The position numbers and the translations under genes were made by a program. From Pseudoalteromonas sp. 3D05 (GTDB lineage Bacteria; Pseudomonadota; Gammaproteobacteria; Enterobacterales; Alteromonadaceae): a DNA stretch of 64,000 bases. Where the stretch lies: positions 64,463 to 128,462 of the forward strand of contig NZ_PDUS01000009.1 of the NCBI RefSeq assembly GCF_002723455.1, in the 5' to 3' direction. This document shows, piece by piece, positions 1 to 64,000 of this stretch. Numbering within the stretch: the stretch's first letter is position 1; every line of letters begins with the position of its first letter. The notes under the pieces were generated by a model, which saw nothing but the letters and a program-made list of their open reading frames with translations, was not told where the DNA came from and did not search any database.

Positions 1-1
1 G

Positions 2-124
2 TTATTGATTTTAACAATAGGACCACTATTACTTGCAATCAATGCCTTGCCTAAATCGCTTTTAACTCCAACTGAAACTCGCATCTTGAGGAGGCTTGGG
101 TATAGATCTCCTCCCCTACCTTAA
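2..124 (+). CDS. C-terminal end of a membrane protein (partial)
   Basis: An open frame enters from the left edge and stops at TAA 122-124. It encodes 40 residues, a hydrophobic stretch (ILTIGPLLLAINAL) followed by a basic tail rich in Arg and Pro. This looks like the last membrane helix and cytoplasmic tail of an integral membrane protein. It converges on the gene ending at 132. Too little is visible to name a family, and the frame could be fortuitous. Confidence 0.4.
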   Translation, partial: LLILTIGPLLLAINALPKSLLTPTETRILRRLGYRSPPLP

Positions 125-131
125 TCACTGT

Positions 132-650
132 TTAGTTGCTACTTTTATTACTCACCTGTTTTTTGCGTCTCCATGGCTCAATAGGTTGTGAAAAATATCT
201 CCACCAAACGTATTTCCAAGGGACACAAATAATGATTAAACCAACCCCAATTAGCGATCCTTTTACACTTACAACGCCCGGAATTGGCTCACCTGCCATC
301 CATAGTGGCAGTGCGACAGCAGCCAACCAAACTACTTTCCAAACGATTTCAAATAGCATAATCGGTAGAAATGCTATTGGGCGAAACATGCCGCCGATAG
401 CCAATAAAGCAAGTGTAAATAAAAGCGAATGCCCCACACCTCGCCATGATGTCCACTCAAAAGGTCCCTGTAAAATTGACATCAACTGCCATTTACCAAT
501 GACAAACACTAATCCCGCAAAAAATACTCGAAGTCCCCAAGTTTGCCATAGTGGTACTAATGGCGCGTTATTTTGCGTTAAATTGTCTTCGTTTTTAATA
601 CTTCCACTTGCAATAACACTGTCGTTATTTGTGATCGATTTACTGTTCAT
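132..650 (-). CDS. Small inner-membrane protein, about four TM helices
   Basis: A 172-residue protein with a polar N-terminus of about 30 residues followed by about four hydrophobic segments and a short basic, Lys/Arg-rich C-terminus. I chose ATG at 650 because TAAGG lies about 8 nt upstream; the frame stays open to 752, but that extension would add an Arg/Asn-rich stretch ahead of the protein. It is divergent from the membrane-bound AraC regulator at 815, so it is a plausible target of that regulator (inference). It resembles small DoxX-like membrane proteins in size and topology, but I see no diagnostic motif and leave the function open. Confidence 0.6.
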   Translation of the reverse strand: MNSKSITNNDSVIASGSIKNEDNLTQNNAPLVPLWQTWGLRVFFAGLVFVIGKWQLMSILQGPFEWTSWRGVGHSLLFTLALLAIGGMFRPIAFLPIMLFEIVWKVVWLAAVALPLWMAGEPIPGVVSVKGSLIGVGLIIICVPWKYVWWRYFSQPIEPWRRKKQVSNKSSN

Positions 651-814
651 AGCAATAACCTTATTGTTCAAATTTCGCTTCAATACTCGCATGTCGTAAG
701 GCCTGAGGAGCATCAAATTTGAAAATCGATATACGAAAATGAACAAAAACAAGAAGATTATAGAAAAAGAACTGAGTTACTGTAAAATAGCGTCAGAAAC
801 AAAGGGAGTAAAAG

Positions 815-1864
815 TTGGAACTGTTAAATCTAGCCCAATTAATTATAATTTTGCTAAGTCTTATATTAGCCATCTTTCATTTTCGCCTAAAAGAAAGGCA
901 TCTCTTACACTTTGTTTTTGCGATTTTCTGTGCATCAACTTCTATGTATGTCGCACACAAGTTAACCAATGTTTTTTGGGAACCTTATCACCATTTAATC
1001 GGTATGCTGGGAGTTGGCGTCTCTAGTGCATATTGGCTATTTGCTCGCGCTTTTTTCCGAAAAAATAACTCTATTAATCGTCACCATCTAATTTTTGTTG
1101 GGTTACTTTCAGCATGTCTAATATTGCAACACCTTTTACTTCTTTCTAAAAAGTTGTGGCTAGCCCATTCAGTTTGGCTTTCCTTATTAACAAACGTTTT
1201 AACTGAAATAATTTCGATTTTGTACCCGGGTATGCTCATTCTTATTTTCTGGGAAGGATATCGGGTGTTAAATAGTTCAACTGCATTACAGCGCAAAATG
1301 GCAACTATTTACCTATCGTCATTCATTTTTTGCGTTGTCAGTGTCATGTTAATAGGTGCAACTCTTCCAAATGATTTATTGGCTGGCACTGGACGAGACT
1401 GGCTCTCGACATTCGCGTTTTTAGTCATACTGATCAGCACTCATGGATTAATACTCTTCCGCCAACAGCAACTTGATCAAAAAGAACAGAACACAGCGCC
1501 CTCTGCTCAGGAAGAACCCGCACTAGCCCAACAAATCCAGGCGATTCTGGTTGATGAAAAACGTTATTTGGAATCGAGTTTACGAGTTGCTGACATCGCT
1601 CGTGAATTGAACGTGCCCGAATATCGTATCCGTTCTGTAATGCTCAACCATTTTAATGCTAAAAACTTTAACCATTACGTAAATCAAATGCGTATTGAAT
1701 ATGCTAAAACCATTTTGATTGCACCGGATAAAAGTGACTGGCCTGTACTTGTTGTTGGAATTGAAAGTGGTTTTGCTTCTGCCGCTCCATTTACACGAGC
1801 ATTTAAGGAGTTTACTGGTTTTACACCTGGCCAGTATCGTAAGCAGCAGTTAGAAAACAAATAA
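815..1864 (+). CDS. Membrane-anchored AraC-family transcriptional regulator
   Basis: A 349-residue protein. The N-terminal ~215 residues contain about seven hydrophobic helices, and the C-terminal ~100 residues form an AraC/XylS double helix-turn-helix (LRVADIARELNVPEYRIR, then VVGIESGFASAAPFTRAFKEF and the typical FTPGQYRK ending). The architecture is that of 7TM-AraC regulators, which probably sense a ligand in the membrane or periplasm. The start is TTG at 815, supported by AGGGAG about 7 nt upstream; no in-frame ATG gives the complete first helix. It is divergent from the small membrane protein at 132-650. The ligand is unknown. Confidence 0.85.
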   Translation: MELLNLAQLIIILLSLILAIFHFRLKERHLLHFVFAIFCASTSMYVAHKLTNVFWEPYHHLIGMLGVGVSSAYWLFARAFFRKNNSINRHHLIFVGLLSACLILQHLLLLSKKLWLAHSVWLSLLTNVLTEIISILYPGMLILIFWEGYRVLNSSTALQRKMATIYLSSFIFCVVSVMLIGATLPNDLLAGTGRDWLSTFAFLVILISTHGLILFRQQQLDQKEQNTAPSAQEEPALAQQIQAILVDEKRYLESSLRVADIARELNVPEYRIRSVMLNHFNAKNFNHYVNQMRIEYAKTILIAPDKSDWPVLVVGIESGFASAAPFTRAFKEFTGFTPGQYRKQQLENK

Positions 1865-1932
1865 GTCATTTTTGCTAGAATAAAACGCTCTTCAACGTTT
1901 ATATCTCGCTTAAACATCACCATACTTTACAA

Positions 1933-2128
1933 CGTATCAAACCGCACTCGATTTACTATAGGTAAGAACAATGTTGGAGTAGAAAAAAGTTCGAAAAGTG
2001 ATGCCTAAAGAGTTTAAAGTAGATATGTACCATTGGTTTATTCTGCACGGTCGCTATAAGTGCCCCCCCGTAAACCTAAGTGCGGCAGTTGTATTTTTGA
2101 ATACTTTTATGAATATAAGACCGGATAA
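1933..2128 (+). pseudogene. Decayed 3' fragment of nth (endonuclease III), copy A
   Basis: No intact frame exists, but reading across frameshifts gives VSNRTRFTIGKN, then PKEFKVDMYHWFILHGRYKC, then CGSCIFEYFYEYK and a stop at 2126-2128. These match in order the end of E. coli Nth (VCNRTQFAPGKN, PAEFKVDCHHWLILHGRYTC, CGSCIIEDLCEYKEK), including part of the Fe-S cluster cysteine loop. Only the last ~65 codons are present, beginning 68 nt after the AraC gene. Two further copies lie at 5850-6188 and 7855-8052 in the same orientation. It cannot encode a working enzyme. Confidence 0.85.
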
Positions 2129-2134
2129 TCCTAC

Positions 2135-3031
2135 TTATTGCTCTTCAATCGCAATAGAACCCGTAAATCGGTGTAACCAACCAGCCGCTAGGCTCGGTTT
2201 ATAGATAAGTTCTATATGCTCTTGGCAACTGTGCTCACATCCCACCACATCGATAATCACTAACCCTGCATTACGGGCAACAAAGTCTGGCACATACGCA
2301 AGTGCAATCCCATTGTTAACCAAGGACATCAGCACACTAAACTCGGAACACCGATAGGTGATAGTACGAGGCACTTTATCGTCGCGCCAGCCGTCAGAAC
2401 CAATGCCTCTTTTGATACCACAAAAGGGCGATACACTCGGACAAGCAAAACCGAATTCACGCAACTGATCAACAGTGACCTCTCCATCTGGAAAGCGTTT
2501 GAGCAAAGGGTGCTGAACTGCTGCTACGACTTTAAACTCAGAAGTACCAAGGTGTATGCTTGCAAGGTCCTCTCTGTAGGAACTTTCTTCTAGTGCAAAC
2601 CGAGTTACCAAAGCTAAATGTGCCTGCCCCGTATTTACCTGCGCAATGGCACGGCCTTCCCAAACCGACTCTACACTGTAATCATAATGTTCTTTGTTTA
2701 ACCCTAAGGTAAGTTTGGGAATATAGTGCTGAAGTAACAATGAAGGCCCGACCATCTTCACCAATGTTTTATTTCTATCGCCACTAAACTCACTAATTGC
2801 TTGCTCTGCTTCATGCACCAAATGTGATGCATAGTGACGAAATTTCTCACCGTGTTGATTGAGCCGAATGTTTCGGCCAACCCTGTCAAAAAGTCGTATG
2901 TTGAGCTTGGTTTCAATGCGCTTAATTGTTTTTGAAAGCGCTCCTGCTGTAATGTTGAGCTGTTCAGATGCTGTTTGTAAATTTGATGTCTCAGCAACAA
3001 TTAGAAATTTGTTTAAATCTTCGGTATCCAT
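2135..3031 (-). CDS. LysR-family transcriptional regulator
   Basis: A 298-residue protein with an N-terminal winged helix-turn-helix (residues ~1-60: LNKFLIVAETSNLQTASEQL, then TKLNIRLFDRVGRNIRLNQHG) and a C-terminal LysR substrate-binding domain. It is divergent from the oxidoreductase operon starting at 3140, the usual arrangement for a LysR regulator and its target. A perfect 13-bp dyad TTCCAAATTGGAA sits just upstream of its ATG (3044-3056). The inducer is not predictable. The stop lies 6 nt from the end of the decayed nth copy A. Confidence 0.9.
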   Translation of the reverse strand: MDTEDLNKFLIVAETSNLQTASEQLNITAGALSKTIKRIETKLNIRLFDRVGRNIRLNQHGEKFRHYASHLVHEAEQAISEFSGDRNKTLVKMVGPSLLLQHYIPKLTLGLNKEHYDYSVESVWEGRAIAQVNTGQAHLALVTRFALEESSYREDLASIHLGTSEFKVVAAVQHPLLKRFPDGEVTVDQLREFGFACPSVSPFCGIKRGIGSDGWRDDKVPRTITYRCSEFSVLMSLVNNGIALAYVPDFVARNAGLVIIDVVGCEHSCQEHIELIYKPSLAAGWLHRFTGSIAIEEQ

Positions 3032-3043
3032 TTAATCCATCAT

Positions 3044-3056
3044 TTCCAAATTGGAA
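3044..3056. promoter_or_regulatory. Candidate LysR operator (13-bp perfect dyad)
   Basis: TTCCAAATTGGAA is a perfect inverted repeat (6-bp arms, central A) in the intergenic space between the divergent lysR-type gene and the oxidoreductase operon. Placement and symmetry fit a LysR-type recognition site. No binding data are available. Confidence 0.5.
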
Positions 3057-3139
3057 TCATTAGCAGAATAATTATAGCTTACCGAGACATAAATTACATG
3101 CAACAATTTCGCTCATTATATACAAGAGGTGCGATAGAA

Positions 3140-4159
3140 ATGAGCAGTTATCAGTTGAAGCAATGGTTTTACGTAAAACGACCTAATGAATTTGTAGGCA
3201 CAGAGCACTATGAACTCAGAGAATCTGATTTTAGTCCCCAATTGTCCAAAAATGAGGTGCTGGTAAAGTCTGAATACATTTCTGTTGACCCTTACATGCG
3301 GATCCAGCAAGCAGCAACACACTCATGGGAACCACCTCACCCTTTAAACACTGTGCAGGGTGCTGCGGTTGTAGCTAAAGTACTTGAATCAAACAATGAC
3401 AACTTCCAACCCGGAGACTGGGTGAGCGGATATATTGGCTGGCAAACTCATGCTGTTGTGCACGGCAATGAAATACAGACTATCGATCCTGAACAAGCCG
3501 ATGTAAAAACTGCATTGGGGATCTTAGGTATGCCAGGCAGAACTGCGTGGTTTGGACTAATGGAAGCTGGCAAACCCAAACCCGGTGAAACTGTACTCGT
3601 ATCTGGTGCTGCAGGCGCCGTTGGCTCGCTCGTAACTCAGTTTGCTATTAAAGCTGGATGCCGTGTGATTGGTATTGCGGGTTCTGAAGAAAAATGTGAA
3701 TGGTTAAAAACAATGGGGGTCGATGAAGCACTGAACTACAAGTCGTATTCTTCGGCGCAACAATTGCAAACTAAACTTTTGGAGCTGGGTGGTGTTGACG
3801 TGTACTTTGATAATGTTGGGGGCATGATAACAGATGCAGCGTTGACCAGTCTGAATCTGAGGGCCCGTGTTGTTGTTTGCGGCCAAATTTCACAATACAA
3901 CGGCGGTCTGGATACCCCTGAAGTGGGCCCTCGCTTTTTACATCAGCTTTTGTATAAACGAGCTTCTGTGCAAGGAATATTGGCACGTGATTTTACTCAC
4001 CGTATGGCAGAAATGATCGAGCATGTTGCCCCTTGGATCAAAACGGGTGAAATAGAGTTCAAGTCCACAGAGGTCTGCGGTTTTGAATATCTGCCGGATA
4101 CATTAGCTGGATTATTTGAAGGGCAAAACACCGGAAAGGCAATAGTTCGTGTTGTATAA
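3140..4159 (+). CDS. MDR-family NADP-dependent oxidoreductase (zinc-independent)
   Basis: A 339-residue medium-chain dehydrogenase/reductase of the YncB/CurA/prostaglandin-reductase-like branch, expected to reduce the C=C bond of enones with NADPH in the cytoplasm. Visible features are the N-terminal GroES-like domain with PYMRIQ, the cofactor-binding glycine motif in GETVLVSGAAGAVGS, and YFDNVGG. No zinc-binding cysteine cluster is seen. I start at ATG 3140 (AGAGGT ~9 nt upstream; MSSYQLKQW matches where the family begins) although the frame opens at 3098. It is first in a three-gene unit with the secreted protein (4182) and the metallo-beta-lactamase (4895), and is probably controlled by the divergent LysR. 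Confidence 0.88.
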   Translation: MSSYQLKQWFYVKRPNEFVGTEHYELRESDFSPQLSKNEVLVKSEYISVDPYMRIQQAATHSWEPPHPLNTVQGAAVVAKVLESNNDNFQPGDWVSGYIGWQTHAVVHGNEIQTIDPEQADVKTALGILGMPGRTAWFGLMEAGKPKPGETVLVSGAAGAVGSLVTQFAIKAGCRVIGIAGSEEKCEWLKTMGVDEALNYKSYSSAQQLQTKLLELGGVDVYFDNVGGMITDAALTSLNLRARVVVCGQISQYNGGLDTPEVGPRFLHQLLYKRASVQGILARDFTHRMAEMIEHVAPWIKTGEIEFKSTEVCGFEYLPDTLAGLFEGQNTGKAIVRVV

Positions 4160-4181
4160 TAACGTATTAAGTGTACCAGCC

Positions 4182-4898
4182 ATGAAAAACATAACGCACA
4201 TCCTTTTCACATTGTTAATATTAACAAGCATGACTTTAGATGCACAAACTTCCCTTAATAAACATGACCTACATGAAAAACATACACGAGTAGGTTCTCA
4301 TGGCATGGTGTTGTTTACTAATGGCAAGCGTCTCTTTGCCAGTCACTTACCTTTATATCAAGCGCCTCACGATTACCAACTTGTTTATGAAGTAGAAAGT
4401 ACACATCGCCAGCAATTGCTCGAACACTTAACGCAAACAAATAAAACGACACACGCGCACTATGTGGAAAACATGATAACGCTGCTGCCAGCAACGTTTG
4501 ACTTAAACACACTTATCGACGGTCAATCTTTTGAGATAGACACTCAGTTTTACCTTGGTCACTTTGAGCGAGGTGGTGAGAAATGGCTGAAGGACAAAAA
4601 CTTCACATTTGTCCGTCAAATATACAAGCGGCCACTAACAACTTTGCGTACCGCTGGAAAACCAAGTCAAATAGAGTGGCATGTTTTGGATACAGGACCA
4701 GATAACAAGCAACTGCTTATCCATCCTATTCAAGCTGCGCCATCGTTTGACGCAATCGTGTTTGGTCATCAATGCCTTGCTAATAGCTTAGTGAATCAGT
4801 CCGAATCAATGCCTGATATTGGTACGTTGTATTCTAAAATAAAGCAATGTCAGTCGATGGAAGTGTTGTACTTTGAAATAAGGGATTTTGCCAAATGA
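4182..4898 (+). CDS. Exported protein of unknown function
   Basis: A 238-residue protein with an N-terminal signal peptide (MKNITHILFTLLILTSMTLD, then AQT), so probably periplasmic. I do not recognise the family. The rest is soluble with no obvious catalytic motif. The start at 4182 gives a clean signal peptide; the frame opens earlier, at 4149, inside the upstream gene. It begins 22 nt after the oxidoreductase stop, and its stop overlaps the metallo-beta-lactamase start (ATGA at 4895), which points to translational coupling and a shared role with that enzyme. Confidence 0.65.
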   Translation: MKNITHILFTLLILTSMTLDAQTSLNKHDLHEKHTRVGSHGMVLFTNGKRLFASHLPLYQAPHDYQLVYEVESTHRQQLLEHLTQTNKTTHAHYVENMITLLPATFDLNTLIDGQSFEIDTQFYLGHFERGGEKWLKDKNFTFVRQIYKRPLTTLRTAGKPSQIEWHVLDTGPDNKQLLIHPIQAAPSFDAIVFGHQCLANSLVNQSESMPDIGTLYSKIKQCQSMEVLYFEIRDFAK

Positions 4899-5821
4899 AG
4901 TTAATACTTGTACTGCTTTCAATTGCTTTATTTTCTTCGGACAATTCATTAGCAAGAGAAAACGATTTTGATAACCGAATGGCTAAACTTGCAAAACACA
5001 CATGGATTCACGGTTCACCAATGTGTGAGGGTAATAGTGATCCGTCTATAGAAGTTTATCAGTTTTCAGATACAACCTATATACTCAGGCAAAGCAAATG
5101 TAGCCACTACGAAGCCCCCTTTATTTACCTATTATTCGGTAAGAACAAGGTTTTTGTACTCGATACTGGAGCGACATCAGATCCAGTTACATTTCCATTG
5201 TTTCGAACCATTGAATCCATCGTCAACAAGTTAGCTGAACAAAGAAGGCAGAGTTACGACAATTTATCTTGGTTAGTTGCTCATTCACATGGGCACGGAG
5301 ATCACATTGCAGGTGATAGTCAGTTTCTAAATCAACCTAATGTATCCCTGATCAAGCCGAACTTGGAGTCGGTCAAGCAAGCATTCAGATTGCACGGCAA
5401 CAAGTGGCCGAACGTTCATGCTAATGTTGAATTAGGGAATCGTCACCTCACTATTATTGCACTACCAGGACACAAGTCAGATGCAATAGCGGTATATGAT
5501 AGTGAAACCAAGTGGCTACTTACAGGCGATAGCCTTTATCCGGGTCGCTTGTATGTGAAAGACTGGGAAGCATTTCGCAATAGCATAGCCCGGCTAACTG
5601 ATTTTGCGCAAAATAATGTCATATCAGCATTAATGGGTACGCATATTGAAATGAAGAATACCCCAGGACAAGATTATGAAATGGGAACGACCTATCAGCC
5701 AGAAGAAGCAGCGCTGCCTATGTTCGTTAAAGACCTTAGCCTGCTAAATGAAATAATGCAGAGCAGAATTTCACCATCACGGGTGGTTACAGACCATTTT
5801 ATTGTTTATCCAATCGATTGA
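4895..5821 (+). CDS. Secreted metallo-beta-lactamase-fold hydrolase
   Basis: A 308-residue protein with a short signal peptide (residues ~1-20) and an MBL fold. The HxHxDH metal motif is seen at residues 132-137 (in HSHGHGDH), followed by LPGHKSD and LTGDSLYPG, which supply the later His and Asp ligands. A binuclear zinc hydrolase in the periplasm is expected. Sequence alone does not separate a beta-lactamase from a lactonase, phosphodiesterase or another hydrolase. It is translationally coupled to the preceding secreted protein. Directly downstream is the longest decayed nth fragment. Confidence 0.82.
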   Translation: MKLILVLLSIALFSSDNSLARENDFDNRMAKLAKHTWIHGSPMCEGNSDPSIEVYQFSDTTYILRQSKCSHYEAPFIYLLFGKNKVFVLDTGATSDPVTFPLFRTIESIVNKLAEQRRQSYDNLSWLVAHSHGHGDHIAGDSQFLNQPNVSLIKPNLESVKQAFRLHGNKWPNVHANVELGNRHLTIIALPGHKSDAIAVYDSETKWLLTGDSLYPGRLYVKDWEAFRNSIARLTDFAQNNVISALMGTHIEMKNTPGQDYEMGTTYQPEEAALPMFVKDLSLLNEIMQSRISPSRVVTDHFIVYPID

Positions 5822-5849
5822 TGCCAAGCTAAGTTAGTGATTGCTCAAG

Positions 5850-6188
5850 CCCTATTGCTAAAATCATTCGACTGGGTGAATTTGAGCAACTGGAATTCGT
5901 TTCAAACCGCCAAGCACGAGCATTCCACAATCTACTGTTGTTATCTTTTGGCTGCCCGACAATAGCTGAAGATACACGTATATTCCGTGTGAGCAATCGG
6001 GCTATTACAATGGGTAAAAATGTTTAACAGGTTGAAAAAAGCCTCTTAACGTTGTGCCAGCAAAGTTTAAAGTAGACGTACAATACCCTTAAATCATACA
6101 TGGCCGCTATGTAAGGACTGCTCGCAAACTTAGAAGCGGCTCATGTATTGTTAAATAGTGATGTGAGTTTAAAGGCAAAACTGAATAA
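5850..6188 (+). pseudogene. Decayed 3' fragment of nth (endonuclease III), copy B (longest)
   Basis: This occupies the 420-bp gap between the MBL gene and the CPBP gene. Across several frameshifts and stops it reads GCPTIAEDTRIFRVSNR, MGKNV, SLKVDV, IHGRYV, RTARKLRSGSCIV and CEFKGKTE with a stop at 6186-6188. These follow the order of E. coli Nth from GWPTIAVDTHIFRVCNR to the C-terminus. Upstream, AAACCGCCAA (5903-5912) fits the KTAN of the helix-hairpin-helix, and weaker similarity reaches back to about 5850. It retains about half of the gene, more than copies A and C. Confidence 0.88.
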
Positions 6189-6241
6189 TGTTTTATGTTT
6201 ATTCAATTGATGCTTTGATTAGTATATCCCTCAACAGGGCA

Positions 6242-7111
6242 TTATGTTTTTTGAGCTAATGAAGAAAACTCCTTTACGCCTTTTCTCCAATAGACAAACG
6301 CAACAACGGAGGCAACCAACGCTAATACAGCTCCAAATTCATCAATGTAATAACTTGAGTTCTCGTTTGTAATGGTAATCGGCGTAAAAACTTTCTGAAT
6401 AAATATATTAGAAGCACCATGATACATAACAGCAGTCCAGACACTGTCTGTTTTTAACCGGATATAAGCCATGATAGTTCCGCTAGAAATAATGAATAAC
6501 GTAAAGAAAAATAGTTGATAGTAAATCGATGTATCGCTATTTCCATACAACCCTAAAAAAATCAACGGCCAATGAAACGCTGACCAAAGTATGCCACTTA
6601 CTAACGCGACCCCTGTAAATGATGTGATTTTAGAAAGCTCAGGAACTAATAACCCTCTCCATCCAATTTCTTCACCTAAAATAGACGGAATTGACATTAT
6701 GAAGCTGATACATGCGACTAAAATCAAATGAAAAAGAAATATACTTAAATCATTCCATTCGCTTAAGTTATAGCTTTGCTTTTTGTCCGCTAAGAATTCA
6801 CTGTTGTATAATTCACCGCCCCCCAAAGACCAAATAAGTAAATAAGCCACTGACGCAATAGCAAAGGGTATTAGGTAGCTTTTCCATTGAACTTTCCAAC
6901 TCCCCCATTTCCAACCCAGCTCAGATAAGCTCTTCTTTCTCACTAAACAAGTTAAAATCGTAGCAGCTCCTACTGACAACATAAGGGGCGTTGCTTGCCC
7001 CATTCTAAATATCAGCCAAAATCCTAGGAAGTAAAAAGCAATAACGAAGGCCAAAAATGTGGCGAGTGTAATATAGGTGTTTTTAGTCGCGTTCATATTA
7101 GGCGTTCTCAT
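6242..7111 (-). CDS. CPBP-family intramembrane metalloprotease
   Basis: A 289-residue polytopic membrane protein (about 8 hydrophobic segments) with the CPBP/Abi signature EExxxR (E147, E148, R152 in GEEIGWRG) and a later FHW motif supplying a His. Family members are Rce1-like glutamate intramembrane proteases or related enzymes, some conferring bacteriocin immunity. It is encoded with a MarR regulator whose last codons overlap its start (ATG 7111 inside the marR end); an in-frame ATG at 7096 is an alternative start. The substrate is unknown. Confidence 0.85.
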   Translation of the reverse strand: MRTPNMNATKNTYITLATFLAFVIAFYFLGFWLIFRMGQATPLMLSVGAATILTCLVRKKSLSELGWKWGSWKVQWKSYLIPFAIASVAYLLIWSLGGGELYNSEFLADKKQSYNLSEWNDLSIFLFHLILVACISFIMSIPSILGEEIGWRGLLVPELSKITSFTGVALVSGILWSAFHWPLIFLGLYGNSDTSIYYQLFFFTLFIISSGTIMAYIRLKTDSVWTAVMYHGASNIFIQKVFTPITITNENSSYYIDEFGAVLALVASVVAFVYWRKGVKEFSSLAQKT

Positions 7112-7634
7112 CTTTTTTTAAAGCAACTCGTTTCTTATATGATTGTAAGTGTTCAGGAAAACGCTTGCCAAAAGATTGGTTTTGAAGTGCTGTTATTGCT
7201 GAATTAAGCACACTTTGAATATCTACTCCTACTTCGTTAGATAAGTCTTTAAATGCTTGCTCAGCGTCCAAACAATACAAATTTAGTATCTCAGATTTTT
7301 CTTGCCCTTTAGGCGTCAAGTGATACAAGGTTCTTCGCTTGTCATTACCATCTTTGATGCCTTCAACTAATTCTAGCTTGAGCATTATTTTTAACCGCTG
7401 AGAAACCAACTGATGAGATAAATTTAGTCCCTGGGAGATTTGCATAATAGATGCGCTCTCTACATTAGATAAAAACAACAATGTAGATGAAGCAAAAACA
7501 GGAAAACCCATTTCTTTTTCAGTATATAACTCTTCAGACTGGCTTTGTATAAGGCAATGTAAATCAAAAACAGACTTTGCCATAAAAGCATAATTCGATC
7601 TTATTTGATTACTAAAATGTGATTCTTTAGTCAT
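7098..7634 (-). CDS. MarR-family transcriptional regulator
   Basis: A 178-residue winged-helix regulator. The recognition helix region is SIMQISQGLNLSHQLVSQRL and the wing is VEGIKDGNDKRRTLYHLTPK, both typical of MarR. I use ATG 7634 (MTKESHFSN; AAGAGA ~9 nt upstream), not the frame opening at 7676. It overlaps the CPBP gene by 14 nt, so the two form an operon and the regulator probably controls it. The inducing ligand is unknown. Confidence 0.88.
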   Translation of the reverse strand: MTKESHFSNQIRSNYAFMAKSVFDLHCLIQSQSEELYTEKEMGFPVFASSTLLFLSNVESASIMQISQGLNLSHQLVSQRLKIMLKLELVEGIKDGNDKRRTLYHLTPKGQEKSEILNLYCLDAEQAFKDLSNEVGVDIQSVLNSAITALQNQSFGKRFPEHLQSYKKRVALKKDENA

Positions 7635-7854
7635 GAATTTAATTCTCTTATTCAAATCATAAATATCCGCAAGCACTTGCGAAAGCTATTGCTAATATAG
7701 GTAGGTATTACATGTCATGCAAGGAACTATTTGTAACATTATTTAAATTCACACAGTTCCATGCGCCTCAAATATGCAAACTTGAGGTAAACTTCACTTT
7801 CTAGTTTTAAAATCTTATGTCTAATCGACCATTAACTAGGACGACCTTATTAAC

Positions 7855-8052
7855 CGTGTATCAAACCGTACCAAGTTTGCTTTGGTAAAAATGTGGGTGT
7901 GCTAAAACTCGAAAAGTTTTTCTAAAGAGTTTAACGTTGATGCGCACCACAGGTTAAAAGTAAACAAGCGCTAAGTGTATAACGCCCGTATACTTATATG
8001 TGGCGGCTGTATTAATGAAGACTTGTATGAGTTCAAGGATAGAACAGAGTAA
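7855..8052 (+). pseudogene. Decayed 3' fragment of nth (endonuclease III), copy C
   Basis: This lies in the 523-bp gap between the marR-type gene and the decarboxylase. Reading across frameshifts gives VSNRTKFAL, GKNVGV, KEFNVDAHH and finally CGGCINEDLYEFKDRTE with a stop at 8050-8052, matching the Nth C-terminus (CGSCIIEDLCEYKEK). It starts at almost the same Nth codon as copy A. The rest of the gap (7677-7854 and 8053-8200) shows nothing else I can identify beyond room for promoters. Confidence 0.85.
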
Positions 8053-8200
8053 ATTCATCTTTCAATCTCTGGAAAATCAATTTAAATACATGCTCTTTAT
8101 ACGGATAGGTTTTTTAAGAGCAATTATTAGAACATTTTCAAGCTATTAATTTCACAAGTGTCAATGCTTTGGTTATGCTACTGAGTATTATAAAATTTAA

Positions 8201-10123
8201 TTGCGACACCCCATGTTACCTTTACTTCGAATATTGCTGATAGAGCAAGAGCAAACCACTTTAAAAGAGCTTTCTGCGAATCTTTCCAAAACAATTGCTA
8301 ATTTTGAGCGAGATGATATTCAAATCGATATCATTGAAAGCCTTGAACTAAAACACGCGTTAGGTTGTGTTGAAGAAGATGGTGATATTCAGGCTGTCGT
8401 ACTTAGTTGGGATGTACACAACAAGGTCGGTGAACGCACTTATAGTCGATTTATTGAACAATTGAAGGCTGTTCGCTTAGAATTGCCGGTATACGTTATC
8501 GGCGACGATACTAATGGGCTGGAAATTGTAAACGAATCAGAAGAAATCGAGTCTTTCTTTTTTAAAGATGAAGTGATTTCAGACCCTGAAGCTATTTTAG
8601 GGTATATGATCAATGACTTTGATGACCGGTCGGAAACGCCATTTTGGACAGCGTATCGTCGTTATGTAGGTGAATCGAACGACTCGTGGCATACACCGGG
8701 TCACAGTGGTGGTTCTAGCTTTAGAAACTCACCTTACATCAAAGATTTTTACCAATTTTATGGTCGCAATGTTTTCGTTGGAGACCTGTCTGTATCCGTT
8801 GATTCATTAGGTTCATTATCCGACAGCACCAACACAATTGGCCGTGCCCAAGAGTCCGCTGCGGCTACATTTGAAGTAAAGCATACTTACTTTGTTACCA
8901 ATGGGTCATCAACTTCAAATAAAATCATCTTGCAGACATTACTACGCAAGGGTGACAAAGTGATCATCGACCGCAACTGTCATAAATCTGTGCATTATGG
9001 CATTTTGCAATCGGCCAGCTTCCCTATTTATTTATCGAGTGTGTTAAACCCTAAATATGGCATTTTTGCACCACCGTCATTGGCCGATATTAAACAAGCG
9101 ATTGAACAAAATACCGACGCAAAACTATTGGTACTCACGGGCTGCACATACGATGGTTTATTGAGTGATCTAAAACAAGTCGTGGAGTTTGCCCACCAAC
9201 ATGGCATTAAAGTGTTTATCGACGAAGCGTGGTTTGCCTATTCATTATTCCACCCTAGTTTGCGCTATTACTCCGCTATTCATGCCGGTGCAGATTATGT
9301 CACTCACTCTGCTCATAAAGTAGTGTCGGCGTTTTCTCAGGCGTCTTATATTCATGTAAACGATCCCGATTTTGATGCTGATTTCTTTAGAGAGATTTAC
9401 AGTATTTACGCCAGCACATCGCCTAAGTATCAGTTAATCGCATCGCTTGATGTATGCCAAAAACAGTTGGAGATGGAAGGCTATAAGTTACTTAATGCTT
9501 TGTTAAACCACGTAGAAGAATTTAAACAACAGATGGCGTCACTCAAGCATATTAAAGTGTTAGGTAAGCAAGACTTTATGAACATATTCCCACACTTTAG
9601 TGGTGACAACATGGGTCATGATCCGTTGAAAATTCTCATCGATATTAGTCAGTTGCCTTATTCATTAAAAGATATTCATAAATTTTTGCTGGATGAAATA
9701 GGCCTCGAAATAGAAAAGTACACGCACAGTACTATTTTGGTATTGCTGACACTAGGCGGCACACGTTCGAAGATTATTCGTTTATATAATGCATTGAAAA
9801 AGCTCGACAGTGGTAAAGTGAAGTTGGCAACATCGACCAGACGCTCTAGCTTACCAGAGAGTTTACCCGCAATAGACCTGGCGTGTATTCCAAGTGACGC
9901 TTTTTATGGCGAGCGTGAGTCAGTACCCATTAGCAAAAGCAACAATCGCATTTGTGCAGGGTTAGTCACCCCCTACCCGCCAGGTATTCCGCTTTTAGTT
10001 CCTGGTCAGCATATCACTGAGGAGCATATAGAATATCTAAAAGAGTTAGCTGGGCAAGGGTTAACGATTCAAGGCAGTTTCGACGGCGAGATTTATGTTT
10101 TAAAGGCCAAGTCAAACAAATAA
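8201..10123 (+). CDS. Orn/Lys/Arg-type PLP decarboxylase
   Basis: A 640-residue fold-type I PLP enzyme of the bacterial basic-amino-acid decarboxylase family, expected to decarboxylate Lys, Orn or Arg to a polyamine. The N-terminal ~130 residues form a receiver-like wing domain. Then come WHTPGHSGG, YGRNVFVGDLSVSVDSLGSL, the Asp-containing IDEAWF, and SAHKVVSAFSQ with the PLP lysine near residue 373. At 640 residues it is shorter than E. coli LdcI/AdiA/SpeC (over 700). The start is uncertain: TTG 8201 or ATG 8213, neither with a clear Shine-Dalgarno. No antiporter gene is adjacent, so an acid-stress role is not supported by context. Confidence 0.88.
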   Translation: MRHPMLPLLRILLIEQEQTTLKELSANLSKTIANFERDDIQIDIIESLELKHALGCVEEDGDIQAVVLSWDVHNKVGERTYSRFIEQLKAVRLELPVYVIGDDTNGLEIVNESEEIESFFFKDEVISDPEAILGYMINDFDDRSETPFWTAYRRYVGESNDSWHTPGHSGGSSFRNSPYIKDFYQFYGRNVFVGDLSVSVDSLGSLSDSTNTIGRAQESAAATFEVKHTYFVTNGSSTSNKIILQTLLRKGDKVIIDRNCHKSVHYGILQSASFPIYLSSVLNPKYGIFAPPSLADIKQAIEQNTDAKLLVLTGCTYDGLLSDLKQVVEFAHQHGIKVFIDEAWFAYSLFHPSLRYYSAIHAGADYVTHSAHKVVSAFSQASYIHVNDPDFDADFFREIYSIYASTSPKYQLIASLDVCQKQLEMEGYKLLNALLNHVEEFKQQMASLKHIKVLGKQDFMNIFPHFSGDNMGHDPLKILIDISQLPYSLKDIHKFLLDEIGLEIEKYTHSTILVLLTLGGTRSKIIRLYNALKKLDSGKVKLATSTRRSSLPESLPAIDLACIPSDAFYGERESVPISKSNNRICAGLVTPYPPGIPLLVPGQHITEEHIEYLKELAGQGLTIQGSFDGEIYVLKAKSNK

Positions 10124-10140
10124 ATCACCTCAATTATTCC

Positions 10141-10167
10141 AGCAGCAATGTCTGTTTCATTGCTGCT
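10141..10167 (+). terminator. Hairpin after the decarboxylase gene
   Basis: AGCAGCAATG and CATTGCTGCT form a perfect 10-bp stem with a 7-nt loop 17 nt after the stop codon. No T-run follows directly, so it may stabilise the mRNA rather than act as a classical intrinsic terminator. Confidence 0.4.
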
Positions 10168-10251
10168 GCGTCTATAGCAGTTTAATTTTTAGAGTAAAAA
10201 GTAAGCTAAAAAATCGTTTGGTACGTAAGGTATAATAATAAAAAATTTTTT

Positions 10252-11037
10252 ATGAAATTTACAATGTACAAAAATATTAGTTTATTTACTTTTGGGACTC
10301 TAGCCCTGTGCCTTACTACACCCGTTCTCGCTGATGATCGAGGAGAAGTACGAAAACGTCTAGAACCAAAAGGTTTTTTATATGGCTTTGGCTTAGGTGT
10401 TAAGCAAGAACTTTATAAAGGATATGACCGACGGGTTATTCCTTTACCAATATTAGGGTATAGAGGTGATAGGCTCTCTGTATTGGGCCCTTTTGTTAGC
10501 TATGATGTATTGAACCAAGATGGGATTAAGTTATCAGCTCAGGCGTCACCTCGATTTCAAGGTTTTGATAGCTCAGACAGCGATGTTTTTATTGGAATGG
10601 ACGAAAGAGACTTTTCATTTGATGCTGGTTTGGGAGTTAAGTATGAGCGTAATGATTGGAATGTAGGTTTATCGTCTATGTTTGACGTACTTAATAAATC
10701 CAATGGCTACGAGCTAAAAGCATCACTTGGGCGTGCATTTAAAAGCGGTCCTATTTTTTATGAGCCTACAATTTCAGTTAGTTATCTTGATGCTAATCAT
10801 GTGAATTATTACTATGGCGTGAGAGATTATGAGGCAACAACGTTAAGACCGGCTTATAAAGCTGACAGCGCTTTAAACACGACGATCGGTTTTTCAGTTG
10901 CGACACCAATATTCTTTGACGGATTCACTCGTTTAAGTGTTGATTATACATTAAGTGATTCAAGTATAACTGACAGCCCACTGGTTGATACTGACAATAG
11001 TTTGTCACTACGCTTATTGTTCTCGCGCTTTTTTTAA
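10252..11037 (+). CDS. MipA/OmpV-family outer-membrane protein
   Basis: A 261-residue protein with a signal peptide (residues ~1-27, ending TTPVLADD) and a C-terminal region of alternating amphipathic beta strands ending in Phe (RLLFSRFF). The opening RRVIPLPILGYRGDRLSVLGPF is typical of MipA/OmpV proteins, which form outer-membrane barrels and in E. coli associate with murein-hydrolase/synthase complexes. ATG 10264 is an alternative start. It stands alone between the decarboxylase and a solute-binding protein. Confidence 0.82.
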   Translation: MKFTMYKNISLFTFGTLALCLTTPVLADDRGEVRKRLEPKGFLYGFGLGVKQELYKGYDRRVIPLPILGYRGDRLSVLGPFVSYDVLNQDGIKLSAQASPRFQGFDSSDSDVFIGMDERDFSFDAGLGVKYERNDWNVGLSSMFDVLNKSNGYELKASLGRAFKSGPIFYEPTISVSYLDANHVNYYYGVRDYEATTLRPAYKADSALNTTIGFSVATPIFFDGFTRLSVDYTLSDSSITDSPLVDTDNSLSLRLLFSRFF

Positions 11038-11250
11038 GCGTGAGTGCTAAAAATTCACTTTAGGAGTAACCTTGTTACCCTAAGGTTTCACCTGATTTTG
11101 CACTAAGCAGTAATTAAAACAGAGTTTTAGCTTTGGCAATGTCAAACTAAGTTAACCGTTAATTATATTATTCTTCATGTTTGCGTTATTGGGAATCTAT
11201 GTAATTATTGAACAACGGTTCCGTTACTCTTAAAGGTGCTCATAATTATC

Positions 11251-11964
11251 ATGAATCGCTTATACTTGATTGCAATGTTGCTCTTCTTTAATCCGGCGGC
11301 TTTTGCAACTAATGATTCACGCTCTTTAACGTGGGGATATGTAAATTTTGCACCCTACCATTACAGTGAAAACGAAAATGTAGCAGGGGTTATTGCGCAA
11401 CAAGTTAAGTACATATTTAATGATGCAAAGTTAACATATTCCGCTGTAGAACTGCCCAATAAAAGAGCTAAGTTATACATCACACAAGGTAGAGTCGATT
11501 TTTCTACAGTAATCGAAAGCTTTATTTCTACGCCTAATGATTTTTTGAAAAGTAACTTGCCAATCTACCGGATTGTATTAGGAGCTGTATGTTTAGATGA
11601 TTCACTAAACATAAAAAAATTAAATGATCTAAAGCAACTCAGGTTAATTTTATTGTCTGGGTATACCTATGGCACACAAAAACAAATTAATGAGCAAAGC
11701 GGCTATAATATAGAGCTTCACGCGCAAAATCATGATAGTGCAGTAAAGGCACTTAAATACAAAAGAGCTGATTGTGTTTTGGGTTATGAATCACCGACTC
11801 GCGTTGAACAAGCAAAACATGCTGATTTAAAGCTGACATTCTATAAAATTGATGAGTTTCCCGTCTATTTATATTTAAATAAACAGGTAAAGAATGCTCC
11901 ACATATTATGGATACAATTAACCAGCATATAAACCGTCAAATAACCCCACCAGCGTTGCTTTAA
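11251..11964 (+). CDS. Periplasmic solute-binding-like protein (SBP family 3 type)
   Basis: A 237-residue exported protein with a signal peptide (residues ~1-20, ending AAFA). WGYVNFAPYHYSENENVAGV and the two-lobed layout resemble extracellular solute-binding proteins of family 3 (amino-acid type). No permease or ATPase gene is adjacent, so it may be a stand-alone sensor or binding protein. I start at ATG 11251, because TAAAGGTG at 11231-11238 is the likely Shine-Dalgarno and the upstream GTG (11236) lies within it. Confidence 0.7.
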   Translation: MNRLYLIAMLLFFNPAAFATNDSRSLTWGYVNFAPYHYSENENVAGVIAQQVKYIFNDAKLTYSAVELPNKRAKLYITQGRVDFSTVIESFISTPNDFLKSNLPIYRIVLGAVCLDDSLNIKKLNDLKQLRLILLSGYTYGTQKQINEQSGYNIELHAQNHDSAVKALKYKRADCVLGYESPTRVEQAKHADLKLTFYKIDEFPVYLYLNKQVKNAPHIMDTINQHINRQITPPALL

Positions 11965-12158
11965 AAGCGTAATATATAAAGTACTCTCTATGAGTTGATA
12001 TTTTATAAATATTCTTTTATGTTCGAGTACCTTCATTCACATATTCAAAGTTAATATTTGCAGTTGAATGGGTAACTCAACCTAGATACGTGCTTTAAAT
12101 CAGACAACATACACTTTTTTGAGTATGTAAATCTAACCAAACTCAGTGAAAAATCGCC

Positions 12159-13190
12159 ATGAATAAATTAAAAAGTAAAAAAGCAATTACACTTATGCGT
12201 ATAGCTGCTGCCGTTGTTACTATTATGAGTATTTACTTTTTCGCGCCATGGAAGTTTGCTGTGTATTACTTCTACCCATTGCCTACTTCAATTGAACAAC
12301 AGGCAGCGCAGGCTGTAGAGCAAGGTTTGGATGGCATCATTGTTTACGTTCATAAGCAAGGTGAAAAGCATCAACTTTATGCCCAAGGTTGGCATAATAG
12401 GCAACTTGCCATCCCAGCTTATCCATCTGCACTATTTAAAATAGGCAGTATACGAAAGCTTTATGACGCAGCGGCTTTAACTAAGCTTGCAGCCATTGGA
12501 CGTATTGATATAGATAAAACACTGGCTGACTATCTTCCATCATTAATTGGTCGCATTGAAAACGCAGATAAAATTACATTGCGAATGATGGTAAAGCACA
12601 GAAGTGGCATACCCAATTACACAGACACCGATAATTTTGATTGGTCAATCACCTACCCTGATCCACTTGCATTAGTGCTCGATGAACCCGCGGACTTTAG
12701 CCCTGATGCTGATTATGGCTATTCTAATACTAATTATTTGTTGCTGCGAAAAATTATGTCTAACGTACTGGGTTATGATCACAACCAATATATTAAAGAT
12801 GAAATTTTAACGCCACTGGGCCTAACGAACACGTTTTCATCAGTGCATGAAATTAATTTAGTAGATTTAATGAGTGGTTACTACGTAGGTTATGAGAATG
12901 ACTTTAAAGCACTCGATCAAGGCTACGTGGCAACCGCACAAGATGTAGGCGACTTTCTTATTGCTTTAAACAAAGGCACTTTTTTCGACGAACAAGAGCA
13001 AGCTTTGTATACATCGCTTTATAAGTATGAACACACGGGTTGGGTGTTAGGGTATTCAAGCATTGCTCGTTATTATAAGGATATCGATACAGTCGTTGTA
13101 CAGTTTATAAATACTAATGGCGATGATACTGTGATGCTCACAGAAATAATTTATAATCGAGTGATTGATATTTTAACAGCGCAGCAGTAG
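12159..13190 (+). CDS. Serine hydrolase, class C beta-lactamase/DD-peptidase fold
   Basis: A 343-residue protein with one N-terminal membrane segment (residues ~10-30), probably anchoring a periplasmic catalytic domain. The SxxK motif is S97-I-R-K100 and the YxN motif is Y188-S-N (in YGYSNTNY), both hallmarks of the penicillin-binding/AmpC-like 'serine hydrolase' family. Members include esterases and D-amino-acid peptidases; nothing here specifies beta-lactam hydrolysis. It precedes gloA by 53 nt on the same strand. Confidence 0.85.
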   Translation: MNKLKSKKAITLMRIAAAVVTIMSIYFFAPWKFAVYYFYPLPTSIEQQAAQAVEQGLDGIIVYVHKQGEKHQLYAQGWHNRQLAIPAYPSALFKIGSIRKLYDAAALTKLAAIGRIDIDKTLADYLPSLIGRIENADKITLRMMVKHRSGIPNYTDTDNFDWSITYPDPLALVLDEPADFSPDADYGYSNTNYLLLRKIMSNVLGYDHNQYIKDEILTPLGLTNTFSSVHEINLVDLMSGYYVGYENDFKALDQGYVATAQDVGDFLIALNKGTFFDEQEQALYTSLYKYEHTGWVLGYSSIARYYKDIDTVVVQFINTNGDDTVMLTEIIYNRVIDILTAQQ

Positions 13191-13243
13191 TCGTTACAAA
13201 GTAGCTGCGTTATCAAAATTTATGAAATTTTAAGAGGGTTTAA

Positions 13244-13645
13244 ATGCGTTTACTACACACCATGTTACGGGTTGCTGATCTAGATAAATCAATTGCGTTT
13301 TATACTCAAGTGCTCGGTATGAAAGAGTTACGCCGTGCTGATAACGAAGAGTACCGCTACACCCTCGCCTTTGTAGGATACGGTGATGAAACTGACACGA
13401 CAGTACTTGAACTAACCTATAACTGGGATACCGACAGCTACGATTTAGGTAATGCCTATGGTCATATCGCTATTGAGTTTGATGATATTTATAAAGCCTG
13501 TGAAGATATTAAGGGCGCTGGTGGTAACGTTAGCCGTGAACCAGGCCCAGTAAAAGGTGGCACAACAGAAATTGCGTTTGTAAAAGATCCAGATGGCTAC
13601 TCAATTGAACTTATTCAGAAAAAAGAGAATATGAATAAATTTTAG
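13244..13645 (+). CDS. gloA: Lactoylglutathione lyase (glyoxalase I)
   Basis: A 133-residue protein nearly colinear with E. coli GloA (135). It isomerises the methylglyoxal-glutathione hemithioacetal to S-lactoylglutathione in the cytosol. The metal ligands H5, E56, H74 and E122 are at the same positions as in the E. coli nickel enzyme, and [18 protein letters not shown] and GPVKGGTT are family motifs. The short length is that of the Ni-type class. It may be cotranscribed with the upstream serine hydrolase and ends at a strong bidirectional terminator. Confidence 0.97.
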
Positions 13646-13710
13646 TAAATTTATTTAATAGGTTTACTAACCCCTTTTTAATTATCTAAGCTCAACTCTG
13701 ATACGATATT

Positions 13711-13736
13711 AAAAAAGGTGCTGTATGCACCTTTTT
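13711..13736. terminator. Bidirectional intrinsic terminator between gloA and the zinc-finger gene
   Basis: AAAAAAGGTGC, loop TGTAT, GCACCTTTTT gives a GC stem flanked by an A-run and a T-run. It therefore works for both convergent genes and overlaps the stop of the leftward one. Confidence 0.85.
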
Positions 13737-14001
13737 ATCGTAACTGACTGTCTTTACTGCCACGCCGATTAAGCCCTTTAGAAAGCGCGCCTTTACCCTC
13801 TAAACCAGCTTGGCAGCTTACACAATACTTAACCCCTGGTAACGCAATTCTTCGCGCCTGTGGTATTGGTTCATCACATTCTTCACATAGCTCGGCACTG
13901 GCTCCAGAAACTAAATTACTTCTAGCATACTGCACAGCGTCATTAACACTTGCGTCAATTTGTTCTTGAATTGCACCATCGCGTGCCCATCCACTTGCCA
14001 T
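13735..14001 (-). CDS. DksA/TraR-type C4 zinc-finger protein (YbiI-like)
   Basis: An 88-residue protein with a C4 zinc finger, CEECDEPIPQARR followed by GVKYCVSCQ (two CxxC pairs about 17 residues apart), and the conserved C-terminus NRRGSKDSQLR found in E. coli YbiI. It resembles the DksA zinc-finger region without the long coiled-coil. The cellular role of the YbiI group is not established; RNA-polymerase secondary-channel binding is only an analogy with DksA. It is monocistronic. Confidence 0.9.
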   Translation of the reverse strand: MASGWARDGAIQEQIDASVNDAVQYARSNLVSGASAELCEECDEPIPQARRIALPGVKYCVSCQAGLEGKGALSKGLNRRGSKDSQLR

Positions 14002-14318
14002 AAATCCTCCTAATAAAGTTGGATATTCGGGTTAAGGCTAACAAATGGAATGTTTATAATTACTGAATATAAATAGTCCGAAATAACAAACTTAACAATG
14101 TGACTTGTAGAAAGGTATGACAATTAAAACAACTTGCAATGAGAAAGCCGCTAAAGAATTATACCTTTAAAGCCATACGTTACTCATTTTTTGATTTTCA
14201 CTTATCACAAGGTAAATATAAAATCGTGTTATAACTTTCTCATCATACAAATCAAAGCCTACTAGCTTTTATAACAAATCTGTAATTGTGGCAGATAAGC
14301 TTTTCTAAAAAACAATTG
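14002..14318. other. Intergenic, nothing identified
   Basis: This 317-bp AT-rich gap should hold the promoter of the zinc-finger gene. The one short ATG frame (14117, 16 codons, with AGAAAGG upstream) is too short to call. No repeat or RNA gene was recognised. Confidence 0.5.
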
Positions 14319-14951
14319 TTACTTAAACAGTAACTCTCCCTCAACGTTATTAAATGTTAGTTTTTTTAGCTTTTCAAACCCTTCCGTTTGGAAAAAATTA
14401 ATGTGCTGTTCTTGGGTCACAAATACAGCCATGCCTGTTGCCTGAGCATTACTTTTTACTAAATCATCAAGACCACGTAATAAATAGCGACCAAGCCCCT
14501 CTCCTTGAAAATGAGGGTCAACGGCAATAAAGGCTAAAAAATAGTAATTACCTTGCTGTTTGAGTGCATCACGAATGGTTTGTTCTTTTTCAATCAATTG
14601 GTTTGTCTGTAAATAACCCGCGCTTAACATCAATTTTAAACGCCAGTGCCAATACCGCTGTGCCTGCAGTTGGCTGCTTGATTCAAATACACACGCGACA
14701 GCTTTGAGCCTGTTATTTTTGTACAAACCAATGAGCGGTTGTTTTTCCTGCCAAAATGTACTTAGCTCTTCACGTATTAACGCTCGTAATTTTTTTTCAT
14801 AGGCTGCCAACTCATCTTCTGAGTAGTTAAGCATTTTCTGCAGTATTGGATCATCATGGTACGCTTGATAAATTAAACTTGCTGCAATGCTAATGTCTTC
14901 AGCAGCAATATACTGTACGTTAAATACATCGTCTGGCGTGATAGTTGTCAT
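14319..14951 (-). CDS. GNAT-family N-acetyltransferase
   Basis: A 210-residue protein with the GNAT acetyl-CoA loop VDPHFQGEGLGRYLL (Q-x-G-x-G/A pattern, residues ~145-160) and the usual final beta strand after GFEKL. The N-terminal half has the layout of single-domain acyltransferases acting on small molecules. The substrate cannot be inferred, and it has no operon partners. Confidence 0.85.
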   Translation of the reverse strand: MTTITPDDVFNVQYIAAEDISIAASLIYQAYHDDPILQKMLNYSEDELAAYEKKLRALIREELSTFWQEKQPLIGLYKNNRLKAVACVFESSSQLQAQRYWHWRLKLMLSAGYLQTNQLIEKEQTIRDALKQQGNYYFLAFIAVDPHFQGEGLGRYLLRGLDDLVKSNAQATGMAVFVTQEQHINFFQTEGFEKLKKLTFNNVEGELLFK

Positions 14952-15318
14952 AAGTTATCCTTACTGTACCAATTTCGTTAAAGCGAACTCGATTTATGAG
15001 TGAGATGTTCAAACAGGTATTTATGTATTTAAAGTCACCGAATAAAGTGGCTTTATAATAGTTACTTTTTTGCCGTAGGACGCGATCACTCTTTCACTAT
15101 AATTGGTATTGGCATTATTGATTATTTTTATGTTGTTACTTATAGGTATATTCCGATCTGTAACAAAACGCAAATTCAGCGGGAGTTAAACTGCAAAAGT
15201 GCACCATATTTACGCTTGTGTTGTCATGCTGTCAACATTGAGCACACATAAGTAAATTGATACTATGCACATGCACGCACTACTGCGCCTCATACAAACC
15301 TAAGAGTCTTTTAATTAC
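14952..15318. other. Intergenic, little structure
   Basis: This 367-bp gap lies between divergent genes, so it holds both promoters. The only structure noted is an imperfect dyad, TAAAGTCAC (15030-15038) with GTGGCTTTA (15047-15055), pairing with one G-U. It is in the wrong context for a terminator of either neighbour. Confidence 0.4.
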
Positions 15319-15585
15319 ATGAATTCAGTTGTTCTTGATGCTATAAAAGCCCTTCTTGAAGAAGGCAAAACTCCCACTGTTGCATTGACTAAAAATAGGT
15401 TAACTCAGCCTGTTCCGATGCCGGTTATAATTGCTGCTGTTAGTCAGTACAAGAATAACCCTGATTCAATTCATAGCCTGACAAAACAACCTACTGAACA
15501 AAACAACCCTTGTGCAGACCAAAAACAACTTGATCGCATTGAAGCTAAACTAGATACATTGTTAGCCTTACTTAACAAAAATTAA
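15319..15585 (+). CDS. Small protein of unknown function, possibly DNA-binding
   Basis: An 88-residue protein. The first ~50 residues (VLDAIKALLEEGKTPTVALT, then LTQPVPMPVIIAAVSQYK) could form a small helical DNA-binding domain; a short coiled coil (DRIEAKLDTLLALL) ends the protein. It lies 12 nt upstream of the zinc-ribbon gene, so the two are probably cotranscribed. I do not recognise a named family. Confidence 0.65.
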   Translation: MNSVVLDAIKALLEEGKTPTVALTKNRLTQPVPMPVIIAAVSQYKNNPDSIHSLTKQPTEQNNPCADQKQLDRIEAKLDTLLALLNKN

Positions 15586-15597
15586 TTGGACTATGCC

Positions 15598-16371
15598 ATG
15601 TTTGTTGTTGATTTAACATTTGACTGCTACCAAGATACGACCCTTGAAAATGCTGAGCAAGCTATAATTCGATTAGTAAATGCTTTGCGCTTTAATGGTC
15701 AAATAATGGGGGAAGAATTCCCTACCGTTTTAAAAGATGGTTATTTTATTACTCGGGTAATGTGCCCAACTGATGACGCTATGCATCCGTTAAATCACAG
15801 TCCATTTGTCAAACACAGTATTGATAAGTTACATGATGCTGGCTTATTGGCACCAAAAGTAAAAGTAATAGGGCAAGATATTCACTCTAACGGCGCTGAT
15901 GCATGTCATGAACCTTCGTCATATATATTATATACCACGTATGTTCACACATGTAGCCCGCTTTATTGTGGTGATGACTTTTTACCTATTCCGTTATTTA
16001 ATATTCCAGCCATTGCAAACGGGGATTATAAAACCCTTATTAAATGGCAAGAAGATTGGCAAGCATGCGACCAAATTCAAATTAATGGCGCTACGCGGTG
16101 CGAGTTCCCGGCGCTGGATGAAATATCAAACATAGAAAGCGATTTATCTCGGCGTGGAAAAGACATCGCTAAACGTATTAAATTTTTAACTAAAAAACCA
16201 GTTTACTACTACTTATACCGAGTAGGAGGGAAAGATGAAGCCTCTGAGTTAGCGCGAAGGTGCCCCAGCTGCGACAGTGATTGGAAGCTACCTGAGCCGT
16301 GGTTTGGTTTATTCGATTTTAGGTGTGAACCATGCGGCTTAGTATCTAACATTTCATGGGACTTTCAATAA
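15598..16371 (+). CDS. Zn-ribbon-containing protein (DUF2310 type)
   Basis: A 257-residue protein ending in a zinc ribbon (CPSCDSDW, then FRCEPCGLVSN). The long N-terminal region and overall size match the DUF2310 family, annotated as possible nucleic-acid-binding proteins; the function is unknown. I start at ATG 15598 (MFVVDLTFDCY) because family members begin at this beta strand; the frame also has TTG at 15586. It follows the small helical protein at 15319 in one unit. Confidence 0.78.
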   Translation: MFVVDLTFDCYQDTTLENAEQAIIRLVNALRFNGQIMGEEFPTVLKDGYFITRVMCPTDDAMHPLNHSPFVKHSIDKLHDAGLLAPKVKVIGQDIHSNGADACHEPSSYILYTTYVHTCSPLYCGDDFLPIPLFNIPAIANGDYKTLIKWQEDWQACDQIQINGATRCEFPALDEISNIESDLSRRGKDIAKRIKFLTKKPVYYYLYRVGGKDEASELARRCPSCDSDWKLPEPWFGLFDFRCEPCGLVSNISWDFQ

Positions 16372-16409
16372 TAAATTTCGCGGAGTGAATGATACTCCGC
16401 TAATATTTT

Positions 16410-16949
16410 TTAAACTTTAAGTGCTTTTATAAACGCTTCTAGATTTGGAGCTAGTACGTGGTGAGGTTTTTTACCCACGTATTCCAAACACACTTCACCA
16501 CTTTCAACTAATACTGTAACAAGCAAGTCCTCTTGCTCTGTTAAGCCTATGAACACGCTGGGTTGTTGCTTTAGCTTGCGTTTCATTAATACATGACCGG
16601 TGATATTTTGCTGAAGTAAGTCAAAGTCATCGTCACTCCAAGCTTGTAATAACTCTACTTTATGGTCTTCAATTATCGCAACAATGCCGCCGCCAAAAAA
16701 AGACCCATAATAGTCTGAAAGTTCCTCAGGAAACGTTAAATCAAGCGCGCTAGCCAAATCAGTCAATGAGCCTGATTCACTACGACGAACAGCTTGCCAC
16801 TGGATCTGCCCATGCTCATTGGTTTCACCCACTTCACATGGACTAGGCCAGCTATCATCCTGCTCTATGAGTGGTAATTTGTTGGTTTTCTCTAGGGTGT
16901 GTTGTGCAAATTCTTGATGAAGTTGCTCTAACTGGGTAACAATAGACAT
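16410..16949 (-). CDS. syd: SecY-interacting protein Syd
   Basis: A 179-residue protein aligning along its length with E. coli Syd (181): WPSPCEVGETNEHGQIQW, YYGSFFGGGI, LLQAWSDDDFDLLQQNITGH, KLKQQPSVFIG and SGEVCLEYVG. Syd binds SecY on the cytoplasmic face and is proposed to monitor translocon integrity. The start is ATG 16949 (MSIVTQ); the longer open frame to 17087 runs over the divergent queF start and is not used. The syd/queF pair is also adjacent in E. coli. Confidence 0.93.
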   Translation of the reverse strand: MSIVTQLEQLHQEFAQHTLEKTNKLPLIEQDDSWPSPCEVGETNEHGQIQWQAVRRSESGSLTDLASALDLTFPEELSDYYGSFFGGGIVAIIEDHKVELLQAWSDDDFDLLQQNITGHVLMKRKLKQQPSVFIGLTEQEDLLVTVLVESGEVCLEYVGKKPHHVLAPNLEAFIKALKV

Positions 16950-17008
16950 ACTGCGAAACTCATTAGCTTTAGGTATAATGAAGCCATTGTAACTACAAAA
17001 GACGCAAC

Positions 17009-17854
17009 ATGACAGATTACAGCAACTCACCCGAACTAAAAGGCAGCGTACTTGGCCAATCAACCGAGTATGTAGATACCTATACACCTAGCTTACTTTT
17101 TCCTATCGCTCGAAAGCTTAACCGTGATGATTTAAATATCGACGAAGCACAGTTACCTTTTAAAGGACAAGATATATGGACTGGCTACGAAGTATCTTGG
17201 CTAAATAATAAAGGAAAACCGATGGTTGGCGTCGCGTTATTTGAGTTTCCTTGTCAAACTAGCCATATCATCGAATCAAAGTCATTTAAACTGTATTTAA
17301 ATAGTTTTAACCAAACCCGATTTGATTCAGTTGATAAGGTTAAAAGCACATTAAGTAATGATTTATCTGTAGCTGTTGCAATGCCTGTAAAGGTTACTTT
17401 GTATAGCCCAGATGAATACAACTGCTTACCTTGCACACCTTTACCTGGTGTGTGCATTGACGATTTAGACATTGAGATCGATAGTTATGACTTAGATGCT
17501 CAAAGTCTCAAAAGCGCATCTGATGAGTGTGTGACCGAAACACTTCACAGCCACCTACTAAAATCGAATTGTTTAATCACTTCACAGCCTGATTGGGCAA
17601 GTATCATTATTCGCTATTCGGGTGAAAAAATTTGTAAAGAGTCGTTATTGCGGTATTTAATTTCGTTTCGTACTCATAATGAATTTCATGAGCAATGCGT
17701 AGAACGTATTTTCTGCGACTTAAATACTCAGCTAAAGCTATCAAATTTAGAAGTCTATGCTCGTTATACTCGCAGAGGTGGCTTAGACATTAATCCGTAC
17801 CGCTCTACAAGTAATAACACAGTGCCATTTAATGTAAAAATAAACCGCCAATAG
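17009..17854 (+). CDS. queF: NADPH-dependent 7-cyano-7-deazaguanine reductase QueF
   Basis: A 281-residue bimodular (YqcD-type) QueF that reduces preQ0 to preQ1 in queuosine biosynthesis. The length equals the E. coli enzyme (282). The thioimide-forming cysteine is C188 in [10 protein letters not shown], with the catalytic Asp seven residues on, and [14 protein letters not shown] is the conserved NADPH/substrate strand. It is divergent from syd with a 59-bp shared promoter region, and a terminator hairpin follows it. Confidence 0.96.
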
Positions 17855-17867
17855 CTGTTAACTTAAA

Positions 17868-17891
17868 CTAACCCCATGCATTTGGGGTTAG
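17868..17891. terminator. Hairpin between convergent queF and cyclophilin genes
   Basis: CTAACCCCA and TGGGGTTAG form a perfect 9-bp stem with a 6-nt loop. It lies just past the queF stop and overlaps the cyclophilin stop. No strong T-run follows on either side, so efficiency is uncertain. Confidence 0.55.
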
Positions 17892-18757
17892 CGGGAAACA
17901 CGTCGTGTCGGGATAGGCATTGAACATACATCAATGTAACCTGGTGATTCAACAAACCACGCTTCACTGCGATTTTTGCGGGCCTCGATCAGTGCTTTAA
18001 ATGCAGCGGATTCAGTATGCATTACTTCAAACTGGCTGTCGTCATCTTTGGCGATATCATTTAATACCTGCACATCAGTAATAGGATTAAATGTTTTCCC
18101 GTTAGTTGGCAGCCTGTCCAATCGGTTAAAGTACTCCATCCCCTCTAAAACACGACCGAAAACTGTAATATTCCGATCCAAATAACGTTGGCTATTGCCT
18201 ATTGTGGTGTAAAACTCAGTCCCCCCACTATCAGTTTCATTCCCTCTGGCCATAGCAAAAATGCCGTGGCAATGAACTTGCCACGTTTGGGTCTTTGTCT
18301 CATTTTGAGCCACCGCAAACCCATTTAAAAAACCAGTAATCGGGGCATAGCCGTCACTTTTATCAAGCTCGGTAATCATCAGTGGTTTTGGGGTTTTCAA
18401 ATAAAACTCTGCAGGTATCTTTTTATTGGCTGTTTTTATGAGTTTTTTACCGCTTGCATCACCACCTTGCGCCACAAAGCCTTCAACAAAACGGTATATG
18501 TTTAAGCCTTTATAAAAGCCCTCCTTAGCTAAGAGTTTAATGTTCTGAGTGTGATTTGGTGCTAAAAGCGGGTTTAACTCAATATAAGCGTCACCCATTG
18601 GTAACGATACTTTTAGCACATTACTCGGATCAACTTGTCGCCACTGTGATTGTTGTGCTTGCTCAATAATGGCAGCTGCACTGGGCTGCTGAGCATTAAT
18701 TAAAGGCGAATGAAATAATAAAGAGGTTAAAATAGTAACAACAAAGTGTTTACGCAT
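17888..18757 (-). CDS. Periplasmic cyclophilin-type peptidyl-prolyl isomerase
   Basis: A 289-residue protein with a signal peptide (residues ~1-22, ending PLINAQQ) and a cyclophilin domain. Recognisable blocks are NHTQNIKLLAKEGFYKGLNI, FVAQGGDASG, FAMARGNETDSGGTEFYTTI and ITVFGRVLEGME. It should catalyse proline isomerisation in the periplasm during envelope-protein folding. It is the last gene of the leftward tamA-tamB-binding-protein unit (29-nt gap), consistent with an envelope-assembly role. Confidence 0.9.
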   Translation of the reverse strand: MRKHFVVTILTSLLFHSPLINAQQPSAAAIIEQAQQSQWRQVDPSNVLKVSLPMGDAYIELNPLLAPNHTQNIKLLAKEGFYKGLNIYRFVEGFVAQGGDASGKKLIKTANKKIPAEFYLKTPKPLMITELDKSDGYAPITGFLNGFAVAQNETKTQTWQVHCHGIFAMARGNETDSGGTEFYTTIGNSQRYLDRNITVFGRVLEGMEYFNRLDRLPTNGKTFNPITDVQVLNDIAKDDDSQFEVMHTESAAFKALIEARKNRSEAWFVESPGYIDVCSMPIPTRRVSR

Positions 18758-18786
18758 GACAAAAGCTTATTAGGTTTTTATATAGG

Positions 18787-19620
18787 TTATTGCTTTAATT
18801 TATTTTTATCAAGCCAATAATGTGCTTCGTGGATAGGCGCACTGGGGGGCAATAATGGGTTTTTAAGCTCAATGATACGGCGACTACCTAATTGTGCTTG
18901 CTTAATGACTTGTGAAAAATGTTGATTAAATAGCGCTTCAAATGAACCATCATCAATCGCTTTTAATAAACCTGACTCTATTAACTTATGCAGCTTCAAA
19001 TTATTTTTAGCAACAAAAAAGTACACAGCACTTGGGTATCGAATAGCAATGTATTGATCACCAACAACTTGCTCATTGTGTAAACTTGCAAGGTCGAATA
19101 TTTCAAAGGGTAAAGCGTCAAAACGGCCACTGGTAAGCATATTAAGTGGGTCTGCTCCTTGCCCATACGTAATAGTCTTTAAATCGTTACTTTGAAAAAT
19201 AGCAGTATCAGGCCAATCTTGGCGTAAGCCAAATGTAAAAGGGCTCAGCTGCCCAGAATGTGTAACATTTGAAAAAAGATCTTTTCTTGTATTTTGTATT
19301 AATGCAATGCGATACCCCATCAACCCCTTTACAAGAGGAATTAATATCGCTTTTGCTCTTTTCTCAGACGAAGGGCTGGTGACCGTCCAAAAAACATCAA
19401 TGCCATCTTGTTCACCTAAAAGGCGTATCGCACGAGTCTGCGACGGTATTTTGTCAATTTCAATTGGTTTGATGGTAATGTCTGATTTACTTAGTACTAA
19501 TTTAAGCAACTCTGTAATATATGGGTGCCCTCCCGCAGTATAGCGGACTGTTAACGCCTCGGCTGCAGTCATAAATGGCATTAATATGCACCCAATAATT
19601 AAGAGTCTATTTACTTTAAT
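18787..19620 (-). CDS. Periplasmic solute-binding-like protein with probable AUU start
   Basis: A two-lobed solute-binding-like domain (VRYTAGGHPYITELLKLVLS near the N-terminus) related to SBP family 3/transporter-type periplasmic binding proteins. The first ATG in frame (19581) gives MPFMTAAEALTV, half a signal peptide. Upstream in the same frame are codons for KVNRLLIIGCIL, which with AAEA complete a textbook signal peptide. No ATG, GTG or TTG precedes them before the stop; ATT at 19618-19620 fits, just past the tamB stop, with GGGA upstream as a weak Shine-Dalgarno. I therefore annotate from 19620. It sits between tamB and the cyclophilin gene. Confidence 0.7.
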   Translation of the reverse strand: MKVNRLLIIGCILMPFMTAAEALTVRYTAGGHPYITELLKLVLSKSDITIKPIEIDKIPSQTRAIRLLGEQDGIDVFWTVTSPSSEKRAKAILIPLVKGLMGYRIALIQNTRKDLFSNVTHSGQLSPFTFGLRQDWPDTAIFQSNDLKTITYGQGADPLNMLTSGRFDALPFEIFDLASLHNEQVVGDQYIAIRYPSAVYFFVAKNNLKLHKLIESGLLKAIDDGSFEALFNQHFSQVIKQAQLGSRRIIELKNPLLPPSAPIHEAHYWLDKNKLKQ

Positions 19621-19622
19621 AA

Positions 19623-22600
19623 TTATTCATCCCAATCAAATTTATATAATATGTCAATACTTCGAGTTAAGCCATTGGTCGCCTCGACATACAATTGAGA
19701 AAGGAGCTGATAGCGAATGGCCACTTCGCTTAACGACTCAAACACCCCTACGCTGTATTTAACTTGGATACCGGGTGCAACATAACCTGAAATTTCAACT
19801 TTAGTGTCATCGCCACTGCCTTTTGAACTAAGGCTAACATCCGATAAACCAAAGGTTTCACCTACTTTTGACACCAACCCTTCACTGCGACTCACCCCTT
19901 GTGCTAATAATAGTTGAGTTAACATGGCATCTGTTGAACTATCACCTTCATCAAGCGGCTGGCCATTTAAAAGATAAGCTAATGATTGCCCTTGATCCAT
20001 GGCTGGCTCTGAAAATACTTTTAAAGAAGGTTGCTCAACATTTCCTGTTAGTGTAACCCCCGCTACGACATCATTAGCGGTGTTCTCTGGGTTACGTATC
20101 GCTTTTATATTCAAGTAAGGTTTATTAATTGGTCCGCTAAAACCAACTTGACCTTTAGTAATAATTAGGTCTTGGCCAAAAGCACGATAAGTGCCCTCAC
20201 GTAAGTTTAGCTCACCGGTAGCAATCATGGGAGTTTGTTGATCCATTTTTATGCTTAAGTCACCGGCAACTTTAGATTCGAGCCCAAACGAATCTATACG
20301 GACATCATTTTCTACAATCAATTTTAGATCAATATCATAATCAAATGGCATTGCTTTGGACTGTTCATTTTGCTGATCAATAATAATCTCATCATCACTT
20401 ACTTGCACAGCCCCTTCAGGTAATTCTTCAATTATAATTCGCCCATAAGGGACTACAACTTGCCCTGCTAATTTGAATGCACTATCTGCAAGACTTAATT
20501 TTAAATCTGGGGATACTTTAAAAAGCACACCTTGTTGTGCTCTAACATAAAATTGCTCACCGTCTACTGCTAAATTTACCGCTGGTTTGTCTTCTCCCCA
20601 ATCAATATCGCCCGTAAGGGTTATATTGCCACCTTCACTATCATTAAGCTTGCCATCTAATGTAGCGGTTGTATTATCAAAGCCGATATCAATATTTGAA
20701 TCAACCACTGACACTGGGAGCTGTTCACCTTGTATATTTACTTGCGCGATATTGACGTTACCATTTAACAAAGGAGCGGTGATAGAACCACTGAGTGCAA
20801 TTTGACCGCTAATATCACCTTTAAGTTGTTCTAGGGTACCAATGAAAGGTTGCAAATCAGTCAGTAAAATTTGATCTATGTCTATGTTGCCAGATAATGC
20901 CCGACTTGAAGGTAAATCTTGCACTGAAATATCCGCACTTATATCACCTAATAAACTAGAGCTAAGATTTGCTTGAAGCTGACCATTCATGGCGTCAGAG
21001 CTCGCCTCAAGTGTCAAAGTTTCAATAGGTAACTGATAACGTTTTTCAGCATCAATGTAGGTTGCTGAGAGCTGATGAGATTGCAGTGAAGCTGTGAGCT
21101 TACTTAAACTGGCGGCTTGCCACTTTGCCTCTACTAGCCCACTAAAGCCCCCTTTTGTTGTTATATTATGAGGAAATAAGTGTTTTAACTCAGATAAATC
21201 TAAATTATCCAATTTAGCGGCTAAATGTCCCGAGTTATCAACCTGCTTAAGTTTATCAATGCATAGCTTACTATTTTTAGTTTGCCAACAATGCTTATCA
21301 ACTGAAAAATCGCCCGTAGTTGCATCAAAAGTGACTGCTACCTCAGGCATTGCTGTTAACTGTATTGTATTATCAGTCAATAACACATTGCTTAGCTGTC
21401 CTTGCCAGACCTTATTAACAACCACACCTGCTACTTCAAATTCAGCTTTGCCCTCAAGGGCGTCTAATTCAAACTGAGCTCTATGGTCTTTCTTGTCTCC
21501 TGTCGCATTTAAACTTAGGCTATTAATATGCTGCCCGCCAAGTTGAGCATCCGTTATCTTGATATTGGCATTCGTTTGCCAGTCAGCAGCATAATTAAAG
21601 TCAGATTTAATAAATAACGCTGCAACCGATATGTCAGCGTATGTTAAGTCCTGTAAAGCTAAGTCTAAGTTAGCTATTGGTTCTAAACGTCCGCCTCGTA
21701 TAGCAAGTTTCCCATTTCCTACCCCCGTAAAAGGCAGCTTTTTTTGCTCTGGTTTATCTAAATGCAGCTTTGCATCTATATTCCATTGCTGATCAATATT
21801 GCCTGCTAAAGATAATGTGTTTTCACCACTTGTAAGCTCAAATACTTTAATACTTGCATGCAAATTACTGTTTAGATCAAAGTCTGACATAAACTTAAAG
21901 TTAACGTCATCAATAAGCCCCGTTAATTGACTCTCTTGCATGATTAGTTGCCAATTATCATTGGCAAACTTGAAAGACCCTGCAAATTGACCAGAAATAT
22001 CACTGGTGACTACATCAGTTAAGTATTGCGCTTTAAGTTGGTCCAATTGCCCAGAAAATTGACTTGTTAAACCATTATCCCAGCTTGCTGATGCCTTTAT
22101 CGTGGCGCTGCTTTCATTGGCTGCTAAAGCAAGTTGTTCCACATTTACTTGCGTTAAACCTCCGTTTAGCATCGCATTTAGATTTACTTCAGGGTAGGCG
22201 CCTAGTTGACTCTTTCCAGTAAGTGTTAACACATAGTCATCTGCGTTACCTTTGCCATTTAAATCAACACTTTCAATCTTTAACGGGTTGCTCTGAGTGT
22301 TTAGCTGCCACTGCGCAATATTCGCTTTTAGTGTAAAAGGATAGTTTACTGTTTTTAAATCAGCTTTTATTTTAGCTGACAATGGGTAAAGCCCTTTGAT
22401 AGTTGTATCAAGTTGAAGGTCAGTTAGATCACCACTGGCGAGTAAAGTTAATTGATTTTCTGTGCTTGCAACTTCAATTTTAGCGCTTAATGGCGTGCGT
22501 CCATTTAGCTCTGCTTTTAACTCACTTGATAGATGCCATTGTAAGTAATCCGCGCTCAGCGTGTGCATTACCAACTGGTCTTTTTGCAGCGAAAGGGCTG

Positions 22601-23321
22601 TATTTATTTGTTTAATTTTGTGTTGTTGTTCACCTTTGGTGATGTTTACCAAGTTTACTGCTACTTGTTCAATATTTGCAGCTATAGGTGAACTAAATTC
22701 AATATTAGGTAGTGGCTCCAATGCGGTTAAAGGCTCCACTGGGGACTCTTCGTTTTGTTTTAATAACACATCAATTTGTTGAATATTCAAAGATTTTAGC
22801 GTTACTAAAGAGTCTTTTGCTTTAGCACTTAGTTGAAATTTATGAACCGTTACATCAGCACTAGAATGTGACAAGTTAAAGCTCGCTATTGCAACACGTT
22901 TGATTGACAAATCAAAAGGCAAACTAATCTCAGCAGCTTGCTCACCGAGCGTTTCAGTTGATAATTCTTCGTCAACAGGTTCAACACTTTGATCCTCAGT
23001 TTGAGGGTTACCGAGGTTTAAATTAATTGCCTGAGCACTTAAGTTTTCAATACAAATTCCATCGCAGTGCCACCAATATAAATCGAGTTTTAATTGCTTT
23101 GCTGTAAGGTTTAAACTTGGTGACGTATAGTCAACGTCAAATGCGTCATTATATAAAAAGCGACCATCTTTGATATTTATAGACAGTCCATCAATTAATT
23201 TATTTGCTGTATAAGCAATTAATTGGTTTCCTGATGCTGTAAATAGCAAGCAAAATAGTACAACTATCAGTGTACTAACTACGATGGTCAGTGCGGCTGT
23301 AATTTTTTTCATTTTTGACAT
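19623..23321 (-). CDS. tamB: Translocation and assembly module protein TamB
   Basis: A 1232-residue protein with an N-terminal membrane anchor (residues ~6-28), a very long beta-helical repeat region and a C-terminal DUF490/TamB domain (GTYRAFGQDLIITKGQVGFS, INKPYLNIKAIRNPEN, then a strand-rich end with YKFDWDE). It spans the periplasm as a bridge between the inner membrane and TamA, supporting outer-membrane protein insertion and phospholipid transport. Length is close to E. coli TamB (1259). Its ATG overlaps the tamA stop (TAATG), so the two are coupled. Confidence 0.95.
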   Translation of the reverse strand: MSKMKKITAALTIVVSTLIVVLFCLLFTASGNQLIAYTANKLIDGLSINIKDGRFLYNDAFDVDYTSPSLNLTAKQLKLDLYWWHCDGICIENLSAQAINLNLGNPQTEDQSVEPVDEELSTETLGEQAAEISLPFDLSIKRVAIASFNLSHSSADVTVHKFQLSAKAKDSLVTLKSLNIQQIDVLLKQNEESPVEPLTALEPLPNIEFSSPIAANIEQVAVNLVNITKGEQQHKIKQINTALSLQKDQLVMHTLSADYLQWHLSSELKAELNGRTPLSAKIEVASTENQLTLLASGDLTDLQLDTTIKGLYPLSAKIKADLKTVNYPFTLKANIAQWQLNTQSNPLKIESVDLNGKGNADDYVLTLTGKSQLGAYPEVNLNAMLNGGLTQVNVEQLALAANESSATIKASASWDNGLTSQFSGQLDQLKAQYLTDVVTSDISGQFAGSFKFANDNWQLIMQESQLTGLIDDVNFKFMSDFDLNSNLHASIKVFELTSGENTLSLAGNIDQQWNIDAKLHLDKPEQKKLPFTGVGNGKLAIRGGRLEPIANLDLALQDLTYADISVAALFIKSDFNYAADWQTNANIKITDAQLGGQHINSLSLNATGDKKDHRAQFELDALEGKAEFEVAGVVVNKVWQGQLSNVLLTDNTIQLTAMPEVAVTFDATTGDFSVDKHCWQTKNSKLCIDKLKQVDNSGHLAAKLDNLDLSELKHLFPHNITTKGGFSGLVEAKWQAASLSKLTASLQSHQLSATYIDAEKRYQLPIETLTLEASSDAMNGQLQANLSSSLLGDISADISVQDLPSSRALSGNIDIDQILLTDLQPFIGTLEQLKGDISGQIALSGSITAPLLNGNVNIAQVNIQGEQLPVSVVDSNIDIGFDNTTATLDGKLNDSEGGNITLTGDIDWGEDKPAVNLAVDGEQFYVRAQQGVLFKVSPDLKLSLADSAFKLAGQVVVPYGRIIIEELPEGAVQVSDDEIIIDQQNEQSKAMPFDYDIDLKLIVENDVRIDSFGLESKVAGDLSIKMDQQTPMIATGELNLREGTYRAFGQDLIITKGQVGFSGPINKPYLNIKAIRNPENTANDVVAGVTLTGNVEQPSLKVFSEPAMDQGQSLAYLLNGQPLDEGDSSTDAMLTQLLLAQGVSRSEGLVSKVGETFGLSDVSLSSKGSGDDTKVEISGYVAPGIQVKYSVGVFESLSEVAIRYQLLSQLYVEATNGLTRSIDILYKFDWDE

Positions 23322-25045
23322 TAAATTTCAGGCCCTATTGTAATGCTTAAACGTGTGCTTTTACTCTCTTTTGTTAGTCCCCAAGCATGATCAACCCTGA
23401 CAGGCCCAACGGGCGTGAGGTAGCGAAAGCCAAATCCTGCGCCCACTTCAACTCGGTCTGAAAAGTCATTCGTCGCCGTACCACTATCAATAAATAGCGC
23501 TAACCGCCAACTTTGTGCAAATTGATAATTGTACTCAATAGTACCTGACAGTAAGTATTTACCACCAATTAAGCGCCCTTCTTCATCCTCTGGCGATATT
23601 GACTCGTAAGCAAAACCTCGTACGCTTTGATCACCACCTGCGTAAAAGCGAAGAGATAAAGGCACATTATTAATGTCATCAACATACATAGCCCCTAAAT
23701 TTGCTTTTAAAAACAGTAAATGTTTGTCCAAATATGTGCGTAACCATGCATTTTTAAATTGTACTCGCATAATATTGGTTGTTGAAAATGCATCTTCTAA
23801 ACCAAACTCTGCTGAAATAAGCCATTGCTCCCCCCAGTATGGGGTTGTTCCACCTTTAGTTTCTTTTTTGGCATAACTAATACCTGGCATCAACATTTTG
23901 GAGCTTTGTTCATCATCTCCAAATCGATACGTTTCATAATCACGGCGAATGAACGCAGTGCGTACCCAGTCGCTCTCAGTCAACCATTGGCGTTGTAATT
24001 GCGCGGTAAATATTTCGCTATAAATATCATCCGTTATTTCGTCCTCCAGTTTGTAACCAACCGAATAACGCCATAAGTCATCATTAGGGTCATCAACAGG
24101 TACAGTATAACCGAATGATATATCTTGCTGTTTTTCAGCTACGTTTAGATTACTTTCGAGATAATGACCATTTTCTGTGATCCATGGCTTTGACCATTTA
24201 AACCTCAGTTTAGGTCCTAAGTCAGTGTCAAAACCACCACCTACTTCGAAGCTGTTTGCAGGCTTATGCAATACATCTACATTTATGGGCACTTGTTGAT
24301 TTGAACGGTTTGCTATATCAGCATAGACCCGAACACTATTAAAGTAGGGGGTTGTAGAAAGAGAGAGGTTATACTCTGAAACAATTGACGCTTGATATTG
24401 CTCCCCCTGCTTGAAGTCAGCAAGTGTGCGAATGTATTTTTCCGCAGGGGTTGGTTCACCTAAAATTAACGCACCGAACTGATATCTTACACCAGTATCG
24501 AAAGTTAAAATGACTTCAGCACTATTCGATTTTAGAGAAATCGCTAATTGATGAGTTTGCCACTTAACATCGAAATAACCCAATTCTAGCAATTGGCTTT
24601 CAATTTTTTTCCGAGCAGAGTCGTAATGGTTGTGGTTTAAAATATCACCTTGTTTTAGCTTAATTGATTCTACTACATCCATTAGTTGCGGATCAGTATT
24701 ACCCTCACCGTTTACAGTGATACGAATATCCGCTATCCGTGTTGCAGGGCCACGTTCAATCGTTGCGACAATCTCTTGAGACTGTGCAAGATAGTTAAGG
24801 TTAATGTTAGGTTTGTAGTAGCCCAACGCCTTCATACTATTCGCCACTTGCTTTTTAGCATGGCTCAATAATGTACTTGTGGCTTTTTCTCCCTCTAGTT
24901 GCTTTAAATACAACTCTACATTTTTTTCAAGTTCACCACTAATACCATTGATATCGTAGCTTTTTACAACTTGGGGAGCGGCAACTAAGTTGCACGATAT
25001 AAAAAAGAATACTGCTGTAATGGGCGCAAATAAACGACTAGGCAA
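23321..25045 (-). CDS. tamA: Translocation and assembly module outer-membrane protein TamA
   Basis: A 574-residue Omp85 protein (E. coli TamA 577) with a signal peptide (residues ~1-22, ending LVAA), three POTRA-like repeats to about residue 260, and a 16-stranded barrel. VRGFAYESISPED contains the conserved VRGF motif of Omp85 loop 6, and GFGFRYLTPVGPVRVD is the typical late-barrel signature. It works with TamB to assemble outer-membrane proteins. It heads the leftward operon; rraB is divergent. Confidence 0.95.
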   Translation of the reverse strand: MPSRLFAPITAVFFFISCNLVAAPQVVKSYDINGISGELEKNVELYLKQLEGEKATSTLLSHAKKQVANSMKALGYYKPNINLNYLAQSQEIVATIERGPATRIADIRITVNGEGNTDPQLMDVVESIKLKQGDILNHNHYDSARKKIESQLLELGYFDVKWQTHQLAISLKSNSAEVILTFDTGVRYQFGALILGEPTPAEKYIRTLADFKQGEQYQASIVSEYNLSLSTTPYFNSVRVYADIANRSNQQVPINVDVLHKPANSFEVGGGFDTDLGPKLRFKWSKPWITENGHYLESNLNVAEKQQDISFGYTVPVDDPNDDLWRYSVGYKLEDEITDDIYSEIFTAQLQRQWLTESDWVRTAFIRRDYETYRFGDDEQSSKMLMPGISYAKKETKGGTTPYWGEQWLISAEFGLEDAFSTTNIMRVQFKNAWLRTYLDKHLLFLKANLGAMYVDDINNVPLSLRFYAGGDQSVRGFAYESISPEDEEGRLIGGKYLLSGTIEYNYQFAQSWRLALFIDSGTATNDFSDRVEVGAGFGFRYLTPVGPVRVDHAWGLTKESKSTRLSITIGPEI

Positions 25046-25207
25046 GTAATTTCCTTACTAATAACAAATGAACCTTCAAGAGGCTTAATAATACCACAAG
25101 CCAGTACCACGACACATCAACTCAAATGTGAAAATTAGTACGCTTAATTGCTTTATTTTGGTTACAATAGCAATAACGAATTTGAGATAATATTATAGAG
25201 CTTCTAA

Positions 25208-25534
25208 ATGCAATTTCCTGATGACGAAAACGGCCAATTACTAACTGAAATAGCTGATGCTGGTATTGATTTAACACAAATGCATAAAATTGATTTTTAT
25301 ATTTTGTTTGAGCAAAAAACTGAAGCCGAACAATTTGCAAAAGCGATTAGTGAAGATGAATTAGCGCCAACAACACAACTTGAGCAGTGCAAAGACACAG
25401 GTATCTGGGAAGTGATAACACAAGTGCAAATGGTCCCTGACCACACCTTGCTTGGTCAAACGGAACAATATCTAGAAAGTATTGCTAATGGTCATAAAGG
25501 CTACGGCGATGGCTGGGGATTAGAAAGCGAATAA
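25208..25534 (+). CDS. rraB: RraB-family protein (RNase E activity regulator B)
   Basis: A 108-residue acidic protein. The central CKDTGIWEVITQVQMVPD with flanking alpha/beta segments and the GYGDGWG motif match the RraB family (E. coli RraB has the corresponding EYDGWGTYF). RraB binds the C-terminal region of RNase E and modulates which mRNAs it cleaves. It is shorter than E. coli RraB (138) and lacks its long acidic tail, so assignment is to the family with the symbol provisional. Confidence 0.75.
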   Translation: MQFPDDENGQLLTEIADAGIDLTQMHKIDFYILFEQKTEAEQFAKAISEDELAPTTQLEQCKDTGIWEVITQVQMVPDHTLLGQTEQYLESIANGHKGYGDGWGLESE

Positions 25535-25564
25535 CCTTTATTTATATTCAAACCAGTTAAGTAG

Positions 25565-27319
25565 TTAACGACTTAACTGGTTTGCTTTCCTAAAACTACC
25601 TTTGTAATCGAATAGCTTCTCAGCCACTTTCCAACCATATTTTTTGTTTTTACGAGCAATAACAAAGTCAGGCGCAGTTAAATTAAGCTCATCCGCAATT
25701 ACTTCACTGGCCGTTTTATACTCAATTGGTAAACGCCCTTGGGAAGAGCGAACACCGAACTGTTTATTAAATATATAACGCGATCCCGGGTTAGAAAAAT
25801 CAAATATTTCATCGCAGCTTGCACCATCTTCATCAAAGTAGGTTAATTTAATAACACTGCTATTCGAGTTTAGTGCCTGCACACTCAAACCGCTACAACG
25901 CAGTACTAATGCATCTTTTAGATTTAACGCTGCGCGTAATTTGTCATCCGGATCAGCAAGTGTAGCATCACACGATTGGCACACTCTCGCAGCAATATCA
26001 TTTTGAGCACCACATTGTTCACATTCTTTAAATCTAAAACGATAATCACATTGTGCCGATTCTGCGTCGTCTTCTAGCAAGCCTTGACAACGTCGTCCAA
26101 AGTGCTCGGTGACTTTTCCTTGAGAATCTGTTTTACCCCAAAAAATATTGGCAAACCCACAACCAGGGCAAAGTACTTGTACAGGTTCATTATCACTGTC
26201 GGCTTTTTTATTCCCCACCTCAGGGTAAAATAAGTCAAACCCATTGCCTGCATAATCTATCACTAAGCAATCTAGCTTACCTTCACTTAACCTCAAACCA
26301 CGCCCAACAATTTGTTGATATAAACTCACTGACTCTGTTGGACGTAATATCGCTATAAAATCCACATGAGGTGCATCAAACCCCGTTGTTAACACTGACA
26401 CATTTATTAAATACTTTAACCGTTTGGATTTAAAAGAGTGGATTATCTCATCGCGCTTTTGTGCGGGGGTATCACCTGTTATTAATGCACTGTGTTGCTG
26501 AGGAAAATAACTTAACACCTCCTGCGCATGGCGGACAGTTGCGGCAAATACCATCACCCCTTTACGCGTTTCACTAAGCGTTAATATATTGCGACAAATA
26601 GACTGGGTGGCCCGTGTATTTTCTTTTAATAATGTATTTAAATCATCTTGATTAAATCGGCCAAAACTATCACTTTTCAGTGATGAAAAATCATAATGGC
26701 TTAATGCAGCATCAACTTCCTTTGGTGGTGTTAAAAACTGGTTTTTAATCATATATCGAAGTGGTAATTCAAATATGCATTGTTTAAACGGACTGGCCTC
26801 ACTGCCACGGACAAAACCATGATAATGCTTATGGTATATCCACCCTATTCCTAACCTGTAAGGCGTCGCTGTTAGGCCTAATACTTTAAGCTTTGGATTA
26901 TTTTCTTTGAGTGTTTTTATTATTTTTAAATACTGACTGTTTTCATCATCACTCACACGGTGGCACTCATCAATAATGAGCAAAGAATAATGTTCATTTA
27001 ATTGTGATAGGTTACGTGATAATGATTGCACACTAGCAAATGTGACTTGATGTGAAAGTGACTTTTGCTTTAACCCTGCTGAAAATATACTCGCTTGAAG
27101 TCCATAACTGGAATACTTTTCTGCATTTTGTTCAACTAACTCTTTAACATGTGCTAATACAAGAATTTTTTGTTTGGCAATACGAGCCAGTTCAGCAATT
27201 ACTAAGCTTTTACCGGCGCCTGTTGGTAATACAATGACTGCTGCATTATCTGTTTTTCTAAAGTGAGCAATGGTTTTTTCAACAGCCTCTTGCTGATAAG
27301 GCCTTAATATGTAACTCAT
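25565..27319 (-). CDS. radD: DEAD/DEAH helicase-like repair protein RadD
   Basis: A 584-residue SF2 protein aligning throughout with E. coli RadD/YejH (586). It shows LRPYQQEAV, Walker A PTGAGKS (residues 32-38), DECH (117-120), LTATPYRLG, VLTTGFDAPHVD and IVGRGLRLS, followed by two zinc-binding regions (CPGCGFANIFWGK with a later RRCQ, and CEQCGAQNDIAARVCQSCD). RadD binds SSB and acts in recombination-dependent repair and RecA-strand-exchange processing. It is convergent with rraB and downstream of the H-NS-like gene, separated by a terminator. Confidence 0.95.
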   Translation of the reverse strand: MSYILRPYQQEAVEKTIAHFRKTDNAAVIVLPTGAGKSLVIAELARIAKQKILVLAHVKELVEQNAEKYSSYGLQASIFSAGLKQKSLSHQVTFASVQSLSRNLSQLNEHYSLLIIDECHRVSDDENSQYLKIIKTLKENNPKLKVLGLTATPYRLGIGWIYHKHYHGFVRGSEASPFKQCIFELPLRYMIKNQFLTPPKEVDAALSHYDFSSLKSDSFGRFNQDDLNTLLKENTRATQSICRNILTLSETRKGVMVFAATVRHAQEVLSYFPQQHSALITGDTPAQKRDEIIHSFKSKRLKYLINVSVLTTGFDAPHVDFIAILRPTESVSLYQQIVGRGLRLSEGKLDCLVIDYAGNGFDLFYPEVGNKKADSDNEPVQVLCPGCGFANIFWGKTDSQGKVTEHFGRRCQGLLEDDAESAQCDYRFRFKECEQCGAQNDIAARVCQSCDATLADPDDKLRAALNLKDALVLRCSGLSVQALNSNSSVIKLTYFDEDGASCDEIFDFSNPGSRYIFNKQFGVRSSQGRLPIEYKTASEVIADELNLTAPDFVIARKNKKYGWKVAEKLFDYKGSFRKANQLSR

Positions 27320-27334
27320 CGATACTACTTAAAC

Positions 27335-27361
27335 AAAAAAGCCAATGAATTAATCATTGGC
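27335..27361 (-). terminator. Intrinsic terminator of the H-NS-like gene
   Basis: On the minus strand, GCCAATGATTAATTCATTGGC forms the hairpin, followed by TTTTTTGTTT. It lies 23 nt after the H-NS-like stop and just ahead of radD. Confidence 0.8.
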
Positions 27362-27383
27362 ATATTTATAGGCATATTTAATT

Positions 27384-27686
27384 TTATGCTAAATGATCTG
27401 TTAACTCTACACCTTGAAAAGCTTTAGGCCGTTTACCACGGCCGGTCCACTCTACGATTTTACCTTCGTGTTCAATTCTGTATTTGGGTAACACTTTAGT
27501 GCGCTTATCACCAGCAACTTCTTGAAGATCTTCCAGTGTCAGTCCTTTTTCTTTTAGTAAGTCAAGCACTTCTTGCTTAGCCTGTTGTTGCTCCGTGAAC
27601 TTAACAATTGCATTATTAATTAATGACTGCGCTTTTTCTAACTCAGATAAACTAGCATTTTTAATAAATGAACGTATTTCTTTCAT
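27384..27686 (-). CDS. Short H-NS-family nucleoid protein
   Basis: A 100-residue protein with a helical oligomerisation N-terminus (residues ~1-60) and a C-terminal DNA-binding domain, PKYRIEHEGKIVEWTGRGKR. The WTGRGKRP segment is the H-NS AT-hook-like minor-groove motif (canonical TWTGQGRTP type). It is shorter than E. coli H-NS (137), like many H-NS-family paralogues. Such proteins bind AT-rich DNA and silence acquired genes. It is monocistronic with its own terminator. Confidence 0.88.
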   Translation of the reverse strand: MKEIRSFIKNASLSELEKAQSLINNAIVKFTEQQQAKQEVLDLLKEKGLTLEDLQEVAGDKRTKVLPKYRIEHEGKIVEWTGRGKRPKAFQGVELTDHLA

Positions 27687-27775
27687 TTGACTCTCAAAAA
27701 TAAATAAAGGGTTTAGGGTTTCAACTATAGTCCATTATAAGCATATTATTAATAATAATCTAAGAAGAAACTATT

Positions 27776-29779
27776 TTAAACTAACCAAGTCAGAACAACC
27801 TTATTTATCTGTACAAGGTTATTTACTAATTGATATAACCGATCATCTATACGATTTTCAAGTGTGATGAATGCTTCGCACTCTTCTATTTGCTGTGTAA
27901 TTGTATTCATTTTAACCATCACTATTGACCCTTTAATGCGATGCAATATTTTCTGGCACATTGGAATATTATTTTCTTCAATCGCCTTTTCCAGCGCTAA
28001 TATATCTGCTTCTAATGTCTCATTAAAAATACGCGCCATATTAACTGCATCTGCTTCAGAGCCGAAAACCCCCACCCATTGAGATAAGTCTGGAACAATT
28101 ATTTCATTACAAACTAACGATTCACTATCACGAGGGGCCAGGGTCGATGATTCAACCAAATCAACTAAAGCCTCATACAAATCGCCAATGAGGTACGGTT
28201 TGAATAGCACACGATTTATACCAATATTATGAGATAAGACAGATATATCTTTTGAGTTATCTGCTGTAAGGCCGATAATGGGTAAGTCTCTAATCGTTGC
28301 TAGCGCGTTTTGACGAATTTGCTTAGCAAGCTCAAAGCCATCAATCACAGGCATTTGACAGTCAGTAATGACGATATCAAATCTCTGTTGATTTAATTTT
28401 TCAAGTGCAATTTTACCATTACAAACTATCGTTACATCACACCCTAACTGTTCAAGCTGGTTTTTAATTAGAAATTGATTGACCTGATTATCCTCTGCAA
28501 TTAACACTTTAAAGTTACAAGGCTGAAAAGGAGCCTTATTTGGCAAAGGTGAATCAGAGTGACAGAACAAGGTGGCGAATTTGACTTTACTAAATTGCGC
28601 TAACGGTATTTGAACTATTGATTCTGTATAATAATGAAACTGTTCGCCATTTGCTGCTACAACAATTGCTTTTCCTTTAAAATTAGCAATGTAGTCAAGC
28701 CACTTTTGGCCATACTGCTGAACTAAATCGTCCAACATAAACACAATATTAGCCGTATCGTTCAATACGTCATTTATAGAGGATTGTTGGCATATTTTAA
28801 AATTAATTAAGTTGAGAGTAAGACCATCAACTAAAGCCTGATGATATCTGAATAGCAACCATGATTCTTGAGTATTGATATCTCGATCTATTGGTGGAGG
28901 CAAATTTTCCTTCGATTGAGTTGCAGTATTTACAAGGCCTAAGTCTATAAAAATTCCATGCCATAAACTGCTTTGCGATGGTCCGCTTAATGTGAAATCT
29001 CTAATCGCAATAAACTTACATTGGCGTATTTCCCCTTTCGAATTGTAACGAAATGAACACGTCAGTTTATTAGTATCGCTATCAACACTTTTAAAAGCAC
29101 GGGCTATGTTTACTCTATCTTCATCACAGATAGCAGGCGATATACACCCTGTTATACCTGTTTTATTAATTGAACTGGAGTTCAAGCCAAGCAAGTCTTC
29201 CGCCCCAGAAGATAAAGCTCTGAAAAGCCCTTCACCATTAGAGAAATACTCAAACTGACACTGGCCATCTGAGAAATGATTTACAAGCTCAGCATCTTGT
29301 TCAAACATCGAAACTTTGTATACGCGATCATTAACAGCTGATTTTATTTCTTTTAAAAAAGTGATAACACCAGCTGTCTTGCCTATATTATTTAAGTAAG
29401 GAATTTTGGTGCATTCAAGTTTGATTAGTGACCCTGAGTTATTAGGTACTAATATACAAAAACTTAATGATTGAGAAGTATCCGTTACTTCATCATTTAT
29501 GCAAAACATGTACTGCGCTAAAGAGTTAATTTCATTTAAAGACCCACTCGGTTCATTGCAAAAAACTTTCAACGTATTAAGACATGCTTTATTAAAGTAT
29601 AAAAGTACATTCTTAGTGTCTTCAATATAGAAATATGGCATAACAGAATTCATCGCATGCATATTTTGAACAAACACGTCTTTTCTTATAAACCAATCTT
29701 TAATTTTTAAAACTGTTATGGCCAATATACAAAGCATTGCTACTGCTGCAAGTAATACAAAATACAAACTATTAATCAT
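27776..29779 (-). CDS. Membrane PAS-receiver-Hpt protein lacking a histidine-kinase core
   Basis: A 667-residue protein: one TM segment (residues ~5-27), two PAS-like regions (~40-150, ~170-285), a degenerate receiver-like region (~305-410, with FMLDDL), a full receiver (~424-540: E429/D430, phospho-acceptor D473 in ITDCQMP, T505, K527), and an Hpt domain with phospho-His H613 in LHRIKGS. No DHp box and no HATPase N/G1/G2 boxes are visible where BarA/EvgS-type hybrid kinases carry them. It may act as a membrane phosphorelay intermediate fed by a separate kinase (inference). No kinase or response-regulator gene is adjacent. Confidence 0.82.
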   Translation of the reverse strand: MINSLYFVLLAAVAMLCILAITVLKIKDWFIRKDVFVQNMHAMNSVMPYFYIEDTKNVLLYFNKACLNTLKVFCNEPSGSLNEINSLAQYMFCINDEVTDTSQSLSFCILVPNNSGSLIKLECTKIPYLNNIGKTAGVITFLKEIKSAVNDRVYKVSMFEQDAELVNHFSDGQCQFEYFSNGEGLFRALSSGAEDLLGLNSSSINKTGITGCISPAICDEDRVNIARAFKSVDSDTNKLTCSFRYNSKGEIRQCKFIAIRDFTLSGPSQSSLWHGIFIDLGLVNTATQSKENLPPPIDRDINTQESWLLFRYHQALVDGLTLNLINFKICQQSSINDVLNDTANIVFMLDDLVQQYGQKWLDYIANFKGKAIVVAANGEQFHYYTESIVQIPLAQFSKVKFATLFCHSDSPLPNKAPFQPCNFKVLIAEDNQVNQFLIKNQLEQLGCDVTIVCNGKIALEKLNQQRFDIVITDCQMPVIDGFELAKQIRQNALATIRDLPIIGLTADNSKDISVLSHNIGINRVLFKPYLIGDLYEALVDLVESSTLAPRDSESLVCNEIIVPDLSQWVGVFGSEADAVNMARIFNETLEADILALEKAIEENNIPMCQKILHRIKGSIVMVKMNTITQQIEECEAFITLENRIDDRLYQLVNNLVQINKVVLTWLV

Positions 29780-29964
29780 AATACAGTCGTTCTCATTAGC
29801 ATAGCGCTTACATCTTCGCTCAGGTGTTTAATGTAGCACATGATTGTTCCTTATTTATGTTTAAAGTTCTCGTTCAACACCCATAGATTATCATGCTAAT
29901 GGCTCTTATTTAATTAAGATCTATGTTACTTTATTGGGAAAATAAATACAGGTATTAGTCAATA

Positions 29965-31524
29965 ATGAACAATAAAGAAATAGCTAAAAAACTTGAAGTT
30001 GCATATAACCTTTTTAGAAATGAGGGAGCCTCTTTAAACTACAAAAATATTAATAATGAATTACTTGATTTAAACAAAAATAATATTCAAATCACTTTAA
30101 ATTTAGCTATTCACTACTTATACATTGATGATTTGTTTTTCTTCGAAAGAGCTTACAGTAATTTAAATGACGAATCTAAACTTTGTATATTTAACCAGAT
30201 ATTTCATGCAGGGGAATTAACTGAAAAAAGCAATATCTGTAAAATCATAATGAAAGGCTTATCTAACAAGGACTACATAGCAGCACTTATTAGACTTGCC
30301 TCATATGGTGATCACGAGCTCACAATTAAATGCCTAAAAGAAGACTCTCATACCCAGAACCAAATAAAAAATAACATAGATGTCCTTGAGGTCGTTGCAA
30401 ATTCATATTTAAAATTAGACCGTCAGAATGAAGCTGTGCACTATTTAAAAATGGTACTTTCATCAGACCCTAAACACTATGTATCTCGTTATAACTTGGC
30501 ACTTACCTATGAAAATGTTGGCGAATTTGAACAAGCAAAATTACTCTTCAAAACAAATTTTAAGCACCATAATCATACGCAATCACTAACCAGGCTTTTA
30601 TCTATAGAGTGTAAAGAAAAATTACCTCAACTTTTAAGAACATGTGAAAACATAATTAAAAAAAGCGAACTCTCAAAAGCTGAGCTAACTGATCTATATT
30701 TTTCAATGGGTACAGCTTTTGACAAGCTTGCAGAGTTTGGTCGTGCTTTTGAGTACTTTAAACTTGCAAACAACTTAATTCCATTTAGTGAAACAGCGAA
30801 TGATCCCATCTACTTAATGGAAGAGCAGCATAAAATAAGTTACCAATTACAGCGTGATGAATCCCCAGTATTTATTTGCGGTATGTTCAGATCAGGTAGT
30901 ACCCTTATTGAACAGATTGTTTCTGCACACAGTCAGTTTGATAGTGGTGGTGAAATTGAGTTCTTTACAGCTGAAACACTTAACTCATGTCTTAAAAGTA
31001 ACAACTATGCAAATGAACTTGCAAATGCATATGAAAAAAAGATGAGCTTATATGGAGGGGGGATTAATCGAGTTATAAACAAATTACCGGATAACGTTTT
31101 ATACATAGGTCTAATTAAAGCACTTTTCCCAAACGCGAAATTCATCATTACACAAAGAAGCATCGAAGATACTTGCTTATCCATCTATTTTCAAAATATC
31201 GCTAACAACTACCCCTACGCATCAAATTTAGAGTTAACTAAAGCGTATTATTTAAAACAACAAACAGTAGTAAAACACTGGCAGTCCAAATTTAACGACG
31301 ATATTTTGACGTTTAAGTACGAAGATTTAATTAGTTATACTGAGCAAAGTCTAAAGACATTGTGCCAATTCCTAGAAATAGAGTTTGAAAAAGACATGCT
31401 AAATTTTTACAAAAATACTAACAGTATTCGTACGGCTAGCTATCATCAAGTTAGAAGTAAATTACACTCAGGGTCAGTTGGAAGGTTTAAAAATTATAAG
31501 GACTTTTTGAGCGATATTTTTTAG
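29965..31524 (+). CDS. TPR-containing sulfotransferase
   Basis: A 519-residue protein. The N-terminal ~290 residues contain TPR helices (for example LKLDRQNEAVHYLKMVLSSD and ALTYENVGEFEQAKLLF); the C-terminal ~220 residues are a sulfotransferase domain. The PAPS phosphate loop is ICGMFRSGSTLIEQI (near residue 303), the 3'-phosphate segment is ITQRSIEDTCLS, and YEDLISYTEQ is the late conserved block. It should transfer sulfate from PAPS to a protein or small molecule, with the TPRs binding the target. It lies beside, and convergent with, the receptor/oxygenase cluster and lacks a signal peptide. Confidence 0.88.
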   Translation: MNNKEIAKKLEVAYNLFRNEGASLNYKNINNELLDLNKNNIQITLNLAIHYLYIDDLFFFERAYSNLNDESKLCIFNQIFHAGELTEKSNICKIIMKGLSNKDYIAALIRLASYGDHELTIKCLKEDSHTQNQIKNNIDVLEVVANSYLKLDRQNEAVHYLKMVLSSDPKHYVSRYNLALTYENVGEFEQAKLLFKTNFKHHNHTQSLTRLLSIECKEKLPQLLRTCENIIKKSELSKAELTDLYFSMGTAFDKLAEFGRAFEYFKLANNLIPFSETANDPIYLMEEQHKISYQLQRDESPVFICGMFRSGSTLIEQIVSAHSQFDSGGEIEFFTAETLNSCLKSNNYANELANAYEKKMSLYGGGINRVINKLPDNVLYIGLIKALFPNAKFIITQRSIEDTCLSIYFQNIANNYPYASNLELTKAYYLKQQTVVKHWQSKFNDDILTFKYEDLISYTEQSLKTLCQFLEIEFEKDMLNFYKNTNSIRTASYHQVRSKLHSGSVGRFKNYKDFLSDIF

Positions 31525-31531
31525 ATTGGAG

Positions 31532-31565
31532 AGATGCTAAATTACAGTAAATGTTATTTAGCATC
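31532..31565. terminator. Hairpin between convergent sulfotransferase and retropepsin-like genes
   Basis: GATGCTAAAT and ATTTAGCATC form a perfect 10-bp stem with a 14-nt loop, 7 nt after the sulfotransferase stop and 7 nt before the end of the opposing gene. The T-run is weak (CGTTTAAC). Confidence 0.5.
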
Positions 31566-31572
31566 GTTTAAC

Positions 31573-32469
31573 TTACTCTGAAAGGCCTACATGCATATGC
31601 CCGTATTTAAAATCTACAGTTATTAAAAAGTGTTGTAATAAGTCATACCCAAGAACACCTTTAACATCCATCCCCTTTAAATTGGAGCCTGTAAATGAAT
31701 CGCTATTTAATAACTCAAAGCGTTTACCCTCTTGCGGGTAAGCAATCGATACAGCGTCTACATTGAACGGTCCAAATTCAACTTTTGGTATATTAGATAA
31801 CTCATAAGTTTGAGGGCCATTTATTTCTACTATTTCAACAGGAGTAGAGGCAAGAGATTTATCCCAACCTTGATTTTCAATGATCGTGCGTTCAACTTTC
31901 AACCCCTCTTGAGCACCAGTAGAGATTAGAGCCCAAATAGACTTACTGTCGTTTAGGTTAACCTTTACTATAGGGAGCGCTGACTGACGATGCAAGCGCA
32001 TATCAATGTTTTCAGCTGCTCTTAAGTCAATTGATTTTCGATCTAAAAATCGCAGTTTTCTTTTTGGATAATCAAATTGCATTACAAAATTATGGAAAAA
32101 GCCGATACCAAGAATAATATCGCCATCATCTATTTTTGTAGGTCTCATTTCATCTAATTTATTGTTGAAGCCAAAAATATCAAGCTTAACTTGGTTGTAC
32201 AAAAATTTTCTAGCTTCTGTACTGGTATCTTTAACATCAATTGATTTACCTTTTCTATCAGCCAACGGGTGGCTAATTAAAAACTGCTCACTAATGTAAT
32301 GCTCTTTCTGACCGGTATCTAATATAGCGTTTACGGCAATCCCTTCGATTTCCGCAGGAACAACAACTTTACCATTAACCACTTTAAAATCAATCCACTG
32401 CGTTGCCGCGAATAAGTTGAAAGGTTTCAATAAGACAAAAAGAAATAATATAAGTGAATATTTGCTCAT
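31573..32469 (-). CDS. Exported retropepsin-like aspartyl protease homologue
   Basis: A 298-residue protein with a signal peptide (residues ~1-21, ending LFAA) and two retropepsin-like lobes. The first lobe has the catalytic-type ILDTGQ; at the equivalent place in the second lobe the sequence is LISTGAQEG, with Ser replacing Asp. It ends in a flap-like GYDLLQHFLITVDF. It may act as a dimer through the intact lobe or be a non-catalytic binding protein. The start is ATG 32469, preceded by GGAGG; the next gene upstream (lipoprotein) stops inside this Shine-Dalgarno, so the two are coupled. Confidence 0.78.
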   Translation of the reverse strand: MSKYSLILFLFVLLKPFNLFAATQWIDFKVVNGKVVVPAEIEGIAVNAILDTGQKEHYISEQFLISHPLADRKGKSIDVKDTSTEARKFLYNQVKLDIFGFNNKLDEMRPTKIDDGDIILGIGFFHNFVMQFDYPKRKLRFLDRKSIDLRAAENIDMRLHRQSALPIVKVNLNDSKSIWALISTGAQEGLKVERTIIENQGWDKSLASTPVEIVEINGPQTYELSNIPKVEFGPFNVDAVSIAYPQEGKRFELLNSDSFTGSNLKGMDVKGVLGYDLLQHFLITVDFKYGHMHVGLSE

Positions 32470-32470
32470 C

Positions 32471-32731
32471 TTAACCTCCATGCAAGGACCAGTTGCGGTC
32501 CAAGTCTTCCATCGTTTTTTTAGCGTTTTCTTCTTCTCTCTTTTTTGCTTCTTTAGTTATACAGCGACGCGTATTGAAGTGCGAACCTGTTTTTTTAATT
32601 GTTGTGCATACATACTTATCGTCTTTCTCAACTTTAGCTAATTCTTCCATTTGAGCATCTTTGTTATTAACATTGTTTGAACTACATGCCGTGAGAAGTA
32701 GTATCAACAAGGGAGTCATAATTTTTTTCAT
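32471..32731 (-). CDS. Small lipoprotein
   Basis: An 86-residue protein with a lipoprotein signal ending in the lipobox LLTAC (Cys16), followed by Ser-Ser-Asn, which favours outer-membrane sorting. The mature part contains VCTTIKKTGSHFNTRRC, a paired-cysteine motif seen in many small exported proteobacterial proteins, then a Lys/Glu-rich helix. It lies between the 2OG oxygenase (13-nt gap) and the retropepsin-like gene (its stop overlaps that gene's ribosome-binding site). The function is unknown. Confidence 0.78.
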   Translation of the reverse strand: MKKIMTPLLILLLTACSSNNVNNKDAQMEELAKVEKDDKYVCTTIKKTGSHFNTRRCITKEAKKREEENAKKTMEDLDRNWSLHGG

Positions 32732-32744
32732 TAGATTTTTCCTT

Positions 32745-33407
32745 TTACTTTTTACGAATTAAACAATTAAGTGCAATCATAATTCTCGGACTCTGACCGA
32801 AATAAGTAACAACCTCATGCTCTAGATAACCAGGAAAAATAACAAATTTCCCCGAGTTTGGTCTAATTGCAAAGCCACCATAATCGAACATCGCTTTTAA
32901 ATTAAAAAAGCCTTGATCATCAGGATTTTGCTGTATGTGTCTTGGATCATATATTTGTAAGTAGCCACTTCGTGGAAACTCAACAGTTGGTAAATCCCCA
33001 GCATCAACATAATAGATCATTGACCAAGAACATTGGCCGTGATCGTGTAATGACTTAGTGGCACCAAATCGTGATATATGAAACCAAGATTCGAATTCAA
33101 ATTTTAAATTACTTAAATCTTCTTTTTGCCAATTTGATGTTTCTAAGATCCAAGAAGTTAAAGCACCATTCATTAAACGACGAATTTCTAGGATATCTTC
33201 GTATTGAGTTAATGAAAATAAATCACCAGGGCTATCGAAAATGTTGCCTAGAGTGGTATTAAGTTTATTCTCATTTTTATAACCTTGTTTCTCAAGGTCA
33301 AAAAATAGTTCAGATAATCGTTTATTTAACGCTTCTGAGTGAGCAAAGCTTCCTTCAAGAACAGGTGAAGCAAAGCATATTTTGGGTTTTGCATTTATTT
33401 GAATCAT
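32745..33407 (-). CDS. Putative 2OG-Fe(II) oxygenase
   Basis: A 220-residue cytoplasmic protein of the PF13759/TIGR02466 type. The iron-binding region is seen in LHDHGQCSWSMIYYVD and the distal His in FPGYLEHEVVTYFG, followed by the basic RIMIALN strand that binds 2-oxoglutarate. Prolyl- or other hydroxylation is the expected chemistry. Start ATG 33407 fits the family; a GTG at 33422 lies inside the terminator stem. The ATG directly follows the seven-T tract of that terminator and has no Shine-Dalgarno, so expression is probably low or conditional. Confidence 0.82.
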   Translation of the reverse strand: MIQINAKPKICFASPVLEGSFAHSEALNKRLSELFFDLEKQGYKNENKLNTTLGNIFDSPGDLFSLTQYEDILEIRRLMNGALTSWILETSNWQKEDLSNLKFEFESWFHISRFGATKSLHDHGQCSWSMIYYVDAGDLPTVEFPRSGYLQIYDPRHIQQNPDDQGFFNLKAMFDYGGFAIRPNSGKFVIFPGYLEHEVVTYFGQSPRIMIALNCLIRKK

Positions 33408-33434
33408 AAAAAAAGAGCGCACTATTGTGCGCTC
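33408..33434 (-). terminator. Intrinsic terminator after receptor 1, abutting the oxygenase start
   Basis: On the minus strand GAGCGCAC, loop AATA, GTGCGCTC and then TTTTTTT: a perfect 8-bp GC-rich stem with a 7-T tract. The next three bases are the oxygenase ATG. It lies 17 nt after the receptor stop. Confidence 0.9.
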
Positions 33435-33451
33435 CCTTACTCTAAACTAAA

Positions 33452-36199
33452 TTAGAATTTAACATCATATTGTACGTACATGAAACGACCGATGTTGTCG
33501 TAAGTGCTTTGGCTGTAGAAAGGCCAGTCATTTACTGAGCTAAATGGAGGCTGTCTATCAAACAAGTTACGAATACCAACAGTTACTGTGTTGTTTTCAT
33601 TAACGTGGTATGCACCTGTTAAATCAAACTGAACGTAAGAAGCAAAATGTTGAGACTCACCTGCGTCTACGTAATCACCGTTTGCATCTAAGTTTTTAGT
33701 ATCTACATCGTAGTAACCAACTAACTGACATGATTTGTTAGCTGTATTACGCTTATCATACGAGTCATAACCTGGTAAGAAACGCATGTTTAATGACGTT
33801 GTAAAGTCACCTGTATCAAGTGTGAAGTTACCATTAGCATTGTAATCACGTGTTGCTTCATCATCAATCCAATCACACAAAGGTTGAACTGCTGAAGATT
33901 GTGATTCATAGCTTAAGAACTGTTCAATTTTCAAACGAGAAGTTAAAGAACCAAAGCTTAAATCAGTTGAATATTGAATATCATAGTTCAAACCAGTTGC
34001 ACTTTGCTCAGTCAAGTTTTGTAAATCGGTTTTAACAAAACCTGTTCTCTTAGTATCATCAATACGACCAGATGAGTTACGAACAACTAGGTCAGTAAGG
34101 TTACCTTTCGCTTCCTCATCAAGAATTTCTTGAATACCAAGTGAACCAACAATATTTTCAATCTCTAGTGACCAATAATCGATTGTGAAAGATAGATCTT
34201 CAGTTACATCGTAAACCATACCAATATTGTAAGATACTGATGTTTCAGGCTCTAGCTCTACGTTACCACCTGATTTAGAGTTAAGCTCAACTTCTTTACA
34301 ATCAGGATGGTTATCATCGTTACCAGCTGCTTGACACAGTTTAGTATCAACTGCTTTGCTAACACCAAAAGATGAAGCTAAATAAAGCGAATCTAGTGAA
34401 GGTGCTTTAAAGCCTGTACCATATGATGCACGAAGCATTATGTCATCTGTCGGACGATAAGAAACTTTAGCGCTATAAGTTGTTTCGCTTGCATCTGATT
34501 CACCCCAGTCTGCAGAGTCATTACGTACTGCGATGCTCGCTTCTAAGTTGTCAAGGATTGGTAAGTTAACTTCCATGAATACTGCTTCATTTTGGAATAC
34601 ACCACCACCATTTGAACCTGCACCACCAATAACAGCACCGCTGATAGAAGCTTCATCAGAGCGATCTAAGTAGTTTTCACGACGAACATCAACACCCGCA
34701 GCAACACCTACTTCACCACCTGGCAATTCTAAACCAGTGATACCCGAAACTGCTAATGAAGAGAAAGCTAGCTCATATTCAGATGTTCTATGAATTGATG
34801 AATTTAATCCTTCACAGAAGTCTTTTAACTCTGCTGAATTACAGTCATTTACTACGAACGGATTCAAAGTACCATCAGCAAATGCACTCTCAACACCATC
34901 TACAAGTAATTGACCTGCTTTACCAACTTGACGGTTTGTTAAACGTGAGAAACCGATATCAAAATCTAACTCCCAGTTATCGCTGATCAAGTAGTTTGCA
35001 CCACCGATTGCTTCAAACGTTTCATTTGTGTTGTCTTTTTGACGATTAGGGAAATCGATATAACGACGACCTACGTAGGCAAAACCATCGCCAGCAGCAA
35101 TTTCATCAGCAATTTTAGCGCCCAGCGTAGGGTTTGATTTATAACGGTCGTTAATTAAGAAGTCTCTTAAGAAAGGACTCTCAGAAATGTTAACAGAGCC
35201 TGGAGCTGGTGCATTCGAACTGTGCGTGTAAGCACGTGTATAACGGAACTGTGAATCAAATGTTAGGTCATCACTATATTCATGAGAAATTGACGTTAAG
35301 ATAGATTGACGGTCACTTGCTGGCTGTAATTGATATAACGGTGCGAAGTCATACGCACAACGGCCATTAGATAATACATTTTCGGTAGCACAATCAGACC
35401 AAGGAGCCCAACCTGTATCAGTCGCAGAAGTCGAATCAACATACGTAGAACCTGGAATACCCCAAGATGAACGACCTTCACCACCACGGTGGTTTGGAAG
35501 ATAAGCTGTACCACCCATTTCACGGTCTTTAGCCATAATTGGACGACGCTCAAAATAATCAGCTGCGAATAAAATATTAGTATTGCCGCTTGTAGCACCC
35601 GCTGTTAATGAGAACTGAAGCTCATCACCATCCATGTGTTCTAATGCTGCGCCGTATTTAAATTTAGCTGCAACACCTTCCATGTCAGTTTTAGTAATGA
35701 TGTTAATTACACCAGCTACCGCATCAGAGCCATATACTGCTGAAGCACCATCAGGTAATACATCAATACGTTCTACTGCTGCCATTGGAATTTGGTTTAC
35801 ATCTGTAAATACGCCACCAGCAGAGTTTTTAGGTAAACGACGGCCGTTTAAAAGAATTAGTGTGTAATCAGAGCTAAAACCACGAATACCAACTGAAGAT
35901 GCACCAGCCGCTTGGCTAAGTGTAGCTGATTCGTTAAAACCGCCAGTAGAAGCATTGGTTCTTAAAAACTCTGCGACTGTAGAAACACCTGTTTTTTCAA
36001 TTTCAACAGATGTAAAAACTGTAACTGGTGTTGCAGTTTCCATATCAGTACGGCTGATACGTGAACCTGTTACTTGAATACGTTCAACTTTTTCTGCGCC
36101 TTCTTCAGCAGCAATTGTGCTTGCTGAAAATGCAGCTGTTGATGCTGCACCGAAAGCAATCGCTAGGCGAACTGCTTTTGAAACTTTATTATTTAACAT
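33452..36199 (-). CDS. TonB-dependent receptor 1
   Basis: A 915-residue outer-membrane receptor with a signal peptide (residues ~1-30, ending TIAAEE), the TonB box region VERIQVTGSRI, a plug (TLILLNGRRLP, VERIDVLPDGASAVYGSDAV, GVINIITK) and a beta barrel with late LRASYGTGFKAPSLDSLYL and a terminal Phe. This type is abundant in Alteromonadales and is often assumed to take up peptides or glycans; no substrate is evident. The first ~50 residues are nearly identical to receptor 2 (37543-40158). A good promoter lies at 36307-36335. Confidence 0.95.
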   Translation of the reverse strand: MLNNKVSKAVRLAIAFGAASTAAFSASTIAAEEGAEKVERIQVTGSRISRTDMETATPVTVFTSVEIEKTGVSTVAEFLRTNASTGGFNESATLSQAAGASSVGIRGFSSDYTLILLNGRRLPKNSAGGVFTDVNQIPMAAVERIDVLPDGASAVYGSDAVAGVINIITKTDMEGVAAKFKYGAALEHMDGDELQFSLTAGATSGNTNILFAADYFERRPIMAKDREMGGTAYLPNHRGGEGRSSWGIPGSTYVDSTSATDTGWAPWSDCATENVLSNGRCAYDFAPLYQLQPASDRQSILTSISHEYSDDLTFDSQFRYTRAYTHSSNAPAPGSVNISESPFLRDFLINDRYKSNPTLGAKIADEIAAGDGFAYVGRRYIDFPNRQKDNTNETFEAIGGANYLISDNWELDFDIGFSRLTNRQVGKAGQLLVDGVESAFADGTLNPFVVNDCNSAELKDFCEGLNSSIHRTSEYELAFSSLAVSGITGLELPGGEVGVAAGVDVRRENYLDRSDEASISGAVIGGAGSNGGGVFQNEAVFMEVNLPILDNLEASIAVRNDSADWGESDASETTYSAKVSYRPTDDIMLRASYGTGFKAPSLDSLYLASSFGVSKAVDTKLCQAAGNDDNHPDCKEVELNSKSGGNVELEPETSVSYNIGMVYDVTEDLSFTIDYWSLEIENIVGSLGIQEILDEEAKGNLTDLVVRNSSGRIDDTKRTGFVKTDLQNLTEQSATGLNYDIQYSTDLSFGSLTSRLKIEQFLSYESQSSAVQPLCDWIDDEATRDYNANGNFTLDTGDFTTSLNMRFLPGYDSYDKRNTANKSCQLVGYYDVDTKNLDANGDYVDAGESQHFASYVQFDLTGAYHVNENNTVTVGIRNLFDRQPPFSSVNDWPFYSQSTYDNIGRFMYVQYDVKF

Positions 36200-36306
36200 T
36201 TGATTATTCCCTGGTCATATTTGAAATATGATTTTATTAGTTTTAGACCCCAAAGGAGCGAATTAGTTAACGTAATGGCAACTAAGTACCCCATTGCGAG
36301 AAAATA

Positions 36307-36335
36307 TATTAATATCAGGAACATCATTTGGTCAA
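36307..36335 (-). promoter_or_regulatory. Predicted sigma-70 promoter of receptor 1
   Basis: On the minus strand TTGACC (36330-36335), a 17-nt spacer, then TTAATA (36307-36312). The predicted 5' leader is about 100 nt. The surrounding 401-bp gap (36200-36600) also has a T8 tract further upstream (minus strand), with a similar tract upstream of receptor 2. I see no gene in the gap. Confidence 0.6.
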
Positions 36336-36600
36336 CAGTTTTTTAACTTGCAAGGCGTTTTGTTTACAAAAAAAACGTCTGTTAACGGTGAGGTTCAAAT
36401 GTAACCATATGTAAAATAAGTGAAAATGCTATGCAGTTGCTATAAACAGCCTAAAATAAATTAAATGAGCCACGATATGAACTAATTCTTATTATCATTT
36501 AGCTAAAACCAAGGAATTTTAAAAGCCAAACAATCAAAACAATTAACAACTTTATTCAACGTGCTTTTACATTTATTAGCCCTGAAATATAAAAGTAATT

Positions 36601-37473
36601 TTAAAGCTTATGGCCTTGATAAAGTGTTCCAATGAGCTGTTTATTTTTATCGATTAACTTTACAGAAGATACTGATAAATTATATTGATTTAAGTAACCT
36701 AAAATTTCACTACTATTTTTTGCTGCATTCTCTAAATCACTCAGCCTAAATATTAACCCTTCAAGCTCTTTATTGAATAAAGAGTAGGCTTTATCTAAGT
36801 CGATTTTTCTATTACTTAAAACAAATTCGTAAAAGCTTGGAAATAATGTTGCATTGAATGCGTAAGTGTTTATTTTATTTTCTTCTTTTATAAAAAGTTC
36901 TATTAAATTAATTTTTTCATTTAATATATCATCGTTTTTTTTGATGCATGTTATGAGATGGTAAAGCTCATTTAAGAACCTGTTTTTAACTCGTTTTGCT
37001 GAAGCTAATATATTTCTATTCGGAGTAACGATATCAGAATCTTTTTCGTGGCAAATTAACTGATAACTCCCCCCTTTTTTTAAAACCCTACCACACTCTT
37101 TAATACTGGCATGAAGGTCACTATATTCAATTGCAAACTGTGATACTACTGCATCAAAAAATTCATTTTTGAATGGAAGGTTTTCTGCGTTCGTGTTAGA
37201 AATAAATCTTCCTGGTAGGCTTTTTATAAGCTCTTCTTTTAATTGCGCTTGATCGACTGCAAAAAATGTAAAATTATGCTCACGAGAATTATTTATTAAA
37301 TCGATTAATGCCCCATTACCTGTACCTATGTCTAAAATTGTAGCATCTTCATTTAATGTACTAGAAAAATTCCCCCAACACTCTTTCAGTTTGCCTGAGT
37401 AATTTGTTTTTATACCTTCACCAAAAGAAGTTATATAACCCTGTGCCCAATACTCGCTCCAATAATCTTTCAT
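36601..37473 (-). CDS. Class I SAM-dependent methyltransferase
   Basis: A 290-residue cytoplasmic protein with a Rossmann-type SAM fold: motif I ILDIGTGNGALIDLI (near residue 46), the acidic FFAVDQAQ, and LPFKNEFFDAVVSQFA with CGRVLKKGGSYQLICHE (methyltransf_11-like). The ~100-residue C-terminal helical extension is unusual and may bind the substrate. It starts 21 nt after a strong terminator that follows receptor 2, with GAAGGG as Shine-Dalgarno. By position it parallels the oxygenase after receptor 1. The substrate is unknown. Confidence 0.83.
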   Translation of the reverse strand: MKDYWSEYWAQGYITSFGEGIKTNYSGKLKECWGNFSSTLNEDATILDIGTGNGALIDLINNSREHNFTFFAVDQAQLKEELIKSLPGRFISNTNAENLPFKNEFFDAVVSQFAIEYSDLHASIKECGRVLKKGGSYQLICHEKDSDIVTPNRNILASAKRVKNRFLNELYHLITCIKKNDDILNEKINLIELFIKEENKINTYAFNATLFPSFYEFVLSNRKIDLDKAYSLFNKELEGLIFRLSDLENAAKNSSEILGYLNQYNLSVSSVKLIDKNKQLIGTLYQGHKL

Positions 37474-37493
37474 AAACCCTTCTTACTGACATG

Positions 37494-37520
37494 AAAAAGG
37501 GCTGAATAATCAGCCCTTTT
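37494..37520 (-). terminator. Intrinsic terminator after receptor 2
   Basis: On the minus strand AAAAGGGCTGA, TTAT, TCAGCCCTTTTT: an 11-bp stem running into a T-tract, 22 nt after the receptor stop and about 20 nt before the methyltransferase start. Confidence 0.88.
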
Positions 37521-37542
37521 ATATTTTTAAGTTTATTTAAAC

Positions 37543-40158
37543 TTAGAAACTAATAGTGTAGTTCACACGGTAGTCACGACCAAAGTTGTTGTACAAGTCT
37601 TGGTTATCCCATGTACCTGCTGAAGAAAGAACTGGATCTTCATCAGTTAAGTTATTGATTGTGAATGTAACTGAACCGTACTCACCTGCAAAATAGCTGT
37701 AAGTTAAGTTGTGAATCAACCAGCTGTCAAGCTTACCTTCTTGCTCGTAGTAACCATCGCCGTCTCTATCGATCTCTGTCTCAGTTGTGCTATCTGTATA
37801 AGTAGAGTTCCAAGATACTGAATGATCTTCATAAGACCATGACACAGTCGCTACAGACTTAAGCTCTGGTTGACCTGACCAACCTGTAGTATTTTGAACC
37901 GTACCACCTACTTCAGAATCGTATGCAAGTACAAAGCTGTTAACATTGCTGAAACGTAAATCACCGAATGCTGTTTCAAGGTTAGCATTGATTGTGAAAT
38001 CGATACCTTCAATTTCGAAACCAGCACCATTAAAGTAAGAAGTACCTGCTTCAATTAGAGTACCAGATGCAGCACGCTTCAAGTAGAAAGTTTCGTTTGA
38101 AGTATCTGTATCAGGTGAAACAGCTGAGATTAGACCAGCAGCTTCGTCAGAAAGAAGACCTTGTAAAGACTTAGATTGAATTACGTTTTCAACAGAAAGT
38201 TGGAAGTAATCAAGCTTAAAGCTCACATTGTCATTAACATCCCATGCTACACCTAAGTTAGTGTAATCAGACGTTTCTGCATCTAGACCAGAGTTTTGCG
38301 TGTAATAAGTATCATACTGACGTGATGTTGTTGCACCGTTAGCGTAATCGATTGCCGATTCAGCAGAGAAAGTACGTGCAGCATTTAGCAAGTCAAGACC
38401 TGGCGCACGGAATGATTCTGAGTAAGAACCACGAACCACTACACCTTCCATAGCTTCCCAACGAGCTGAAAGAGCAGGTGCAATGTTATCACCAAAATCT
38501 GAATAATCATCGTAACGTGCTTTAACGTTAAGCTCTACAGTCTCAGTTACAGGTAATACTGTTTCAAAGAATACAGCTGTTACATCACGTAAACCTTCAG
38601 AAGAGTTACCTGCTGAACCACCGATACGGCCTGCTTCAGACTGACCATCATAGATATCAGCATAAGTTTGCTCAAAGTATTCTGCACCCACATAGTGAGA
38701 TACAGTACCGCCAGATAGTTCACCTAAATCGAAGCCGATACCAGCAAACACTTGGTCAAATGTAGAAGAAGACTCTTGAAGAGTTGTTGCTTTCATGTTT
38801 GCAACACCTTCTTCAGAACCTAAATCGATATCGTTTTGTTGGTTGTAAGCAAGACCTGAATAAGAAAGGTAGTATTGACCTACAGACTTATTATCAGCCT
38901 TGTTGCGGTGGTAATATACTTCCCAAGAAGCATTATTCCAATCAAGGAAACCACGAAGACCTGCTGTTAAATCTAGGTTATAGTCATCAACGTTACCATC
39001 ACGCGTACCGATATCTACCCAACGGAAGTAACCAGTTGTTTCTTCACCATATGGGTTGTGCTCATTATCAGCAGCCATACCGCGCCAAGGAGCAGCCGGT
39101 GGTGCATAACGACCGAATGAAGAGTTTTGTACAAACATTGCTTGACCAAAGAACTCTACATTTTCAGATAGCTCATAGTTAGAGCTCACATATAACGTGT
39201 TGCGGTCAATCGAAGCTGTATTGTAAGAAACGTTACCGAATGCATACATACAATATTCAGAACCTGGGCCCCAATCTTCATTTGCATCAACACGGCGGAA
39301 CGTATCTTCACCGTATTCTGCAATTAAGTCATCACATTTTAGTGAAGCTGAAGCTGTAGCAAAATCAGGTGAAGCAACAGTAGCACCATAGATTGACCAA
39401 CCTACAGTATCACCTGAATACGCTTCAATATCGCCGTCACCGTCTAAATCGCCGATTTGCGCTTTAGTATAATCACGAGCGCCGTCACTAATACCTTTAC
39501 GTTTTTGGTGATCGAATGAGAAAGTAATATTACCTTTGTCGCTAGAAACACCACCGACTACTGAGAACTCAGATGAAGTTGTGCCTTCATCTTGGTCACG
39601 ATGACCTGCACCAACATTGAAAGTTAGGCCTTCAAAGTTGTCTTTTAGGATTACGTTAACAACACCTGCCATTGCATCTGAACCATAAATTGAAGAAGCA
39701 CCTTCAGTCATGATGTCGATACGTTCAACAGCTGCCATTGGGATAGCATTAAGGTTAGCAGAAGCACCACCAAGAGTAGGTGAACCTGGGAAACGACGGC
39801 CATTTAGAAGTACAAGAGTACGACGTGAACCAGCACCACGAAGGTTGATAGTTGCTTGTGACTGCGCTGAGCTACCAGAACGCTCAGAGAATGAACCGAA
39901 AGAGTTTAATGAACTAGAGCGTAAAGCATCAGCAACTGTAAAGTCACCTTCCATCTTTATGTCTTGCGCTGTAATTGAAATTACTGGTGAAGCGCCTTCA
40001 AGGTCGGTACGTTTGATACGTGAACCCGTTACTTGGATACGTTCAACTTTTTCTGCACCCTCTTCAGCAGCCATTGTATTAGCTGAAAAGGCAGCAGTTG
40101 AAACTGCACCAAAAGCAATCGCTAAGCGAACAGCTTTTGAAACTTTATTATTTAACAT
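37543..40158 (-). CDS. TonB-dependent receptor 2
   Basis: An 871-residue receptor with signal peptide (ending TMAAEE), VERIQVTGSRI, plug motifs (TLVLLNGRRFPG, VERIDIMTEGASSIYGSDAM, GVVNVILKDNFEG) and a barrel ending FGRDYRVNYTISF. A late VVRGSYSESFRAPGLDLLN is the conserved barrel block. It shares the signal peptide and TonB-box segment with receptor 1 almost residue for residue, while the barrels differ widely, so the two probably see different ligands under similar export and coupling. It is followed by a terminator and the methyltransferase gene. Confidence 0.95.
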   Translation of the reverse strand: MLNNKVSKAVRLAIAFGAVSTAAFSANTMAAEEGAEKVERIQVTGSRIKRTDLEGASPVISITAQDIKMEGDFTVADALRSSSLNSFGSFSERSGSSAQSQATINLRGAGSRRTLVLLNGRRFPGSPTLGGASANLNAIPMAAVERIDIMTEGASSIYGSDAMAGVVNVILKDNFEGLTFNVGAGHRDQDEGTTSSEFSVVGGVSSDKGNITFSFDHQKRKGISDGARDYTKAQIGDLDGDGDIEAYSGDTVGWSIYGATVASPDFATASASLKCDDLIAEYGEDTFRRVDANEDWGPGSEYCMYAFGNVSYNTASIDRNTLYVSSNYELSENVEFFGQAMFVQNSSFGRYAPPAAPWRGMAADNEHNPYGEETTGYFRWVDIGTRDGNVDDYNLDLTAGLRGFLDWNNASWEVYYHRNKADNKSVGQYYLSYSGLAYNQQNDIDLGSEEGVANMKATTLQESSSTFDQVFAGIGFDLGELSGGTVSHYVGAEYFEQTYADIYDGQSEAGRIGGSAGNSSEGLRDVTAVFFETVLPVTETVELNVKARYDDYSDFGDNIAPALSARWEAMEGVVVRGSYSESFRAPGLDLLNAARTFSAESAIDYANGATTSRQYDTYYTQNSGLDAETSDYTNLGVAWDVNDNVSFKLDYFQLSVENVIQSKSLQGLLSDEAAGLISAVSPDTDTSNETFYLKRAASGTLIEAGTSYFNGAGFEIEGIDFTINANLETAFGDLRFSNVNSFVLAYDSEVGGTVQNTTGWSGQPELKSVATVSWSYEDHSVSWNSTYTDSTTETEIDRDGDGYYEQEGKLDSWLIHNLTYSYFAGEYGSVTFTINNLTDEDPVLSSAGTWDNQDLYNNFGRDYRVNYTISF

Positions 40159-40434
40159 TTGATTCTCCCTGGACCACTATATTGCGGTTATTTTTATTTA
40201 GCTTTTGTAAACGATTGCGAACATAACGTTGCAATCACACAAAGATACTAAACAAAAAAAACACGACTGCCAACATCTGTTCACGAATAATTAAACTAAT
40301 TTAAGTAATTAATCCAAAAAATGCATCAAAGGGGTACAAATATGCTTATTTAAGGGACAATCGCAACTGGTAATTTATTAAAATTGTTACGCATTGTTTT
40401 GCTTGTGGGAACTTAGTTTCTTTTTTCGCAACAA

Positions 40435-42834
40435 TCAGAACAGGTCTAACTGGCTCTTTTTTGTACTTTGAAAGTCTAACTTTAATGGTTGGAGTATCAT
40501 TTGAGCGATAGGTTTTATTTGTTTTTCGACATAAACTGCATAATCAAACTTGTTGCCAATTTGGTGTAATTGCGCACCGCTATCTGTATATACATATTCA
40601 ACAACCTGTCCCTTTGCTATTTCAAATTCAGGGTTGTTAGCTTGATATTTTTTTAAAGCTTGTACGTGAGGTGGGATGTTTTTTTGGTAATCTGATAAAT
40701 GTTGCCCTAGGCGTTTACGGTAGATTAACTTACTATCGAACTCGCCAGCATGTAACCGTTCGATATAACTTTCGATAACCGTTGTTAAATTTGTGGCGTC
40801 AAAGTTATCTTTAAATAACAATTCAAAAAGCGCTACCTGAAACTCTTGTGCAAGCTGTGTCCAGTCGCTGCGAACTGTTTCCATGCCTTTAAATACCAGC
40901 CTTTTATCGCCATCATTATTAATTTGGCCTACATAGCGCTTTTTAGACCCAGTTGTTTTTCCGCGTATAGTAGGCATAAAAAAGGGACTGTAGTGAGTTT
41001 CAAATTCAATTTCTAAATAACTTTCTAAATCAAATCGATTTTTTATTTCTTCTTGCCATTTTATATTGATGGTATGCGCTAGCCGGTTTCCTTCCAGCTT
41101 ACATTGTTGTGCTGTCATCGCTTCATCTAAACAGACAAAGGTCGAGTCTGTATCGCCATAAATAACTGTGTGGCCAAGTTCTTCTAGCCATTTACGTGTG
41201 GTTTGCATGATTTCATGGCCACGCAGGGTAATCGAACTCGATAAGCGCGGATCATAAAAACGACAGCCTTTTGAACCGAGCACACCATAAAGACTGTTCA
41301 TTATAATTTTAATCGCCTGCGATAACATAGGTTGATCAGTTTCTTTTGCACGTTGGCGAGACGCTGCAAGCTCTTTGATTAAGTTTGGTAAGTGATGCTG
41401 CTCTTTTGAAAAATAAGCTTCAAAGAAGCCAGGGATTGCATCACTCACATTACCAAGGCCTTTAATTAAGCCCAATGGGTCAATACAAAAGGTACGCATT
41501 ATAGAAGGGTATAGGCTTTTAAAATCTAAAACCAATACGTTTTTGTAAAGCCCCGGTGTTGACTCCATAACATAACCTCCAGGGCTTTCAAACGTTAAAC
41601 CATGCTCACCTAAATTAGGTGCAACATAGCCACTTCTATGGAGTAACGGCAAGTATAAGTTAGTAAACGCAGCCACGGAGCCCCCCATCCGCTCTAGTTC
41701 TAAGCCAGTCAATTCAGTACGAACAACGGCAAAGTCTATAAGTTTGAGTGTGTCGAATATTCGATTGACTAGAACACAATCTTGGCGATTGTAAGCTGCA
41801 AGTGCTAATTTATCTTCATTATATTGACGAACAATTTCACTTAAACGATTATTGCTTTTTATCAGCTTTTCTTCACCCAATACTTTGTGACTCACGTTTG
41901 CAAGCGAAAAACTATCAAAGTGATACGTTGCATTCTTTAACGTATCGATACCATCAATAACGCAACGACCCGGTAATGTTAAGCGCGTAAAATGACCTTC
42001 CTTTACAAAAAGAGGTGAATGATCTCTCCCTATTAACAACTTTATACCAAGCTCTTCAGCACGCTTGTAAAGTACAGTAAAATCAAATTCGATGACATTC
42101 CAGCCGATGAGGATATCGGGGTCCACTTTTAAGATAAAAGCTTGAAGCTGGTTGAGTAAATCAAGCTCATCATGGCACCACACAATTGACTGTTTAGATG
42201 TCATAGGCTCGCCAATCATCAATACACAATCAATGTCATCACCAACAAGGCCGATTGAAAAAAGCACCCCGTCCCCACTACATTCAATATCTAACGATAA
42301 ACGCTTAAATGAAGGTATATAGTTATCAGCCGCTTTGATTTGCGCATGATTAATTTGAATGTAACCTTGTTTTCGTGTGACCTCTCCAGTGACATAAACA
42401 CTGCCACGAATAAAGCGCTCCATCAAAAAGCGGTCAGTGTGGCGAATATCCGCTTCATATATTGAGATTGACTGCTCAAGTAGGGTACGTGCTTGATATA
42501 ATGTTTGAGTTGAATAAAAATAATAGGCGACGCATTCTTCTGAGTCGAAGTGGTGTATTGATACCTCTTTTATGTCGAATGGGATTGCAGCTGATTTTAA
42601 TAAAGCGTTTGCTTTTTCAACATCTGAGGCGCGTATAAAGAATAAAGCCGATTGATTAGGTATTAACACTTTTATTGGGCCACTATCACTAGACAGCCAA
42701 TAACACAGAGTAATGCCTTCTTGGTGGTTATACTTATTAGGAGAGTATTGTTGCCTTGAAAGTATAAAGCCTTGATAGATTGCTTGTGTCAATGTCCGAT
42801 CCCAATTAATATGTAGCACTGTAATTATATACAT
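40435..42834 (-). CDS. polB: DNA polymerase II (family B)
   Basis: A 799-residue polymerase matching E. coli Pol II (783). It has the 3'-5' exonuclease motif LSLDIECSGDGVLFSIGL, polymerase motif A DFKSLYPSIMRTF, motif B IKIIMNSLYGVLGSKG and motif C YGDTDSTFV, and ends in SQLDLF, the beta-clamp-binding peptide (QLGLF in E. coli). It performs translesion and repair synthesis and replication restart. The first ~17 residues extend beyond E. coli, and a TTG start inside (giving MTQAIYQGFILSRQ) is possible. It is divergent from dinG with an 18-bp gap. Confidence 0.96.
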   Translation of the reverse strand: MYIITVLHINWDRTLTQAIYQGFILSRQQYSPNKYNHQEGITLCYWLSSDSGPIKVLIPNQSALFFIRASDVEKANALLKSAAIPFDIKEVSIHHFDSEECVAYYFYSTQTLYQARTLLEQSISIYEADIRHTDRFLMERFIRGSVYVTGEVTRKQGYIQINHAQIKAADNYIPSFKRLSLDIECSGDGVLFSIGLVGDDIDCVLMIGEPMTSKQSIVWCHDELDLLNQLQAFILKVDPDILIGWNVIEFDFTVLYKRAEELGIKLLIGRDHSPLFVKEGHFTRLTLPGRCVIDGIDTLKNATYHFDSFSLANVSHKVLGEEKLIKSNNRLSEIVRQYNEDKLALAAYNRQDCVLVNRIFDTLKLIDFAVVRTELTGLELERMGGSVAAFTNLYLPLLHRSGYVAPNLGEHGLTFESPGGYVMESTPGLYKNVLVLDFKSLYPSIMRTFCIDPLGLIKGLGNVSDAIPGFFEAYFSKEQHHLPNLIKELAASRQRAKETDQPMLSQAIKIIMNSLYGVLGSKGCRFYDPRLSSSITLRGHEIMQTTRKWLEELGHTVIYGDTDSTFVCLDEAMTAQQCKLEGNRLAHTINIKWQEEIKNRFDLESYLEIEFETHYSPFFMPTIRGKTTGSKKRYVGQINNDGDKRLVFKGMETVRSDWTQLAQEFQVALFELLFKDNFDATNLTTVIESYIERLHAGEFDSKLIYRKRLGQHLSDYQKNIPPHVQALKKYQANNPEFEIAKGQVVEYVYTDSGAQLHQIGNKFDYAVYVEKQIKPIAQMILQPLKLDFQSTKKSQLDLF

Positions 42835-42852
42835 ACTTTAGGTTATTCACCC

Positions 42853-44928
42853 ATGCTTTCTGAACCATTAAAAACCACCATACGAAAAATTCATAAGCAT
42901 GTGGCCGATAACCTGAACGACTACCGCCCTCGTAGCAGCCAAAACTACTTAGTCGCTGAAATTGCGAAAACACTTGCTGGCGAATACCATAAAAAACAAC
43001 GTATTTGCGTTATTGAAGCAGGAACTGGTACTGGCAAATCACTCGCTTATTGCCTAGGCGCTTTGCCTTTAGCACTGGCACAAAAAAAGAAACTCGTCAT
43101 TTCAACCGCAACTGTTGCATTGCAAGAGCAGCTTATAAGTAAAGAACTGCCGTTTTTTAAAACTCATTCTGGACTTGATTTTAAATTTGATTTAGTTAAA
43201 GGTCGTCAACGCTATATATGCGCACATAAGCTGCACAATGCTATAAATGGCGATAGCCAAACACAAATGGAGTTCATGCCAACGCTGAACTCTCCTTTGA
43301 GTCCGATGGAAACAAAATGCCTAAAACAACTTTATGATGCATATACCAATAAAAAATGGCAAGGCGATAGAGATAGCTGGGCTGATACTATTCCAGATCG
43401 TGTTTGGGGGCTAATTGCTTGCGATAAGCACGCCTGTCAAAGACAAATGAAAGCACATCAAACTTGTCCATTTCAGCTCGCTCGTCAACGATTAATGCAA
43501 ATGGATGTATTGGTCATCAATCACTCTTTATTACTGGCAGATCTTGATTTGGGCGGCGGTAAAATTTTGCCCGAGCCAGATAACACCATTTATGTTATCG
43601 ACGAAGCTCATCATTTAGCACATATAACACGTGATTTTTCTTCTGCGGCAGCCACTATAAAAGGCACCATTGACTGGTTAGACAAACTCACAAAATTCAG
43701 TGGGAAAATGGCAAAAATTTTAGTAGGTCAAAAAGCCATAGGGCAAAACTTTAAATTATGCGACAGCGTTAACGATGCTAATAAAGACCTAAAAGTTGTT
43801 CGCGATATATTAGACAAGGCCGATTTTAACTACTCTAAAGATGACACTTATCGCTTTGAACATGGTGAGATCCCCGATTCGTTATACAATAAAGCCAAAG
43901 ATATTAGTGAAGCTACTCTGGATGCTCTTCGCTGTTTAAATAAAATGCACGATACATTAGTACAAGATGTAAGTGATGGCGATATCAAACCCTATGTAGC
44001 CGACCCCATACTGGGCGAAAGTGGTCATTACATAAATCGGTTAGAACAACTTAACAAGCTTTGGTTTAGTTATGCTAATAAAGGTGAAGGCATTCCCCAT
44101 GCGCGTTGGATAAAACGGTTAGAGTATAAGAACCATCATGATCATCTATTAAGTGACTGTCCTATCGAAGTGGGTTATTACTTAAAAGATAAACTTTGGC
44201 GACAATGTGCGGGTGCTGTTTTATGTTCAGCCACTTTAACAGCTCTGGGATCTTTTGATCATTTTGCATACGAAAGCGGATTAGCCAAAGAGGAAGGCGT
44301 TAAATACCTCAAAGTGCCTTCACCTTTTGATTATCCAAATCAAGCTACTTTACATATCCCAAAATCAACTATTGAACCTACCGATAAAGATTTTAGTGAT
44401 CATTTAGCCTCTGTTCTGCCCGAACACTTAAATCAACAACAAGCGAACTTAGTGCTATTTGCATCGTATTGGCAGATGGATCATGTGGTCAAAGCATTAC
44501 GTTTAAAAAATATAGATATTTTAGTACAAGGCGAGATGTCTCGAGAAGCGCTTTTAAAAAAACATAATACAAATATAGAACAAGGGAAAGGTAGCATATT
44601 ATTTGGCACACAAAGTCTATCCGAAGGACTCGATTTACCCGGTAAATATCTTGAAAACCTCGTGATAACTAAAATTCCCTTCGCCGTGCCAACTTCACCG
44701 ATAGAAGAAGCTCAAGCTGAATTTGTACAAAGTAAGGGTGGAAACCCATTTTTATCAATCACTGTGCCCGACGCAGCAAAGAAATTAGTACAAAGCTGTG
44801 GTAGACTGCTTCGAAAAGAAAACGATCAGGGACGAATCACAATTCTTGATCGCCGATTAGTAACCAAGCGATATGGAAAAGCCATGCTTGATACACTTCC
44901 ACCTTTTAAAAGACAAATAGACTATTAA
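42853..44928 (+). CDS. dinG: ATP-dependent DNA helicase DinG
   Basis: A 691-residue XPD-like SF2 helicase (E. coli DinG 716). Walker A is EAGTGTGKS (residues 55-63), the DEAH box is in VIDEAHHLA, and the 4Fe-4S cysteines appear in RYICAH, ACDKHACQ and HQTCPF. Motifs LFGTQSLSEGLDLPG and VQSCGRLLRKE complete the helicase core. It unwinds D-loops, R-loops and G4 structures. It is divergent from polB and its stop overlaps the start of the TSUP gene (TAATG), heading a dinG-TSUP-priC unit. Confidence 0.95.
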   Translation: MLSEPLKTTIRKIHKHVADNLNDYRPRSSQNYLVAEIAKTLAGEYHKKQRICVIEAGTGTGKSLAYCLGALPLALAQKKKLVISTATVALQEQLISKELPFFKTHSGLDFKFDLVKGRQRYICAHKLHNAINGDSQTQMEFMPTLNSPLSPMETKCLKQLYDAYTNKKWQGDRDSWADTIPDRVWGLIACDKHACQRQMKAHQTCPFQLARQRLMQMDVLVINHSLLLADLDLGGGKILPEPDNTIYVIDEAHHLAHITRDFSSAAATIKGTIDWLDKLTKFSGKMAKILVGQKAIGQNFKLCDSVNDANKDLKVVRDILDKADFNYSKDDTYRFEHGEIPDSLYNKAKDISEATLDALRCLNKMHDTLVQDVSDGDIKPYVADPILGESGHYINRLEQLNKLWFSYANKGEGIPHARWIKRLEYKNHHDHLLSDCPIEVGYYLKDKLWRQCAGAVLCSATLTALGSFDHFAYESGLAKEEGVKYLKVPSPFDYPNQATLHIPKSTIEPTDKDFSDHLASVLPEHLNQQQANLVLFASYWQMDHVVKALRLKNIDILVQGEMSREALLKKHNTNIEQGKGSILFGTQSLSEGLDLPGKYLENLVITKIPFAVPTSPIEEAQAEFVQSKGGNPFLSITVPDAAKKLVQSCGRLLRKENDQGRITILDRRLVTKRYGKAMLDTLPPFKRQIDY

Positions 44929-45704
44929 TGTTTGAACTTGCACTTGACCCAACAACATGGGCACTCCTTTGCGCTGTGGCACTGGCCGCAGGTTTCATTG
45001 ATGCCATAGCCGGCGGCGGCGGTATGTTAACTGTACCAGCATTATTAACAGCCGGGTTACCGCCACATTTGACTCTAGGCACGAATAAATTAGCCGCAAG
45101 CTTTGGTTCACTTACCGCAAGCGTAACGTATTTTCGTAAACAACTATTTAATCCCCGTTTTTGGGCTGCTTCGATCTTAGCGACGGGGTTAGGTGCGTTA
45201 ATAGGTACGCTTGTTGTTGATTACTTAAGCATCGAGTTTTTAAATAAACTCTTACCCGTTGTGATTATTGTTGTAGCTTGTTATAGCTTATTCGGTAACA
45301 TGAGCGCGACTGAAGAGCATGCATTACCTCCTCTTAATCGCTCAACAAAGGTTAAGCAATGGTTGCAAGGCTTAAGCCTAGGTTTTTTTGATGGATTAGC
45401 AGGACCAGGTGCCGGTACTTTTTGGACTGCATCTAACAGCTTACTTTATAGAATGAGCTTACTGTTAAACTGTGGGTTAGCGCGTTCCATGAATTTTGTT
45501 TCAAATTTTGTGTCATTAATCACCTTTGTTGCTCTGGGCCATGTTAACTTTATATTAGGTGTCACAATGGGGCTGTTTCTTATGCTAGGTGCATGGCTGG
45601 GTGCTCACTCTGCAATCCGCTTTGGTAGTAAGTTTATCAAGCCTGTTTTTAATACTGTTGTGATTATTTTAGCGCTTAAATTAATTTATGAGGCATATTT
45701 ATAA
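44928..45704 (+). CDS. TSUP-family transporter (YfcA-like)
   Basis: A 258-residue membrane protein with about eight hydrophobic segments and the TSUP signatures AGFIDAIAGGGGMLTVPALL and FFDGLAGPGAGTFW, characteristic of E. coli YfcA and relatives. TSUP proteins move sulfur compounds or organic anions such as sulfoacetate and taurine; the substrate here is unknown. It is translationally coupled to dinG and followed at once by priC. Confidence 0.9.
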   Translation: MFELALDPTTWALLCAVALAAGFIDAIAGGGGMLTVPALLTAGLPPHLTLGTNKLAASFGSLTASVTYFRKQLFNPRFWAASILATGLGALIGTLVVDYLSIEFLNKLLPVVIIVVACYSLFGNMSATEEHALPPLNRSTKVKQWLQGLSLGFFDGLAGPGAGTFWTASNSLLYRMSLLLNCGLARSMNFVSNFVSLITFVALGHVNFILGVTMGLFLMLGAWLGAHSAIRFGSKFIKPVFNTVVIILALKLIYEAYL

Positions 45705-45705
45705 T

Positions 45706-46314
45706 ATGCAATCAATCGCGTTTGAAAAGCTTTGTCAGCAAATAAATACACTCAAGCAACAAGCAATCAAGTTTGATAATGCTAAATTACTTACTAAAAA
45801 TCGCTATATGCAAGCTCAACCAAGTTTATTTGATCGTCGTGTTTTTTCAACTAAAAGCTTAAACTTGGCTGACTATGTGATTGAAATAGAGGATGAAATA
45901 GCAAAGCTGCCTCCAGCAGAGCATCGCCACGCTTACAATTATGCCCTTGAACGTATTGGCAACCAAGTAGAGGCTGTATTTAATGTTATTAAATCAACAC
46001 CGATCTGGGCAAAAGAAAATAAACATACATTCAAACCCCGCAATAAGACAAAAGCTTTTCAGCAAGCCGCAAAGAAAATCATGCAACCGATTCATGAACT
46101 CTATGATGAATTAAAACAAAATCATGAGTTCGAGCGAAGACTGGTATTAATGATAGAAGAACGTAAGCTAAAAATGCAAAATGTCGGACCCGCAAAAGCC
46201 TCTGAGTTGAATTTAGAAATATTAACCTTACACGGCCGCTTGGGCCGGTGTAGAAAGGCAATATCGGCCACTGAAGAAAAAATCCAACTTGTTGAAAAAA
46301 AACAACTACGCTAG
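45706..46314 (+). CDS. priC: Primosomal replication protein PriC
   Basis: A 202-residue basic, mostly helical protein. The N-terminal block FEKLCQQINTLKQQAIKFD, the FDRRVF motif and the C-terminal helix LNLEILTLHGRLGRCRKAI are typical of PriC. PriC recruits DnaB through the PriC-dependent restart pathway at stalled forks. I use ATG 45706 (MQSIAF); an ATG at 45688 inside the TSUP gene is possible and nearer to a GAGG. Proximity to ybaM, its neighbour in E. coli, supports the call. Confidence 0.85.
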   Translation: MQSIAFEKLCQQINTLKQQAIKFDNAKLLTKNRYMQAQPSLFDRRVFSTKSLNLADYVIEIEDEIAKLPPAEHRHAYNYALERIGNQVEAVFNVIKSTPIWAKENKHTFKPRNKTKAFQQAAKKIMQPIHELYDELKQNHEFERRLVLMIEERKLKMQNVGPAKASELNLEILTLHGRLGRCRKAISATEEKIQLVEKKQLR

Positions 46315-46440
46315 CTACCCTATTCACACTTATTATTTGTATAGTCGATAATTTAACGCTCGATTTTGCAGCAGATATTCGATTTATCCAACACCTTAGT
46401 ATAAACTAAAATCAATGATATAAACTAAGCGAGTAAAGCC

Positions 46441-46707
46441 GTGAGACTCCATGATGATATACATAACTACTTTGAAAAAATAGTGGTTGAAGAGATAATT
46501 AAGCGAAAGTTAGATAAGCAGTATGACGATGATACAATGGCGGATTTTTGTTGCACTGTGTTAAACCAGTTAACACCACGATATATTCGTTTTGATGTTG
46601 ATATGGCCTTTTATTTGCCACAAGACGAGAGAATTCACATGGAAAACCAAGTTAACATTGCAATAGATGTTGCTATCAGCCAAATCGCAAAAAAAGGAAA
46701 AGTATGA
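46441..46707 (+). CDS. ComFB-family protein
   Basis: An 88-residue protein matching the late-competence ComFB family: [15 protein letters not shown] near the start, then [25 protein letters not shown], the block that carries the family's cysteine and Pro-Arg-Tyr residues. ComFB-like domains have been linked to cyclic-dinucleotide binding in other bacteria (family knowledge, not visible here). It starts at GTG 46441, and its stop overlaps the ybaM-type ATG by 4 nt (ATGA), so the two are coupled. Confidence 0.82.
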
Positions 46708-46862
46708 GCCAAGCACTTGAACAAGCACCTACCCATATCAAACTAGCCGTTGATCTCATTCAATTATTAGAAGAAAACAATGTTAAACCAGAAGATGTGT
46801 TAAAAGCATTAGAGATTATTAAGGGTGATTACACAAATAAACTGACTGCATCACCCACATAA
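46704..46862 (+). CDS. ybaM: YbaM-like small protein (DUF2496)
   Basis: A 52-residue protein, [20 protein letters not shown], then [20 protein letters not shown] and GDYTNKL. It matches E. coli YbaM, which reads APDDVKLAVDLI, LLEENQIPA and KRDYEKKL. The function is unknown. In E. coli ybaM is adjacent to priC, and here only the ComFB gene separates them. Its start overlaps the ComFB stop. Confidence 0.88.
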
Positions 46863-46889
46863 ATTAGGCGCTTTCATTTTTAAAAATGA

Positions 46890-47924
46890 TTACTCTCCAT
46901 TGAATATACCAACGTAAGTAGCTTGCGTGTTTGATTTGCTTGCTCTATACATACCTGAAGTATTGAACGGCATACTCATATTTCCTTCCCTATCAACAAT
47001 TATCACACCGCCCGTTCCTCCAATTGGTTTAAGCACGCCGTTGATAACCTCATCGCCTGCTTGTGAAATTGTTTTACCTTGGTATTTTACACGGGCACAA
47101 ACATCTGCAGCCACAGTGTAACGAATGAAGTATTCGCCATGCCCTGTTGCTGACACTGCACACGACTCGTTTTCAGCAAATGTACCGGCACCAATAATAG
47201 GTGCATCACCAACACGACCAAAGCGTTTTGCGGTCATACCACCGGTAGAAGTACCTGCTGCTAAATTGCCATTTTTATCAAGTGCAACAGCCCCTACGGT
47301 GCCCATTTTAAAGTTAGCAGGCAGTGCTGAATGTGCAGCTTGGTAGTCCTTACTTGTTTGCTTTGCTTTATCTAGCTTTTCTTTGGCTTTCAATAAAGAT
47401 TTATATCGATTTTCTGTATCAAATAGATTGTTTTCAACTAACGGAACACCGTTATTTTCCGCAAACTTCTCAGCACCTTGACCGCTAAGCATTACATGAA
47501 CTGATTGCTCCATAACTAAACGGGCTAAGTTAATAGGATTCTCAATGTGTTTCACACCCGAAATAGCACCTGCTTGGCGGTTACGTCCATCCATAATCGA
47601 CGCATCTAACTCATGCTTGCCATCATATGTGTATACAGCGCCACGGCCGGCATTAAAATAAGGGGAATTTTCTAAGACGTTGATAGCAGCTGTAATGGCA
47701 TCTAGGCTTTCTCCACCTCGTTCAAGCACTTTATAACCTGTCTCTACTGCCTCTTTGAGTTTAGCTCTGTATGCTTTTTCTTGCTCTGGTGTAAATCTGC
47801 TCTTTTCGATAGTGCCTGCACCGCCATGGATAGCGATTGCGAACGGTTTTGTATTGGCAAACAATTGTGGACTAACAATAAGCGAGGTAACGCTTATTAA
47901 ACTAGCTAAGACTAATTTATTCAT
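46890..47924 (-). CDS. iaaA: Exported isoaspartyl peptidase / L-asparaginase (Ntn hydrolase)
   Basis: A 344-residue protein with a signal peptide (residues ~1-23, ending LFA). It is a plant-type asparaginase: IAIHGGAGT at the mature N-terminus, the autocleavage site MGTVGAVALD with Thr209 as the expected nucleophile, then STGGMTAKRFGRVGDAPIIGAG, and GTGGVI near the end. The precursor should self-cleave before Thr209 into alpha and beta subunits and remove beta-aspartyl residues in the periplasm. It converges on the ybaM unit. Confidence 0.92.
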   Translation of the reverse strand: MNKLVLASLISVTSLIVSPQLFANTKPFAIAIHGGAGTIEKSRFTPEQEKAYRAKLKEAVETGYKVLERGGESLDAITAAINVLENSPYFNAGRGAVYTYDGKHELDASIMDGRNRQAGAISGVKHIENPINLARLVMEQSVHVMLSGQGAEKFAENNGVPLVENNLFDTENRYKSLLKAKEKLDKAKQTSKDYQAAHSALPANFKMGTVGAVALDKNGNLAAGTSTGGMTAKRFGRVGDAPIIGAGTFAENESCAVSATGHGEYFIRYTVAADVCARVKYQGKTISQAGDEVINGVLKPIGGTGGVIIVDREGNMSMPFNTSGMYRASKSNTQATYVGIFNGE

Positions 47925-48008
47925 GTATTTCTATTTAGTTTATTCAATGTGATACTACTGTGTATAAAATCACCTCCTATTACAACCTTTACCAGATAAA
48001 GCGCATAA

Positions 48009-48032
48009 AAAAAGCGCCTAGTGGCGCTTTTT
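48009..48032. terminator. Bidirectional intrinsic terminator next to sapC copy 1
   Basis: AAAAAGCGCC, TAGT, GGCGCTTTTT, with an A-run before and a T-run after. On the minus strand it lies 16 nt after the sapC stop. Confidence 0.85.
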
Positions 48033-48048
48033 CGTCATACATGCTTTA

Positions 48049-48753
48049 TTAAGCTTGTTGAGCTTTTAAGCGTGCTAAACGCGCTACTTGATGAGTAGAC
48101 GTTAAGAACGAATACATTGGTGCTAAATAACCACGTTTACGAAGATCTAAAAAGTCTTCATCGCTTAGTTCATTGAGTTTTTTCTCATCAATAAGGTAAA
48201 TACCATTGATGTCTTTTTTCTCGCCTTTAATATCAACTGTTAGTGTCTGTGCAACTAGCAGCTCTTTATCAGCTAAAAACTTAGTGAACGCTTCTGTTAC
48301 TTGAGAAAACTCAATAAAAGATACTAATGCTTCTTTACGACGCTTTAAATAATCAGTTTCTTCACCGTTTTCGAATAAAGCACTACCTTGCTCTTCACCA
48401 ACAAGCGGGCTTGCTTCATCAATAACAATACCGTATTGATCTTCTTGCGGGTGCTTAACCAAACCTAGTGGGTAGCGTGTTGTTGCCATAGGTGCATAGG
48501 CAGCAGTCCATTTATCGTCTTGAACAAATAAGTTTTCGCCTGGCTCTAGGCCAAACATAGCAACCGCTTGAAATTGACCTGTTTCATTATTTTTAACAAA
48601 AGACATTGGGAATTCATTTGCCACACGAGCAAACTCGTGTGCAACAACTGGTACTAAATGTTGTGATTTTAAAAATTCTACATTGATGCCGTTTTGAATT
48701 TTAGTGTTGGCATGTTTTTCATTGTGTAAAGGCTGTACTTGTTGCTCCGCCAT
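48049..48753 (-). CDS. SapC-family protein, copy 1
   Basis: A 234-residue cytoplasmic protein of the SapC family (PF07277; named after a Campylobacter S-layer locus but common in Proteobacteria beside TonB-dependent receptors). Typical blocks are VVAHEFARVANEFPMSFVK, VAMFGLEPGENLFV, and RYPLGL. The biochemical role is unknown. It has a paralogue 237 bp upstream and ends at a strong terminator. Confidence 0.85.
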   Translation of the reverse strand: MAEQQVQPLHNEKHANTKIQNGINVEFLKSQHLVPVVAHEFARVANEFPMSFVKNNETGQFQAVAMFGLEPGENLFVQDDKWTAAYAPMATTRYPLGLVKHPQEDQYGIVIDEASPLVGEEQGSALFENGEETDYLKRRKEALVSFIEFSQVTEAFTKFLADKELLVAQTLTVDIKGEKKDINGIYLIDEKKLNELSDEDFLDLRKRGYLAPMYSFLTSTHQVARLARLKAQQA

Positions 48754-48990
48754 GTTACTGCTCCATTAAATTATAAATTATGTTTTTGCTGTTAGTGCCC
48801 TAAGGCTAAAGGTTTTGAACACAAAAAGGAAGTGAAAATTTTGTTGCAAATTGTACTTCAGATTTACTACTTTGAATGACACCAATTAGATTAACCTAAA
48901 CTACTTCAATTTGCTTACATAGGAAGGTTAATTAAGCATCTATGTGTGAACGACATGACTTGTCACATTATAGAACCCTTAGTTTGAAAT

Positions 48991-49686
48991 TTAACTTTTC
49001 GTTGACTTGTCTATTAGACGTTGGAATTGGCCTAATGAAATTAACTGCGAATAAATAGCCTCAAGCATGCCATTTTTTTGCATCAATAACATATCCTCAT
49101 CGCTTATAGTGTTTAATAAGTCTCTGTCTACAGAAAACAACCCTGAGATTTGCTTTTTTTCACCATCACCTAAATCAAATTTAAAACTTTGCTCAGTCAG
49201 AAGCCCTAATTCGTTTAACTTTTCAATAAACTGACTGCTTAGTAATTCTTGCTCAGCCAGATCCAATAATTGCTTTTGTTTTGAAATTGTATATTCAGAA
49301 GGTTGCCCTTCACTTGTGACCAAAGCAGTTCCTATGCCTTGCGTATTGAGCACATCGGGATTGACCGCCATTACTACATCATCATGTGTATTTTTTGCCA
49401 ATGCAAAAGGATATTTAGCGATATTTTGTGGCACATAGACCGTATCAAAATGCCCATCATTAATGAACACATTAGATCCCGCCTGTAGACCCAGAATAGC
49501 AACCATATGATAGCTATCATTTTTTGACTTAATAAAAGAAATTGGGAAGTTTAAAGCTACTTTTGCAATTTCACTAGGTACAATACTCACCATATGTAGA
49601 TGGCTAGCGTATGAATATTCACCACTAATTTGAACAAAATATTCTTTATGTTTTTCCAAGCTAAATATTTCATAATTTTCTGACAT
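48991..49686 (-). CDS. SapC-family protein, copy 2
   Basis: A 231-residue paralogue of the adjacent gene. SEIAKVALNFPISFIKSKND, VAILGLQAGSNVFINDG and KYPFAL align with copy 1, but the sequences are well diverged, so this is an old tandem duplication. It is divergent from the cupin-like gene across 63 bp containing a dyad at 49702-49728. No Shine-Dalgarno or promoter is clear in the 237 bp between the two copies. Confidence 0.85.
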   Translation of the reverse strand: MSENYEIFSLEKHKEYFVQISGEYSYASHLHMVSIVPSEIAKVALNFPISFIKSKNDSYHMVAILGLQAGSNVFINDGHFDTVYVPQNIAKYPFALAKNTHDDVVMAVNPDVLNTQGIGTALVTSEGQPSEYTISKQKQLLDLAEQELLSSQFIEKLNELGLLTEQSFKFDLGDGEKKQISGLFSVDRDLLNTISDEDMLLMQKNGMLEAIYSQLISLGQFQRLIDKSTKS

Positions 49687-49701
49687 AAATCACTCATCAA
49701 T

Positions 49702-49728
49702 ATGTTATTATTTTATTAAAAATAACAT
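49702..49728. promoter_or_regulatory. Candidate operator between sapC copy 2 and the cupin-like gene
   Basis: ATGTTATT and AATAACAT form a perfect 8-bp inverted repeat with an 11-nt AT-only spacer in the short divergent promoter region. It could be a regulator site or simply AT-rich promoter DNA. Confidence 0.35.
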
Positions 49729-49749
49729 GTATTCAAGGTAAGTTAAAGG

Positions 49750-50763
49750 ATGAAGATACAACGAATTAATGTTGAAGAAATTGATGATTTAAAGAGTTAT
49801 CTTGAAAAAAAAGACAGCCCAATTATTTTAACCAACTTATTTAATAATTGGCCATCATTAGAAATTGCAAAACATTCAGGTGATAAAATATTACGACACT
49901 TGATTAGTCAAGCGAAACCTGAACTTGTTAATACTTTAGTTATTGATGAAAAACACAACGGTTTAATAAGCTTTTCAGATAATACTTTTGAGTCTTATAC
50001 TTTTAAAAAATACGATGCTCCTTTTCAATCAGTGCTTAAAAAGCTTATCCTTAATTTAAAGTTAAAGAACACCGAGGTCATTGCAGTTCAAAGTGCTCTA
50101 ATTAAAGATTGCTTAACTTCATTTTTAAAAAATAATCCATCCCCAGACTTTTTAGCAAGTATTGATCCTCGAATTTGGATTGGTAATGCCACAACAGTCC
50201 CTGGACACTATGATTGCGAGCATAATATAGCTTTAAACCTTTGCGGTAAAAGAACTTTTTATCTACTTCCTGCCGAAGCTATTTCAAATTTATATGTTGC
50301 GCCTCTGGATTTTTCCATAGCGGGTCCCGCTGTTAGTCAAGTCGATTTTTCGCAACCTGACCTTACTAAGTTTCCAAAGTTCTCAAATGTAAAAGATCAA
50401 GTATTAAAGGCATCGCTAAATGAAGGAGAAGCTTTATTTATTCCACCGCTGTGGTGGCATAATGTAAAAGCAACTGAAAAAATAAATATATTAATTAATT
50501 ATTGGTGGAAAAATGAAACCACGGATAAGAGTATAAATAATAATGCTCCCGATAGTTTATTACATAGCATTTTAACAATTAGACATTTACCTGAGCATCA
50601 GAGAAAATCATGGCAAAAAATTTTTGATTATTATGTTTTCAATAAATCAGACCCTTTCACTAAAAAAACCAAAAACTATGATGGAATATTATGTGGCAAT
50701 AAAAACAAAATTAAACTGGCATATAAAGCACTAAATTCAAGAATGAAAAGCAACAACCACTAA
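49750..50763 (+). CDS. Cupin-like (Cupin_8/JmjC-like) protein
   Basis: A 337-residue cytoplasmic protein with a Cupin_8-like jelly roll. GHYDCEHNIALNLCGKRTF fits the HxD iron-binding turn and following strand, and IPPLWWHNVKA supplies the distal His. Such proteins usually sit with SapC, a TIGR01782-type receptor and a flavin-dependent tryptophan-halogenase-like gene. No halogenase-like gene is found here. The substrate is unknown; AAAGG precedes the ATG. It is convergent with receptor 3. Confidence 0.82.
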   Translation: MKIQRINVEEIDDLKSYLEKKDSPIILTNLFNNWPSLEIAKHSGDKILRHLISQAKPELVNTLVIDEKHNGLISFSDNTFESYTFKKYDAPFQSVLKKLILNLKLKNTEVIAVQSALIKDCLTSFLKNNPSPDFLASIDPRIWIGNATTVPGHYDCEHNIALNLCGKRTFYLLPAEAISNLYVAPLDFSIAGPAVSQVDFSQPDLTKFPKFSNVKDQVLKASLNEGEALFIPPLWWHNVKATEKINILINYWWKNETTDKSINNNAPDSLLHSILTIRHLPEHQRKSWQKIFDYYVFNKSDPFTKKTKNYDGILCGNKNKIKLAYKALNSRMKSNNH

Positions 50764-50853
50764 TTCATTAACAACACATTAAACCACCAACTTATTTAAC
50801 TCATTATACTGATAAACTTTTTAATATCACATTGACTTTGTAAGTTGGGCAAA

Positions 50854-50881
50854 AAAAATGCCGCTAAAAAGCGGCATTTTT
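50854..50881. terminator. Bidirectional intrinsic terminator between cupin-like gene and receptor 3
   Basis: AAAAATGCCGC, TAAAAA, GCGGCATTTTT: an 11-bp stem with A- and T-runs on both sides, 15 nt after the receptor 3 stop on the minus strand. Confidence 0.88.
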
Positions 50882-50896
50882 ATCTAACAATATATA

Positions 50897-53545
50897 TTAG
50901 AATTTGAAGTTTGCACCTAGTACAAATCGACGACCATTTTGGTATATTGACAATACACGGTCTTTACTAGTGTTGTACTCAACAACTTTTTCATCAGTTA
51001 AGTTAATACCTTCAAATACAACTGAAATATTTTCAGTAATATTTACGTTGGCACTAAAATCAAGCTGACCGTAGTCATCATTCCAAAGCTCTGCACCAGA
51101 TGAATGTAAACCTTTATACCAAGAAGTACGGTAGTTATACATTGCACGAACTGAGAACAAGTCTTCTTCATAGAATGCTGATGCATTAAACATATTCTCT
51201 GAAGCACCCATCACCAAACCTGAGCCAGGTTTCATTACGTCACGCTCAGCATCATTGTTTGCATCAGTGTAAGTGTAGTTAGCAGATAAACCAAAACCAT
51301 CACCTAAGTCATACTGTAATGATGCTTCAAGACCAGTAGTTGTTCCACCAGGACCATTATCAGGGCGCGTAACCGTAGCTGATACCCAAGTTTCAGTTTC
51401 TTGGTCATAGAAATCTTGGCTATATGTACCAGATGTTTCATAGCTTTCTATATCTTTATAGAACAATGTAACTGCAAACAAAGATGCATCATCAAAGTAG
51501 AATTCCCAAGCAGCATCGAACTGATTTGCTAACTGCGGGTCTAAGTTAGGGTTACCTGCTTGAGCTGTAGGGTTGTCTTCACCTAAGTCACCAGGTGCTG
51601 TAATTGGTGAGATGTCAAAGAAGTTTGGACGAGCCATTGTACGTGCAGCAGATAAACGAACAATTTGATCTTCCGCTAGGTCATATGACAAGTTAAAGTT
51701 TGGTAAAATCTCAGTGTAAGTGCGTGATTCAGTTTTCCACTCTAATGTGCTTGGTACTAAATCTGGGTTTAAGCCTGGGTTATCAACTGTTAGTAGGCCC
51801 CAAGAATCTGGAGAATACAAGTAACCAGAAGAGTCTTGATCGGTTTGTGCAACACGTACACCTAAGTTACCGCGATAGTCATCACCTGAAAAGTCACCTT
51901 GAATGTAGTAAGATGTTTTCTTTTCAACAACTTCAAATATTTCAGCTAAGTTTTTATGGGCTGCGTAAGATGCGTTAGGACCTAAACCTAGCTCAAGCAT
52001 TTTCGCACTGTTGTGAGTTAACTGCTGAGTAATATCGCCATTAACAACATCAGAACCAACGCTATCTGTGCCTACTGATAGGTCACACTGTGCTAATGTA
52101 GGGCAATCGGCCGCTAGAATCTGGTTCATGTAGTTAGCACTTTCACCGTCATTTGCATAACCCCAATGCCAGCTGTATGCTTCTCTATCTTGAGTACGCT
52201 TTTGGTCGCGATATTTAACACCTACTTTAATCGCTGTAAATGCACCCATTTCAACTGGGATATCAAAATCAACTTGTGCGTAAGACTCTTCATCAGTCGT
52301 TGGTTTATTACCACCCCAAATCCAACCACCGTTGAATTTAGATGGGTCAGTACCGTCAATACCTGCATTTACAGTTGGAGTACTTCCAGTTAAATCAAAG
52401 TTATAGTTGCCTTGGCCGCCATATTCCCATGAAGTTTCGTTAAGCGTGCCACCTTCAGCTTCAGTACTACCTAGTTCAACATTCATAGTGAATGAATCAG
52501 TAGCAAAATCAATATCTAAATGGATAGAGTTTGTATCAGTACTTGAAATACGGTTAATGTGGTTCCAGCGTACATCTGTACCGGCTGAACCTTTAACAGC
52601 ATTTGCGCCTTCATAGCTAAGTGTAGAGCTACTTGCCGGATTCATAAGAAGGAAGTTAGAGTTTGTATTATTAACATCCATATTTGAGTCTAGAATGTTA
52701 AGTGTTGCGCTAAAATCATCAGATGGTGCAAACTGGATTGCGCTGAAGAATGTTGTTCTCTCACGGTCTTGGCGGAAAACCGGCACACCCATTGTACGCG
52801 GTGTATATGTACCGTCACTGTGTGCATCCCAACCTAGTACTTCAAAACCTTCACGGCGAACAGTACGCTCTGACTTAGAGCCTGAAACCAAGATACCAAA
52901 TTTTTCGTCTTCATTTTTCCATGAAAACAGACCTTCGATTAATGGATCATGTTTTTCTGATGCTTCTGAATATTGGCTTTGTAGCGTGATATTGGTCGTA
53001 CCAGAATCCAAATCTAGAGGCTTACGAGTGTGAAGAATAACGGTACCACCGATTGAGCCTTCATCTAAACGCGCTTCTGGTGATTTATAAACTTCAAGGT
53101 TACTTACCAATGATGAAGGTAACATTGTGAAGTTAAAGCTACGTGACGGATTATCAAGAATAAACCAATCCGCTGTACCTACATTTTGACCATTTAGCAA
53201 AGTACGGTTTTTAGTAGGATCTGAACCACGAACCGTGATTTTTTCACCTTCACCAAATTCACGGCTAACACCTACACCAGTGATACGTGATAGTGACTCA
53301 GCAACGTTTTTATCTGGAAACTTACCGATGTCTTCGGCAGTGATTGAGTCAACAACTGCATTTGCGAAACGCTTGTTGTTAATATCCGCTTTAGCTGATG
53401 CGCGAATACCACGAACTTCAATTACCTCAACATCTTCTTGAACTTTATTTTCTTCAGCCGCGAATGCAGCACCAGTGAATCCGGCACTCATTACAAGACC
53501 GATATTTACTGCTAATAAGCTTTTTTTAAAATTTTTAGCTAACAC
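50897..53545 (-). CDS. TonB-dependent receptor 3 (TIGR01782 carbohydrate type)
   Basis: An 882-residue receptor of the TonB-Xanth-Caul type. It has a signal peptide (ending GAAFAAEE), IEVRGIRASAKADINNKR, ITAEDIGKFPDKNVAESLSR, ITGVGVSREFGEGE and ITVRGSDPTKNRTLLNG in the plug, then a barrel ending GRRFVLGANFKF. This family usually imports oligosaccharides. Its leader carries the palindromic operator at 53601-53616, shared with the glucose-6-phosphate genes, which supports control by the nearby LacI-type repressor and a sugar ligand. Confidence 0.95.
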   Translation of the reverse strand: MLAKNFKKSLLAVNIGLVMSAGFTGAAFAAEENKVQEDVEVIEVRGIRASAKADINNKRFANAVVDSITAEDIGKFPDKNVAESLSRITGVGVSREFGEGEKITVRGSDPTKNRTLLNGQNVGTADWFILDNPSRSFNFTMLPSSLVSNLEVYKSPEARLDEGSIGGTVILHTRKPLDLDSGTTNITLQSQYSEASEKHDPLIEGLFSWKNEDEKFGILVSGSKSERTVRREGFEVLGWDAHSDGTYTPRTMGVPVFRQDRERTTFFSAIQFAPSDDFSATLNILDSNMDVNNTNSNFLLMNPASSSTLSYEGANAVKGSAGTDVRWNHINRISSTDTNSIHLDIDFATDSFTMNVELGSTEAEGGTLNETSWEYGGQGNYNFDLTGSTPTVNAGIDGTDPSKFNGGWIWGGNKPTTDEESYAQVDFDIPVEMGAFTAIKVGVKYRDQKRTQDREAYSWHWGYANDGESANYMNQILAADCPTLAQCDLSVGTDSVGSDVVNGDITQQLTHNSAKMLELGLGPNASYAAHKNLAEIFEVVEKKTSYYIQGDFSGDDYRGNLGVRVAQTDQDSSGYLYSPDSWGLLTVDNPGLNPDLVPSTLEWKTESRTYTEILPNFNLSYDLAEDQIVRLSAARTMARPNFFDISPITAPGDLGEDNPTAQAGNPNLDPQLANQFDAAWEFYFDDASLFAVTLFYKDIESYETSGTYSQDFYDQETETWVSATVTRPDNGPGGTTTGLEASLQYDLGDGFGLSANYTYTDANNDAERDVMKPGSGLVMGASENMFNASAFYEEDLFSVRAMYNYRTSWYKGLHSSGAELWNDDYGQLDFSANVNITENISVVFEGINLTDEKVVEYNTSKDRVLSIYQNGRRFVLGANFKF

Positions 53546-53600
53546 AGGATTCCCCTTGAATCATTTTGTTGGTTTTATTTATCACTTCTGCCCAGTGATG

Positions 53601-53616
53601 ATGACAGCGTTGTCAT
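53601..53616. promoter_or_regulatory. LacI-type operator 1, upstream of receptor 3
   Basis: ATGACAGCGTTGTCAT, a near-perfect 16-bp palindrome with the even CG-centred symmetry typical of LacI-family sites, lies 56 bp upstream of the receptor 3 ATG. The same 16-mer recurs at 53979-53994 and a close variant lies upstream of pgi. Confidence 0.82.
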
Positions 53617-53978
53617 CTAGTAACAAACCATACACCCTAAATTACATTTGTGCTACATTTTTTAGCTAATTTCTGTACGAAAAAAACTCAAAAAAAAGCA
53701 AGTTATTGATTTAAGGTGAAATTAAAAATGTAAATGAATAGTTTGTTACATTTTAACGGCGCAAATATACCATGATTTAATATCAAATGAGAAAAAAGAA
53801 ATACCTAATAAAGGTAAAAACGGCGGTTCAATCGCAATAACATGTAAACTTATCGCTCCACTTAAGCTTTTTAATGAGCAAAATCTCTGTAAAATCAACA
53901 TTAGCTGTTTATAAAGATAATGATTTGTTATTGGGCAAATAAAACAAACCAAGGGGAAGTAAATAGTTATCAATATCA

Positions 53979-53994
53979 ATGACAGCGTTGTCAT
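53979..53994. promoter_or_regulatory. LacI-type operator 2 in the receptor 3 upstream gap
   Basis: This is an identical ATGACAGCGTTGTCAT. It lies 434 bp upstream of the receptor 3 ATG, in the 450-bp gap 53546-53995, and directly before the small rightward frame at 53996. It may be an auxiliary site for repression loops with operator 1, or the operator of a rightward gene now lost. Apart from the two operators I see no gene in the gap. Confidence 0.78.
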
Positions 53995-53995
53995 T

Positions 53996-54205
53996 TTGGA
54001 TTATAAAGGCCTCATCATCACATGTCTATCTTTATTTAATGTTCATAACAAGTCTTCAATTAAAAGGCTAACGTCTAAACAAAAGCTATATGTCCATCTA
54101 CCCCAAAATACAGAACTCAGTATTTTAAAATGGTTTTACTATCAAGACGTTACTTTGCAACAGTGGCAAACCCTTTTAAAAAGTAACAAGGATGAGAGTA
54201 AGTAA
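53996..54205 (+). CDS. Doubtful small ORF, possibly a gene remnant
   Basis: A 69-codon frame with only TTG as possible start, directly abutting operator 2. The end (LYVHLPQNTELSILKWFYYQ, then DVTLQQWQTLLK) looks protein-like, with an aromatic-rich helix pattern, but I recognise no family and there is no Shine-Dalgarno. It could be a true small gene of the sugar regulon or the tail of a deleted one. Confidence 0.3.
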   Translation: MDYKGLIITCLSLFNVHNKSSIKRLTSKQKLYVHLPQNTELSILKWFYYQDVTLQQWQTLLKSNKDESK

Positions 54206-54230
54206 CCTGAAACCTGGATAATAAATCTAT

Positions 54231-54334
54231 CTCCAGCGGCTACTTTCAACGCTAACTACGTTGAATTTACTTGCAGTAGACCAGCTATTGACGCATAGAT
54301 TCGCCTTGTTATCGCTAAAAGCTGCCGGCTGGAG
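54231..54334. repeat. 104-bp inverted-repeat element, MITE-like
   Basis: CTCCAGC (54231-54237) and GCTGGAG (54328-54334) are exact terminal inverted repeats. With one or two gaps the similarity extends inward to about 16 bp (CTCCAGCGGCTACTTT versus CTCCAGCCGGCAGCTTTT). Inside is a second perfect hairpin, TTCAACG/CGTTGAA (54245-54265). Size and structure suit a small non-coding mobile or REP-like element. No second copy was found in this window. Confidence 0.5.
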
Positions 54335-54660
54335 ACTTATAAATGTATTTTTGATTTAATATCAATATATTAGTACATCTCTTAACCAGAGTTCAGGTTA
54401 AGTAACAGCTAAACGCCCAACAACGCTCAGATCTTAAGGTGACATGGGTATGTGCAAATCTGACAGCATCAATATTCAACATGCTAGTGAGGAGAGGTTC
54501 TAAAAATTAAATACATTGCCTGACGTTTTAGAGAAAGCGGTTTTTATATTTGATATGAAGAATTAGTTGATGTGTTAACTAAAGATAAAATTAAATAAAC
54601 AAGTGTAGAAATGAAAATGCAGACTAAATGTCTGCATTTCTAATACTTGGGACTATTGTG
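54335..54660. other. Intergenic, no gene identified
   Basis: Together with the preceding repeat this completes the 455-bp gap between the doubtful ORF and pgl. It holds a hairpin CTTAACC/GGTTAAG (54381-54402) and a start-less open stretch of about 34 codons ending near 54510 that I cannot identify. It may be decayed sequence. Confidence 0.4.
54615..54639 (-). terminator. Intrinsic terminator after pgl
   Basis: On the minus strand AAATGCAGAC, ATTTA, GTCTGCATTT: a 10-bp stem followed by TCATTTC, 22 nt after the pgl stop. Confidence 0.65.
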
Positions 54661-55371
54661 TTAAGGAGCCCAGTAAACTTCTATATTTATCGTTGGGTGA
54701 TTAAGAACTGCTCGAAGTGGCATATCGTCAACGTCTCCGCCTGCTTTTGCAGCTTTGTAAACAGCTAACTTTTCTTCACCACTGATAAGTAACTTAACAA
54801 CTTTAGACTGCGCAATAGCAGACAAGGTTAAAGTCATTCGTTCAGTAATAGTTCCTGTTACATCACTTTCAATCGCATTAATTGCACAAACCAATTGCGA
54901 AGTTGTTAAGCCATGCTCAAGGCCTTGTGCGTGTGGAAACAATGACGCAGTATGACCATCTGGCCCCATGCCTAAAATTGTCACATCAAAAGCTTGCTTT
55001 AATTGCTGATAAGCCTTTTCGCACTCTTTACTGCCCTGCTCTGCAGTTTCTGCTGCGTTTTTCATAGTGATAAAGTTTGCAGCCGCACCATGGTTTTGTA
55101 ACAACGTGCTTTTGATAAACGCTTCGTTACTTTTCTCGTGCTCAACATCTACCCAGCGCTCATCAACCATAGCCACATCGATGTTGTCCCAGTCAAGTTC
55201 AAGGTTTGACAGATGCTTATATGCAGGTGCCGGCGATGAACCACCAGATACCAGTAATACAGCACGTCCGTCATTCTTGATACCCGAAACCAAGCTTTGC
55301 TCAAGACTAGCTGATAATTCAGCAGTAAGCGCTTCTTTTGAATCAAAAAACTTCTCAGTAATATGTGCCAT
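54661..55371 (-). CDS. pgl: 6-phosphogluconolactonase
   Basis: A 236-residue DevB-type lactonase hydrolysing 6-phosphoglucono-delta-lactone in the oxidative pentose-phosphate/Entner-Doudoroff entry. Signatures are VLLVSGGSSPAPAYKHLS, VAMVDERWVD and VTILGMGPDGHTASLFP. Its ATG follows the zwf stop by 2 nt, with AAGGGA at the end of zwf as Shine-Dalgarno, so the two are tightly coupled. Confidence 0.95.
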   Translation of the reverse strand: MAHITEKFFDSKEALTAELSASLEQSLVSGIKNDGRAVLLVSGGSSPAPAYKHLSNLELDWDNIDVAMVDERWVDVEHEKSNEAFIKSTLLQNHGAAANFITMKNAAETAEQGSKECEKAYQQLKQAFDVTILGMGPDGHTASLFPHAQGLEHGLTTSQLVCAINAIESDVTGTITERMTLTLSAIAQSKVVKLLISGEEKLAVYKAAKAGGDVDDMPLRAVLNHPTINIEVYWAP

Positions 55372-55373
55372 GC

Positions 55374-56846
55374 TTATCCCTTTTCGCCAGTGTTAAACCA
55401 TACATGATTTTTTTCAGCAAGAAGATCATCCGCATCTTCTGGGCCCCAGCTACCAGCACGATACAATGCAGGTTTACCTTTTTCTTGCCAGCGCTTAATG
55501 ATTGGATCAATCCATTTCCATGCTTGCCTTACTTCATCACGATGTATAAATAGTGACGGATTATTTGCCGCTGCATCTAGCATTAAGCGCTTGTAAGCAT
55601 CAGAATGAAAACCATTACTATAAGCCTCTGATAACTCAATATTCATAGTGACGGGTTCTAATTGCATTTCAAGATTATCAAGACGTTTTGACATCAAAGT
55701 AAGCTGGATGGTTTCTTCCGGTTGCAAACGGATCACAAGGCGATTTGGTTCTATTTTACCTACATTATCACCGTAAACATTGTGCGATACTTTTTTGTAC
55801 TCAACAACAATCTCAGCACAGCGTTTGGCCATGCGCTTACCGGTACGTAAATAAAATGGAACACCCGCCCAGCGCCAGTTATCAATATGAGCACGAATAG
55901 CGACAAATGTTTCTGTTTTGCTGGCGCCTTCGTTCAACTCTTCTAAGTATCCTGGGACAATTTTACCGTCTAAATCACCTGGTACATATTGACCACGTAT
56001 AATATTGTCATCAACATCGCCATCGACCAATGGACGTAAAGATTCCAACACTTTTAATTTTTCAGTGCGAATACTATTGGCATTTAACTTATTAGGCGAC
56101 TCCATTGCAACAAGGCAAAGTAGTTGCAATAGATGGTTTTGTACCATATCACGTAATGCACCGGCTTTATCGTAAAACCCTGCACGACTCTCAAGACCAA
56201 CCGTTTCTGATAAGCTAATTTGAATGTTATCAATCGATTTAGCATCCCACATATTTTCAAACAATGAGTTTGAAAAACGCAGTGCCATTAAATTTTGAAC
56301 TGTTTCTTTACCTAAATAATGATCGATACGGAATATTTGATCTTCTGTAAAGTACTCAGCAATTTTTGCATTGATTTCTTCTGCTGACTGGCCACAGTAA
56401 CCAATAGGTTTTTCAACCACTACACGAGATGTCGGGGTGATCAGACCTTTGACAGACAATATTTCACAGCAACTACCGTAAACAGCAGGTGGTAATGACA
56501 AGTAGAAAACACGTGATTTTTCTGATGAATCTCGATCGAGAATATCTTTTAATGTATCCCAGTCGCTATCCGCTTCGGTTACATTGGTAACAACCGGAAC
56601 TAAAAAAGCAGAAAATGCTTTCCAATCTTTGCTGTTAAACTCACCTTTACTAAGAAACTGTTTTAACGCTTCATGCGCGGTTTCGATGTATTCTGCACGT
56701 TTACTTTCTTCTCGAACGGTCGGCAATATACGCGAACCTTCTGGTAGATTCCCTTCTTGATATGCGCGATACATTGCTGGAAGTAATTTGCGTAAAGCAA
56801 GATCACCACCGCCCCCAAAAATAACAATATCAAAAGGATTTAGCAT
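55374..56846 (-). CDS. zwf: Glucose-6-phosphate 1-dehydrogenase
   Basis: A 490-residue enzyme (E. coli Zwf 491) oxidising glucose-6-phosphate to the lactone with NADP. The nucleotide-binding motif is FGGGGDLALRKLLPA, and the substrate/catalytic block is FRIDHYLGKE. The C-terminal region with the tetramer-forming domain is complete. It lies second in the pgi-zwf-pgl order. The 259-bp gap from pgi holds only an imperfect hairpin (CTTAGGG with CCCTAAG, about 56990-57032). Confidence 0.96.
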   Translation of the reverse strand: MLNPFDIVIFGGGGDLALRKLLPAMYRAYQEGNLPEGSRILPTVREESKRAEYIETAHEALKQFLSKGEFNSKDWKAFSAFLVPVVTNVTEADSDWDTLKDILDRDSSEKSRVFYLSLPPAVYGSCCEILSVKGLITPTSRVVVEKPIGYCGQSAEEINAKIAEYFTEDQIFRIDHYLGKETVQNLMALRFSNSLFENMWDAKSIDNIQISLSETVGLESRAGFYDKAGALRDMVQNHLLQLLCLVAMESPNKLNANSIRTEKLKVLESLRPLVDGDVDDNIIRGQYVPGDLDGKIVPGYLEELNEGASKTETFVAIRAHIDNWRWAGVPFYLRTGKRMAKRCAEIVVEYKKVSHNVYGDNVGKIEPNRLVIRLQPEETIQLTLMSKRLDNLEMQLEPVTMNIELSEAYSNGFHSDAYKRLMLDAAANNPSLFIHRDEVRQAWKWIDPIIKRWQEKGKPALYRAGSWGPEDADDLLAEKNHVWFNTGEKG

Positions 56847-57105
56847 AATTAACTCTCTACGTTAGCATTGCCCAGTTGTCGACTGCTTTTATTGCAGTTC
56901 AGGCATACGTTTGTTGTTTAAAGTGATGTCAGCTTTTCGCATCGAGAAAAAGCCTGTTGAATTCGATTTATACGGCTGATTAAATGAGCCTTAGGGGCTC
57001 TGCATATCCTCTCACAAATATACAGGCCCTAAGAACTCCAGCGCTACCCGTTCAAAGGTATTTGGTTTGCAATAAGCATTTAACTAATGCCAATCGCTAA
57101 ATTTG

Positions 57106-58749
57106 TTAAGCGCGGTGCGCTTTGTAGTAGTTCATTAAGCCTTGAGTTGAACTATCGTGGGTATGTTTAACTGTTTCATCAAGTAATTCAGCTTCTATTT
57201 TAGACGCTAACCCTTTACCTAACTCAACTCCCCATTGGTCAAAAGAGCATATTTCTAAAATAATACCTTGGCAAAATATTTTATGCTCGTACAGTGCAAT
57301 TAAACGCCCGACTGCTTTTGCATCAACTACATCCAAAAGAATAGAAGTAGTCGGTCTGTTACCTTTGTGTATTTTATGATTTAACAGCGTTTCAATTTCA
57401 CTCTCAGATTTACCTTTAGCCGTTAAATCTGCGCGTACTTGGTTTTCATCAACACCCATCATCATTGCTTCTGTTTGAGCAAAAAAGTTGGATAGTAATA
57501 TATCGTGGTGTTGTCCAACACTTACCTGCGGCTTAACTGAGGCTATAAAATCGGCAGGCACAATCACGTTACCTTGATGCAAACATTGGTAAAAAGCATG
57601 TTGGCCGTTAATGCCCGTCATTCCCCAAATAATAGGAACCGTCGTATAATTAACAGTTTCACCAGCAAAATTGACGTGTTTACCATTACTTTCCATTTCA
57701 CCTTGCTGTAAATAAGCCGGTAACATGTGCAATGCTTGATCATATGGCAATATAGCTTGCGCATCATAACCAAGAAAACTCGTATTCCACACGCTCAATA
57801 GTGCCATCAATAGCGGGATATTTTTATCATTGGGCGCTGATTTAAAATGCTCATCTACTTCAAACGCACCTGCAAGTATATCTTCAAATGCTTCAAACCC
57901 TAGGTAAAGCGCTATAGGTAATCCTATCGCACTCCATAATGAAAAACGACCGCCTACCCAATCCCACATTGTGAATACGTTTTCATTTGCAATACCAAAA
58001 GCTGCCGTTTTTTCTAAATTAGTGCTCACAGCCACAAAGTGTTTGGCGATTGATTTTTCATCATGAGCTGAATTCAAAAACCAATCAACAGCGGTTTTAG
58101 CATTCGTCATTGTTTCTGATGTAGTAAATGTTTTAGAAGAAATAACAAACAACGTTGTTTCAGGATCAATCTGTTTTAACACCGATGATATCTGAACACC
58201 GTCAGCATTCGATACATAATGAACATTAAGTGTATCGTCTGCATAACTTTTAAGTGCTTCAGTAGCCATTTGTGGCCCTAGATTTGAACCACCTACTCCA
58301 ATACTTACTACAGACTTTACAGGTTTACCTGTATAGCCTAGCCATTCACCTGAACGTACTTTCGCTACAAACTCTTTAATCTTTCCAAGTTCGGCGTTCA
58401 CAACATTACTAACATTTTCACCATCAACAACTAGGTCGCTGGAATGTCTATTGCGCAAAGCAGTATGCAGTACAGCTCTGTTTTCTGTGAAATTAATTTT
58501 TTCACCTGAAAACATTTTATCGCGCCAAGCAGCAACATCACAATCGTCGGCAAGCTTTAGTAATTGGTTTAGTACTTTTTCATCAATAAGTTGCTTAGAG
58601 TAATCAAATAATATGCCTGGGGTTTGAGTCGAGAAAAGCTCGAATCGACTGCTATTATTGGCAAATAGATCTTTAAGGTGAACTTCTTTCATCTTATCAG
58701 CACTAATATTCAGTGCTTGCCAACTAGCCAGTTGTGAACGACAACTCAT
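57106..58749 (-). CDS. pgi: Glucose-6-phosphate isomerase
   Basis: A 547-residue enzyme (E. coli Pgi 549) interconverting glucose-6-P and fructose-6-P. Motifs: SIGVGGSNLGPQMATEAL, VISSKTFTTSETMTNA, VGGRFSLWSAIGLPIAL and FDQWGVELGKGLA. It is first of the leftward pgi-zwf-pgl set, unusual in that pgi is placed with the oxidative branch. Its promoter carries the LacI-type operator over the -35 box. Confidence 0.97.
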   Translation of the reverse strand: MSCRSQLASWQALNISADKMKEVHLKDLFANNSSRFELFSTQTPGILFDYSKQLIDEKVLNQLLKLADDCDVAAWRDKMFSGEKINFTENRAVLHTALRNRHSSDLVVDGENVSNVVNAELGKIKEFVAKVRSGEWLGYTGKPVKSVVSIGVGGSNLGPQMATEALKSYADDTLNVHYVSNADGVQISSVLKQIDPETTLFVISSKTFTTSETMTNAKTAVDWFLNSAHDEKSIAKHFVAVSTNLEKTAAFGIANENVFTMWDWVGGRFSLWSAIGLPIALYLGFEAFEDILAGAFEVDEHFKSAPNDKNIPLLMALLSVWNTSFLGYDAQAILPYDQALHMLPAYLQQGEMESNGKHVNFAGETVNYTTVPIIWGMTGINGQHAFYQCLHQGNVIVPADFIASVKPQVSVGQHHDILLSNFFAQTEAMMMGVDENQVRADLTAKGKSESEIETLLNHKIHKGNRPTTSILLDVVDAKAVGRLIALYEHKIFCQGIILEICSFDQWGVELGKGLASKIEAELLDETVKHTHDSSTQGLMNYYKAHRA

Positions 58750-58846
58750 TTTTAAAATCCCCTAATAAACTTGCAACAAACTGATTTATAACTATCTTTA
58801 TAGAAATATAGTTAAGCGATAGTCTAATAACCTACAAACAAAGTTA

Positions 58847-58875
58847 ACGATAAGTTAAAATGACAACGCTGTCAA
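58847..58875 (-). promoter_or_regulatory. pgi promoter with LacI-type operator 3 over the -35 box
   Basis: On the minus strand TTGACA (58870-58875), a 17-nt spacer, then TATCGT (58847-58852). The operator TGACARCGYTGTCA (58861-58874) shares five bases of the -35 box and covers part of the spacer, so binding would block RNA polymerase. It is the only structure I see in the 352-bp gap 58750-59101 between pgi and the divergent LacI-type gene. Confidence 0.78.
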
Positions 58876-59101
58876 TGCTCTAATTTTATATTTTACATTC
58901 GGGATAATAGCTTAATTTTACTCGTTTGACACCGGTATCATAAAAATTTTATCAATTATTTTACTGCTAATTTTACTTTACATTAGCTACACTAGTCGGC
59001 TTGATGAAGATTTTAAAAATTCATCGGTTCGATTTATAACAAATATCGACGCTTGATAAACGTATAAACAACTCGATAATAACAACCTAATAAGTAACTG
59101 T

Positions 59102-60130
59102 ATGAAAGTAACCATAAATGATGTAGCTAAGCTTGCTGGCGTTTCAATGAAAACGGTTTCGCGAGTGATAAACAAAGAGCCTTCCGTACGTAAAAAAACC
59201 TTTGATGTGGTTATGGAAGCAGTAAACGAACTAAATTATCAACCGAACCTTGCTGCTCGTAATCTAGCTGGAACGTCTTCATTCACTATTGGATTAGTCT
59301 ATGATAATCCCAATGCTTATTATGTAATCGATATGCAAAACGGTGTGCTCTCGCGTTGCAAAGATGAAGGCTATGAACTCGTAATTCATCCATGCAGTTA
59401 TTCTGAAGCGAATATGGAGCATGATTTTAAAACAATGATCAAGCGCTCTAGGCTTGCAGGTTTAGTGTTAACCCCTCCTCTATCCGAGCAAAGCAGCATT
59501 ACTAATTTATTAGATGAATTAAACATCCATTATGTTCGTGTTTTATCTGGTCGCCCAAATGAAGAGGACCAAGATACCTGTATTTATGTTAACGATTTTA
59601 AAGCCGCCTATGAGATAACAACCCACCTGCTAAAGCATGGCCACAAAAACATTGGATTTATCTGCGGTGATAAAGAACATAAATCGACAAGTGAACGATT
59701 AGAAGGTTATAAAGCCGCGCTGGCAGATCATAATACTCAAACGAATGATGCGTTTATTTATGATGGTAAATATTCATTCGAATCAGGTGTTGAAGGTGCA
59801 CAAGCGTTACTAGCTGATGACAATAAATTAGCTATCACTGCTATTTTAGGCGGTAACGATGAAATGGCCGCGGGTGCGCTTTTCGCCTCGCGTTTAATGG
59901 GAATAAAAATACCCGAACAGCTCTCAATTACTGGTTTCGAGAATTCTCCTTTCTCACGCCAAACATGGCCTAAACTGACAACTGCACATCAAGAAAACGA
60001 TGTAATCTCTCAACATGCTGCACGTTTGTTATTTACCAAAACAAGAGGGGCTAGAAATCAAGATAAAGATATTATCACTTCATTTACTCCTTCAATTGTC
60101 GTAAGAGATAGTTCAGGACCAAAATTGTAA
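59102..60130 (+). CDS. LacI-family transcriptional repressor
   Basis: A 342-residue regulator. The headpiece is TINDVAKLAGVSMKTVSRVI followed by the hinge helix YQPNLAARNLAG. The periplasmic-binding-like effector domain ends with SITGFENSPFSRQTWPKLTT. It is divergent from pgi-zwf-pgl and close to receptor 3, both carrying the TGACARCGYTGTCA palindrome, so it is the best candidate for the repressor of this sugar regulon (inference). The effector is probably a sugar or sugar phosphate. Confidence 0.93.
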   Translation: MKVTINDVAKLAGVSMKTVSRVINKEPSVRKKTFDVVMEAVNELNYQPNLAARNLAGTSSFTIGLVYDNPNAYYVIDMQNGVLSRCKDEGYELVIHPCSYSEANMEHDFKTMIKRSRLAGLVLTPPLSEQSSITNLLDELNIHYVRVLSGRPNEEDQDTCIYVNDFKAAYEITTHLLKHGHKNIGFICGDKEHKSTSERLEGYKAALADHNTQTNDAFIYDGKYSFESGVEGAQALLADDNKLAITAILGGNDEMAAGALFASRLMGIKIPEQLSITGFENSPFSRQTWPKLTTAHQENDVISQHAARLLFTKTRGARNQDKDIITSFTPSIVVRDSSGPKL

Positions 60131-60140
60131 GCAAAGCAAG

Positions 60141-60162
60141 AAGGCGCTCATGTTAGCGCCTT
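60141..60162. terminator. Intrinsic terminator after the LacI-type gene
   Basis: AAGGCGCT, CATGTT, AGCGCCTT and then TATTATTG. It is placed between this gene and the convergent fusion gene, 11 nt after the stop. Confidence 0.78.
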
Positions 60163-60187
60163 TATTATTGGGCAACCTCAAAGACGG

Positions 60188-62443
60188 CTAAAGTAATGCC
60201 AACCCACCTTTCAGATTGTAAACACATTCAAAACCAATATGTACTAGGTTATTAGCAGCTTGTTTTGAGCGATTACCACTGCGGCATAATAAAATGTAAC
60301 GCTGTGTCTTCTCTAACTTCCCAGAAACTAAAGCATAGGCCATTCGACTTAGTGGTATATTAATCACTTGCCCTTTCTTCAAATTAAATACTTTATTTAA
60401 ATCATATGCATCATGTTCGTATGGTTCTCTGGTGTCTATCAAGCATGTATTACTCTCTATCAGCATCGATTTTGCCTCAGTTAGATCAACCTGCATTAAG
60501 GCAGGTTCGTCAAACGTCGCAGCAAATCCACATAAGCTCGCCGACTGAGTAATTGTGCAAGCGTCATTCTCTTGTTTAGTTTTAACAAATTCAGCATCCG
60601 ACATTGCACCCGACAACAATTCACTTAGCAATGGGGTTTGTTGAATTTGTGCATGCCAATTGATAGCAAAACACTGTTGGTAATCGTGGCCGGAGCAAAT
60701 CATCGTGTCATTTTGCACGATTTGATTTAGCTGACGCAACGAATTGACCATTTCATCTGCATCTCCCCCTGCTAATAAGGTATTTCCAAGCCCCGCAGGC
60801 AGAAGTAAATCTCCACAGAAACAGTATAAAACTCGGCCTGACTTTTTGCTTCTTATTAGATAACTCATACTATCTTTACTATGGCCTGGGGTTTTTATGC
60901 GCTCCAGATTAATATGCATCAAATCAAGTATATCTTCGTGTTCAGGCCAGCCTAATTCATCCGTTTTAATATCACTTAAAGCAGTGGAGAAAGCACTTTC
61001 ATAAAGTGGTCTTGCAGAAATACGGTCTTGGTGATCATGAGTATCCAAAATAGCCATTATCTTTAATGATTGCGTGTTAACTATTTTTTCAAGTCGAGGA
61101 AGCATTTCAGCAATGGGATCGATAAGAATAGCCTCTTTATTTTCACTTACATAAAGCCAACTACAGGCACCTTGATGCCTATACTGAGTTAACCCTAAAG
61201 CACATGTTTCTTGTTGAGGCGACAATGCATCAGATACAACTAAACAGTTGGCTTGTAAAATAGGCTTTAACGCGCGAATTCGCTCACATGCCAAATCAAC
61301 TTCTAAAGCTGACATGGCAGGGCCAAATGATAAACGTAAAGCATTTTCACTTTGCCAATCTGATGCCCCCATAGCATCAAGTACAAAGCTTCTATTTGCG
61401 CCAGAACTACACGCTGAGCCTCCACTTATACGTATACCTGCCGCATCGAATAAATCCATCACCTCTTTGCTACTTAACTCATCCACAGAAAAGTTCAGTG
61501 TTGTCGGCACACTGTTGTCAAACCGATGATTAAACGTGATTTTTCCAAATGTATGTGTCAAGGCAGCATATAATTTATCGCGGTACTCGTTCAGTACGCT
61601 TATAGGTTTGAACGTCGTATCCGTTTCATCCAGCAACAAACTAAACAGTTTATTTAATCCCGCTATTCCGGGTAAGTTTTCTGTCCCTGAGCGCATACCA
61701 CTTTCTTGCCCACCTCCAGCAATAAATGGAGTGTATTCACGCCCTTGACGAATATAAAGCATGCCAATCCCTTTTGGTGCATACAGTTTATGACCTGAAA
61801 ATGGCGCATAATCAATCGTTGTTTGGCTCAAAGCAAGGTGTGTCTTTCCAAGCGCTTGTACACAGTCAACCATCCAAACTACATCATTATTATTCGCTCG
61901 AATAGCCTTTTCAATAGCAGCTAAATCTTGATAAACACCGGTTTCATTATTAACGGCCATAGTACAAATCATTAAGGCGTTTTCGCTATGCTGTGAAATA
62001 AAGCCTAAATCAAGGGTTCCGTCATTTAACACTGGGATTGCCAACACATCTGCATGAATACCCAGAACTTTGTTCCAATGTATTAATGTGTTAGGTACTG
62101 CTTTGTGTTCGGTTGCACCATAGAGCAATACCGGCTTTTTAATTGAGTGGTCTTTAGCCGCAATTAGTGTTGACACTACAGCTGTTTGGATACCTTCTGT
62201 GGCTCCAGATGTGAATAATATATCACCGCATTGCGCCCCGATCACTGTTCGCGCTTGTGCCCGTGTTTGTTCTAATAAATGTTTTGCCTGAATACCGGTT
62301 ATGTGTGAAGAAGACGGATTACCAAAACAAGTTTGCATGGTGTGCAAAACAACATCAGCAATACAGGGTAAAACGGGAGTAGTTGCATTTGCATCGAGAT
62401 AAATTTGTGCGGTTAGATCTGCACAAGGGACATGTTCGGACAT
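60188..62443 (-). CDS. Cysteine desulfurase - persulfide-dioxygenase-like - rhodanese fusion
   Basis: A 751-residue three-domain protein. Residues ~14-395 are an IscS/NifS-type class V aminotransferase (H113 PLP stacking, K219 in FSGHK, C345 in GGSACSSG). Residues ~415-610 are an ETHE1/GlxII-like MBL domain: H469, H521 and D545 are at the mononuclear Fe-ligand positions, but the HxHxDH motif reads HDHQDR, so the last second-site His is Arg. Residues ~655-751 are a rhodanese with C720 in LLCRSGNRS. Together these could make persulfide from cysteine, oxidise it, and shuttle sulfane sulfur (inference). A paired inverted repeat lies in its promoter region. Confidence 0.9.
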   Translation of the reverse strand: MSEHVPCADLTAQIYLDANATTPVLPCIADVVLHTMQTCFGNPSSSHITGIQAKHLLEQTRAQARTVIGAQCGDILFTSGATEGIQTAVVSTLIAAKDHSIKKPVLLYGATEHKAVPNTLIHWNKVLGIHADVLAIPVLNDGTLDLGFISQHSENALMICTMAVNNETGVYQDLAAIEKAIRANNNDVVWMVDCVQALGKTHLALSQTTIDYAPFSGHKLYAPKGIGMLYIRQGREYTPFIAGGGQESGMRSGTENLPGIAGLNKLFSLLLDETDTTFKPISVLNEYRDKLYAALTHTFGKITFNHRFDNSVPTTLNFSVDELSSKEVMDLFDAAGIRISGGSACSSGANRSFVLDAMGASDWQSENALRLSFGPAMSALEVDLACERIRALKPILQANCLVVSDALSPQQETCALGLTQYRHQGACSWLYVSENKEAILIDPIAEMLPRLEKIVNTQSLKIMAILDTHDHQDRISARPLYESAFSTALSDIKTDELGWPEHEDILDLMHINLERIKTPGHSKDSMSYLIRSKKSGRVLYCFCGDLLLPAGLGNTLLAGGDADEMVNSLRQLNQIVQNDTMICSGHDYQQCFAINWHAQIQQTPLLSELLSGAMSDAEFVKTKQENDACTITQSASLCGFAATFDEPALMQVDLTEAKSMLIESNTCLIDTREPYEHDAYDLNKVFNLKKGQVINIPLSRMAYALVSGKLEKTQRYILLCRSGNRSKQAANNLVHIGFECVYNLKGGLALL

Positions 62444-62448
62444 TAAAA

Positions 62449-62539
62449 ACGCACCATATTACTAAAAGATATATCTTATAACACATTCTACATAAATTTT
62501 ATGGTCGGTGTAATAATCAATTCATCTCTATGGTGCGTT
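62449..62539. promoter_or_regulatory. Inverted repeats in the promoter region of the fusion gene
   Basis: AACGCACCATA (62449-62459) and TATGGTGCGTT (62529-62539) are a perfect 11-bp inverted repeat 69 bp apart. Between them is the perfect 12-bp palindrome AAGATATATCTT (62466-62477). A possible minus-strand promoter (TTACAC, 17 nt, TAGAAT) lies between the arms. One arm sits just before the fusion gene's ATG. Confidence 0.5.
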
Positions 62540-62567
62540 ATCTATTCTATTTAAGACTAAAGACTGC

Positions 62568-63644
62568 TCACCCCTGCGGCTCGGCTAGCTGCTCTTCTTG
62601 CTTGGTTGACCACGCATTGATAAGTGCTTTGACCAAAGAAGCTAGCGGAATGGCGAAAAACACCCCCCAAAACCCCCAAAGCCCACCAAAAAACAACACA
62701 GCAACAATGATGAAAACGGGGTTTAAATCTACCGCTTCTGAAAACAATAAAGGCACTAAAACATTCCCATCAAGCGCTTGAATAATGCCGTAAACGATGA
62801 GTATCGTCCAAAATTGCGTTTCTACACCAAACTGAAACAGTGCAACAGCAGCAACTGGAATAGTCACCAACGCAGCACCGACAAATGGAATTAGCACAGA
62901 AAAGCCAACTAATACCCCTAATAATGCAGCGTAACGTAAGTCTAAAATAGTAAAAGCAATAAAGGATACTGAACCCACTATCAAAATCTCAAACACTTTA
63001 CCGCGAATATAGTTCATGATTTGCTGATTCATTTCATGCCAAACTTGTAAAATTAGACGCCGTTGCTTAGGCACTAACTTCGCAACACTTTGCGTTAGTT
63101 CAAGCTTATCTTTTAGCATAAAAAAAACTAATAGAGGCACAAGGATCAAGTAGATCAACCACGCTGCGACATCTTTAAGCGACGTCAAAGATGCAGATAA
63201 AGCAATTTGACCAAACTCAATGACTTTACTTTCTACACTCATTACCACCGACTGCACTTGCTCAGCCGTTATCAAACTAGGGTACTGATCCGGTAAATGT
63301 AATAAAAAGTACTTCCCTTTTTCAATCATATGAGGTGATTCTTGAAGCAAGTTACTGGCTTGCTGCCAAAGCACTGGGCCCATTCCCACAATCAAAGTAA
63401 GCATTAACCCTGTAAAGGCTAACATAACAAAAATAGTTGCCGTGAATCGCCTTAATCCAAGCCGCTCTAAATGTGCAACGGGCCAATCAAGTAGATAAGC
63501 AATGACTAAAGCAACCAAAACAGGAACAATCAATGAACCAAAGAAGTAAAATAGCGCCATTAATGCGACTAATAAAAATAACAAAGTAACCGAGTGAGGG
63601 TCTGAAAATTTTCTTTCGTACCATGCTTTTACATATTCAAACAC
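62568..63644 (-). CDS. AI-2E/PerM-family membrane protein
   Basis: A 358-residue polytopic membrane protein with about eight hydrophobic segments. FGSLIVPVLVALVIAYLLDW near the start, a central soluble region, then GVLVGFSVLIPFVGAALVTI and DGNVLVPLLFSEAVDLNPV are characteristic of the AI-2E transporter/PerM family. Members export or exchange varied substrates; the role of PerM is not settled. The start is GTG 63644, overlapping the TusA-like stop by 8 nt, so the pair is coupled. Confidence 0.9.
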   Translation of the reverse strand: MFEYVKAWYERKFSDPHSVTLLFLLVALMALFYFFGSLIVPVLVALVIAYLLDWPVAHLERLGLRRFTATIFVMLAFTGLMLTLIVGMGPVLWQQASNLLQESPHMIEKGKYFLLHLPDQYPSLITAEQVQSVVMSVESKVIEFGQIALSASLTSLKDVAAWLIYLILVPLLVFFMLKDKLELTQSVAKLVPKQRRLILQVWHEMNQQIMNYIRGKVFEILIVGSVSFIAFTILDLRYAALLGVLVGFSVLIPFVGAALVTIPVAAVALFQFGVETQFWTILIVYGIIQALDGNVLVPLLFSEAVDLNPVFIIVAVLFFGGLWGFWGVFFAIPLASLVKALINAWSTKQEEQLAEPQG

Positions 63645-63855
63645 GATGTGGCTCCACCATTAACAGCCCGAGCTGTTTTTGTAATTGGTAATGATAATTA
63701 TGCTTTTGCAAAAAACGTTCAATATCCGATGTTGATTGCTCAAGCGTTAACGTAAACTTAATCGGCTGTTGATTAAAGTTTGCCTGTTTTAAACCCAACT
63801 TGAAATGAATAAACTGTTGTGGGCATTTATATACGCGCAAATCTTGTTCTAACAT
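63637..63855 (-). CDS. TusA-like sulfur-carrier family protein (atypical)
   Basis: A 72-residue protein of TusA/SirA size and layout. VYKCPQQFIHFKLGLKQ aligns with the family's first beta strand and helix, where the sulfur-carrying Cys sits in CPxP; here CPQQ keeps the Cys-Pro but not the second Pro. The later region, DIERFLQKHNYHY, fits the second helix. It is coupled to the downstream PerM gene. Given the altered motif, it may not carry persulfide; the assignment is by fold and context. Confidence 0.6.
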   Translation of the reverse strand: MLEQDLRVYKCPQQFIHFKLGLKQANFNQQPIKFTLTLEQSTSDIERFLQKHNYHYQLQKQLGLLMVEPHRV

Positions 63856-63986
63856 AACTTCTCACTGGACAAAAATAAGCTCAGAATGCGATTATCTCTC
63901 ACTTACTTCATTGTATTTTAAATCAACTGCAACTTTTTCTTAAAACCCTCTGCACAATGGTTTATCCTTAATAAATATATTGTAGT

Positions 63987-64000
63987 AAGGAAAGCCCCAT
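63987..64000 (+). promoter_or_regulatory. Probable ribosome-binding site of a gene starting at the right edge
   Basis: AAGGAAAG followed by CCCC and AT at the very end suggests a Shine-Dalgarno and the first two bases of an ATG outside the window, divergent from the TusA-like gene. The 144-bp gap 63856-63999 would hold both promoters. Confidence 0.4.

Follow-up and report, generated by a model that had tools for sequence, protein, structure and literature searches.

Cysteine desulfurases and persulfide dioxygenases have mostly been treated apart, as the source and the sink of sulfane sulfur. In the DNA analysed here, a stretch of 64,000 nucleotides from Pseudoalteromonas sp. 3D05 referred to as the window, one gene appears to place both in a single chain, which raises the question of what such a protein does with the sulfur of cysteine. 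From its N-terminus the chain carries a NifS/IscS-type cysteine desulfurase (CD), a persulfide dioxygenase (PDO)-like domain of the metallo-beta-lactamase (MBL) fold and a rhodanese (Rhd) domain, an order proposed in a first-pass annotation and borne out by the single reading frame, by Pfam, NCBIfam and profile matches, and by relatives. The answer argued below is that the window protein is probably a cysteine-fed persulfide relay to Rhd, joined to a module that would ancestrally have taken GSSH to sulfite and in this protein is probably weak or re-tuned.

The gene runs from an ATG to a TAG as one frame of 751 aa on the minus strand, over an interval in which the plus strand is full of stops (Table 1). 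Its nearest named relative, from Pseudoalteromonas sp. H105, shares 85% identity. The same chain was found in 166 distinct proteins, the window's included (129 + 26 + 11), which rules out an assembly error joining separate genes and establishes the fusion as a genuine gene. Alignments also place K219, C345, H469, H521, D545 and C720 exactly where the first-pass annotation had put them. Among the flanking signals, the promoter-like site is no better than chance, such sites being at least as common in shuffles of the region, and an Rfam search of the window gave no match at the gathering score. In a plasmid collection, three records carry the fusion gene, and the one with an annotation under the match is labelled only 'aminotransferase class V-fold PLP-dependent enzyme', a public label that the present finding sharpens.

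Table 1. Features of the fusion gene and its flanks, in window coordinates.
Feature	Coordinates	Strand	Support
Whole gene, CD - MBL (PDO-like) - Rhd fusion	60188..62443	(-)	one open frame, 751 aa, plus relatives
CD domain, NifS/IscS type, residues about 13-395	61259..62407	(-)	Aminotran_5, NifS profile, Foldseek
MBL-fold, PDO-like domain, residues about 415-640	60524..61201	(-)	profile and structural matches
Rhd domain, residues about 651-750	60194..60493	(-)	Pfam Rhodanese, residues 655-748, 1.1e-9
K219, predicted PLP lysine (SGHKLYAPKG)	61787..61789	(-)	166/166 proteins
C345, predicted persulfide-forming cysteine, in low-confidence stretch 344-348	61409..61411	(-)	166/166; model
H469-D-H471-Q-D473-R474; H469, predicted first iron ligand; R474 in place of last His of THxHADH	61022..61039	(-)	
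H521, predicted second iron ligand	60881..60883	(-)	alignments
D545, predicted third iron ligand	60809..60811	(-)	alignments
N554-T-L556, at positions of R139 and D141 in characterised PDO	60776..60784	(-)	alignments, literature
H586-D587-Y588, retained H171 and GSH-contacting Y173 of PDO	60680..60688	(-)	alignments
C720, predicted Rhd persulfide cysteine, loop CRSGNRS	60284..60286	(-)	165/166
Promoter-like site ahead of fusion gene	62485..62514	(-)	9/12 matches
Terminator-like hairpin 3' of fusion gene	60141..60162	(-)	
PerM-like gene, upstream neighbour	62568-63644		named by eye
LacI-type regulator, other flank	59102-60130		named by eye

The distribution of the fusion was examined in draws of increasing breadth. 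Matches at E <= 1e-60 occur in 71 of 196 genomes of the window's family, spread over 17 of 52 genera, and in its order 25 of 197 genomes have a match that reaches E <= 1e-75. A class-wide draw of 369 genomes returned one match, the window itself, and a phylum draw returned 36 of 349 genomes at E <= 1e-52, nine of them with chains of at least 750 aa matched beyond the CD domain. The remaining phylum matches, which cover the CD alone or little more, were taken for plain desulfurases, with the proviso that frames of 466-580 aa in G830, G954, G754 and G952 could hide fusions, the one inspected being L193 (G830). One of the nine long-chain genomes, G991, belongs to another family, f213, which we suspect from its GC and number of genera to be Burkholderiaceae; a targeted draw there found the fusion protein in 11 of 60 genomes. 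A restriction of the fusion to one order, which the class-wide draw had suggested, was thus dropped. Named hosts among 80 loci include Pseudoalteromonas, Shewanella, Parashewanella, Colwellia, Thalassotalea, Thalassomonas, Rheinheimera, Alkalimonas, Paraglaciecola and Psychrobium, and a distribution of this kind indicates that the fusion is real and old.

For the N-terminal domain, Pfam places Aminotran_5 over residues 14-383 (2.2e-53), and the PLP lysine, PLP contacts and loop cysteine of a class V aminotransferase domain are all present. NCBIfam profiles for NifS (1.9e-79), IscS (1e-64), GloB (1e-19) and the Blh dioxygenase (1.4e-8) match the whole chain, all below their curated cut-offs; for the two desulfurase equivalogs the scores are 267 bits against 531 needed (NifS) and 219 against 643 (IscS). 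By these scores the CD domain appears to be a relative of NifS and IscS that is neither of the two itself, and because they lie so far below the curated cut-offs the domain may serve another route. An AlphaFold2 model of the whole chain (pLDDT 85, pTM 0.82, with residues 344-348 around C345 below 50) was compared with the PDB by Foldseek; the 50 matches listed were desulfurases and selenocysteine lyases, NifS-like 1ecx and IscS being the best among them. The C-terminal half was therefore modelled separately.

In that half, Pfam detects Lactamase_B at residues 492-570 with an E-value of 0.003, too weak for Pfam's own cut-off. A profile built from 35 sequences of the C-terminal half finds BpPRF (5ve3), a PDO-rhodanese fusion of solved structure, at 6.2e-44, colinear across both domains, and MxPDO at 1.1e-36, followed by 8zbd and others, human ETHE1 (1.5e-29) and glyoxalase II (4.6e-17). 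The separate model (pLDDT 89.5, pTM 0.88) aligns with 4ysb, 2gcu, 8zbd and 4chl at Z 22.1-22.3 (199-208 residues, rmsd 2.5-2.8), with type II PDOs at Z 20.4-21.0 and with glyoxalases II at Z 18.9 or less. By profile and by predicted structure, PDOs are thus the nearest of the MBL folds, and because of these matches to PDOs and BpPRF the C-terminal half is best described as a predicted PDO-rhodanese pair standing behind a cysteine desulfurase.

The two outer active sites keep their key residues in every protein that spans them. The CD set H113, D193, Q196, S216, H218, K219 and C345 is kept in all 166 distinct proteins, and the Rhd cysteine is missing only from L172, which is cut at a contig end. 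The window protein carries the CRxGxR active-site loop of rhodaneses as CRSGNRS, and a relative in which Pfam detects no rhodanese (L142) still has the cysteine loop. The CD and Rhd pair is therefore the part conserved throughout the family, whereas the MBL site between them is variable.

In the window protein, the 2-His-1-Asp ligand set H469/H521/D545 is intact by alignment and predicts an iron-type metal. The surrounding second shell is altered. In mono-iron PDOs the motif T-H-x-H-A-D-H is conserved among types I and II, and type III has Phe or Tyr at the last His, as set out in one mutational study (PMC6060420); the window protein reads THDHQDR ... GNTLL, and many relatives read THGHADH ... 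GRTNF. The central PDO arginine, common to all three types (R139 in the PDO of Acidithiobacillus caldus, AcPDO; R163 in human ETHE1), is replaced by N554, and D141 by L556, two changes that the first-pass annotation had overlooked. The tyrosine that contacts GSH (Y173 / Y197) is kept as Y588. A further type I GSH contact, R190, falls on a leucine when its column is placed by counting from the tyrosine, and the stretch around K212, the type I GSH-contact lysine, aligns too poorly with the window's family for the lysine position to be placed.

These replacements coincide with residues on which PDO activity depends. In the AcPDO study, the H62A and D61A variants were inactive, and R139A, D141A and H59A retained 0.4%, 1.5% and 6.6% of activity, respectively (PMC6060420). 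The earlier description of all three active sites as intact thus holds for CD, Rhd and the iron ligands and fails for the MBL second shell, where R474, N554 and L556 replace His, Arg and Asp. It had also read the motif HDHQDR as a fit to a mononuclear-iron sulfur dioxygenase; with the types I and II motif conserved and H62A AcPDO dead, that argument points the opposite way, and R474 is an alteration and no dioxygenase signature. Because R474, N554 and L556 sit at positions essential in PDO, the suggested channelling of cysteine sulfur to sulfite, plausible in near-canonical relatives, is doubtful in the window protein.

The relatives were sorted into four site classes of our own definition: class A has the iron ligands, R139, D61 and H62; class B has the ligands and R139, with D61 or H62 changed; class C has the ligands without R139; and class D has lost at least one ligand. 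The 166 proteins comprise 78 of class A, 24 of B, 32 of C, among them the window protein, and 32 of D, so that 56 (B and C) have an altered site and 32 have lost iron ligands, down to a bare CD-Rhd form. Class A keeps, beyond its definition, H59 and H171 (78/78 each), Y173 (77/78) and T56 (75/78). Its D141 equivalent is Asn in 52 of 78 and its R190 equivalent, in a column placed by counting, is Leu in 71 of 78, which makes the class near-canonical and not identical to PDO. Two class A proteins gave Pfam Lactamase_B values of 4e-9 and 2e-12 and one class B protein a value of 9e-4, the window protein of class C being weaker still, as given above; four class D proteins, L142 among them, gave no match at 0.01.

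Class C consists of the window protein, 30 other Pseudoalteromonas proteins and one from Shewanella (L098, with Gly at R139). Position 474 is Arg in 30 of these 32, position 554 is Asn in 29 and position 473 is Asp or Glu in all; the window protein and its 30 Pseudoalteromonas relatives have no acid at 556. T468, H471, H586 and Y588, none of which is part of the class definition, are invariant in all 32, and all four lie within a set of 33 further invariant columns out of 223, a coincidence with a chance of about 4e-4 (calculated by hand). A hypergeometric value of 1.5e-6 obtained with seven columns was set aside as partly circular, three of the seven defining the class. Conservation of this kind does not look like plain decay, and, with the acid-His pair exchanged for acid-Arg, the class C site may have been re-wired.

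The iron site has changed repeatedly elsewhere in the family. On a quick CD-domain tree of 106 rows, some of them long, parsimony gives six changes of the iron-ligand label on the best tree, four of them forced by well-supported branches, and seven changes of the R139 label. Parsimony itself is blind to gain versus loss, and the iron-ligand changes are read as losses because regain of three ligands is unlikely. Iron ligands are missing from the copies of the P. rubra group, of the genera g26/g28 and g11, of one subgroup of g30 and of f213. The P. rubra-type group, of three proteins, is nested beside the window's Pseudoalteromonas clade; the MBL domain is shrunken in g11 and f213; and in one f213 protein of 542 aa (L212) only CD and Rhd are left, with the two cysteines 142 residues apart. 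Nei-Gojobori dN/dS was calculated for 29 pairs, and values are given where dS is finite, many dS being saturated: the ranges are 0.014-0.13 for CD, 0.024-0.20 for MBL and 0-0.17 for Rhd, with 0.050, 0.121 and 0.113, respectively, for the window protein against its 85% relative. In most pairs, though not in every one, MBL is under looser constraint than CD. These ratios were dropped as evidence of MBL catalysis, since a P. rubra-type pair lacking the iron ligands is equally constrained (MBL 0.052, against 0.045-0.19 in class C).

Other sulfur enzymes in the same genomes bear on what the fused domain is needed for. Besides the fusion, the host genome (4.47 Mb) encodes an IscS-like protein (L002) and another class V protein (L003). 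It also has a PDO of type II-like character that stands alone (L004, 284 aa) and whose HAHADH motif is intact, and with this second PDO in the organism the fused sink may be weak or re-aimed. Of 92 fusion-bearing genomes of the order, those with a type II PDO, called from a match to L004 at E <= 1e-40, number 22 of 47 for class A, 21 of 21 for class B, 3 of 6 for class C and 18 of 18 for class D. A Fisher test of class A against the rest gives 8.6e-7 when relatedness is ignored; allowing for relatedness leaves three supported independent pairs and no significance. Five of the 28 seemingly PDO-free genomes, all class A, carry a type I or PDO-Rhd-like gene by a profile run on 30 of the 92, and the gene of this kind in G635 has two stops inside. 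Within the order, another PDO accompanies the fusion in all 39 class B and D genomes examined, whereas f213, whose fused domain is dead, includes 3 genomes out of 11 (G1079, G1038 and G991) in which nothing else PDO-like was matched at E <= 1e-14. A link between fusion site class and stand-alone PDOs is therefore taken as a hint only.

It is against this background that a fully active enzyme must be weighed, in which a central mono-iron GSSH dioxygenase would let the window organism turn cysteine into sulfite or thiosulfate. The retained iron ligands, H586 and Y588, the structural similarity of the model, which is as high as expected of a PDO (Z about 22), and three of the six class C genomes (G167, G186 and G098), which have neither a type II PDO by the above call nor any other PDO-like match under 1e-30, all speak for it. 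Nevertheless, we regard it as unlikely, given that R474, N554 and L556 occupy positions at which, in AcPDO, replacement by Ala is reported to abolish activity or to cut it to 0.4% and 1.5%, respectively, and that the P. rubra-type group beside the window's clade has lost the ligands altogether.

The opposite extreme, an MBL domain that serves the window protein as no more than a dead linker or scaffold and is drifting to loss as in P. rubra, g26, g28, g11, part of g30 and f213, is equally doubtful. It gains from the six label changes, four of them forced, from the shrinkage of the domain and its absence in L212, from the other PDO in every class B and D genome examined in the order, and from purifying selection as strong in a pair without iron ligands as in class C, which may be structural only. 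Drift, however, does not fit seven catalytic columns invariant in 32 class C sequences (three by definition) or the retention of Arg474 and Asn554 themselves, and the three f213 genomes that combine a dead domain with no other PDO-like gene also run counter to it.

No neighbour gene common to all genera was found. The PerM-like gene upstream, named by eye, occurs at 31 loci, all in the window's Pseudoalteromonas lineage. Two TauE/SafE baits were searched against 100 loci, 15 of them shorter than 15 kb: a gene of this family adjoins the fusion in five, all class A and of two TauE types, divergent in L104, L105 and L146 and, in L100 and L134, downstream of the fusion with the same orientation. 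L107 and L111 have a divergently oriented regulator of the Lrp/AsnC type. In the eight g26/g28/g11 loci with flanks, the fusion lies just after nqrF and nqrM homologues in all eight, with apbE in six (one at 26% identity), and for L135 and L142 inspection by eye showed the complete nqr operon. The other 92 loci gave no close nqrF, nqrM or apbE match, two weak nqrF-like matches in L121 and L130 aside. A protein dedicated to donating sulfur to the assembly of cofactors or Fe-S clusters, for instance those of Na+-NQR, with the MBL part controlling overflow, would suit those eight loci and the CD-to-rhodanese relays that, according to PMC8931425, feed tRNA and Moco pathways, but it is distinctly improbable in view of the remaining 92 loci and the separate IscS-like protein of the host.

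The cysteine-fed relay with an ancestral PDO module remains the preferred reading. The N-terminal PLP domain would convert cysteine to alanine and leave a persulfide on C345 of a mobile loop, from which the sulfur would pass to C720 of the Rhd domain and then to a small thiol, most likely glutathione, or to protein cysteines. Ancestrally, a central mono-iron PDO would oxidise the GSSH so formed to sulfite; the chain as a whole would then turn cysteine and O2 into alanine and sulfite and keep free persulfide low. In the window protein and its 30 Pseudoalteromonas relatives, the MBL module is probably slow on GSSH or re-tuned, for example towards persulfide on its own cysteines, because the second-shell His and Arg are consistently replaced while the iron ligands, T468, H471, H586 and Y588 are kept. 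On the simplest reading of these alignments and of the characterised relative, the CD-Rhd relay would be the core and the PDO module a sink making sulfite in class A, since CD and Rhd are common to every member and the CD-Rhd protein studied so far is reported to move cysteine sulfur through both cysteines to acceptors. The colinearity of the C-terminal half with BpPRF and the TauE/SafE neighbours of five class A loci support this reading; the stand-alone type II-like PDO of the host, the lack of a universal neighbour, the rarity of TauE (only five of 100 loci), the Asn and Leu at D141 and R190 in most of class A and the sub-cut-off NifS and IscS scores count against it.

A broader evolutionary scheme can be put forward tentatively. 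It is possible that the ancestral CD-PDO-Rhd burned cysteine sulfur to sulfite, and that separate lineages kept the site, re-tuned it through the conserved Arg474/Asn554 swap with iron still bound, or lost the domain, leaving a CD-Rhd that persulfidates from cysteine. The re-tuned form of the window's clade would then perhaps oxidise persulfide presented by its own cysteines, not GSSH. If this is true, the CD-Rhd fusion already characterised may itself be derived, having surrendered its own safety valve. In CD-PDO-Rhd proteins of Pseudoalteromonas, Shewanella and others, one chain would allow source, carrier and sink to be titrated together, and the series of relatives, with near-canonical, altered, dead or deleted PDO, offers ready-made controls for the second-shell residues that a PDO needs.

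Comparison with known systems places the window protein between two fusions already in print. The natural CD-Rhd fusion of Pseudorhodoferax sp. Leaf274 (Selles et al. 2022, PMC8931425) is like the window protein in having CD and then Rhd in one chain with both catalytic cysteines and a cysteine-fed relay, and differs from it in having no PDO-like domain between the two. Both activities are reported, with cysteine sulfur passed to roGFP2 and sulfide release measured with DTT, GSH and mercaptoethanol (PMC8931425, PMC12319549). A CD directly followed by Rhd is found in L212 and not in the window protein, where MBL intervenes, and the layout of L212 matches that of the Pseudorhodoferax protein, its cysteine spacing of 142 comparing with 132 (C334, C466; PMC12319549); descent of the latter from the CD-PDO-Rhd family would be a guess. 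BpPRF (PDB 5ve3-5ve5) shares an MBL-PDO followed by Rhd, colinear with residues about 425-748, and the three iron ligands; it lacks a cysteine desulfurase and keeps THVHADH and GRTDF. The rhodanese-bearing type III PDO of Staphylococcus aureus likewise has MBL-PDO and then Rhd, again without a desulfurase. Type I PDO / ETHE1 proteins (MxPDO 4ysb, human ETHE1 4chl, AcPDO) share the fold (Z about 22), the iron ligands and the H171 and Y173 equivalents, whereas the window protein has replaced the equivalents of H62, R139 and D141 and, by counting, R190. NifS and IscS resemble the window CD over the whole domain, with the PLP lysine and the active-site cysteine loop (Foldseek TM-score 0.90 of target 1ecx); the window CD differs in a Cys loop one residue shorter than that of an IscS (counted against L193), in its extra C-terminal domains and in its sub-cut-off scores. 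Blh, a bifunctional sulfur transferase/dioxygenase, also joins a sulfur transferase to a PDO and matches the window protein weakly, but has no CD, and its transferase type and domain order differ from those of CD-PDO-Rhd. Searches of an open-access library showed no CD-PDO-Rhd fusion. Since CD-Rhd and PDO-Rhd fusions are both already known, CD-PDO-Rhd combines the two, and it is a chemically sensible protein built of familiar parts.

Two versions of the fusion of cysteine desulfurase, persulfide-dioxygenase-like (PDO) and rhodanese domains occur within Pseudoalteromonas: the window type, with an altered dioxygenase site (loci L001 and L005-L009), and the class A type, whose site is near-canonical (L015, L033, L104, L105 and L110). 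The class A Pseudoalteromonas copies cluster in the tree with those of Shewanella, Paraglaciecola, Colwellia and Psychrobium-type genomes, a placement which suggests that the fusion gene has passed from genus to genus. Three plasmid-collection records of Pseudoalteromonas carry the fusion (NZ_CP045419.1, NZ_CP074588.1 and NZ_CP022523.1), and these replicons measure 0.8-1.3 Mb. Genome G635, which holds an interrupted PDO-rhodanese-like gene, has a class A fusion of its own.

The genes surrounding the fusion differ between loci. A gene of the TauE/SafE sulfite-exporter family adjoins it divergently in L104, L105 and L146 and lies downstream in L100 and L134; the dioxygenase site is class A in every one of these fusions. 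Lrp/AsnC-family regulators, from a family with some cysteine-responsive members, and the window's sugar-related genes, which by eye look like ordinary sugar metabolism, are listed below.

Genes near the fusion and an interrupted PDO-rhodanese-like gene
Feature	Position	Remarks
Lrp/AsnC-family regulator	L107:7434-7799	Divergent from fusion gene; Psychrobium-type genome
Lrp/AsnC-family regulator	L111:2685-3053	Divergent from fusion gene; Psychrobium-type genome
6-Phosphogluconolactonase-, glucose-6-phosphate dehydrogenase- and glucose-6-phosphate isomerase-like genes	Window 54661-58749	Named by eye
LacI-type regulator	Window 59102-60130	Adjoins sugar genes; named by eye
PDO-rhodanese-like gene	G635:C16:20300-21319	Two internal stop codons

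Seven Shewanella loci (L094, L095, L113, L114, L117, L119 and L126) carry, at locus positions of ~6.5-7.7 kb, a DSP/BLH-phosphatase-like gene and a YhcH/YiaL-family gene, both upstream of the fusion and on its strand. The start of the phosphatase-like protein resembles, by eye, a signal peptide.

Homologues of nqrF and nqrM precede the fusion gene in all eight examined loci from genera g26, g28 and g11 (L135-L142), and an apbE homologue does so in six. The MBL domain of these fusions is dead or eroded, and a link between the fusion and Na+-NQR maturation is possible in these genera.
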